38,243 bases of DNA from Acidihalobacter prosperus. GTDB lineage: Bacteria; Pseudomonadota; Gammaproteobacteria; DSM-5130; Acidihalobacteraceae. Of the stretch, positions 1-38,243 are shown in pieces. Made by a program: the position numbers and the translations under genes. The notes beneath the pieces were generated by a model. It did no database searches, was not told where the DNA came from, and was given only the letters and a program-made list of their open reading frames with translations. Numbering within the stretch: position 1 is the first letter of the stretch; each line of letters opens with the position of its first letter. Where the stretch lies: contig NZ_JQSG02000006.1 in assembly GCF_000754095.2 (NCBI RefSeq), positions 143,430 through 181,672 on the forward strand, read 5' to 3'.

Positions 1-390
1 GGTGGTAATGACCTCGATGTCCTCCAGCGGGTCGACCTTGCCGGCAACGTGGATGACGTCGTCGTTCTCGAAACAGCGCACCACATGCGCGACCGCATCG
101 GTCTCGCGGATATGGGCGAGAAACTGGTTGCCCAGCCCTTCTCCCTGGGATGCGCCGGCGACCAGGCCGGCGATATCCACGAACTCCATCGTGGTCGGCA
201 CGACCCGCTCGGGCGATACGATGGCGGCCAGCTCGGCCAGCCGGGGATCCGGCACCGCCACCACGCCGACATTGGGATCGATGGTGCAGAAGGGATAGTT
301 TTCGGCCTGGATGCCGGCCTTGGTCAACGCATTGAACAGGGTCGACTTGCCGACGTTCGGAAGCCCTACGATGCCGCACTTGAAACCCAT
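1..390 (-). CDS. ychF: YchF/OLA1-type ribosome-associated ATPase, N-terminal 130 residues (cut by window edge)
   Basis: Translation from the ATG at 390 gives [17 protein letters not shown]..., with the P-loop GLPNVGKST at residues 9-17, followed by [11 protein letters not shown] and the G3-like [19 protein letters not shown] characteristic of the Obg-related YchF subfamily. YchF proteins are known to prefer ATP over GTP and to associate with ribosomes, but the specificity-determining region lies beyond the window edge. The gene is the last of the minus-strand block that includes pth, 37 bases upstream; the pth-ychF pair is conserved in many bacteria and supports cotranscription. The reading frame is open to base 1, so the missing C-terminal part (TGS domain) reflects the window limit only. 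Confidence 0.96.
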
Positions 391-427
391 GAGCGTGGTG
401 ATCCTGTCGGTGGTTGTATAAGCCGCG

Positions 428-1003
428 TCAGCGGGTGTGCAACGTCTTCATCGCGCGCTCGCCGGCACCGGCAATGAGTTCGGGCAATGCGTCTGCCGCG
501 GCCGCGATCGCTTCGTCGATCCGCTGCTGTTCGTCGCGGCCCGGCCGCCCGAGCACGTAGTCGATCACCTGGTCGCGATGACCGGGATGACCCACGCCGA
601 TGCGCGCGCGCCAGAAATCGCGGCCCGAGTGACCGAATATGTCACGCAGGCCATTGTGACCGCCATGCCCGCCGCCGAATTTGAAGCGCACATCTCCCGG
701 GGGCAGATCGATCTCGTCGTGCGCGACCAGCACCTCGGCTGGCGGAATCTTGTAGAACGCCGTCAACTGGGCAAGCGATTGCCCGCTGCGGTTCATGAAG
801 GTGGTCGGCTTGAGCAGCCAGACTTCGCGGCCTTCGATACGCGCCCGCCCGACCTCGCCCGAGAAGCGGGTTTCGGCACGCAGCGTGGCGCCATGACGAC
901 GAGCCAGCTCGTCAAGGAACCAGAACCCGGCATTGTGCCGGGTTCTGTCGTACTGCGGCCCCGGATTGCCCAGGCCCACGATCAGGCTCAGTGGGTCCGA
1001 CAC
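428..1003 (-). CDS. pth: Peptidyl-tRNA hydrolase
   Basis: A 191-residue protein, the usual length for bacterial Pth, which hydrolyses the ester bond of peptidyl-tRNAs released from stalled ribosomes in the cytosol. The N-terminal signature [19 protein letters not shown] contains Asn13 and catalytic His23 (E. coli Asn10 and His20). FMNRSG near residue 70 and VAHDEIDLP near 95 supply the conserved Asn and Asp. The start is a GTG at 1003; no convincing Shine-Dalgarno is visible, only a GC-rich GGGGC stretch, so coupling to rplY, which ends 17 bases upstream, is likely. The rplY-pth-ychF order is a common gammaproteobacterial arrangement. Confidence 0.97.
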
Positions 1004-1020
1004 CGCCCGGCGCCCCGCGA

Positions 1021-1659
1021 TCAGGCTTCGCCGCCCTCGTCACCCTCGGCGGCCGCATCCTCGGCGGCGTCGGCGGCGCTGACGCGCTGCGGGTGAATCG
1101 CCACGACCGCCTGGTCATGACCTTCGCCGTGGCTCAGTTCGACCAGGCTGACGCCGGCCGGCAGCTTGAGTTCGGTGAGATGGATGGCGGCATTGAGCTC
1201 CAGAGCACCGAGATCGACCTCGATGAATTCGGGCAAATCACGCGGCAGGCAGCTGATCTCGACTTCCACCATGTGGTGGTTGACCATGCCGCCGGCCTTG
1301 ACGCCCGGCGCGGTGGCCTCGTTGACGTAGTGCAGCGGCACATGCACGCGCACCGGGGTATCCTCGTTCACGCGCAGCAGGTCGAAATGCAGCACCATCG
1401 GCTGCGCCGGGTGGCGCTGCAGGGCACGCAGAATGGCCTTTTCCTCGCTGCCGTCGAGCTTCACCGTCAGGACGTGCGAATAGAAGGCGTCGTTCTCCAG
1501 CTGCTTGTTGAGCACCCGCGCCTCAAGGCTGATGGCGGCGGGTTCCTTGTCCCCGCCGTAGATGATCCCCGGTACACGGCCGGTCCGACGCAGGCGGCGG
1601 CTCGCACCTTTCCCCTGGTCGTCGCGCCGTTCGGCGATGAGTTCGAAACTGTCAGTCAT
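1021..1659 (-). CDS. rplY: 50S ribosomal protein bL25, long CTC form
   Basis: A 212-residue protein starting MTDSFELIAERRDDQGKGASRRLRR, the N-terminal 5S-rRNA-binding L25 fold with PGIIYGGDKEP, followed by the C-terminal TL5/CTC beta domain (around residues 100-185, with HVPLHYVN and an LPEFIEVDL stretch). It ends in an alanine- and acid-rich tail (AADAAEDAAAEGDEGGEA). The protein binds 5S rRNA in the large subunit; the CTC extension is associated with general stress in other bacteria. The ATG at 1659 is chosen because GGAG lies 8 bases upstream; an upstream in-frame extension of 15 residues does not resemble the family. The spacer to prs carries two hairpins, listed separately. Confidence 0.96.
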   Translation of the reverse strand: MTDSFELIAERRDDQGKGASRRLRRTGRVPGIIYGGDKEPAAISLEARVLNKQLENDAFYSHVLTVKLDGSEEKAILRALQRHPAQPMVLHFDLLRVNEDTPVRVHVPLHYVNEATAPGVKAGGMVNHHMVEVEISCLPRDLPEFIEVDLGALELNAAIHLTELKLPAGVSLVELSHGEGHDQAVVAIHPQRVSAADAAEDAAAEGDEGGEA

Positions 1660-1702
1660 TGTTGGCTCCAACGTTAGCAATAGGACCGCCTGGGCGGCCG
1701 TC

Positions 1703-1724
1703 ATGTCCCCGCGACCAGGGACAT
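1703..1724 (-). promoter_or_regulatory. Hairpin in the rplY leader
   Basis: ATGTCCC (1703-1709) and GGGACAT (1718-1724) are perfect inverted repeats with an 8-base loop, 43 bases upstream of the rplY start. Any rplY mRNA reading through from prs would contain it. It may be a partial transcription stop, an RNase processing site or a control element for bL25 synthesis; the sequence alone cannot decide. Confidence 0.35.
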
Positions 1725-1758
1725 CTCTCCCGGCGGACGAACCTTCGCCCGCCGTCTT

Positions 1759-1774
1759 GCGGCCTTGCGGCCGC
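1759..1774 (-). terminator. GC hairpin directly after prs stop (possible partial terminator)
   Basis: On the minus strand the sequence reads GCGGCC-GCAA-GGCCGC: a perfect 6-bp GC stem closed by a GNRA tetraloop, abutting the prs stop codon. No T-run follows, so an intrinsic terminator is uncertain; it may instead protect the prs mRNA 3' end or attenuate transcription into rplY. Confidence 0.35.
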
Positions 1775-2736
1775 TAATCCATGAACAGGGTGCTGACCGA
1801 TTCCTCGCGGTTGATCCGGTGGATGGTCTCGGCCAGCACGCCGGCGACGCTGAGCTGGCGAATCTTGTCGCAAGCCTCGGCCTCCGGAGTCAGCGGAATC
1901 GTGTCGGTGACCACGAGTTCGTCGAGCTCCGAGCCGGACACATTGTCGATCGCCGGCCCCGACAGCACCGCGTGAGTGGCGTAGGCGACGACACGAGATG
2001 CGCCATGGGCCTTGAGCGCCTTGGCGGCCTGGCACAGCGTACCCGCGGTATCGACCATGTCGTCGACGATCAGGCAGGTCTTGCCGACGACGTCGCCGAT
2101 GATATGCATCACCTGGGCGACATTGGCGCGCGGACGGCGCTTGTCGATGATCGCCAGTTCCGCATCGTCGAGCCGCTTGGCCAGCGCCCGGGCGCGCACC
2201 ACGCCGCCGACATCGGGCGATACCACGATCAGGTTGTCGTATTTCTGCCGCCACACGTCGCCGAGCAGCACCGGCGAGGCGTAGATGTTGTCCACCGGCA
2301 CGTCGAAGAAGCCCTGTACCTGGTCGGCATGCAGGTCGACGGTCAGGATGCGATTGGCTCCGCCGACGGTAAGCATGTTGGCGACCACCTTCGCGGAGAT
2401 CGGCACGCGCGCCGAGCGCACCCGGCGGTCCTGCCGGCCGTAGCCCATGTAGGGAATGACCGTGGTGATGCGCCAGGCCGACGCGCGACGCAGCGCATCG
2501 ACCATGATGAGCAGTTCCATCAGGTTGTCGTTGGTCGGGCGGCAGGTCGGCTGGACGATGAACACGTCCTTGCCACGCACGTTCTCCAGGATTTCCACCT
2601 GGATCTCGCCATCGCTGAAGCGCCCGACCAGGGCCTTGCCCAGCGGTATGTTAAGGTGTTGTACGACCTTCTCGGCAAGCCTGGGGTTGGCGTTCCCCGA
2701 GAAGACCATCATCCTGCTGGTTTCGGATACAGACAC
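1774..2736 (-). CDS. prs: Ribose-phosphate pyrophosphokinase (PRPP synthetase)
   Basis: Makes PRPP from ribose 5-phosphate and ATP, feeding purine, pyrimidine, His, Trp and NAD synthesis. It is a class I enzyme: FSDGE at residues 40-44, [11 protein letters not shown] at 95-105 (ATP site), [11 protein letters not shown] (flexible loop and metal site), and the PRPP loop [11 protein letters not shown] near 220-231. Length 320 assumes the GTG at 2736. E. coli Prs begins a few residues before FAGNATPE, so the ATGs at 2712 or 2709 (giving [10 protein letters not shown]) are equally plausible starts, and no site has a strong Shine-Dalgarno. The gene follows tRNA-Gln by 24 bases on the same strand, an order also known in Pseudomonas. 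RpiA, which makes the substrate, is encoded at 32533. Confidence 0.97.
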
Positions 2737-2760
2737 GGCGACGGCTGCTCTACTGTTGAC

Positions 2761-2835
2761 TGGCTGGGCCGCCAGGATTCGAACCTGGGAATGCCGGGAT
2801 CAAAACCCGGTGCCTTACCGCTTGGCGACGGCCCA
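2761..2835 (-). tRNA. tRNA-Gln (anticodon TTG)
   Basis: The minus strand folds as a complete 75-nt cloverleaf: acceptor TGGGCCG/CGGCCCA, D stem GCC/GGC, anticodon stem CCGGG/CCCGG with loop TTTTGAT (anticodon TTG, glutamine), T stem CCAGG/CCTGG with TTCGAAT loop, discriminator G and an encoded CCA end. It sits between ispE and prs, as in other gammaproteobacteria. Whether it is charged directly by GlnRS or via the GatCAB enzyme encoded at 11211-14447 cannot be told here. Confidence 0.97.
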
Positions 2836-2868
2836 ATGAAAAAATATCCAATGAATTGAAATAATCGC
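2836..2868 (-). promoter_or_regulatory. AT-rich patch upstream of tRNA-Gln (possible promoter)
   Basis: About 30 bases between the ispE stop and the tRNA 5' end are strikingly AT-rich (minus strand includes TTATTTCAATTCATTGG and ATATTTTTTCA) in an otherwise GC-rich window. TATTTT lies at a sensible -10 distance from the mature 5' end, but no good -35 hexamer is visible. The patch may give the tRNA its own promoter within the operon. Confidence 0.35.
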
Positions 2869-2870
2869 CC

Positions 2871-3743
2871 TCAGGCGGCCCCTTCGTCCACGGACATCCT
2901 GCGTAGACGGTCCTGCAGGGGAGAGGTGTTGCACCCCCGCGCGACGAATCCGCTCCACTCTCCGGGCAACGCGCGCAGCGCGTCCCGCGCCGAGGCTTCG
3001 TCCGCGAAGGCGGCGAAGACACAGGCCCCGGTCCCGGTCAAACGGGCCGGCGCATATGCCGACAGCGCATCCAGCACCTGCGCCACCGCGGGATACCGCG
3101 CGCGCGCCACCGGCTCGAAGACGTTGCCACCGGCCCCGGACAGAAAGTCGCGTATTGTGAGCGGCACGCAATCGCGTGTCAATTTGGGGTCGGCGAACAG
3201 TTCGGCGGTGGCGATGGCGACCGTCGGCCTGACCACCGCGTACCAGGGCACAGGCAGGTCCGGCAGCGGCGTCAGGCGCTCGCCCACGCCCTCCGCCCAG
3301 GCGGCGAAGCCGTGCACGAACACCGGCACGTCGGCGCCCAGGCGCAGCCCCAGCTGCGCCAGATCGTCCGTCGTCAGGCCCGCGCGCCAGAGCGCGTTCA
3401 GCGCCACCAGCACGGTGGCCGCGTCCGAACTGCCGCCGCCCAGCCCGCCGCCCATCGGCAGACGTTTGCGCAGTCGCAGGCGCACGCCCTCGCGCAATCC
3501 GGTTTCCTGCAGCAACAGCCGCGCCGCACGCACGCAGAGATCGTCGGCCTCCGGCAGATCGCGCGGTCCCTCCGCGCGACTCACCTGCCCGCCCGGGCGC
3601 GATTCGAAAGCCAGCGAATCGCCGTAATCGAGGAACTGAAACACGGTCTGCAGCAAGTGATAGCCGTCGGCGCGGCGACCGATGATATGCAGGAACAGAT
3701 TGAGCTTGGCCGGCGCGGGCCAGCTCTCGCTCACACGGCTCAT
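2871..3743 (-). CDS. ispE: 4-diphosphocytidyl-2-C-methyl-D-erythritol kinase
   Basis: A GHMP-family kinase of the MEP isoprenoid pathway, which phosphorylates CDP-methylerythritol. N-terminal WPAPAKLNLFLHI carries the conserved substrate-site Lys (about residue 13), and the ATP-binding glycine loop LPMGGGLGGGSSDAAT spans about residues 95-110; LGADVPVFVHG supplies the catalytic Asp. The 290-residue length is normal. I chose the ATG at 3743, which overlaps the lolB stop as ATGA and gives the expected N terminus; an in-frame GTG 15 bases upstream at 3758 would add five residues. It is translationally coupled to lolB and followed by tRNA-Gln and prs. Confidence 0.96.
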   Translation of the reverse strand: MSRVSESWPAPAKLNLFLHIIGRRADGYHLLQTVFQFLDYGDSLAFESRPGGQVSRAEGPRDLPEADDLCVRAARLLLQETGLREGVRLRLRKRLPMGGGLGGGSSDAATVLVALNALWRAGLTTDDLAQLGLRLGADVPVFVHGFAAWAEGVGERLTPLPDLPVPWYAVVRPTVAIATAELFADPKLTRDCVPLTIRDFLSGAGGNVFEPVARARYPAVAQVLDALSAYAPARLTGTGACVFAAFADEASARDALRALPGEWSGFVARGCNTSPLQDRLRRMSVDEGAA

Positions 3744-4345
3744 CCCCTGTCGTCCCACTGATTGACCACCACCACCAGCCGCACATCACCGTGCGTCATC
3801 ACCACCCGCATCGGACGCGCGTTGACGGTATCGTAGTCGTAATCCTGGTAACGCAGATCCCAGCCACTTTGCCGAAGCTGCGCCAAACGGCCGCGGCCGT
3901 CCAGGCGGCGCGCCTCGACCGGCATGCCGGGCACCGGTACGCCGCGAATCCAGTAGCGCAGCCCCGAAACCGGCAAGGACCAGCCAAGCGCTCGTTTCAT
4001 CAGCCCGGCAGCCGAAGACGCCCGGTAGCTTCTGCCACGATCGTCGCGCAACGTCACGTCGCCGGGGCGGCCGGCCAGCACCGCGACCGTCCGCCCGAGG
4101 GGATCGTAGATATCGATATGATAGCGATCGTCGGCCTCGCGCCAGCGCAGCCCGGCACTCCAGCCGCGATGACCGACCCTGAGGCCGAAGCTGCCATCGA
4201 GCGACCATTGCGTGCCGGCCAGGATCGCCGCTTCGTGACGATGCCAAGCCGCCTCTTCTGTCCCTTGCGGCAGGCTCGGCAGATTGGCGCAGCCCGCGAG
4301 CGTCAGCGCCAAGCCCAGCGCCGCGATCCCGCGGAATACCCTCAT
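3740..4345 (-). CDS. lolB: Outer-membrane lipoprotein insertion receptor LolB
   Basis: A 201-residue lipoprotein with a signal peptide ending in the lipobox LAGC (acylated Cys19). LolB accepts lipoproteins from the periplasmic carrier LolA and inserts them in the outer membrane. The body has family features: WSLDGSFGLRVGHRGWSAGLRWRE, YHIDIYDPLGRTVAVL, and GLRYWIRGVPVPG. The start overlaps the stop of the upstream TPR lipoprotein gene as ATGA, and its own stop overlaps the ispE start in the same way. The lolB-ispE-prs order is typical for gammaproteobacteria, and together these three features make the identification firm despite modest sequence conservation of LolB proteins. Confidence 0.93.
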   Translation of the reverse strand: MRVFRGIAALGLALTLAGCANLPSLPQGTEEAAWHRHEAAILAGTQWSLDGSFGLRVGHRGWSAGLRWREADDRYHIDIYDPLGRTVAVLAGRPGDVTLRDDRGRSYRASSAAGLMKRALGWSLPVSGLRYWIRGVPVPGMPVEARRLDGRGRLAQLRQSGWDLRYQDYDYDTVNARPMRVVMTHGDVRLVVVVNQWDDRG

Positions 4346-6063
4346 AGGCCCAGCCGGCGCTTGACCGCTGTGAGCTTGGGATCGCCCGGATGGGCCTTGA
4401 GCGCCTTGCCGAGCAGCTTGCTCGCCTGCCCGCGATCGCCCGAAGCCGCCAGCACCTCGATCAGATGGGCGGCAACCTCGGGGTCCGGGAAGCTGGCATA
4501 GGCCCGCTCAAGATAGCGGCGCGCCTGCGCGTAGTGTTTGAGCTTGAACTGCACCCAACCCATGCTGTCGAGGATCGCAGGATCGTCCGGCTTGAGCGCC
4601 AGCGCGCGCTGGATGTAGCCCAGCGCTTCGGCATAACGGTCGGTCTGGTCCGCCAGCATGTACCCCAGCGCGTTGAGCGCGGCCGCGTCCCGCGGATTCT
4701 CCTGGGTCACACGCGTCAGATCGGCTTCGGCCTGCCCGAGATCGCCGAGGCTGTCGGCGATCAGCGCGCGGGCGTAGAGCAGACGGGCCGCGCCAGGGTA
4801 TTCGTGCAGCGCCTTGTTGTAGAGCTTGAGCGCGGTGGGCGCATCGTCCGCCTGTTGCAGCAACTCGCCCTCGACCAGATACAGTTCGACCTTCTGCTGC
4901 TTGTCGGACACGCTGGCGCGCAGTTCGCTCAGGTATTCGCGCGCCTGGTCGAGGTCGCCCTGACGCGCAAGGATGTAGGCAATACGCACCTGCGCGTCGA
5001 ACAGGTATTCGCCGGCATCGACGTTCGCGTAGTGATCCAGCGCGGACTCCATGTTGCCGCCGCGTTCCGCTATGCGGCCGAGAAAATACTGCGTGGCCGA
5101 AACGTGATAGCCGGCCTTGGATACGCGCCGCAGGTAACGCGCGGCCTCGCGATCGTGCTTGAGCTCGAAATCCAGCAGCCCCAGCGTGTACAACACATCC
5201 GGGTTGTGGGGATCGCGCTTGAGCAGCCAGTGAAACTGGCGGCGGGCCTCGTCGTACGACTTGGCGCTCACCAGCAGCCGCGCATAGGCCAGGCGCAGGG
5301 CCACGCTGTCCGGCGTGCGCTTGAGGGCCTCGCCCAGCAGGTCGAGCGCCTGATCCGAGTGTCCCAGCGCCATCAGCGACTGCGCCTTGAGGCTCAGCGC
5401 CTGGTCGAAGTGCGGTTGCAGTGCAAGCGCGTGCCCGGCGGCATCGAGGGCGGTGGCCGGCGCGCCCAGCTGCAGGGCCATCATGCCGTAGGCGTACTGC
5501 GCACCCGCCTGCTCGGGGTAGTCGCCGACCAGCCGATGCATGACCGGTAGCGCCGTCGCGCCCTCGACGGTTTGCGCCAGCAGGGCACCGACCAGCAGCA
5601 GTGCGCGCTCGGGTTTCTGACCGCTACGTTTGACGAAACGGGCGAGATGCAAGGCCGCCTGATCGATGTCGCCCCGGCGCGCATAGAGAATGCCGAGCGC
5701 CTGCTGCGGCCGGGCATCGTCCGGCGCCAGCGCTGCCCAGCGGCGCGCGGCTTCCAGCGCGACCGCCTCGTCGTGCAGGTAGGTGGCCACCTCCATCGTG
5801 CGTCTCGCCAGCGCCGGATCGGGCAGTTCGTTCATCGCCTCGCGGTAATACCGGATCGCCGTCTTGGCGTCGCCCGCCTGTCCGGCCATCTCGGCGGCCA
5901 GCACGTCGTACATGGCCCGGCTGGACGGTGTCGGCTTGAACGGCCCGGCGGCCACCTGGGCCGACGTCGCCGCGGATTGCGCGCCGCCGGGCGCGCGCAG
6001 GCTGGCGCAGCCGCTCAACACAAGACCGGCCACGGCCGGCGCCAAGACCCACAATCGCTTCAT
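4342..6063 (-). CDS. TPR-repeat outer-membrane lipoprotein upstream of lolB
   Basis: A 573-residue protein with a lipoprotein signal (MKRLWVLAPAVAGLVLSGC, Cys19) followed almost entirely by tetratricopeptide repeats from about residue 45 to the C terminus; examples are PQQALGILYARRGDIDQAA, YAYGMMALQLGAPATALDA and AALNALGYMLADQTDRYAEA. Such TPR lipoproteins next to lolB/hemA are conserved in Pseudomonas and relatives, but I know of no firmly assigned function; a scaffolding role in the periplasm is an inference from the fold. GGAG lies 6 bases before the ATG. It is the first gene of the minus-strand block and is divergent from hemA. Confidence 0.85.
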   Translation of the reverse strand: MKRLWVLAPAVAGLVLSGCASLRAPGGAQSAATSAQVAAGPFKPTPSSRAMYDVLAAEMAGQAGDAKTAIRYYREAMNELPDPALARRTMEVATYLHDEAVALEAARRWAALAPDDARPQQALGILYARRGDIDQAALHLARFVKRSGQKPERALLLVGALLAQTVEGATALPVMHRLVGDYPEQAGAQYAYGMMALQLGAPATALDAAGHALALQPHFDQALSLKAQSLMALGHSDQALDLLGEALKRTPDSVALRLAYARLLVSAKSYDEARRQFHWLLKRDPHNPDVLYTLGLLDFELKHDREAARYLRRVSKAGYHVSATQYFLGRIAERGGNMESALDHYANVDAGEYLFDAQVRIAYILARQGDLDQAREYLSELRASVSDKQQKVELYLVEGELLQQADDAPTALKLYNKALHEYPGAARLLYARALIADSLGDLGQAEADLTRVTQENPRDAAALNALGYMLADQTDRYAEALGYIQRALALKPDDPAILDSMGWVQFKLKHYAQARRYLERAYASFPDPEVAAHLIEVLAASGDRGQASKLLGKALKAHPGDPKLTAVKRRLGL

Positions 6064-6101
6064 TTGTCGCTCCGCACATCCTGGCCACGCCAGACCGCAA
6101 C

Positions 6102-6107
6102 ATCATA
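6102..6107 (-). promoter_or_regulatory. Candidate -10 element for the TPR-lolB-ispE operon
   Basis: The minus strand carries TATGAT (5 of 6 matches to TATAAT) about 38 bases upstream of the TPR gene start; a transcript starting near 6094 would have a leader of about 31 bases including the GGAG ribosome site. No convincing -35 hexamer is visible at 16-18 bases. Confidence 0.35.
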
Positions 6108-6122
6108 ACGGTTCGGGGACGA

Positions 6123-6152
6123 TTGCGCCGCACAGTTAATGGCGCTTGTAAT
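6123..6152 (+). promoter_or_regulatory. Candidate sigma-70 promoter of hemA
   Basis: TTGCGC (6123-6128) and TGTAAT (6147-6152) are separated by 18 bases, placing a start near 6159 and a leader of about 44 bases before hemA. The leader lacks a clear Shine-Dalgarno and contains a T-run (6174-6179). Confidence 0.45.
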
Positions 6153-6202
6153 AGACTGATGCATCCAGCAGAATTTTTTGTTCGCCCAAGCAACCAGCAT
6201 CT

Positions 6203-7483
6203 ATGTCGCTCATCACGATCGGGGTCAATCACAAGACAGCACCCGTCAGTGTGCGCGAGAAGGTGGTCTTCGCCCCCGAGCAGATGAGCGACGCGCTGCG
6301 AGACCTGGCGCGCCTGCCCGGCCTCGACGAGGCCGCCATCCTCTCGACCTGCAATCGCACCGAACTATATTGCAGCGTGCATGACCCGCGCCACGAAGCC
6401 GAACTCGTGCGCTGGTTGGGCGAATACCACCACCTCGACGGCGGCGCCCTGCGGCCCTTCATCTATGAATTCTCCGATACCGAGGCGGTGCGCCACGCCA
6501 TTCGCGTGGCCAGCGGCCTGGATTCGCTGGTCATCGGCGAGCCGCAGATTCTCGGCCAGCTCAAGACCGCCTACAGCGCCGCCGCCGCACAGGGCACGCT
6601 GGGCAAACTGCTGCGCCGGCTGTTCCAACATGCCTTCGCGGTGGCCAAGCACGTGCGCACGGACACCGCCATCGGCAGCAGCGCGGTGTCGGTCGCCTTC
6701 GCCGCGGTCACGCTGGCCCGGCAGATTTTCGGCGACATCGGCGAACAGCGCGCGCTGCTCATCGGTGCGGGCGAGACCATCGAACTGGTCGCTCGTCATC
6801 TGCGCGGCGTCGGCATCCGCGAGCTGACCGTGGCCAACCGCACACCGGAGCGCGCGGAAGCGCTGGCCCGCGAGTTCGAGGCGCGCGCCATCACCCTGTC
6901 CGACATCGGCCAGGTGCTGCACGAGGCCGACATCGTCATCGCCTCCACCGCCAGCCCGGTGCCCATACTCGGCAAGGGCGCGGTCGAACGCGCCATCCGC
7001 CAGCGGCGGCGCAAACCGGTGTTCATGGTCGACCTCGCGGTGCCGCGCGACATCGAAAGCGAGGTAGGCGAACTCAACGACGTCTACCTCTACACGGTGG
7101 ACGACCTGCAGGAAGTCGTTGCGCAGAACCTCGCCTCGCGCCAGGAGGCCGCCACCGAGGCCGAAAGCATCGTCGACGTGCAGACCGAGCACTTCATGGG
7201 CTGGCTGCGCGCCCAGGACGCGGTGGAGCTGATCCGCGGCTACCGCGACCGCGCCGAACGCGCGCGCCAGGACGTGCTGGCCAAGGCCCGCCGCCAGCTC
7301 GGCCAGGGTCGACCACCCGAGGAAGTGCTGGAATTCCTCGCCGAAACCCTGACCAACAAGCTGACCCATGAACCCACCACCAGCCTGCACCAGGCCGCGC
7401 GCGACGGTCGCACCGAATTGATCGGCGCCGCCTGCGAGCTGCTCAAGCTGCCGCGCCTGCTCAACGACAAGCCGAAACCGTGA
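6203..7483 (+). CDS. hemA: Glutamyl-tRNA reductase
   Basis: First committed enzyme of C5-pathway haem/tetrapyrrole synthesis: NADPH-dependent reduction of Glu-tRNA to glutamate-1-semialdehyde. The 426-residue protein has [14 protein letters not shown] at the N terminus, catalytic Cys50 in [28 protein letters not shown], the Rossmann glycine motif [13 protein letters not shown] near residue 193, [13 protein letters not shown], and a C-terminal helical dimerisation domain. The ATG at 6203 gives the family N terminus, though no good ribosome site precedes it. The stop overlaps the prfA start (GTGA), reproducing the widespread hemA-prfA-prmC operon. The divergent lolB-side genes match other gammaproteobacteria. 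Confidence 0.97.
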
Positions 7484-8568
7484 AACCCAGCATCGACCAG
7501 AAACTGCAGGCGCTGACCGAGCGTCACGCCGAGATCGCCGCCCTGCTCGCGGACCCGGAAACCATCCAGGCGCAGGACCGATTTCGCCAACTGTCCATCG
7601 AGTATGCCCAGCTCGAGCCGCTGGTGGCCGACTACCGCCGCTTCCATGCCGCCCAGGACGATCTCGAGGCCGCACGCACCCTGCTCGACGAGCCCGACCC
7701 CGCGATGCGCGAAATGGCACGCGAGGAAATCGCCGCCGCCGAACAGCGCGTCGAGACGCTCGAACAGCAGCTCAAGCTGCATCTGATACCCGTCGACCCC
7801 TACGACACCAGCAACTGCTTCCTGGAAATCCGTGCCGGTACCGGCGGCGACGAGGCGGCCTTGTTCGCCGGCGACCTCTATCGCATGTACCTGCGTTACG
7901 CGGAATCGCACGGCTGGCGGGTCGAGGCGCTGAGCGAACACGAGGGCGAGCACGGCGGCTACAAGGAGATCATCGCGCGCATCATCGGCCAGGGCGTGTA
8001 TTCGCGGCTCAAGTTCGAGTCGGGCGCCCATCGCGTGCAGCGCGTGCCGGCGACCGAATCCCAGGGCCGCATCCACACCTCGGCGGCCACCGTGGCCGTG
8101 ATGCCCGAGGTCGACGAGGTCGAGGCCCAGGAGATCAATCCCGCCGACCTGCGCGTCGACACCTTCCGCGCCTCCGGGGCCGGCGGGCAGCACGTCAACA
8201 AGACCGACTCGGCCATCCGCATCACCCACCTGCCCAGCGGCATCGTGGTCGAATGCCAGGACGAGCGCTCGCAGCACAAGAACCGCGCCCGCGCGATGAG
8301 CCTGCTCGCCGCGCGGCTGCTGGAAGGCGAACGCAGCAAGCAGGCCGCGGAACAGGCCGCCACGCGCAAGAGCCTGATCGGCAGCGGCGACCGCTCCGAG
8401 CGCATCCGCACCTACAACTTCCCGCAGGGCCGGGTCACCGATCACCGCATCAACCTGACCCTGTACAAGCTGGACGACATCATCGCCGGCCAGCTCGACG
8501 AGGTGATCGAGCCTTTGATCAGCGAATACCAGGCGGACCAACTCACCGCGCTCGGCCTGGACGACTGA
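7480..8568 (+). CDS. prfA: Peptide chain release factor 1 (RF1)
   Basis: A 362-residue class I release factor recognising UAG and UAA stop codons. The anticodon-like tripeptide is PAT (residues 190-192, in [14 protein letters not shown]), which marks RF1 rather than RF2 (which has SPF). The catalytic GGQ is at 235-237 in [15 protein letters not shown]. The start is a GTG overlapping the hemA stop as GTGA, so translation is probably coupled. PrmC, encoded two bases downstream, methylates the Gln of GGQ, so enzyme and substrate are cotranscribed. Confidence 0.98.
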
Positions 8569-8569
8569 G

Positions 8570-9421
8570 GTGGCGCCGGGCGTCCGCTACGACGCGGCCC
8601 TCGCCGATGCCGCCCGCAGGCTCGCATCCATCGCGGACAGCCCGCGGCTCGAGGCCGAACTGCTGCTGGCGCATGCGCTCGGACGCGACCGCAGCCATCT
8701 GCACGCCTGGCCCGAACGCACCCTCTGCGGCGACGCGCGAACCGCCTTCGAGGACCTGATCGCAAGGCGCCTGCGCGGCACGCCGCTCGCCTATCTCACC
8801 GGGGAACGCGAATTCTGGTCCTTGCGCCTGCACGTCGCACCCGGCGCGCTGATCCCCCGCCCGGAGACCGAGCGACTGGTCGAGCAGGCGCTGAGCCGCC
8901 TGCCTGCGGGACACCCGCCGTGCCTCGCGGACCTCGGCACCGGCTCCGGGGCGATCGCGCTGGCGCTGGCAAGCGAGCGCCCGGACGCGCGCATCGTCGC
9001 CACCGACCGCTCGGAGACGGCGCTCGAGATCGCCCGCGGCAACGCCCGGCGTCTGAACCTGCCGGTCGAGTTCCGCGCCGGCGACTGGCTGGACGCGCTG
9101 CCGGCGGACGCACGCTACGACCTGATCGTGTCCAACCCGCCGTATATCGCCGAGGGCGATCCCCATCTGACGCGCGGCGACCTGCCGGCCGAACCGCCCG
9201 AGGCGCTCGCCTCGGGGCCTGACGGGCTCGACGCGATCCGGCGGATCGTCGCCGACGCGCCGTCCAGGCTGCGTCCGGGCGGCTGGCTGCTGCTGGAACA
9301 CGGCTTCGACCAGGGCGCGGCGGTGCGGGCGCTGCTCGAGGATGCCGGCCTGGTCGAGGTGGCCACGCTGCGCGACCTGGAAAACCGCGAACGGGTCAGC
9401 GAGGCGCGTCGCCCGGCGTGA
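8570..9421 (+). CDS. prmC: Release-factor glutamine N5-methyltransferase
   Basis: Class I SAM-dependent methyltransferase that methylates the GGQ glutamine of RF1 and RF2. The 283-residue sequence has an N-terminal helical recognition domain, IPRPETERLVEQAL at about 95-108, the SAM motif DLGTGSGAIALAL at 121-133, and the catalytic NPPY at 189-192 in LIVSNPPYIAEGD. It begins with a GTG, preceded directly by GAG, one base after the prfA stop, so coupling is likely. The C-terminal LLEHGFDQGAAVRALL motif is normal. No truncation is seen. Confidence 0.97.
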   Translation: MAPGVRYDAALADAARRLASIADSPRLEAELLLAHALGRDRSHLHAWPERTLCGDARTAFEDLIARRLRGTPLAYLTGEREFWSLRLHVAPGALIPRPETERLVEQALSRLPAGHPPCLADLGTGSGAIALALASERPDARIVATDRSETALEIARGNARRLNLPVEFRAGDWLDALPADARYDLIVSNPPYIAEGDPHLTRGDLPAEPPEALASGPDGLDAIRRIVADAPSRLRPGGWLLLEHGFDQGAAVRALLEDAGLVEVATLRDLENRERVSEARRPA

Positions 9422-9478
9422 CCCGCCGCCTGCCGCCGGTGTAGCATCGACGGCCCGACCACGCCTGCATGCCAAGAG

Positions 9479-10237
9479 ATGGACGACGACCAGCTGCTGC
9501 GCTACAGCCGCCACATCATGCTCAAGGAGCTCGGCTATCCCGGCCAGCTGCAGCTGCTCGAATCGAGCGCGCTCGTGGTCGGGCTCGGCGGGCTGGGTTC
9601 GCCGGCCGCGCTGTATCTCGCCGCCGCCGGGGTCGGCCGTCTCTCGCTTGCCGACTTCGACACCGTCGACGGTTCCAACCTGCAGCGCCAGATCGCCCAC
9701 CGCACGGCCGACATCGGCCGCGCCAAGGCGGACTCGGCGGCCGACGCGGCGCTCGCCCTCAACCCGGAAATACAGATACGCCGGCTGCGTGAGCGCCTGT
9801 CCGAGGAGGCCCTGCGGGCGGAAATCGGGGCGGTGGACGTGGTGCTCGACTGCACCGACAACTTCGAGGCCCGCGACCTGCTCAACCGGCTATGCGTGGA
9901 GACCGGCACCCCGCTGGTGTCCGGCGCCGCCATCCGCTTCGACGGACAGGTCAGCGTGTTCGACCCGCGGCGCGAGGACAGCCCCTGCTATCGCTGCCTG
10001 TACCCCGAGGGCACGGACGAGGACGACACCTGCAGCAACCGCGGCATCCTCGCGCCCGTGGTCGGCATGATCGGCACCCTCCAGGCCGTGGAGGCGCTCA
10101 AGCTGCTTGCCGACGTCGGCGAAAGCCTGTGCGGCAGGGTGCTGCTGCTCGACGGCCTGAGGATGGAATGGCGCAGCATCCGGCTGCGGCGCGATCCGCA
10201 GTGCCCGGTGTGCGGGAGCCGGCACGCCGCCGACTGA
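9479..10237 (+). CDS. moeB: MoeB/ThiF-type E1-like adenylyltransferase
   Basis: Adenylates the C-terminal glycine of a ubiquitin-fold sulfur carrier (MoaD in molybdopterin, ThiS in thiamine synthesis). The 252-residue protein starts DDDQLLRYSRHIMLKELG, has the nucleotide motif GLGGLG at 35-40, DFDTVDGSNLQRQ, DCTDNFEARDLLN with the metal-binding Asp, and two zinc-binding CxxC pairs (Cys170/173 and Cys242/245). Cys185 in DDTCSNRGILAPVVG sits where ThiF/MoeB enzymes carry a cysteine. No carrier gene is nearby, so MoeB and ThiF roles cannot be separated; position after prmC is common for genes annotated moeB. The start follows AAGAG closely. It converges on hslO. Confidence 0.85.
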   Translation: MDDDQLLRYSRHIMLKELGYPGQLQLLESSALVVGLGGLGSPAALYLAAAGVGRLSLADFDTVDGSNLQRQIAHRTADIGRAKADSAADAALALNPEIQIRRLRERLSEEALRAEIGAVDVVLDCTDNFEARDLLNRLCVETGTPLVSGAAIRFDGQVSVFDPRREDSPCYRCLYPEGTDEDDTCSNRGILAPVVGMIGTLQAVEALKLLADVGESLCGRVLLLDGLRMEWRSIRLRRDPQCPVCGSRHAAD

Positions 10238-10246
10238 CGCCGGCGC

Positions 10247-11155
10247 TCAGTGCTCGGTGCGCGGTACCGGCGGTTGGCCTGCGGCCGAGAAGATCGCCGC
10301 CGCGTCGACCGCGTCGAAGCCGTAGTGCGCACCGCAGAATTCGCAGTCGACGTCGACCCGCCCCTGTTCGGCGAGGATGTCCTCGACCTCCTCCCGACCC
10401 AGCCCGCGCAGCATCCCGACCACGCGCTCGCGTGAGCAGCTGCAGTGGAAACCGACCGGCTCGCGCTCGAACAGGCGCACGTCCTCCTCATGGTACAGCC
10501 GATGCAGCAGATCCTCCACCGGCAGACTCAGCAGCTCCTCGGCGGTGACGGTCTCGGCCAGGGCCACGGTGCGTTCCCAGGCATCGGCATCCGGCACATC
10601 GCCGGGCAGCGCCTGCAGCAGCAGCCCGGCCACGCCGTGCTCCCCGGCCGCCAGCCACAGGCGCGTGGGCAGCTGCTCGGAGCGATCGAAATAGTCGCGC
10701 AGCGCATCGCCGAGGCCTGCGCCCTCCAGCGCGACGATGCCCTGGTAGCGCTCGCCGCCCTGGCCCGGGTCGATGGTCAGTGCGAGATGACCGCGCCCGC
10801 ACAGCGATTCCAGCGGGCCGGGAACCGGTTCGCCCTGCCAGTGCGCCAGTCCGCGCAGCGTGCGCCGCCCGTGGCCCTCGGCCTCGCCGCTGCGCGCGCG
10901 GCCGACCTGCGCCTGGGTCACCAGCATGGGCACGTGCCCGTCGCCCTTGATCTGCAGGGTCAGCGAACCGCTGAACTTGATGGTCGCCGAGAGCAGCGCG
11001 GTGGCGGCCAGCGCCTGGCCGAGCAGGTCGCTCACGGCCTCGGGATACTCGGCGCGCTCGCGCAGCGCCTGCCAGGTGGCGTCGAGGTGGACCCATTCGC
11101 CGCGCACGTGGGTGCGCTCGATCAGGAATCGGTGCAGGCTGTCGCGTTCGGTCAT
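10247..11155 (-). CDS. hslO: Redox-regulated chaperone Hsp33
   Basis: Cytosolic holdase activated by oxidation and unfolding. The 302-residue protein has the zinc-binding redox switch CSC (Cys238, Cys240) and CEFC (Cys271, Cys274), within EREPVGFHCSCSRER and DCEFCGAHYGF, the classic CxC...CxxC arrangement. The N-terminal substrate-binding domain has TLQIKGDGHVPMLVTQ, and LPTRLWLA lies in the middle. The start is the ATG at 11155. It lies downstream of gatB on the same strand but is separated by a strong GC hairpin (11170-11191), so it may have its own promoter. Confidence 0.97.
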   Translation of the reverse strand: MTERDSLHRFLIERTHVRGEWVHLDATWQALRERAEYPEAVSDLLGQALAATALLSATIKFSGSLTLQIKGDGHVPMLVTQAQVGRARSGEAEGHGRRTLRGLAHWQGEPVPGPLESLCGRGHLALTIDPGQGGERYQGIVALEGAGLGDALRDYFDRSEQLPTRLWLAAGEHGVAGLLLQALPGDVPDADAWERTVALAETVTAEELLSLPVEDLLHRLYHEEDVRLFEREPVGFHCSCSRERVVGMLRGLGREEVEDILAEQGRVDVDCEFCGAHYGFDAVDAAAIFSAAGQPPVPRTEH

Positions 11156-11169
11156 GGTCGTGGCGTTCC

Positions 11170-11191
11170 CGCGCCGCGGCTAGGCGGCGCG
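11170..11191 (-). terminator. GC-rich hairpin between gatB and hslO
   Basis: CGCGCCGC (11170-11177) and GCGGCGCG (11184-11191) form a perfect 8-bp stem with a 6-base loop about 20 bases past the gatB stop. There is no T-tract on either side, so it is only a candidate terminator or 3'-end stabiliser for gatCAB mRNA. Confidence 0.45.
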
Positions 11192-11210
11192 GCGCTCGTG
11201 TGATGTGGGG

Positions 11211-12647
11211 TCAGCCCGCCAGCTTGCGCTTGAGCAGCTCGTTGAGCTGCTGCGGGTTGGCCTTGCCCTGGGTGGCCTTCATCGCCTGGCCGACGAAAAA
11301 GCCGAACAGCTTGTCCTTGCCGCCGCGGTACTGTTCCACCTGCGCCGGGTTGGCGGCGATGATCTCGTCGATGATCGCCTCGATGGCCGAGGTGTCGGTG
11401 ATCTGCTTGAGCCCGCGCGCCTCGATCACCGCGTCGGCGTCGCCTTCGCCGGCCCACATCGCCTCGAACACTTCCTTCGCGATCTTGCCGGAGATGGTGT
11501 TGTCCTCGATGCGTGCCAGCAGGCCGCCGAGCATGGCCGCGCTGACCGGGCTGTCGGCAATCTCGCGGTTGTCCTTGTTGAGGAAGGCGGAGAAATCGCC
11601 CATCACCCAGTTGGCCGCCAACTTGGCATGGCCGCCGCAGGCCTGGACCACGGCCTCGTAGTAGTCGGCCAGTTCGCGGCTGGCGGTGAGCACGCCGGCA
11701 TCGTAGGCGGACAGGCCGTGATGGGTCATGAAGCGGTGCTTCTTCTCGTCCGGCAGCTCGGGCAGCGCCTCGCGCACGGATTCCAGGAAGGCGGGATCGA
11801 TGACCAGCGGCAGCAGGTCCGGGTCAGGGAAGTAGCGGTAGTCGTTCGCCTCTTCCTTGGAACGCATGGAGCGCGTCTCGTCCTTGTTCGGGTCGTACAG
11901 GCGCGTCTCCTGCACCACCGAACCGCCCCCCTCGATGATGTCGATCTGGCGCTCGATCTCGTGGTTGATCGCACGCTCGACGTAGCGGAAGGAGTTGAGG
12001 TTCTTGGTTTCGGTGCGCGTGCCGAACTCGCGCTGACCCTTGGGCCGCACGGAGACGTTGGCGTCGCAGCGAAACGAACCTTCCTGCATGTTGCCGTCGC
12101 AGATGCCGAGGTAGCGCACCAGGGTGTGGATCTTCTTCATGTAGGCGACCGCCTCCTTGGCCGAACGCATGTCCGGTTCGGAGACGATTTCCAAGAGCGG
12201 GGTGCCGGCGCGGTTGAGGTCGATGCCGGTGGCGTTGGCGAAGTCCTCGTGCAGCGACTTGCCGGCGTCCTCCTCGAGGTGCGCGCGGGTCACGCCGATG
12301 GTCTTGGTCTCGCCGTCGTCCAACTCGATCTCGACCTGCCCCCGGCTGACCACGGGCAGTTCGTATTGCGAGATCTGGTAGCCCTTGGGCAGATCGGGGT
12401 AGAAGTAGTTCTTGCGCGCGAACACCGAGCGTTCGGCCACGCTGGCGCCGATGGCGAGCCCGAACTTGGCGGCCATGCGCACCGCCTCGGCGTTGAGCAC
12501 CGGCAGCACGCCGGGCAGGCCGAGATCGACGGCGCAGGCCTGGGTGTTGGGGGCCGCGCCATAGGCGGTGGCCGCGCCGGAGAAGATCTTGCTGCGGGTG
12601 GCGAGCTGGGCGTGGATTTCCAGCCCGATGACGACTTCCCATTCCAT
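11211..12647 (-). CDS. gatB: Asp/Glu-tRNA amidotransferase subunit B
   Basis: Subunit of GatCAB, which converts mischarged Glu-tRNA(Gln) and/or Asp-tRNA(Asn) to the amidated form. GatB binds the tRNA and activates the carboxylate with ATP. The 478-residue protein begins [16 protein letters not shown], contains [31 protein letters not shown], and the C-terminal YqeY-like helical domain ending [15 protein letters not shown]. The start at 12647 gives the family N terminus. It is third in gatC-gatA-gatB, all on the minus strand, 33 bases after gatA. Confidence 0.97.
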
Positions 12648-12680
12648 AGCGTCGTTACCTGAAAGTGCGGTGTCTGCGGC

Positions 12681-14135
12681 TCATGCGAAGCCGTGCGGGA
12701 TACGGGTGTGCCAGTCGGTGGCCTGCTGGAAGCGATGCGCCGCGTTGAGCATGCGCCCTTCCTCGAAGTAGTTGCCCACGATCTGCAGGCCCACCGGCAG
12801 GCCGTCGGCGAAGCCGGCGGGTACGGACATGCCCGGGAGCCCGGCGAGATTCACCGCGATGGTGTAGATGTCGGACAGATACATGCTCACCGGGTCGTCC
12901 ACCTTCTCGCCGATGCGAAAAGCCGTGCTCGGGCTGGTCGGGCCGAGAATCAGGTCGACCGATTCGAAGGCGCGGCGGTAGTCCTCGCTGATCAGCCGGC
13001 GCACCTTCTGCGCCTTGAGGTAGTAGGCGTCGTAGTAGCCGGCCGAAAGTGCGTAGGTGCCGACCATGATGCGCCGCTTGACCTCGTCGCCGAAGCCCTC
13101 GCCGCGCGAGCGCTCGTAGAGATCGGTAAGGTCCTTCGGGTTCTCGCAGCGGTGGCCGAAGCGCACGCCGTCGAAGCGCGACAGATTCGACGAGCATTCC
13201 GCCGGCGCGACCACGTAATAGGCCGGCACCGCCAGATGCGTGTTCGGCAGGCTGACTTCGCGCACCTCGGCGCCGAGCCCGCGGAACACCTCGACCGCGG
13301 CCTCGATCGCCGCCGCCACGCCGGTATCCAGCCCCTCGCCGAAATACTCCTTGGGCAGGCCGATGCGCAGGCCCGCGAGATCGGCGTCGAGACCGGCCGC
13401 ATAGTCGGGTACCGGGCGGTCGATGCAGGTGGAGTCGCGCGGATCGAAGCCGGCCATCGCGCCAAGCAGCAGCGCGCAGTCCTCGGCGGTGGCCGCGAAC
13501 GGGCCGGCCTGATCGAGGCTCGAGGCGAAGGCGACCATGCCCCAGCGCGACACGCGTCCGTAGGTCGGCTTGATGCCAGTGACGCCGCACATCGAAGCGG
13601 GCTGGCGGATGGAGCCGCCGGTGTCGGTACCGGTCGCCGCCGGCGCAAGGCGCGCGGCCACGGCGGCGGCCGAACCGCCCGAGGAACCGCCCGGAATGCG
13701 GTCGGTGTCCCAGGGGTTGCGCGCGGGGCCGTAATGGCTGTTCTCGTTCGACGACCCCATGGCGAACTCGTCCATGTTGGCCTTGCCGAGCATCACCATG
13801 CCGGCATCGCGCAGACGCTCGACCACGGTGGCGTCGTACGGCGCGACGAAGTTGTCGAGCATGCGCGAACCGCAGGAGGTGCGCACGCCGTCGGTGCAGA
13901 ACAGGTCCTTGTGCAGCAGCGGGATGCCGGTCAGCGGGCCGGCCGTGCCGGCGGCGATGCGTGCGTCGGCCTCAGCGGCCTGGGCCAGCGCCTGTTCCTC
14001 GGTGACGGTGATGACGGCGTTGAGGCCGTCGCGGTGTTGCCGGATGCGATCGAGGTACAGACGCGTCAGCTCGACGCTGCTGATCTCGCCCGCGGCCAGC
14101 GCCCGGGACAGTGCTGCGATGGTTTTCGTGTGCAT
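12681..14135 (-). CDS. gatA: Asp/Glu-tRNA amidotransferase subunit A (glutaminase)
   Basis: Amidase-signature subunit that releases ammonia from glutamine for GatB. The Ser-cisSer-Lys triad is visible: Lys76 in PLLHKDLF, Ser151 in [11 protein letters not shown], and nucleophile Ser175 in [13 protein letters not shown]. Length 484 is typical. The sequence between ([17 protein letters not shown]) is the classical amidase signature. It lies 24 bases downstream of gatC and upstream of gatB, forming a complete gatCAB operon divergent from mreB. Confidence 0.97.
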
Positions 14136-14159
14136 GCGGATTCCGTGGGGTTTACGGGC

Positions 14160-14447
14160 TTACTCGATGACCTTGGGCACCAGGTACAGACCCGCCTCGA
14201 CGGCCGGCGCGATGGCCTGGAAGCGCTCGCGGGCATCGGGCTCGGTGACCGCGTCGGGGCGCAGGCGCTGGGTCGCATCCTGCGGATGCGCCATCGGTTC
14301 GACGCCCTCGGTGGGCGCGGCCTCGAGCTGCTCGACGAAGTCGAGTATCGAGGACAGGTCGTGCGCATAGGCCTCGACGGCGTCGGCGGCGAGCGCCAAA
14401 CGCGCAAGATGTGCGATGCGCCGAACCTCGTCGGGAGCAAGGGACAT
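14160..14447 (-). CDS. gatC: Asp/Glu-tRNA amidotransferase subunit C
   Basis: A 95-residue protein, the usual GatC size, which wraps around the GatA-GatB interface and stabilises the complex. Start MSLAPDEVRRIAHLARLAL, then ILDFVEQLEAAPTEGVEPMAHP and the C-terminal ALYLVPKVIE-like ending (here AGLYLVPKVIE) match the family. A GAGG lies 10 bases before the ATG at 14447. It is first in the gatCAB operon and divergent from mreB, with 151 bases between the two starts. Confidence 0.96.
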   Translation of the reverse strand: MSLAPDEVRRIAHLARLALAADAVEAYAHDLSSILDFVEQLEAAPTEGVEPMAHPQDATQRLRPDAVTEPDARERFQAIAPAVEAGLYLVPKVIE

Positions 14448-14515
14448 GGTGGACCAACCTCGTGAACGAATTGAAATGCGGGGCGCAAGGGCTGGAAAAC
14501 TACCACAAACCCGCC

Positions 14516-15630
<1,115 letters not shown>

Positions 15631-15666
15631 TCGCGCCGACAAGCCTGCAGACGGGGAGCGCCAGGC

Positions 15667-16554
15667 ATCAAGCAGCCACTGTTCAACCTGGGCCCCACGC
15701 AGCACCTCAAGCTGGTGCTGCTGATCGCGCTGTCCGTCGCCCTGATGACCGCCGACCAGCGCCTTGCGGCGCTGCGCGAGGCGCGCAGCACGCTGGAATA
15801 CGTCGTCTACCCGCTGCAGATACTGGCCAGCCTGCCCAATCGTGCCGGCCATTGGCTGGGTGAAGCCTTCAGCAGCCATACCCAGCTCATCGAGAGCAAC
15901 CGCCGACTGCGTCGCGACAATCTGCTGCTGGAGGCCAAGCTGCAGAAATTCCAGGCACTGGCCAGCGAGAACGCTCACCTGCGCCAGTTGCTCAATGCCT
16001 CCGAGCACGCCAACGAAAAGGTCAAGATTGCCCGTCTCGTGTCGATCGACCTGGATCCGTACAGCCAGCGCGAGCTGATCAACCAGGGTAGCCGCAACGG
16101 CGTCTACCGCGGCCAGCCGGTCATCGACGCCACTGGTCTGATGGGGCAGGTGATACAGGTCGGGCCGTTCAACGCGCAGGTGCTGCTGATCGCCGATCCG
16201 AGCAGCGCGGTGCCGGTGATCGACACCCGCAGCGGCTTGCGCCTCCTGGCCATCGGCACCGGTCAGCCCGACGCCCTGGACGTGCGCAGCGCACCCGTCA
16301 ACGCCGATATTCGCGTTGGCGACCTGCTCAGCACCTCCGGACTCGGCGAACGCTTTCCCCCGCACTACCCCGTGTGCCAGGTGACTCAGGTTCGCCGCGA
16401 GCCGGGCGACCCGTTCGCCAAGGTCCTGTGCCGGCCGACCGCCCAACTGGACCGTCACCGGGAAGTCCTGCTGCTCTGGTACCACCCGGCGCACAAACCG
16501 GATGCGGCGGAAACCGAGCCCGCGACTCCCGAACGGCACGGAAAACACAAATGA
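15667..16554 (+). CDS. mreC: Rod-shape-determining protein MreC (apparent ATC start codon)
   Basis: Bitopic inner-membrane protein linking MreB to the periplasmic elongation machinery. From the proposed start it reads KQPLFNLGPTQHLKL, a transmembrane segment (about residues 13-26), a periplasmic coiled coil (about 50-105, SNRRLRRDNLLLEAKLQKFQ), then the beta-barrel domain with LVSIDLDPYSQRELINQGS and a GRNLLSTSGLG-like GDLLSTSGLG. The frame has no ATG, GTG or TTG between the mreB stop and a GTG at 15715. GGGGAG at 15653-15658 is ideally placed (8-base spacing) for the ATC at 15667, and the resulting N terminus suits MreC. Starting at 15715 would drop 16 residues and has no ribosome site. A sequencing error in an ATG is the main alternative. 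Confidence 0.9.
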   Translation: MKQPLFNLGPTQHLKLVLLIALSVALMTADQRLAALREARSTLEYVVYPLQILASLPNRAGHWLGEAFSSHTQLIESNRRLRRDNLLLEAKLQKFQALASENAHLRQLLNASEHANEKVKIARLVSIDLDPYSQRELINQGSRNGVYRGQPVIDATGLMGQVIQVGPFNAQVLLIADPSSAVPVIDTRSGLRLLAIGTGQPDALDVRSAPVNADIRVGDLLSTSGLGERFPPHYPVCQVTQVRREPGDPFAKVLCRPTAQLDRHREVLLLWYHPAHKPDAAETEPATPERHGKHK

Positions 16555-17039
16555 CCACTCCGGTCAGGCGCAATCTGGGCATTCTGCTCACGCTCGTCAT
16601 TGCCCTCAGCCTGAGCGTGATCGCCATGCCGGCGGCATTGACCGCCACCCGTCCCGAATGGGTGGCCATGGCGATCATCTACTGGAGCATGGCACTGCCG
16701 CGACGCGTCGGCCTGGGTACCGCGTGGGTCACGGGGCTGCTGCTCGACGTCCTCACCGGCTCCCTGCTCGGCCAGCACGCCCTGGCGCTCACCGTCGTCG
16801 CCTACCTGAGCATCCGCACCCACCAGCGCGTTCGCGTCTATCCCTTGTGGCAGCAGTCGATCGCCGTCGGCCTCATGCTGGTGGTCTACCGCATACTGCT
16901 GCTTTGGGTATACGGCATCACCGGGCACGCGCCCGACCAGCGCGCGTACTGGATTCCCGTACTCACCAGCATGCTGCTGTGGCCGCTGATCTTTCTGCTG
17001 CTGCGCCACATCCGCCGGCGTCTGCACCTTACCGGCTGA
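16551..17039 (+). CDS. mreD: Rod-shape-determining membrane protein MreD
   Basis: A 162-residue polytopic inner-membrane protein with about five hydrophobic segments: LGILLTLVIALSLSVIAMP, WVAMAIIYWSMALP, TGLLLDVLTGSLLGQHAL-ALTVVAYL, SIAVGLMLVVYRILLLWVYG and SMLLWPLIFLLL. The motif GLLLDVLTGSLLGQHAL is diagnostic for MreD. The start overlaps the mreC stop as ATGA with GGA upstream. It completes mreBCD and ends with a basic cytoplasmic tail (RHIRRRLHL). Confidence 0.95.
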   Translation: MTTPVRRNLGILLTLVIALSLSVIAMPAALTATRPEWVAMAIIYWSMALPRRVGLGTAWVTGLLLDVLTGSLLGQHALALTVVAYLSIRTHQRVRVYPLWQQSIAVGLMLVVYRILLLWVYGITGHAPDQRAYWIPVLTSMLLWPLIFLLLRHIRRRLHLTG

Positions 17040-17062
17040 ACGCCTTTCTCCAGGAGCAAACC

Positions 17063-17356
17063 ATGGACGAACAGACCCGCACCGAGATCGAGGCCGCCGC
17101 CTTCCGGCGTCTCGTCGAACACCTGCGCGAACGAACCGACGTGCAGAACATCGATCTGATGAACCTTGCCGGCTTCTGCCGCAACTGCCTGTCCAAATGG
17201 TACAGCGCCGCGGCCGTCGAGCACGGGCAGGATGTCGATTACGAGGCCGCACGGGAAATCATCTACGGCATGCCCTATGCCGAGTGGAAGGCACGCTACC
17301 AACGCGAGGCCAGCTCCGAGCAGCAGGCCGCCTTCGCGAAGACGCAACAGGGTTGA
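17063..17356 (+). CDS. DUF1244 family protein
   Basis: A 97-residue soluble protein with a good AGGAG 6 bases before its ATG. It carries NLAGFCRNCLSKWY with Cys39 and Cys42, then YEAAREIIYGMPYAEWKARYQ, the pattern I recognise as the DUF1244 family, widespread in proteobacteria and of unknown function. The CxxC could bind metal or be redox active, but that is speculation. It lies 23 bases after mreD and 5 bases before rnd, so it is probably cotranscribed with both. Confidence 0.85.
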   Translation: MDEQTRTEIEAAAFRRLVEHLRERTDVQNIDLMNLAGFCRNCLSKWYSAAAVEHGQDVDYEAAREIIYGMPYAEWKARYQREASSEQQAAFAKTQQG

Positions 17357-17361
17357 GGGCC

Positions 17362-18543
17362 ATGGACAGCGCCGTCGCCCAGCGGGTACCCAACGAGCAG
17401 GATCTTTACGTCGACACACCCGACGCGCTGGCGACGCTGGCAGAGCGCCTGAACGATACGCCTTGGCTGGCAGTCGACACCGAGTTCCTGCGCGAGAAGA
17501 CCTATCGCGCCCGCCTGTGCCTGATCCAGATCGCGGCGCCCGGCATCGTGGCCTGCATCGACCCGCTGGCGCTGCCGGATCTCGACCCGCTGCGCCCGCT
17601 GTTCCGCGCCCCCGGCGTCGTCAAGGTATTGCATGCCGCGCGCCAGGATCTGGAGATCCTCTATCAGCTCTGGGACGAAATACCGGCACCGGTATTCGAC
17701 ACCCAGATCGCAGCCGCACTCCTCGGTCACGGTGAACAGATCGGCTACGGCAGGCTGGTGGCCGAGACCCTGGACGTGACGCTCGAGAAAGGGCATGCAC
17801 GCACCGACTGGTCGCAGCGCCCGCTGGATCCGGCGCAGATCCACTATGCGGCCGACGACGTACGCTATCTGGGCGAGCTCTACGCCATGCAGCATTCCGC
17901 CCTTGTCGCGCGCGGCCGCCTGAGCTGGCTGGATGACGATTTCCGCCGTCTGGGCGAGCCAGCCACTTACGTCACCGATCCCGAGGATGCGTGGCGACGG
18001 CTCAAGGGCGTCAACCATCTGCAGGGCGTGCAACTGAGCATCGCCCGGGCGCTGGCCGCCTGGCGCGAACGTCAGGCGATGGATTCAGACCGCCCGCGCC
18101 GCTGGATACTCGCCGACGAACCGCTGCTCGACATCGCCCGGCGGGCACCGGCGTCCCGTCCGGCGCTGCAGCAGATCAGAGGGCTGCCGGAGACGGTCGT
18201 CGCCCGCCACGGCGAGGCCCTGTTGGAAATCGTGGCGCTGGCCGTCGCGCGGCCCGAATCGGAATGGCCGGCGCTGGACGAACGCCTGGTGCTGACCCCC
18301 GAGCAAGAGGCGTTGAGCGATCTGCTGATGGCTGCCCTGCGCCTGGAGGCGGGACGCCAGGATATCGCGCCGGCGCTGCTGGCCACCCGTCGCGAGCTGG
18401 AGCGTCTGGCCGGCGGAGACCACGATCTGCCGGTCATGCAGGGCTGGCGCGCGCACGTGGTCGGTCACACGCTGCGCGCGGTTATCGAAGGCCGCCTCAT
18501 CGTTCGCATCAGCCAGGGGCAGGCCAGCCTCGTACCCGCCTGA
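17362..18543 (+). CDS. rnd: Ribonuclease D
   Basis: A 3'-5' exoribonuclease that trims tRNA and other stable RNA precursors. The DEDDy residues are visible: Asp39 and Glu41 in AVDTEFLREKTY, Asp96 in HAARQDLEIL, and Tyr162/Asp166 in HYAADDVRYL. An HRDC nucleic-acid-binding domain follows at about residues 215-290 (ALAAWRERQAMDSDRPRRWIL and IRGLPETVVARHGEALLEIV), with a second degenerate helical region to the C terminus. The 393-residue length is usual. Start at 17362 is preceded by GAGG. It converges on the cyclic-nucleotide-fold gene with a 14-base gap. Confidence 0.96.
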   Translation: MDSAVAQRVPNEQDLYVDTPDALATLAERLNDTPWLAVDTEFLREKTYRARLCLIQIAAPGIVACIDPLALPDLDPLRPLFRAPGVVKVLHAARQDLEILYQLWDEIPAPVFDTQIAAALLGHGEQIGYGRLVAETLDVTLEKGHARTDWSQRPLDPAQIHYAADDVRYLGELYAMQHSALVARGRLSWLDDDFRRLGEPATYVTDPEDAWRRLKGVNHLQGVQLSIARALAAWRERQAMDSDRPRRWILADEPLLDIARRAPASRPALQQIRGLPETVVARHGEALLEIVALAVARPESEWPALDERLVLTPEQEALSDLLMAALRLEAGRQDIAPALLATRRELERLAGGDHDLPVMQGWRAHVVGHTLRAVIEGRLIVRISQGQASLVPA

Positions 18544-18557
18544 TCCGGGGCCTGCGG

Positions 18558-19046
18558 CTACTTCTTGCCGGGAGCGAAGTAGTAGTCGGTCAGCACGGCC
18601 ACGTCGGTACTCATCTCGCGGATCAGGTGGTCGAGGCTGACGATGGCGTATTCGAGGAAATTGACGGTGATGAAGGGCTGCTCGACGCGCATGCGCTCGT
18701 ACATCGGCCGCGACAGTTTGAGCAGTCGAGTCTGGTTGCGCGTGGCGCGCATGCGGGTTAGCCGCGGCTTGCGGTCGAAAAACGACATCTCGCCCATCAG
18801 TTCGCCCTGACGCCGCCGCCCGACCTCGGTTTCCATCGTGCCGGTATCGTAGAGCAGCACGATTTCGCCCTCGACCACGAAGAACAACGCCTCGCCGACG
18901 TCGCCGATCTCCATGACCACCTGGCCACGGTCGAAATACACCTCCTCGGTGAATTCGAGTATTTTCTCGACCTCCTTCGTCGTCAAGGAGGCGCACAGCC
19001 CATGTTCGCTGAGAAACTGGACGAGATCGTCTACCTTTTTCTGCAT
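18558..19046 (-). CDS. Single-domain cyclic-nucleotide-binding-fold protein
   Basis: A 162-residue protein whose residues 20-115 form a CAP-ED/cNMP-binding beta barrel: FDRGQVVMEIGDVGEALFFV, VEGEIVLLYD, and RRRQGELMGEMSFFDRKPRL. The usual phosphate-cassette ending RSA/RTA is replaced by PRLTRMRA, so binding of cAMP or cGMP is not assured. The C-terminal part is one long helix region (FLEYAIVSLDHLIREM) without a DNA-binding HTH, so it is not a Crp/Fnr regulator. GGGGAG lies 8 bases before the ATG at 19046. It converges with rnd and diverges from the DUF6231-like gene. It may be a ligand-sensing partner protein, but no output domain is seen. Confidence 0.85.
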   Translation of the reverse strand: MQKKVDDLVQFLSEHGLCASLTTKEVEKILEFTEEVYFDRGQVVMEIGDVGEALFFVVEGEIVLLYDTGTMETEVGRRRQGELMGEMSFFDRKPRLTRMRATRNQTRLLKLSRPMYERMRVEQPFITVNFLEYAIVSLDHLIREMSTDVAVLTDYYFAPGKK

Positions 19047-19084
19047 TATGGCGGCTCCCCTGACAGTCAGTCGTGTCCGGCGCG

Positions 19085-19092
19085 AGTATACC
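19085..19092. promoter_or_regulatory. Overlapping divergent -10 elements
   Basis: The sequence AGTATACC gives TATACT on the minus strand (toward the cyclic-nucleotide-fold gene) and TATACC on the plus strand (toward the DUF6231-like gene), sharing the symmetric GTATAC core. Starts near 19078 and 19099 would leave leaders that contain each gene's ribosome site. No strong -35 hexamers are visible. Confidence 0.35.
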
Positions 19093-19137
19093 TGAAGCGC
19101 TCGCATGCATCCCCAGCCCCTCGCAGGAGCACCACCG

Positions 19138-19602
19138 ATGTCCGACCCTCTCGCGGACCTTGAAAGACTCGCCTCGACACACCCTGCCGACGCGTTGCTG
19201 CTGATCGCGCCCGCCGACCATCCGCTGAGCCGGCGCTTGGCTGCAAGCGGCATCCGGCCATGCGCCGACGCCCGGAGGCTGCTCGACCACCCGCCGCCTC
19301 GGCGCTACCCCCTCGTACTGATTGCCGGGAGCCTCGAAACGCTGTCACGCACGGCCGGAGAGCGCCTGATCGCCGCACTGCGGGACATCCACGCCGACAC
19401 GCTTTATTGCCTGGTCGATGCCGATACATGGCCGGCGCCCGACATGGCCGCCCTCGGGCTGCGTGCCGTGGGTGTCTATCCGCGCGCAGCAGGCCGGCTC
19501 GCGCTCTATCATTTCGATCTCTACGATTACAAGCGCACGCCCGATTGGCTCAATGCCCGTTTCTGGGCCCACCCCGAACGCTGGGACAAAACCCGTTGGT
19601 AA
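19138..19602 (+). CDS. Hypothetical protein, DUF6231-like
   Basis: A 154-residue soluble protein with AGGAG 8 bases upstream of the ATG. It has alternating hydrophobic strands (ADALLLIAPADH, YPLVLIAGSLETL, DTLYCLVDADTW) like a small Rossmann-type alpha/beta fold, and an aromatic C terminus with LYHFDLYDYKRTPDWLNARFW and HPERWDKTRW. The C-terminal pattern resembles what is annotated DUF6231 in gammaproteobacteria, a recollection I cannot check. No catalytic motif is evident. It is followed by ibaG 67 bases downstream. Confidence 0.7.
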   Translation: MSDPLADLERLASTHPADALLLIAPADHPLSRRLAASGIRPCADARRLLDHPPPRRYPLVLIAGSLETLSRTAGERLIAALRDIHADTLYCLVDADTWPAPDMAALGLRAVGVYPRAAGRLALYHFDLYDYKRTPDWLNARFWAHPERWDKTRW

Positions 19603-19669
19603 GCGGGGGCGCTTGCGTCCGGAAGGAACTGGTGTAAGCTTTGCCGCCCGCCCATCCGACGAGGACGAC

Positions 19670-19912
19670 ATGACCCCGGAACACGTCAAGACACTGATCG
19701 AACAGGGCATCCCCGGTTGCCAGGCCATGGTCAGCGGCGACGGAAGCAAATTCGAAGCCATCGTCGTCAGCGACGCGTTCGACGGACTGAGCCCGGTGAA
19801 GGAGCATCAGCTCGTATTCGCCACCGTCAACGAGCACATCGCCAGCGGCGCCATACATGCACTGACCATCAAGGCCTACACGCCAGTCGAATGGGCCTCC
19901 AGAAGCGCCTGA
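19670..19912 (+). CDS. ibaG: BolA-family protein IbaG
   Basis: An 80-residue BolA-fold protein. VSGDGSKFEAIVVSDAFDGLS and the C-terminal AIHALTIKAYTPVEWA closely match the IbaG (YrbA) branch rather than BolA proper, with the conserved His63 as likely cluster ligand. BolA-type proteins pair with monothiol glutaredoxins to handle [2Fe-2S] clusters; IbaG is linked to acid stress in E. coli. GAGGA precedes the ATG by 4 bases. In many gammaproteobacteria ibaG sits near murA and the mla genes, so its location here beside unknown genes is a different context. It converges on the 19917-20291 gene with 4 bases between stops. Confidence 0.9.
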   Translation: MTPEHVKTLIEQGIPGCQAMVSGDGSKFEAIVVSDAFDGLSPVKEHQLVFATVNEHIASGAIHALTIKAYTPVEWASRSA

Positions 19913-19916
19913 GACC

Positions 19917-20291
19917 CTACTGCAGCCGACCGCCCGGCGCGGCCCGCCCCAGCTCTCGACCGACCCGTTCGTCCGGCACCGCAAAACCCTCGAGCGCATC
20001 GTCGATCAGCCGGGCCACCGGTTCGGCCATGAAACTGCCGGCCATCCCCAGCACGACCCGCTCGGCGCCGCTCAACGTCACCTCACCGGCCGATTCCGCT
20101 TCCATCAACCGGATACCCAACAGGTGGATCGCGGCCAGATTCATGTCCAGCGAAAACAGCAGGCCGTTGCGCAGGGCGTCGCCCTCGTCGCGTTCGGCCA
20201 ACTGCGCCCGCAAGGACTTGAGCGTCGCGGACACTTCGCTCAGGCAGCCCCGCATCACGTTGATGATCATCCGTCCCCGGATCGCTTGCAT
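19917..20291 (-). CDS. Hypothetical helical protein
   Basis: A 124-residue protein I do not recognise. It looks mainly helical: LSEVSATLKSLRAQLAERDEGDALRNGLLFSLDMNLAAIHLLGIRLMEA can form long amphipathic helices, and VLGMAGSFMAEPVARLIDDALEGF another. There is no signal peptide, membrane segment or catalytic motif. The ATG at 20291 has GGGAG 11 bases upstream; the ATG at 20270 (MIINVMRGC) has GGGGA close by and is an alternative start. It is divergent from the 20379 gene across a region with two perfect palindromes, and codon use matches its neighbours. Confidence 0.6.
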   Translation of the reverse strand: MQAIRGRMIINVMRGCLSEVSATLKSLRAQLAERDEGDALRNGLLFSLDMNLAAIHLLGIRLMEAESAGEVTLSGAERVVLGMAGSFMAEPVARLIDDALEGFAVPDERVGRELGRAAPGGRLQ

Positions 20292-20315
20292 AAGCTTGCA
20301 TACTCCCGTGAAACT

Positions 20316-20345
20316 GTCGGTACCGACCGCACCGGCGGCCGCCGG
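20316..20345. repeat. Two adjacent perfect palindromes in a divergent control region
   Basis: GTCGGTACCGAC (20316-20327, 12 bases) and CCGGCGGCCGCCGG (20332-20345, 14 bases) are both perfectly self-complementary and separated by 4 bases, between the starts of two divergent hypothetical genes (20291 and 20379). They could be operator half-site pairs for a dimeric regulator or RNA hairpins in the leaders. Confidence 0.6.
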
Positions 20346-20378
20346 CTAGTCTACCCACACGCGACGCTGCAGGCATCC

Positions 20379-20798
20379 ATGCTGACACCCAAGGGACGCG
20401 AGGAAATCCTCAATCTCATCGAATCCGATCTCGTCGACGGCTGGGACGAGGCCGATCGCGCACTCCGAAACGTGCTCCGCATGCTGCTCACCCTGCGCCC
20501 CGACCTGGTCAAATTGTACTTCGTCCCCGCCGCCTGGCAGCGGATAGCCGACCTCGAACGTCGGCAGGCGGCTGCGGTCATCCTGGCGGCGATGAAAGCC
20601 GCGGTCGTGGAGGCCAATGCCGTGCCGCCGATCGCCGGATGGGCGCAGGCCCGCTTCTACCTGGACACTCGCGTCACGCGCTTTGCCGACATGGCCCGGG
20701 ACTGGTGCGCGGCCAACCCCGACGCCTGCCCGGAACGGCTGCGCCCATCCGGCAGCCGGCGCGCGCTGCCCGCCGCGTCCGGCAGTCGTCTCGCATGA
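20379..20798 (+). CDS. Hypothetical protein coupled to HEFAH protein
   Basis: A 139-residue protein with no recognised domain. The N-terminal 110 residues are predicted mostly helical (GREEILNLIESDLVDGWDEADRALRNVLRMLLTLRPDLVKLYF, then a LERRQAAAVILAAMKAAVVEA helix); the C-terminal 25 residues are basic and low in complexity (RLRPSGSRRALPAASGSRLA). There is no signal peptide. The ATG at 20379 is chosen because it is the only reasonable start near the divergent region; no clear ribosome site is visible. Its stop overlaps the next start as ATGA, so the two products are probably made together and may interact. Confidence 0.65.
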   Translation: MLTPKGREEILNLIESDLVDGWDEADRALRNVLRMLLTLRPDLVKLYFVPAAWQRIADLERRQAAAVILAAMKAAVVEANAVPPIAGWAQARFYLDTRVTRFADMARDWCAANPDACPERLRPSGSRRALPAASGSRLA

Positions 20799-21304
20799 AC
20801 GCGACCGAGGCGCTGCAAGGCTGCCTGACCGTCGGCATGCTCGCGCCCGACGCCCCAGGCCTTCTGCTTGGCCGCTACGGCCTGCATCTGCAATGGCTTC
20901 CGGATGATGCCGACATCCCCGGCAGTTACTGGGGCGCGCCCGAGGCCGGGCTGGTCGGCGACACCGTGCTGGTGCGCAACGACACGCCGGTGCACTCCCT
21001 GTTGCACGAATTCGCGCACGTGATCTGCATGGATACGCCCCGACGCCGGCATTTGCACACCGATGCCGGCGGCACGGACACCGAGGAATGCGCGGTGTGC
21101 TACCTACAGATACTGCTGGCGGACGAACTGCCTGGCGTCGGGCGTGCACGGCTGATGCGCGACATGGACGCCTGGGGCTACAGCTTTCGCCTTGGCAGCA
21201 CGCGCCAATGGTTTCTGCACGATGCGGCCGAGGCCCGCGAGTGGCTGCTGGCACACGCGCTGATCGACCGCCGGGAACGCCCGCAAGCCTGCCTGCGCCC
21301 CTGA
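20795..21304 (+). CDS. Hypothetical protein with HExxH zinc-metallopeptidase-like motif
   Basis: A 169-residue protein with HEFAH at residues 71-75 in PVHSLLHEFAHVICMD, followed by TDTEECAVCYLQILLADEL (about 94-112). HExxH plus a Glu about 22 residues later, in a helix of the form ExxAxxxLQxLL, resembles the ImmA/IrrE-type zincin layout, and is an inference from pattern only. No HTH, signal peptide or membrane segment is visible, so it would act in the cytosol. The start overlaps the stop of the 20379 gene (ATGA). Possible roles are a protease cutting a regulator or a degenerate zincin. I could not assign a named family. Confidence 0.7.
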   Translation: MNATEALQGCLTVGMLAPDAPGLLLGRYGLHLQWLPDDADIPGSYWGAPEAGLVGDTVLVRNDTPVHSLLHEFAHVICMDTPRRRHLHTDAGGTDTEECAVCYLQILLADELPGVGRARLMRDMDAWGYSFRLGSTRQWFLHDAAEAREWLLAHALIDRRERPQACLRP

Positions 21305-21365
21305 CACCCTTGGCAGCAGCCCCCGGATAACCGATGATTGCCTTCTGATATCAAGAAGCGACCCC

Positions 21366-22583
21366 ATGCCTATCCTGCTCGAAGAAATCGACGACCTGAT
21401 CCCCATCGCCGAACTCAGCCCGGAGAACCGCAACCGATTGGCGGAGAAGGGTCAGATCGTCTCGCTCAAGCCCCGCCAGTCGCTGGACGGGGCCGGCAGC
21501 GACCGCTGGCTGATCTACCTGCTCGACGGCCAGCTGGCCATCAAACGCCCCAACGGACAGGAATCCATCGCCAGCGGCACGCCGCGCGCCAAACGCCCCT
21601 TGTTCAGCGACGAGCGCCCCGGGTCGGCGGTCGCGCAGAGCGCCTGCCGTCTGCTGCGTCTCGACCGTCGGCTGTTCGAGATCATCCTGCGCGAACAGCG
21701 CGAGGGCGATTACCAGGTCGAGGACACGCCGATCAGCGAAGAGGAAGGCACTCTGCTCGCGCACATTCTGCGCTCGCTGAACAGCGGCAATCTGGAACTG
21801 CCCAGCATGCCCGAGGTGGCGCTGCGCATCCGCGATGCCACGCTGCGCCCGGAGATCAGCCTCAAGGACATCGCCAAAATCGTGCAGATCGATCCTGCGG
21901 TCGCCGCCGGCGTTCTGCGTGCGGCCAATACCGCGGCACGGCACGGCGCCCAGCCGGCGACCACGCTGCCGGACGCGGTGGTCCGGCTGGGTCTGGAGAC
22001 GACACGGTCGCTAGCGATCAGCCTCGCGCTGACGACCGTCTTCCACACCAAGCAGGCCGCCGTCCGTCAGCGCATGCACGCGCTATGGGAACATAGCGTA
22101 CACGTGTCTGCGCTCTGTCAGACCCTGGCCGAGCGCTGCGCACCCGCGCTCGAACCCAGCCACGCCATGCTCGCCGGGCTACTGCACGACATCGGCGCCA
22201 TTCCCATTCTCCAGCACGCCGAACGCTACGGCCTGCTGGGCGATGCCGAGCGTCTCGAATCCGCGATCGTCAACCTGCGCGTGCCGGTGGGCATGCTGAT
22301 CGTCGATCACTGGCAGCTCAACAGCGACCTGCAGGCGGTCATCCAATGCGCCGAAGACTGGAAACGCGGTTCGGGATCGGAACCCGATTACGCGGATCTC
22401 GTGGTCGCGGCGCAGCTGATGCTGCCCGCGCAACAGGGCGTGCGCGACACGCGCCCGCCCCTGGATGAGGTCCCCGCGTTCGCTCGGCTCGGCCTCGCAC
22501 CTTCCACGCCCGAGCGCATGCGCGAGTTCCTGGACGATGCGCAGCAGGACATCGACGAAATCAAGCATCTGTTGGGTGGCTGA
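21366..22583 (+). CDS. HDOD-domain signalling protein with N-terminal cNMP-like region
   Basis: A 405-residue cytosolic protein. Residues 20-105 look like a degenerate cyclic-nucleotide-binding barrel (SDRWLIYLLDGQLAIKRPNG, CRLLRLDRRLFEIIL). The HDOD domain runs from about 135 to 330, with LPSMPEVALRIRDA, IVQIDPAVAAGVLRAAN, VVRLGLETTRSLAISLALT and LAGLLHDIGAIPILQHA (His-Asp at 274-275). HDOD domains resemble HD-GYP domains but generally lack phosphodiesterase activity and act in signalling. A C-terminal helical tail ends DAQQDIDEIKHLLGG. The ATG follows GAAGCGACCCC, a weak site. It is likely transcribed separately from the HEFAH pair 61 bases upstream. Confidence 0.9.
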   Translation: MPILLEEIDDLIPIAELSPENRNRLAEKGQIVSLKPRQSLDGAGSDRWLIYLLDGQLAIKRPNGQESIASGTPRAKRPLFSDERPGSAVAQSACRLLRLDRRLFEIILREQREGDYQVEDTPISEEEGTLLAHILRSLNSGNLELPSMPEVALRIRDATLRPEISLKDIAKIVQIDPAVAAGVLRAANTAARHGAQPATTLPDAVVRLGLETTRSLAISLALTTVFHTKQAAVRQRMHALWEHSVHVSALCQTLAERCAPALEPSHAMLAGLLHDIGAIPILQHAERYGLLGDAERLESAIVNLRVPVGMLIVDHWQLNSDLQAVIQCAEDWKRGSGSEPDYADLVVAAQLMLPAQQGVRDTRPPLDEVPAFARLGLAPSTPERMREFLDDAQQDIDEIKHLLGG

Positions 22584-22620
22584 GGCGGCCCCGCACGGCC
22601 CGCGCGCTGTGCAGGCCGCC
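22584..22620 (+). terminator. Imperfect GC hairpin after the HDOD gene
   Basis: GGCGGCC (22584-22590) pairs with GGCCGCC (22614-22620), and inside them GCAC (22593-22596) pairs with GTGC (22609-22612). The structure starts directly after the HDOD stop and precedes slyD. No T-run follows, so termination may be partial. Confidence 0.4.
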
Positions 22621-22668
22621 ACGCATCACGTAAACTCGCAAGGACATACATGTCCAGAGACCGCATCG

Positions 22669-23154
22669 ATGCAAATCAGCAACAACACCGTCGTCACCAT
22701 CGACTACACCTTGACCGATGACGCCGGCGAGGTGATCGACAGCTCCCGCGGGGGCGAACCCATGGCCTACCTCCATGGCGCGCGCAACATCATCCCCGGC
22801 CTGGAAGCCGCGCTCGAGGGCAAGAGTGCCGGCGATGTGATCAATGTTCACGTCGAACCCGACGACGCCTACGGACCGCACCACGAAGGCCTGATCCAGG
22901 CGATCGACCGCTCCATGTTCGAGGGTGTGGACACGCTTGAGGTCGGCATGGAATTCCACGCCCAGGCGAACGATGGCAGCATGCAGGTCGTGCGCATCGT
23001 TTCGGTGGACGGCGACGACGTCACCATCGACGCCAACCACCCGCTGGCAGGCATGCCGCTCAACTTCGACGTCACCGTGGTCGACGTGCGCGATGCCACC
23101 GAGGAAGAGCTGTCGCACGGCCATGTGCACGGCCCGGGCGGCCACGCACACTGA
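22669..23154 (+). CDS. slyD: FKBP-type peptidyl-prolyl isomerase SlyD-like
   Basis: A 161-residue peptidyl-prolyl cis-trans isomerase and chaperone. It begins ISNNTVVTIDYTLTDDAGEVIDSS, with PMAYLHGARNIIPGLEAALEG (30-50) and HVEPDDAYGPHHEGLIQAI, then the insert-in-flap chaperone domain (about 75-120) and a return to the FKBP core (HPLAGMPLNFDVTVVDVRDATEEEL). The tail GHVHGPGGHAH is a short His-rich metal-binding stretch; E. coli SlyD has a much longer His/Cys tail used for nickel delivery, so metal storage here may be reduced. The ATG at 22669 fixes the family N terminus; the ribosome site is weak (CAGAGA). Confidence 0.93.
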   Translation: MQISNNTVVTIDYTLTDDAGEVIDSSRGGEPMAYLHGARNIIPGLEAALEGKSAGDVINVHVEPDDAYGPHHEGLIQAIDRSMFEGVDTLEVGMEFHAQANDGSMQVVRIVSVDGDDVTIDANHPLAGMPLNFDVTVVDVRDATEEELSHGHVHGPGGHAH

Positions 23155-23166
23155 GATCGGCGGCGC

Positions 23167-24360
23167 CTAGACCCGATCGGCCCTGCTGGGCGGACCGCCG
23201 CCCAGCAGGGCACGCGCGGCAAGGCGGCGCTTGAGCGGCGGCAAGCCGCCCGCGAGCGCCAACCCCTGCCCGCGTAGCCAGCCCAGCCCGGGAAGTCGGC
23301 TGCCGAATATCTGCTTGAAGCCCTCCATGACCCGCATCGCGCCCTCGTTCTCGGCGCGGCGGGCACGCTCGTAGGCGCGCAACACCCTCAGGCTGCCGAT
23401 ATCGCGGCGCGTATCCGCCAGCCGCTCGGCCAGCACGGCCACATCCATGAACCCCAGATTCACCCCCTGTCCCGCAAGCGGATGGATGGTGTGCGCCGCA
23501 TCGCCGACCAGCGCGATGCGCGGGCGGACATAGGGGCGCACGCGGCTACCGACCAGAGGGAACGCGGCGCGCGGACCGATTCGCGCGACGCAACCCAGGC
23601 GCAGCGCCGTCGCGCGCCCGAGTTCGAGCCGGAAATCGTCGTCGGAAAGCGCCATCAGGCGATCCGCCACCTCGCTGTCCGCGGACCAGACCAACGAACT
23701 GCTGCCGTCGGCCAGGGGCAGCAGGGCGACCGGGCCGGTCGCCAGAAACCGTTGCCAGGCGGTAGCCTGGTGTGGCCGCTCGGTCATCAGGGTCGCCACG
23801 ATTGCCTTTTGGCCGTAAGGACGCTCCTCGCGTTCGATGCCGGCCAGCGAACGCACCCGCGACCGCGCGCCGTCCGCGCCCACCACTAGCGCCGCGCTCA
23901 ATTCGCGTCCGTCGGCCAGCATCAGCCGCACCCGCGCCGCGTCGACCGTCATCGATTCGAGAGCTGCCGGGCAGTATTCGGTCACGCCTTCGAGGGCATC
24001 GCCCAACGCTTCCTGGATGACCCGGTTTTCGATGATGTGGCCGAGATCCGGTTCACCGATTTCGGCCGCATCGAAGGTGATCGCACCCGTGCCGCCAGCG
24101 TCCCAGACGTGCATGCGCCGATAGGGGCTGACACGCCGTTCGAGCATGGCGCGCCAGGCATCAAGCTGCTCGAACAGCCGTTGCGAGGCGCGGTTGATCG
24201 CCGATACGCGCAGATCGTAGGGTTCGTCGCCGCGCCAGGGGCGCGGCGCATGCGCTTCGACAAGCGCCACGCGACGTCCCTGACGACCGAGCGCCCGGGC
24301 GAGCGCGGTGCCGACCATACCGCCGCCGATGACCACGACCTCGTAATGCTCGACGCTCAT
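23167..24360 (-). CDS. FAD-dependent ubiquinone-biosynthesis hydroxylase (UbiI/UbiF/VisC family)
   Basis: A 397-residue flavoprotein monooxygenase of the UbiH/COQ6 family, which hydroxylates the aromatic ring of ubiquinone precursors. The FAD-binding GGGMVG is at 12-17, GADGARS near 161-167, and the second FAD motif GDAAHTIHPLAGQGVNLGFMD at 286-306. It overlaps the stop of ubiH (ATGA), and pepP-ubiH-this gene is a familiar arrangement in Pseudomonas and E. coli (there visC/ubiI). Family members differ in which ring position they modify (C5, C6 or C1), and I cannot tell UbiI from UbiF by inspection. It converges on slyD with 12 bases between stops. Confidence 0.92.
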   Translation of the reverse strand: MSVEHYEVVVIGGGMVGTALARALGRQGRRVALVEAHAPRPWRGDEPYDLRVSAINRASQRLFEQLDAWRAMLERRVSPYRRMHVWDAGGTGAITFDAAEIGEPDLGHIIENRVIQEALGDALEGVTEYCPAALESMTVDAARVRLMLADGRELSAALVVGADGARSRVRSLAGIEREERPYGQKAIVATLMTERPHQATAWQRFLATGPVALLPLADGSSSLVWSADSEVADRLMALSDDDFRLELGRATALRLGCVARIGPRAAFPLVGSRVRPYVRPRIALVGDAAHTIHPLAGQGVNLGFMDVAVLAERLADTRRDIGSLRVLRAYERARRAENEGAMRVMEGFKQIFGSRLPGLGWLRGQGLALAGGLPPLKRRLAARALLGGGPPSRADRV

Positions 24361-25586
24361 GCCCCCAGCTCCGCACCGGCAGGCGGCCGCGTGGGTGCGA
24401 CGGCCCCGTACAGGCCCATGTGCTGGCGCGCCAGCAGCCGGTTGAGGTCGGGCAGGCAATCGGCGGCGACCAGCCCCAGGCTGCGCAGAAATCCCGGCAA
24501 TGGGCGCTGCCCGGAGAACAGGCGCACCATCGCGTCGGTAAGGCTGACCACGGTACGCATGTCGCCTTCGCGCATGCGCGCATACCGCGCCAGCACGCCC
24601 GGCGCTCCCGGATCCGCGGCCCCCTCCAGCGCCCGGGCAAGCGCCTCCACATCGCGCAACGCTAGGTTGAACCCCTGCCCCGCCACGGGATGGAGGGTAT
24701 GCAGCGCATTGCCGGCGAGCGCCACGCGCCCGCGCGAGGTTTCCAGCGCCCGGGTCAGCCCCAAGGGGTAGGACGCGCGCTGCCCGACGGCCTCGATACG
24801 CCCCAGGCGCCAGCCAAAGTGCTGCTGCAATGCGGCCAGGAAACACCCGTCATCGAGCGCCAGCGCCGCCTCGGCATCCACCTCGCGATGGGTCCACACC
24901 AGCGAGTAGCGCGCACCGCCCATCGGCAGCATCGCCAGCGGCCCGTCCGCCGTAAAGCGCTCGTAGGCCCAGCCGGCACGCGGCCGCGAAACGCTGACGT
25001 TGGCGATCAAAGCCACCTGCCCGTAGGCACGGGTCTCGACCGGGATGCCCGCCCGTTCGCGCATCGGCGAAGCGGTACCGTCGGCTGCGATCACCAGACG
25101 CGCACGCAGGCGCTGGGCCGGCACCGCGTCCACCAGCCGGACCTCGACACGGTCATCGTCGCCCTGCGGCTGCAGGAGGTCGGCCACCCTCGCCGGCGCC
25201 AGCAGCTCGACCCCTTCGGCCTGCTGCAGCCTCGGCAGCAGTGCCGCGCCGATCGCACGATTGGGCGCGACGTAACCGAGCGCACGCACACCCTGTTCGG
25301 CGGCATCGATATGCGCCGCGCCGAACCGCCCGCGGTCGCTGACATGAATATGGGCGATCGGCGCCGCCTCCGCCTGCAGCGCCGGCCAAACATCGAGGCG
25401 TTCCAGCAGATGACGGGAACCGAGCGCGAGCGCCGTGCTGCGATCGTCGTAGCTCGGCTGCCCTGGCGAACCGTAGGGCCGCGCCTCGAGAATGCCGATC
25501 CTGCGACCCGGGGCGGCCAGGGCAACGCCGAGGCTGGCGCCGACCATGCCGCCACCGACGACCAGAATGTCGAAATCCGGATTCAT
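24357..25586 (-). CDS. ubiH: 2-octaprenyl-6-methoxyphenol hydroxylase-type enzyme UbiH
   Basis: A 409-residue FAD monooxygenase in ubiquinone synthesis, assigned to the C1-ring hydroxylation step by analogy with E. coli UbiH. FAD-binding VVGGGMVGASLGVAL spans 9-23, ADGTASPMRERAG lies near 169-180, and the second motif AGNALHTLHPVAGQGFNL is at 291-308. The GN...LHP form (Asn instead of the GD of its neighbour) is normal for UbiH and helps separate the two paralogues. Its start overlaps the pepP stop and its stop overlaps the next start, each as ATGA, so all three are tightly coupled. Confidence 0.93.
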   Translation of the reverse strand: MNPDFDILVVGGGMVGASLGVALAAPGRRIGILEARPYGSPGQPSYDDRSTALALGSRHLLERLDVWPALQAEAAPIAHIHVSDRGRFGAAHIDAAEQGVRALGYVAPNRAIGAALLPRLQQAEGVELLAPARVADLLQPQGDDDRVEVRLVDAVPAQRLRARLVIAADGTASPMRERAGIPVETRAYGQVALIANVSVSRPRAGWAYERFTADGPLAMLPMGGARYSLVWTHREVDAEAALALDDGCFLAALQQHFGWRLGRIEAVGQRASYPLGLTRALETSRGRVALAGNALHTLHPVAGQGFNLALRDVEALARALEGAADPGAPGVLARYARMREGDMRTVVSLTDAMVRLFSGQRPLPGFLRSLGLVAADCLPDLNRLLARQHMGLYGAVAPTRPPAGAELGA

Positions 25587-26932
25587 GCCCGCCGTCGCGC
25601 CGGCGCCGCCGTGGCGGCGGGCGCCAGGCTACCGACCAGCGCCTCGATCTCGTCAACCGCCTTGGGCATCGCCTCGGTCAGTACCTCGCAACCCTTTGCG
25701 GTGATCAGCACATCGTCCTCGATACGGATGCCGATGTTATGGAAACGCTTAGGGACATCGCGCGCGGGCGATATGTATAGGCCGGGCTCGACGGTAAGTG
25801 CCATGCCCGGCTCCAGCAGCCGCCATTGCCCGTCGACCTTGTATTCGCCGACATCGTGCACGTCGAGCCCGAGCCAATGTCCGGTGCGGTGCATGTAGAA
25901 ACGCTGGTAGGCGCCTTCGCGGATGAGTTTCGCCGCCTGGCCCTTGAGCAGACCGAGCTCGACCAGGCCGCGGGTCAACACGCGCACGGCAGCCGCGTGG
26001 GGATCGTTCCAGTGATTGCCGGGCCGAGTCTTCTTGATGGCCGCACGCTGCGCTTCGAGCACGAGTTCGTACAGCTCGCGCTGAGCCGGCGAAAAACGCC
26101 CGTTGACCGGGAAGGTACGCGTGATGTCGCTGGCATAGCCGGCATATTCGGCGCCGGCATCGATCAGTAGCAGATCGCCGTCGCGCAGAGGGGCATCGTT
26201 GTCCACGTAATGCAGGATGCAGCCGTTTTCGCCGCCGCCGACGATGGACTGGTAGGCCAACTCGGCCCGGTGCCGACGCGCCGTGTAGATGAATTCGGCC
26301 TCGATCTCGTATTCGTGCAGGCCCGGCCGGCACATACCCATCATGCGTCGATGCCCCTCGATGGCGATCTCCGCCGCCCGCCGCATCAGCTTGAGCTCGG
26401 CAGCCGATTTGAAAAGGCGCATTTCGTGCAGCAGGTAGTCCAGCGAGACGAACTCGTGGGGCGGCTGGCGGCCGGAGCGCGATTGCGCGCGCAGACGGTT
26501 GATCCAGTCCATGAGTTGCCGGTCGAATACGGCGTCGCGTCCCATGCTGTAGAACACGCGGTCTCGATTCTCCAGCAGTCCTGGCAGGATGTCGTCGATA
26601 TCGGCGATCGGAAACGAGTCGTCGGCGCCGTAGCACTCGACGGCACCCGCCTGGCCGGCCCGGCGCCCATGCCAGGTTTCCTGCGCAGGATCCCGCTCGC
26701 GGCAGAATAGTATGTATTCCCCCTGTGGGCGGCCGGGAATCAGCACCGCCACGGCCTCCGGTTCCGCGAAGCCGGTCAGATACAGGAAGTCGCTATCCTG
26801 GCGATAGCGGTAGTCCGCATCCCGGTTGCGCAGCCGGACCGGTGCCGCAGGCAGAATCGCGATGCCGCGCCCGCCGATCTGGCGCATCAGTTGACGTCGG
26901 CGGCGGGCAAACTCTGCGGCGGGAAGATTCAT
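25583..26932 (-). CDS. pepP: Xaa-Pro aminopeptidase P
   Basis: A cytosolic metallopeptidase that removes N-terminal residues preceding proline. The 449-residue protein has the creatinase N-terminal domain (EFARRRRQLMRQIG, YLTGFAEPEAVAVL) and a pita-bread catalytic domain. Metal ligands are visible at Asp258 (LLIDAGAEY), Asp269 (ASDITRTFP), His352 (RTGHWLGLDVHD), Glu382 (TVEPGLY) and Glu405 (IRIEDDVLI), closely matching E. coli numbering. The ATG at 26932 is preceded by AGGAG at 6 bases. It follows the UPF0149 gene, as in E. coli (ygfB-pepP-ubiH). Confidence 0.97.
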   Translation of the reverse strand: MNLPAAEFARRRRQLMRQIGGRGIAILPAAPVRLRNRDADYRYRQDSDFLYLTGFAEPEAVAVLIPGRPQGEYILFCRERDPAQETWHGRRAGQAGAVECYGADDSFPIADIDDILPGLLENRDRVFYSMGRDAVFDRQLMDWINRLRAQSRSGRQPPHEFVSLDYLLHEMRLFKSAAELKLMRRAAEIAIEGHRRMMGMCRPGLHEYEIEAEFIYTARRHRAELAYQSIVGGGENGCILHYVDNDAPLRDGDLLLIDAGAEYAGYASDITRTFPVNGRFSPAQRELYELVLEAQRAAIKKTRPGNHWNDPHAAAVRVLTRGLVELGLLKGQAAKLIREGAYQRFYMHRTGHWLGLDVHDVGEYKVDGQWRLLEPGMALTVEPGLYISPARDVPKRFHNIGIRIEDDVLITAKGCEVLTEAMPKAVDEIEALVGSLAPAATAAPARRRA

Positions 26933-26963
26933 GATGGACTCCTGGGTAAGGGGTGCCCCAACC

Positions 26964-27515
26964 TCAGTGCAGGCCGGGCAGCGGCGTTCTGGGCTGCAGC
27001 TCATCGAACAGCAACAGCACCCCGACACGGACGTATTCAAGCAGCTCGGCGTAATCGGCCTCGCTCTCGTCGTAGGCGACCATCTCGGGCGACACCTGCG
27101 CGATCTGGCCGAGATCGTCGACGAATTCACGCGCGTGTTCGGGCAAATCCGCGAGGCGCTGGGGCGTCAGGCCCGCCAGCACCAGCGCCGTGCTGAAGCC
27201 GTAGCACCACTCGCCGAGCGCTTCGACGCGCAGCCCGAGCGCGGTATTGTCGTCGGGCAGCAGGGGCTGGAAGGACAGATCGGCATCGTCGAGGGCGCTG
27301 CGCGTCTCCCGGTACAGATTCGACAGTGCCTCGCGGCAGGCGGGCGCGTCGGCACCGCCGACACCTTCGAGCATTTCGTGCGTCCAGGCCACCTCTCCGC
27401 CGGCCTCATGGATCGCAAGGCGACCGCACAAGGCGCCATGGCCCTCGGCCGCCCCCATGGCCGCCCCCGCACCGCGCAGGATCTCGTCCAGCGATTCGAA
27501 GTGCACGTTCGTCAT
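26964..27515 (-). CDS. ygfB: UPF0149 family protein (YgfB-like)
   Basis: A 183-residue mostly helical protein of the YgfB/YecA-like UPF0149 family. Diagnostic stretches are GAAEGHGALCGRL near the N terminus, LGEWCYGFSTALVLAG, and the acidic ESEADYAELLEYVRVGVLLLFDEL near the C terminus. In Pseudomonas, YgfB has been linked to control of gene expression, but I do not infer more here. The ATG at 27515 overlaps the stop of the upstream small gene as TGATG; a TTG three bases earlier is possible. It is 31 bases upstream of pepP. Confidence 0.92.
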   Translation of the reverse strand: MTNVHFESLDEILRGAGAAMGAAEGHGALCGRLAIHEAGGEVAWTHEMLEGVGGADAPACREALSNLYRETRSALDDADLSFQPLLPDDNTALGLRVEALGEWCYGFSTALVLAGLTPQRLADLPEHAREFVDDLGQIAQVSPEMVAYDESEADYAELLEYVRVGVLLLFDELQPRTPLPGLH

Positions 27516-27829
27516 CAAAAGGCCTCGATGCGCGCCTCGTAGGGAAAAAGGATGAAGCGGTAGACCGATTCGCCAATCTGCAGATGGGTGAATTCGGGCG
27601 CACCGATGAGCATGCGTCCATCACCCACCTGAGAGCGCCCCGAGATGCCGAAACGGCCGTCCTCGATCAGCTGTTCGAGCAATGCCCGCAGTTCCGGCAA
27701 CGGCACGGTGCCTGTATTGTCGACGATCCGGCAGGGCTTGCCGTTGCGCGCCTGTCCGTCGATGACGCACGCGTCCGGCGACAACGGGTTGGCCTGGAAG
27801 AAATCCTGCGGGTCCGAGGATCGGTTCAT
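27515..27829 (-). CDS. Small hypothetical protein preceding ygfB
   Basis: A 104-residue protein I do not recognise. It starts MNRSSDPQDFFQANPLSP, has a central ARNGKPCRIVDNTGTVPLPELRALLEQLIEDGRFG and ends in beta-rich IGESVYRFILFPYEARIEAF. No signal peptide, membrane helix or metal motif is seen. The coding reality is supported by start-stop overlap with ygfB (TGATG) and by its place as the first gene of the minus-strand block. It is divergent from the ZapB-like gene. No strong ribosome site precedes the ATG. Confidence 0.65.
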   Translation of the reverse strand: MNRSSDPQDFFQANPLSPDACVIDGQARNGKPCRIVDNTGTVPLPELRALLEQLIEDGRFGISGRSQVGDGRMLIGAPEFTHLQIGESVYRFILFPYEARIEAF

Positions 27830-27915
27830 GTCAGCGTGTAACGTTCTGCTACTGGCGAATAGGCCATGTTAACACTCGCCTGTCGGGGCAGGCATCCCCA
27901 TGGTCGCGCCCATGG

Positions 27916-27945
27916 TTGACCCTGTTCGGCGGGCATGCCTATATT
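27916..27945 (+). promoter_or_regulatory. Strong sigma-70-like promoter for zapB-like/zapA, predicted leaderless
   Basis: TTGACC (27916-27921) and TATATT (27940-27945) match consensus 5 of 6 each, with an 18-base spacer. The expected start, 6-8 bases past the -10, falls at about 27951-27953, the A of the ATG at 27952. No ribosome-binding site could then be present in the transcript. Confidence 0.65.
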
Positions 27946-27951
27946 TGGCGA

Positions 27952-28185
27952 ATGAGCGATACGCCCTCCACCGCCGGCTACGAGAACGCACTGCGCGAGC
28001 TGGAGCGGCGCGTCATCGCGCTGACGGCGCTGTGCGAACAGCAACACAAGGAAAATCTGGCGCTCAAGCGCCAGCTGCAGACCCTGCAGCATGAACGCAG
28101 CGGACTGATCGAGAAACACGAACTCGCCAAGCACCGTGTCGAGGCCATGATCGGGCGTCTCAAGAACCTGGAGGAGATGCCTTGA
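27952..28185 (+). CDS. ZapB-like coiled-coil protein (TIGR02449-type)
   Basis: A 77-residue almost fully coiled-coil protein: ENALRELERRVIALTALCEQQHKENLALKRQLQTLQHERSGLIEKHELAKHRVEAMIGRLKNL, with heptad hydrophobics. Proteins of this type directly before zapA in Pseudomonas and relatives are annotated TIGR02449; they resemble ZapB, which joins ZapA at the division ring. The ATG at 27952 is preferred, but a strong promoter lies so close that the mRNA may begin at the ATG. The stop overlaps the zapA TTG start (TTGA). Confidence 0.85.
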   Translation: MSDTPSTAGYENALRELERRVIALTALCEQQHKENLALKRQLQTLQHERSGLIEKHELAKHRVEAMIGRLKNLEEMP

Positions 28186-28511
28186 GTCAGGTTTCCGTGA
28201 GCGTGCACATACTCGAACGCGAATATCAGGTCATGTGCGAGGAGGACGAGCGCGAGGCGCTGGTCGCCTCCGCCCAGGCCCTCAACGGACGCATGCGGGA
28301 CATCCGCTCGACCGGCCGCATCGTCGGCGGCGAGCGAATCGCGGTGATGACCGCGCTGAATCTGATCCACGAGCTGATGCAGCAGAAAACCGCGCAGTCG
28401 CTGTCGGATCGGGCGCTGGCTGCACGCCTGCAAAGCCTGGACGCCACCGTCGCGGTCACCCTCGAGCGCATCGGCGCGACGGAAACTAACGGCACCGCAC
28501 AGGGCTCGTGA
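28182..28511 (+). CDS. zapA: Cell division protein ZapA
   Basis: A 109-residue FtsZ-ring-associated protein that bundles FtsZ filaments. SQVSVSVHILEREYQVMCEEDEREAL is the globular N-terminal domain, followed by the coiled coil (ERIAVMTALNLIHELMQQ, LSDRALAARLQSLDATVAVTLERIG). The start is a TTG overlapping the upstream stop, with GGAGGAG placed 5 bases before it, so this is a strong site for a weak start codon. The 6S RNA gene begins right after the stop, and its promoter overlaps the end of zapA. The zapA-6S-ygfA order is conserved in gammaproteobacteria. Confidence 0.95.
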   Translation: MSQVSVSVHILEREYQVMCEEDEREALVASAQALNGRMRDIRSTGRIVGGERIAVMTALNLIHELMQQKTAQSLSDRALAARLQSLDATVAVTLERIGATETNGTAQGS

Positions 28512-28517
28512 TATAGT
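28509..28517 (+). promoter_or_regulatory. Extended -10 promoter of 6S RNA
   Basis: TGATATAGT contains a TGN extension followed by TATAGT (28512-28517), overlapping the last codons of zapA; initiation about 7-8 bases later coincides with the predicted 5' end of 6S RNA at 28525. No good -35 hexamer is seen, as allowed for extended -10 promoters. Confidence 0.6.
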
Positions 28518-28524
28518 GGGCGCC

Positions 28525-28714
28525 AGGACACCTCTGTGGTGTTCGTGAGTGACCGGGTAGTACCCTTGAGCCTAGTTTTTTACCCGGGGAGCCGGTTTGC
28601 GGAGAACATGCGCATGTCCGCGCTTTGCGGAAAGCCTACGTTCGCTGCCGACGCTCCCACTTGAACCCCTGGTTCAAGGTCGAAGGTCACCACGGCACCT
28701 ACGGAGCGTGTCCT
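28525..28714 (+). ncRNA. ssrS: 6S RNA
   Basis: About 190 nt. The 5' end AGGACAC (28525-28531) pairs with GTGTCCT (28708-28714) to close a long hairpin. Inside are family hallmarks: the 3' arm hairpin CTTGAACCCCTGGTTCAAG, which closely resembles E. coli 6S, and a largely open central region (CCTTGAGCC on the 5' side, GCGGAAAGCCTACGTTCGCTG on the 3' side). 6S RNA mimics an open promoter and sequesters sigma-70 RNA polymerase in stationary phase. The position between zapA and ygfA is the conserved one. A T-rich stretch (28715-28721) follows. Confidence 0.92.
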
Positions 28715-28723
28715 CTTTTTTCC

Positions 28724-29329
28724 ATGATTGCGCGCGACCGACTCCGCAGCACCCTCAGACGCCGGCGCGCCGCCCTTTCCGCGGCCGAACGCCAGCTCGC
28801 CGCGCAGCGCGTCGCCAGGCATCTTGTCAAAACTCCCTGGTTCCGCGCCGCACAACGCATTGCGGGTTATCACGCGGTCGGCGGCGAACTCGATGCCGGC
28901 CCGGCGCTACTGGCCGCCCTCGCGGCCGGCAAGCAGGTCTATCTGCCCGTGCTCGCGCCGGATGGACGGCTCTGGTTCCAACGCTGGCATCCACGCATGC
29001 CCATGCGCCGCAACCGTTTCGGCATCCCCGAACCCGCCGCCCACCCCCGACATCGACTGGAAGCACGCGCGCTGGATCTGGTGCTGACGCCGCTGGTCGG
29101 CTTCGACCGCGCGGGCAACCGGCTTGGCATGGGGGGCGGCTTTTACGACCGCACATTCGCCTATCAGCGCCTTCATCGACGCTGGCGCCGCCCGCCGCTG
29201 ATCGGGCTCGCCTACGACTTCCAGGAGGTCAATATCCTGGCGAGCGAACCCTGGGACGTCCCGCTCGCAGGCATCGTCTTGCCTGCCGGCGCCCGGCGAC
29301 TGGAAACCGGCGCCGCTGGCTTGCCATAG
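28724..29329 (+). CDS. ygfA: 5-formyltetrahydrofolate cyclo-ligase
   Basis: Converts 5-formyl-THF to 5,10-methenyl-THF with ATP, in folate one-carbon metabolism. The 201-residue protein has an N-terminal basic helix (RDRLRSTLRRRRAALSAAER), IAGYHAVGGELDAGPAL, and the signature LVGFDRAGNRLGMGGGFYDR near residues 120-140. The ATG at 28724 fits the family but is preceded only by a pyrimidine run (CCTCTTTTTTCC), with no ribosome site. It begins 9 bases after the end of 6S RNA; in E. coli the same gene is made from the 6S readthrough transcript, which is plausible here too. Confidence 0.93.
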   Translation: MIARDRLRSTLRRRRAALSAAERQLAAQRVARHLVKTPWFRAAQRIAGYHAVGGELDAGPALLAALAAGKQVYLPVLAPDGRLWFQRWHPRMPMRRNRFGIPEPAAHPRHRLEARALDLVLTPLVGFDRAGNRLGMGGGFYDRTFAYQRLHRRWRRPPLIGLAYDFQEVNILASEPWDVPLAGIVLPAGARRLETGAAGLP

Positions 29330-29347
29330 CGCACCTTGGTTTATACT
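29321..29347 (+). promoter_or_regulatory. Candidate promoter for the EVE-domain gene
   Basis: TATACT (29342-29347, 5 of 6) lies 33 bases before the EVE start; TTGCCA (29321-29326) is upstream but with a short 15-base spacer, so the assignment is tentative. Confidence 0.35.
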
Positions 29348-29379
29348 GCCGGCCACTTGCATCACGAAACGGCGGACCC

Positions 29380-29832
29380 ATGCAGTACTGGCTGATGAAA
29401 TCCGAACCCGAGGCCTTCGGCATCGACGACCTGGAGCGGGTCGAACGCGAACCCTGGGACGGCATCCGCAACTATCAGGCACGCAACTTCATGCGCGACG
29501 ACATGCGCCCGGGCGATCTCGCGCTGTTCTACCACTCCAACGCCGACCCTACCGGTGTGGCCGGTATCATGCGCATCGCCGGCGAGGCGCGCCCCGACCC
29601 CACGGCCTTCGACCCCGAAGCCAAGTACTACGACCCCAAGAGTCGCCAGGATGCACCGCGCTGGTATCTCGTGGACGTCGAATTCGAGCGCAAGCTCGGC
29701 CGCATCATCACCCTGGCGGAACTGCGCGCGCGCCCGGAACTGGCCGACATGCCCCTGTTGCGCAAGGGCAACCGGCTGTCCATCCTGCCGGTGGATAAGC
29801 GCCACTGGGATGCGATCCTGGCCCTGGAATAG
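29380..29832 (+). CDS. EVE-domain protein
   Basis: A 150-residue single EVE (PUA-superfamily) domain: MQYWLMKSEPEAFGIDDLER, WDGIRNYQARNFMRDDMRPGDLALFYHSN, GVAGIMRIAGEARPDPTAFD, YDPKS and WYLVDVEFERKLGRIITL. EVE/PUA folds bind modified bases in DNA or RNA; bacterial stand-alone members are common and mostly uncharacterised, human THYN1 being a relative. Here it follows ygfA and precedes a GST-like gene by 2 bases. No restriction enzyme is next to it, so I do not infer a defence role. Confidence 0.93.
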   Translation: MQYWLMKSEPEAFGIDDLERVEREPWDGIRNYQARNFMRDDMRPGDLALFYHSNADPTGVAGIMRIAGEARPDPTAFDPEAKYYDPKSRQDAPRWYLVDVEFERKLGRIITLAELRARPELADMPLLRKGNRLSILPVDKRHWDAILALE

Positions 29833-29834
29833 GC

Positions 29835-30515
29835 ATGGTGCCGACGCTCTATCATTTCTGGTCTTCGCCCGAGTCGCAGCGCGTGCGCCTCGCGCTCGGC
29901 TACAAGGGCGTGGATTATGCGGATCAGGCCCTGGCCTACGACGACGACGAGACCTTCTTCGAGCTTGGCGTCGCGAGACAGGTGCCGCTGCTACGCCTCG
30001 ACGACGGACGACTGTTGACCGACTCGACCGATATCCTGTGGCGGATCGACGAATTCTTCCCGGACGGGCCGACGCTGGTCTCGGGGCGGATCGACGCAGC
30101 GGCCTGGACGGCGCTGCTCGAATGGCGCGTGCGCGTGCACCACGTGCTGGAAAGGCTCTATGCGCCGATCCGCCCGGCCTATCGCGACATCGGCGGCGAT
30201 CCCGCCATCCTGGCGGCCTACAAGGCCGAGGTCGAGGCGCGTTTCGGCATGTCGCTGGAAGCGCTGGCCAACGACCGTTACGATGGCTACGCACAACTGC
30301 GCCAGCTCTCGCGTCTCGACGAACTGGCGCGGCATCTGGCGCAAAGGCGCTTCTACATGGGCGAGATCAGCATTGCCGACCTGCTGCTCGCGGCCGATCT
30401 CTACCCCATTCAGATTCATGACGGCATCGCGCTGCCGATCGACCTCATGTATTACCTGCAACGCGTCGGCGAGACCTGCGCTACGCCACTGTCCGAAGGG
30501 CAGCTCGCAACCTGA
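29835..30515 (+). CDS. Glutathione S-transferase family protein
   Basis: A 226-residue protein with an N-terminal thioredoxin-like GST domain (TLYHFWSSPESQRVRLALGYKG, then QVPLLRLDDGRLLTDSTDILWRID with the cis-Pro motif VPLL and the glutathione-contacting DST) and a helical C-terminal domain (about 95-215). Ser near residue 11 in SSPESQRVR is the candidate catalytic or activating residue. The substrate cannot be inferred. The start is 2 bases after the EVE stop (GGAATAGGC before the ATG), so the two are likely cotranscribed. Confidence 0.85.
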   Translation: MVPTLYHFWSSPESQRVRLALGYKGVDYADQALAYDDDETFFELGVARQVPLLRLDDGRLLTDSTDILWRIDEFFPDGPTLVSGRIDAAAWTALLEWRVRVHHVLERLYAPIRPAYRDIGGDPAILAAYKAEVEARFGMSLEALANDRYDGYAQLRQLSRLDELARHLAQRRFYMGEISIADLLLAADLYPIQIHDGIALPIDLMYYLQRVGETCATPLSEGQLAT

Positions 30516-30541
30516 GCCCCGCCACGCAAAGGAGATTTGCC

Positions 30542-30877
30542 ATGACCTTATCGGAACTGCTGACCTATCTGGACCGCCATAGCGGCTATCCGATACTCGA
30601 CGGCACTCCCGCCGAGACCTTGGGCAAGGCCCGAACAGACGGGCATGCCAACGCCTATGCCGGCGAGATCGTCGCCTGTCTGGCCGAACGCCTCGCCATC
30701 GACGACGCCGACGCGGCGCTGCCCGAACGGGTGCAGGTGATCAATTCGCTAGGGCGGCTGCGCCTCAAGTACATGGCAGACGACGCCCCGGTCGAAGGCT
30801 TTCGGATCGTGGAAAAGGTGATCGCAACCATCGACTCGGCCTTCAACGAAGAGGCCTTGGCGCAGAAGGGGCGCTAG
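30542..30877 (+). CDS. Small hypothetical protein
   Basis: A 111-residue protein I do not recognise. It is soluble and likely helical (LSELLTYLDRHSGYPIL, AYAGEIVACLAERLAIDDADAAL, VEGFRIVEKVIATIDSAFNEEAL). AAGGAG sits 8 bases before the ATG, one of the best ribosome sites in the window, which supports real and strong translation. It follows the GST-like gene by 26 bases and converges with ilvA. Confidence 0.75.
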   Translation: MTLSELLTYLDRHSGYPILDGTPAETLGKARTDGHANAYAGEIVACLAERLAIDDADAALPERVQVINSLGRLRLKYMADDAPVEGFRIVEKVIATIDSAFNEEALAQKGR

Positions 30878-30914
30878 TGCCTGTCACCCCGTCGCGTAAA
30901 CAGACCCTGGACGC

Positions 30915-32426
30915 TTAGGCCAGGAACAGCCGGTAGGCGGGGTTCTGGGTTTCCTCCCAGTGGGGGTAGCCCAGGTCCTCCAGAAAGTTCGCGACCAACG
31001 GCTTTTCCTCCGGCGGCACCTGCATGCCGATCAGTACGCGGCCGTCCGCGGCGCCGTGATTGCGGTAGTGGAACAGGCTGATGTTCCAGGCCGCGCCCAT
31101 GCGCAGCAGGAATTCCAGCAGCGCCCCCGGGCGTTCCGGGAACTCGAAGCGGTACAGCATTTCGTTGTCCGCCAGCGGCGCTCGCCCGCCGACCATATAG
31201 CGCATGTGCAGCTTCGCCATCTCGTTATCGGTGAGATCGAGTACCGGATACCCCTTCGCCTCCAGACGCTCGACGATGGCCTTGCGCTCGGCATCGCCCT
31301 CGCTCAGCCGGATGCCCGCAAACACCTGCGCGGTATCCGGGTCGGAATAGCGGTAGTTGAACTCGGTGATGGCGCGGCGGCCTAGCACGCGGCAGAACTT
31401 GCGGAAGCTGCCGGGACGCTCGGGCACCGTGACGGCCAGCAGGGCCTCGCGGCGCTCGCCGATCTCGGCGCGCTCGGACACGTGCCGCAAGCGGTCGAAA
31501 TTCATGTTCGCGCCGCTGTTGATCGCCACCAGCGTGCGATCCACGGCGCCTTCGCGCGCAACCCAACGCTTGAGCCCGGCCAGCGCCAGCGCGCCGGCCG
31601 GCTCGGAAATTGCCCGCGTTTCGTCGAAGATGTCCTTGATGGCCGCGCAGATCTCGTCCGAATCGACCAGCAACACCTCGTCGACATACTGCTTGGCGAG
31701 ACGGAAGGGTTCGCGCCCGACCTCGCGAACGGCGGCGCCGTCGGCGAATATGCCCACCTGCTTGAGCCTGACGCGCCGGCCCCTGCGCAGCGCCGCATGC
31801 ATGGAAGCCGCATCGTCCGGCTCGACGCCGATGATCCGCGTCTGCGGGCTGAGCGACTTGAAATAGGCCGCGATCCCGGCGATCAGGCCGCCGCCCCCGA
31901 CCGGCACGAAGATAGCGTCGATGGGATCGCGATGCTGGCGCATCAGCTCCACGGCGATGGTGCCTTGACCGGCAATCACGTCCGGATGGTCGAACGGCGG
32001 GATGAAGACCAGTCCCTCTTCGGCCACCAGTTTCTGCGTGTGCGCGAACGCCGCATCGAAATCGTCGCCCTCGAGCACCGCCTTGGCGCCGTGGGCGCGC
32101 ACTGCGTCGACCTTGATGGAGGGCGTGGTGCGCGGCATGACGATGACCGCACGCACACCCAGATGGCGCGCGGCCAGCGCCACGCCCTGCGCGTGATTGC
32201 CGGCGGAAGCGGTGATCACGCCACGCGCGCGGTCGGCCTCGCTGAGGTTGACGATCATGTTGTACGCGCCACGCAGCTTGAAGCTGTAGACCGGCTGCAG
32301 ATCCTCGCGCTTGAGCAGCACCTGATTGCGGATGCGCCGGGAAAGGCTCTGCGCCGCATCCAACGGCGTTTCCCGCGCCACGTCGTAGACCTTGGCGGTC
32401 AGGATGCGTCGTACGTAATCGTCCAT
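30915..32426 (-). CDS. ilvA: Biosynthetic threonine deaminase
   Basis: PLP-dependent conversion of threonine to 2-oxobutanoate, first step of isoleucine synthesis. The 503-residue protein has the PLP lysine Lys50 in [38 protein letters not shown], and two C-terminal ACT-like regulatory domains (about 320-500; [16 protein letters not shown] and [16 protein letters not shown]). The two-ACT form is the isoleucine-inhibited biosynthetic enzyme, not the catabolic TdcB type. The ATG at 32426 gives [22 protein letters not shown], typical of the family. It is divergent from rpiA, as in E. coli-like and Pseudomonas genomes. Confidence 0.97.
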
Positions 32427-32472
32427 CGGCGCACGATACAGGCCGCGCCGACACCCCGCAATAGGCCCCCGC

Positions 32473-32502
32473 TTCCGGCCGCTCGCCCGATCCGGGTATG
32501 AT
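32473..32502 (+). promoter_or_regulatory. Candidate rpiA promoter
   Basis: TATGAT (32497-32502, 5 of 6) lies 31 bases before rpiA; TTCCGG (32473-32478) with an 18-base spacer is a weak -35. GGAG at 32524-32527 would be in the leader. Confidence 0.4.
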
Positions 32503-32532
32503 GCCGAAAACCACCAAGGACCTGGAGTACAG

Positions 32533-33189
32533 ATGGATCAGGACGCAATGAAACGCGCCGCGGCCGAAGCCGCGCTGGCCTATGTCGAGAACGGCATGGT
32601 CGTCGGTGTCGGTACCGGCTCCACGGCGAATCACTTCATCGATCTGCTCGCCGGCATCAAGGGCCGCATCGACGGCACCGTGGCCAGCTCGGAAGTTTCC
32701 GCGCAGCGTCTCAAATCGCACGGCATCCCCGTGTTCGACCTCAACGCCGTCGGCGCGCTGCCGCTGTACGTGGACGGCGCCGACGAAGCCACCCGCCAGC
32801 TGCACCTGATCAAGGGCGGCGGCGGCGCGCTCACCCGCGAGAAAATCGTTGCCGGCGCCAGCGAGCGCTTCGTGTGCATCGCCGACGAGAGCAAGCTGGT
32901 CAGCTATCTCGGCCGCTTCCCCCTGCCGCTCGAGGTCATTCCCATGGCGCGCAGCTTCGTCGCCCGCGAGCTGGTTCGACTGGGCGGGAAGCCGGTGCTG
33001 CGGGAAGGCTTCACCACCGACAACGGCAACCTGATCCTCGACATCCAGAACCTCGAGATCATGGACCCGGTCAAGCTCGAAGGCGAGCTGAACATGATCC
33101 CGGGCATCGTCACCGTGGGCCTGTTCGCCGCGCGTCCCGCCGACGTGCTGCTGCTGAGCACCGCCCAGGGCATCGAGACGCTCAAGTGA
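32533..33189 (+). CDS. rpiA: Ribose-5-phosphate isomerase A
   Basis: Interconverts ribulose 5-phosphate and ribose 5-phosphate in the pentose phosphate pathway. The 218-residue protein has [12 protein letters not shown] at 25-36, DGADEA with Asp81 and Asp84, [13 protein letters not shown] with Lys94 and catalytic Glu103, all at E. coli positions. The C-terminal [27 protein letters not shown] is conserved. GGAG precedes the ATG. It is divergent from ilvA and overlaps the following acetyltransferase (GTGA). Confidence 0.98.
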
Positions 33190-33608
33190 ATCGCATCCGC
33201 GAGGCGCACAGCGACGAGGACATCGCTCGCGGCTTCGCGGTGATGTCGCAGCTTCGCCCGCACCTGGCGGCGGACGAATTCGTGACGCGCGTGCGCCGCC
33301 AGATGGCGGGCGGATTCCGCCTGGCGCTGCTGGAGGACGAGGGCGACGTGCAGGCGGTCGCGGGCTTCCGGCTGAACGAAAACCTGGCGATCGGCCGTTT
33401 TCTCTATGTCGACGACCTGGTGACCGACCAGACCGCACGCTCGCAGGGACACGGCCGCCGCCTGCTCGAATGGCTGGAGCAGACCGCCCGAGAAGCGGGT
33501 TGCAGCCAACTGGTGCTCGACTCGGGGGTGCAGCGCTTCGACGCGCACCGCTTCTACCTGCGCGCCGGCTACGCCATCCGCTCCCATCATCTGAGCCGCA
33601 TGCTCTAG
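33186..33608 (+). CDS. GNAT-family N-acetyltransferase
   Basis: A 140-residue Gcn5-related acetyltransferase using acetyl-CoA. The fold is visible: [41 protein letters not shown], in which the acetyl-CoA pyrophosphate loop is RSQGHG (85-90), then [21 protein letters not shown], a typical C-terminal GNAT ending. The start is a GTG overlapping the rpiA stop (GTGA). The substrate is unknown. It converges on the large FAD/FeS gene with 18 bases between stops. Confidence 0.9.
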
Positions 33609-33626
33609 CGGCACGCGCATTGCCGC

Positions 33627-36600
33627 CTAAAGCAGCACGCGTTCGATACCGCCGTTGCGCACGCGCTCGACGAATCCCTCCGCCCAGGCCTCTCCCAGGC
33701 GGTGGCGGGCCAGTTCGACCACGATATAGTCGGTGTCCAGCCCGGTATCCTCGGCATAGCGCGACAGACCCTGCTGACACGCTGGGCAACTCGTGAGCAT
33801 CTTGACGTTGCCGGCTTCCGCGCGTTCGGCGCCGGTGAGCGTGCGAATGCCGCCGCGGATCTCCTCCTCCTTGCGGAAGCGCACCTGCGTGGCAATGTCG
33901 GGGCGACTGACCGCGAAGGTGCCGGCCTCGCCGCAGCAGCGGTCCGACAGACCGACCGCCTGCCCCATCAGGCCGGAGGCGACAGAGAGGGGGTCGTAGG
34001 TCTTCATCGGCGTATGACACGGGTCGTGATAGAGGTATTGCACGCCCTCGACACCGTCCAGCTTGACGCCCTTTTCCATCAGATATTCGTGGATATCCAG
34101 CAGGCGGCAACCCGGGAAAATCCGCTCGAACTCGTACTTGAGCAACTGATCCATGCAGGTGCCGCAGGACACGATCACCGTCTTGATATCGAGATAGTTG
34201 AGCGTGTTCGCCACGCGGTGGAACAACACCCGATTCTCGGTCGTGATCTGCCGACCCTTCTCGACATCGCCGGTGGAGGTCTGCGGGTAACCGCAGCATA
34301 GATAGCCCGGCGGCAACACCGTCTGCGCGCCGACCTCGTACAGCATGGCCAGCGTCGCGAGTCCGATCTGGCTGAACAGCCGCTCCGAGCCGCAACCCGG
34401 AAAATAGAACACCGCTTCGGATTCGTCGGTCGTTGTCGACGGATCGCGCAGCACCGGGACCAGGCTCGAGTCCTCCAGCCCCAGCAGACCGCGCATGGTA
34501 CGCGTCGGCAGCGCCCCGGGCATGGGCTTCTTGACGAACTGCACGACCTGCGCGCGCAAGGCCTGCCGGCCGGTGGTCGCGGCCGGCAGGCGCTGGTTGC
34601 GCAGCAGCCCCAGCCGCCGGAACATGCCATGGCCGAAGCGCTGCGCGCGGTATCCCCATTCGACGGCCACCTTGCGCAACAGACGGATCGTCGCGGGGTC
34701 CTTGACGTTGAGGAAGGCCATGGAAAGGGCCGTCACCGGGCTGGGCGAACGTTTGCCGCGCTGCTTGAGGATGTGGCGCATGCGCACGCTGACGTCGCCG
34801 AAATCGATGTTTACCGGGCACGGGTTGAGGCATTTGTGGCAGACCGTGCAATGGTCGGCGACGTCGTTCATTTCCTCGAAGTGGTGCAGCGAAATACCGC
34901 GTCGCGTCTGCTCCTCGTACAGGAAGGCCTCCACGATCAGGCCCGTCGCCAGAATCTTGTTGCGCGGCGAATAAAGCAGGTTCGCCCGCGGCACGTGGGT
35001 CGTGCAGACGGGTTTGCATTTTCCGCAGCGCAGGCAGTCCTTGATGTCGTTGTTCAGGTCGCCGAGCTCGCTCGCCTCCAGGATCAGCGCTTCCTGTTCG
35101 ACCAGCCGCAGCGACGGTGTGTACGCGCGCGTCAGGCCCGAGCCGGGCATCAGCTTGCCGCGATTGAAACGCCCCTCCGGGTCCACCCGGCGCTTGTATG
35201 CGGCGAAGGACTCGATGGCCTCGGGTTCTAGATACTGCATCTTGGTCAGCCCGATGCCATGCTCGCCCGAAATCACGCCGTCGAGGGACTTGGCCAGATC
35301 CATGATCTCGTCGACCACCGATTCGGCCTCGCGCATCATCGCGTAATCGTTGGAATTGACGGGTATGTTGGTGTGAATGTTGCCGTCGCCGGCATGCATG
35401 TGCAGGGCGACGAACAGCCGGCTCGACAGGATCTCCCGATGGATGCCGTCGAGGCGTACGCACAACGGTTCGAATTCGCGCCCGTCGAAGATTTCCTTGA
35501 GCGGCCGTTCGACTTCGGCGCGGTAAGAGACCACCAGGTCGCGGCGCAGCATCAGCCGCATCAGCGTATCGCCCTCGCGCACACGTGCACGTACCGCATC
35601 CGGCAGCCACGCCGGGTGGTCCGCGGCCGGCGCTTCCGCATACGCCAGCAGGCCGCGCCAGCGGCCCTCGACCGCGCGCAGGTGCGCCAGCGCGGCCGTG
35701 CGCTTGACGTTCAGCAGGCGTTCGCCTTCGTCGCTGGCCTCATAACCGGACACCCGCTTGAGTTCGGGCAGATCGCCCTGCAGGCAGTCGATCATCGCCT
35801 TGATCACACGCAGCTTGTTGCCGATCGACAGCCGGATATTGATGCGCTCGACCCCTTCGCTGTAGGCCGCCAGATGTTCGAGCGGGATCACGACGTCCTC
35901 GTTGATCTTGAAGGCATTGGTGTGCGCCGCGATCGCCGCGGTGCGCGCCCGGTCGGCCCAGAATCGGCGGCGCGCCTCGGGGCTCACGGCCACGAAGCCC
36001 TCACCGTCGCGCTGATTGGTCAGGCGCACCACGCGCGAAGCCGCCCGCGCGACCGCATCCTCGTCGTCGCCGGCGATGTCGGCGATCAACACCATCTTCG
36101 GGCGCTCGCCGCGCGCGCCCTTCGGCGTGTACTTGACCGCGCGCACGTAACGCTCGTCCAGATGCTCCAGGCCGGCAAGCGCCACGTCCGGATCGGCGTC
36201 CAGCAGATCCTTGATCTCGACGATGGCCGGCACCGCGCGGTGCAGATCGGCGCCGTAGAACTCCATGCACACGGTACGCGTATGCGCCGCCATCCGATGC
36301 AGCACGAAAACCGCCGAAGTGATCAGGCCGTCGCAGCCTTCCTTCTGTATACCCGGCAGGCCGCCCAAAAACTTGTCGGTCACGTCCTTGCCGAGTCCTG
36401 CCTTGCGGAAACTGCGTCCCGCGAAACTCAGGATTTCCGGTTTGCCGCGCGGCGTTTTGCCGTCCGCGCGGTAGCGCGTCACGCGGAAACGCACCGTCTC
36501 CTGATCGTGGATCTTGCCGAGATTGTGGTCGAGCCGCTCAACCTCCAGCCACTCCGCCTCCGGCGTCACCATGCGCCAGGACACCAGATTGTCCAGGGTG

Positions 36601-37469
36601 GTGCCCCACAGCACGGCCTTCTTGCCGCCGGCATTCATGGCCACGTTGCCGCCGATGGTCGAGGCATCCTGGGAGGTCGGGTCCACCGCGAAAACCAGGC
36701 CGTGCGCGGCCGCAAGCTCGGATACGCGCTTGGTCACCACACCCGCCTCCGCGCGCACCGTGGGCACCTGCGAAGGCCCTTCCGGCAAATCCAGGGTACG
36801 CACCTCGGAAAGCCCCTCGAGCTTTTCGGTGTTGATGACCGCGCTGTCTGCAGTCAGGGGAATCACGCCGCCGGTGTAGCCGGTACCGCCGCCGCGCGGG
36901 ATCACCGTCAGGCCCAGTGCGATACAGTCCTGCACCAGCGCAGCCATCTCCGCCTCGCTGTCCGGCGCGAGTACCACGAAGGGCAGTTCGACGCGCCAGT
37001 CGGTGGCATCGGTGACGTGGGATACGCGTGCAAGTCCGCCGAAGTCGATGTTGTCGCGTCGTGTATGCCGCGCAAAGCGCCGCAGCGCCCGGGCGCGACG
37101 CTTGCGCTCCGCCGGAAAACCCTCCGCGAAACGCGCCACCGCTGCGCGCGCCGCCTCGGCCAGCTTCAACGCGTCCTCATTCCCCTCTGCCCGCGCCACA
37201 ATCTGGTCCAGGCGGTGGCGCATGGCCTCGATCAGCTGACCCAGGCGCTTGCGGTTGCCCAGCAGATCGTCCTGGATGTAGGGATTGCGCGTCACCACCC
37301 ACATGTCGCCGAGCACTTCGAACAGCATGCGTGCGGAAATGCCGGTGCGGCGGCTGGCGCGGAGTCGGTCGAGGACTTCCCACAACGCCTCGCCGAGAAA
37401 ACGGATCACGATTTCGCGATCGGAAAACGAGGTGTAGTTGTAGGGAATCTCGCGGATACGTTCGGACAT
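33627..37469 (-). CDS. DUF3683 FAD/FMN-containing dehydrogenase fused to iron-sulfur/CCG domains
   Basis: A 1280-residue cytosolic or membrane-associated oxidoreductase. Order: DUF3683-like N terminus (about 1-120, [36 protein letters not shown]); FAD-binding-4 domain (about 160-310, [11 protein letters not shown] at 191-201 and [18 protein letters not shown] at 273-290); FAD-oxidase C domain with [17 protein letters not shown] near 690; two 4Fe-4S motifs, [11 protein letters not shown] near 810 and [15 protein letters not shown] near 870; two CCG domains ([10 protein letters not shown] near 1023, YLCCGYP, and DPCHTPMK with RCCGEAGTF near 1150-1185). It resembles GlcD/Dld-like and GlpC-like subunits in one chain, so oxidation of a 2-hydroxyacid to the quinone pool is an inference. 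The ATG at 37469 is chosen by family match. Confidence 0.92.
34561..34591. repeat. Perfect 11-bp inverted repeat inside the DUF3683 gene
   Basis: GCCTGCCGGCC (34561-34571) and GGCCGGCAGGC (34581-34591) are perfect complements with a 9-base loop. They lie in the linker between the iron-sulfur and CCG domains, around residues 960-970. Confidence 0.7.
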
Positions 37470-37570
37470 TGCGGGCGGACCGGACACAAAGCGCCAAGCA
37501 TACGGGGATCGACCGCAAACAAAAAGCCGCGCGCCATGCTGGAATTGCCTTTGCGGGCGGCCCATACGAA

Positions 37571-37594
37571 GACGGGCGCCCGAAGGCGCCCGTC
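37571..37594 (-). terminator. Porin hairpin with UUCG loop
   Basis: On the minus strand GACGGGCGCC-TTCG-GGCGCCCGTC forms a perfect 10-bp stem with an exceptionally stable cUUCGg tetraloop, 27 bases after the porin stop and before the DUF3683 gene. There is no real T-tract downstream (TTCGTATGGG), so it may combine termination with mRNA 3'-end protection. Confidence 0.65.
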
Positions 37595-37620
37595 CCGGAT
37601 CAAGTTCTGGCCGCTCAGGC

Positions 37621-38243
37621 TTAGAACTTGATCATCATGCCGGTGGAAATGGCATAGGGGTTCTTGCCAGGGCCGACCGAGATGGAGGCGGCACTGTTGT
37701 TGGCGTTGACGTAGGTCGCGCTGTGACCGCCGCCCCACACGTTCATCTTGGCGCCGTTCTGGTTCGTCATCTGCGCATAGTCGACGAAGGCCATCACGCG
37801 CTTGCTGAAGGTGTGGTCGAAGCCCACGGCCCACATCGTGGAGTTGTTGTTGCTGCCGTCCGGGTTGGACTGGTACACCTGCGCCTTGAGCGCGTTCGAA
37901 CCCATGGTGTACTTGCCGCCGACGCCGTACACGGTCGCCTTGGCCTTCGGGTTCGCGGTGTTGTTGCCCACGTACTCGTAGCCGCCCAGGTTGGTCAGCT
38001 GCTCGACCAGGCCCACCAGCTTGAAGGCGCCCAGCTTGTAGCTGCCCGCCAGACGCAGGCCGGTTTCCGGCTTGGCGCCGTTGTACAGGCCCTTGCCGTG
38101 GTTCTCGTAGGCCAGACCGACCATCATCGGGCCCATCTTGTATTCGCCCAGCAGGCTGTAGAGCGAACCGCTCTTCACGCCGCCGTCGAAGCCGTACTGC
38201 GCGACGGCCTTGAAGCCGCCCATCTGCGGGGTCACGTAGGCGA
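37621..38243 (-). CDS. Gram-negative porin, C-terminal ~207 residues (cut by window edge)
   Basis: The open frame reaches the window edge. The translation is a series of short amphipathic beta strands ([79 protein letters not shown]) with glycine- and asparagine-rich loops. It ends in [11 protein letters not shown]: a C-terminal aromatic residue after alternating hydrophobics is the signal for BAM-mediated outer-membrane insertion. This matches the general trimeric porin family (Porin_4 type). The terminal strand and the hairpin terminator show that this is the true C terminus. Pore selectivity cannot be inferred. Confidence 0.92.

Follow-up and report, generated by a model that had tools for sequence, protein, structure and literature searches.

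The mreC gene of Acidihalobacter prosperus appears to be translated from an AUC codon, not from AUG, and start codons of the same class appear to be widespread at mreC in the Gammaproteobacteria, where they were read at most loci, including those of Pseudomonas. Throughout, ATH stands for ATT, ATC or ATA, and ATG, GTG and TTG are referred to as canonical. The original prediction of an AUC start was made for a stretch of 38,243 nucleotides (the window), and it is strongly supported by the ATH codons present across the class, by the Shine-Dalgarno sequence that precedes the codon and by a boundary of protein-level selection at the codon.

The mreBCD locus and the mreC start region

The forward strand of the window carries reading frames in the order mreB-mreC-mreD, of which mreB and mreD were identified by eye. 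The first gene of the operon, mreB (14599..15630), is a 343-aa open reading frame with an ATG start, and its TAA stop (15628-15630) lies in the same frame as mreC. Counted from the proposed ATC start codon (15667..15669), mreC (15667..16554) contains 295 codons and ends in a TGA stop at 16552-16554; the predicted protein matches the Pfam family MreC (PF04085) with an E value of 3.7e-37 and is the single mreC match in the genome. The ATG of mreD (16551..17039), a gene named by its place as well as by eye, overlaps the mreC stop as ATGA.

After the mreB stop, the codons of the mreC frame are TCG CGC CGA CAA GCC TGC AGA CGG GGA GCG CCA GGC ATC (15667) AAG CAG CCA CTG TTC, and the first residues predicted from the ATC are M-K-Q-P-L-F. 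The claim that this frame lacks ATG, GTG and TTG from the mreB stop up to a GTG at 15715..15717 was borne out by the sequence, which leaves no in-frame canonical alternative before that codon. The Shine-Dalgarno sequence GGGGAG was correctly placed at 15653..15658, 8 bases before the ATC, and its duplex with the 16S tail has an energy of -7.3 kcal/mol. For the GTG, located 16 codons downstream of the ATC and described earlier as having no ribosome site, the corresponding energy is +0.1 kcal/mol. Two CTG codons, at 15679 and 15688, were also considered as mreC starts and rejected on account of weak ribosome sites (-2.5 and -0.8 kcal/mol, respectively).

The 121-base leader at 15600-15720 of the window gave a fold with a z score of -2.6 (2 of 200 shuffles were as good), in which GGGGAG pairs with bases 3' of the start. 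Across 167 ATH loci, the 63 bases around the start were not unusually structured (mean z score of +0.21, with five loci below -2), and the same stretch was likewise without unusual structure in the five family genomes. No Rfam family reached its gathering score within 14000-17000. Furthermore, no promoter-like or terminator-like consensus was found between 14400 and 15760, and a single mreBCD message is therefore an assumption. Elsewhere in the window, a tRNA-Gln (TTG) was present at 2761-2835 on the minus strand, with neighbors that by eye resemble ribose-phosphate pyrophosphokinase and IspE.

Comparison of the same codon in relatives, proposed as a check along with the original prediction, returned ATC or ATT and no ATG. 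Across the three species of the genus, A. prosperus included, the start codon is ATC, ATT and ATC, and GGGGAG is kept in both other species, before the ATT and the ATC. Two genomes from another genus of the same family both contain ATC at the mreC start, so that an ATH start is conserved in 5 of 5 genomes from the genus and family. One of the two (L005) contains an additional TTG 30 codons upstream. A codon-level selection test on the genus-mates had 4 synonymous and 4 non-synonymous differences to work with, from three species only.

Survey of mreC starts in the Gammaproteobacteria

The class survey comprised 158 distinct genomes, taken from 30 of 52 matching genomes and from 130 loci ranking high by E value among 341 matching genomes, two repeats (L039, L040) being left out of the 130. 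A further set of named loci consisted of the best 80 of 549 and is hence close to the A. prosperus MreC. Four named loci duplicating survey loci were dropped, which gave 234 distinct class loci; the positional profile, the Shine-Dalgarno background, the mreB and mreD counts and the sister pairs given below were obtained before this removal. Loci were anchored on a conserved LF motif by means of an N-terminal profile, which succeeded for 132 of the 158 survey loci and for all 80 named loci.

The positional profile placed ATH three codons before the L of LF in 87/132 survey and 67/80 named loci, and a canonical codon at this position in 20/132 and 8/80, respectively. One place earlier, in the KQPLF types to which the window belongs, ATH was present in 11/132 survey and 8/80 named loci. 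At any one place farther upstream, ATH was present in between 0 and 9 loci (in the named set, no more than 7/44), and downstream of the start ATH codons were ordinary isoleucine codons. The peak of ATH at the start position is more than chance.

An alignable N-terminus was found in 208 of the 234 distinct class loci, comprising 165 with ATH, 30 with a canonical codon and 13 with neither, the last lacking any start-like codon at the three places that were inspected. The 195 classified loci, for which one or two extra residues were allowed as in the KQPLF of the window, contained 68 ATT, 62 ATC, 35 ATA, 25 ATG, 4 GTG and 1 TTG. In 150 of the 165 ATH loci no in-frame canonical codon was present upstream as far as a stop or 40 codons, while 15 contained one. 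Among identified organisms, ATT was read in Pseudomonas fluorescens FW300-N2E3 and P. putida 31800, ATC in P. delhiensis, Ectothiorhodospira lacustris and E. shaposhnikovii, and ATA in P. panipatensis. Eleven further class loci stand outside these counts, six with ATG (L272, L275, L276, L278, L280, L293) and five with ATH (L273, L274, L282, L284, L288).

Of the 26 survey loci (out of 158) whose N-terminus could not be aligned, 13 contain an ATG in frame ahead of the membrane segment. Three other unanchored loci (L062, L084, L124) have ATH but no canonical codon, and L063 ends at a contig edge. Extra residues before K-x-L-F (e.g. I-A-P-A-K-P-L-F), with an isoleucine codon slightly upstream, were observed in L059, L072, L104, L115 and L147, where the start may be shifted in position yet still be ATH. 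The single TTG locus (L204) is doubtful, with an ATC directly after the TTG. L117, one of the loci without a start-like codon at the three places, has GTT in place of ATH (V-K-H-L-F after a nearby stop) and possibly uses it as the mreC start; GTT is proposed as the sigR start of two Streptomyces in passages of PMC5472188.

A closer view was obtained from the family of genome G426, which was taken for the Pseudomonadaceae as its MreC resembles named Pseudomonas MreC. The search covered 59 genomes from 19 genera and gave 57 matches; one of these, in G511, took in the C-terminus only, which left 56 genomes with a readable start. All 56 carry ATH (37 ATC, 18 ATT and 1 ATA) and none ATG. An in-frame canonical codon within 40 codons upstream was present in 10 of the 56, a scoring that does not take in L355.

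Selection at the start and alternative readings

Protein-level selection was estimated as pN/pS over codons +1 to +13 and compared with the same frame just upstream. The respective values were 0.14 and 0.93 in 15 Pseudomonas-type loci, 0.00 and 1.28 in four Ectothiorhodospira, 0.22 and 0.78 in eight Sedimenticola/Thiodiazotropha-type loci, and 0.47 and 0.97 in all 154 ATH loci with the codon at the usual place, the groups being hand-picked from titles and related sequences treated as independent. Judged by these ratios, protein-level selection starts at the ATH codon, and this boundary gives indirect support to a translation start with fMet at the same codon. In addition, the MreC chain of PDB entry 7eft has the N-terminus of the E. 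coli MreC translation, and its Met1 falls opposite the ATT of P. fluorescens.

These data bear on where else mreC translation might begin. The GTG at 15715 has in its favor that no other canonical codon comes earlier in the mreC frame, and if it were used, the codons before it would be untranslated; yet it lacks a Shine-Dalgarno sequence, the downstream distance to the next canonical codon in ATH relatives varies between 2 and 97 codons, and the 13 codons that follow ATH in relatives are under protein-level selection. It was rejected as a start, which we consider very improbable, since its use would remove the K-P-L-F type N-terminus that is under purifying selection in relatives, and would cost part of the N-terminus present in E. 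coli MreC. The shared frame of the mreB stop and mreC in the window would also allow ribosomes on mreB to continue into mreC by reading through the stop or shifting frame, and MreC would then have no start of its own. Such an arrangement is extremely improbable given that the frame is shared in 35/114 loci (29/101 ATH and 6/13 canonical), or about one in three, that a properly spaced Shine-Dalgarno sequence lies ahead of the ATH codon, and that no protein-level selection is seen directly upstream of it. A sequencing or assembly error, with ATG misread as ATC, had been named as the chief alternative to an AUC start. It has only prior odds to recommend it, and the four family relatives, with ATT, ATC, ATC and ATC, speak against it, as does the occurrence of ATC, ATT and ATA at the same place in independent genomes at the level of genus, family and class; the chance of such an error is considered negligible.

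Compensating features and evolution of the start codon

Taking a duplex of -5 kcal/mol or below with the 16S tail as a strong Shine-Dalgarno sequence, 154 of the 165 ATH starts had one versus 11 of the 30 canonical starts (p 3e-8, with related sequences counted as independent). The 165 ATH starts had leaders of at least 60 bases, and background places in the same loci reached this threshold in 120 of 990 cases. The spacing from the Shine-Dalgarno sequence to the start was mostly 4-8 bases in ATH loci. Furthermore, the second codon was AAA or AAG in 149/165 ATH loci versus 10/30 canonical loci, again with related sequences counted as independent.

Minimum changes were counted on a FastTree phylogeny of the 195 MreC, giving 44 changes among ATC, ATT and ATA and 14 between ATH and canonical codons. 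Among 63 sister pairs from a 199-row tree, 14 differed within ATH and 4 differed as ATH versus canonical. The third base thus drifts among C, T and A and seldom reaches G, which suggests that selection keeps a weak start. The position of the start, its conservation, the boundary of selection and the compensation by leader and second codon are what these comparisons show.

Neighboring genes, infC and other classes

Comparison genes were read in a similar manner. For mreB, 115 loci contain a conserved N-terminal motif, and in 114 of them an in-frame ATG lies at most 19 codons before it; the one exception is truncated at the end of its stretch, and seven more loci were without the motif. For infC, ATH was found 9-12 codons before a conserved motif in 22 of 26 motif-bearing loci (30 fetched), the starts not being fixed individually, and the infC of A. 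prosperus has ATC near its N-terminus. In 71/128 loci mreD starts at position -1 with respect to the mreC stop, the same spacing as the ATGA overlap in the window, and in 120/128 it starts within -10 to +20. Because of this overlap and its recurrence, mreD translation is probably coupled to that of mreC.

Beyond the class, 11 loci could be read from 71 matching genomes of the same phylum, and ATH was present in 0 of the 11. These loci have ATG, TTG or GTG 125-126 codons before the MreC domain; in the other phylum classes, TTG, likewise a weak start, was observed at that constant place in L277, L285, L286 and L287 and GTG in L292. The ATH start of mreC may be confined to the Gammaproteobacteria, as judged from this small sample of 11 out-of-class loci.

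A proposed role for initiation factor 3

With AUC, AUU or AUA as the start codon, only two of the three bases pair with the anticodon of the initiator tRNA, and initiation complexes paired in this incomplete way are destabilized by IF3. We regard it as likely that mreC is translated from the AUC at 15667, that this start is weakened by IF3 and kept by selection, and that it holds MreC and MreD below MreB. The ordinary initiator tRNA would place fMet at the AUC, and the mispairing of this codon, together with discrimination by IF3, would make for a weak mreC start, while the strong, well-spaced Shine-Dalgarno sequence and the AAA/AAG second codon would keep the weak start usable. From one mreBCD message, MreB would be made freely and MreC at a lower level, as would MreD, with its start overlapping the end of mreC. 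Selection would retain the weak start class across much of the Gammaproteobacteria and leave the third base free among C, T and A. That the start is weak, that IF3 acts on it, that mreBCD forms one message and that protein ratios shift as a result is inferred from known biochemistry. The codon class, the conservation and the overlap with mreD all agree with the earlier suggestion, which may hold, that an AUC start sets a low MreC:MreB ratio or ties MreC to initiation-factor levels.

Passages of PMC5472188 describe IF3 as repressing non-canonical starts, by which infC is autoregulated, and in Streptomyces describe a repression of sigR by IF3 through a GTC start that sets the SigR:RsrA ratio. 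In vitro, according to an excerpt of PMC10158994, raising IF3 to 1.5 uM brought the full-length share of the AUU/CAU-anticodon pair down to 31.1%, while that of matched pairs rose. By analogy with infC, sigR and these in vitro data, AUC would lower the translation of mreC relative to mreB. Since infC and mreC share a start class, it is further conceivable, although we hold this only tentatively and below an even chance, that mreC is under constant control by IF3 in much of the Gammaproteobacteria, with free IF3 per ribosome setting the output of MreC and of the coupled MreD. On the shape of cells under IF3 knockdown, the available portion of an imaging study (PMC12262249) left infC out.

The AUH start could also be real but purposeless, having been fixed once and tolerated through a strong Shine-Dalgarno sequence, with MreC neither low nor regulated. 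The strong Shine-Dalgarno sequences and AAA/AAG second codons that accompany ATH are as expected of compensation, and several lineages have ATG. Nevertheless, ATG is one base away, and yet 56/56 genomes of the Pseudomonas-type family have ATH, with ATC, ATT and ATA all in use; the 44 versus 14 minimum tree changes point the same way, part of that gap being mutational (easy C-T transitions). A purposeless start is for these reasons considered unlikely, and a weak start maintained by selection is preferred.

Relation to known non-canonical starts

The textbook IF3-repressed gene is infC, which encodes IF3 and shares the AUU/AUC start class with mreC in the same bacterial class; in A. prosperus an ATC lies near the infC N-terminus. 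The two differ in that infC feeds back on itself, whereas mreC encodes no translation factor and would be a target of IF3 only. In E. coli, pcnB starts at AUU; it resembles mreC as an AUU-class start outside infC but differs in gene and function. The mreC of E. coli has its start at the same position and an N-terminal K-P-I-F, and differs in its ATG and in a weak Shine-Dalgarno sequence (-3.0 kcal/mol). The same organism retains ATT in infC, as given in a passage of PMC5472188.

Another likeness is with sigR of Streptomyces, for which sections of PMC5472188 describe a non-canonical start that had been overlooked in favor of a canonical codon, with a strong ribosome site and conservation in relatives; there the start sets the ratio of two proteins from one operon, as proposed here for mreC. 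According to the same sections, the sigR codon is GTC, not ATH, the case concerns one genus, and sigR was proven by experiment, whereas mreC is known from sequence. The retrieved part of PMC11445065 covers GTG/TTG-type starts and contains nothing on AUU. A search of open-license PubMed Central texts yielded, among the papers listed and as far as their retrieved portions extend, no report linking mreC to a non-canonical start, though one might be contained in older papers or in those under closed access. An IF3-discriminated AUH start is of a known kind; the literature searched contained no description of mreC as a widespread example.

To our knowledge, bacterial genes starting at AUU, AUC or AUA have been thought of as only a handful of curiosities, infC foremost. 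That a core morphogenesis gene keeps an AUH start in many families suggests a purposely low rate of MreC synthesis and raises the possibility that IF3 and cell shape are directly linked. Gene callers limited to ATG, GTG and TTG would misplace the mreC start in such genomes. IF3 rises in the cold, and if mreC is indeed its target, the cell-elongation machinery would be linked to the condition of the translation apparatus, e.g. with less MreC being made under such conditions. The finding bears on how MreB:MreC:MreD ratios are set and on cell width in relation to growth.
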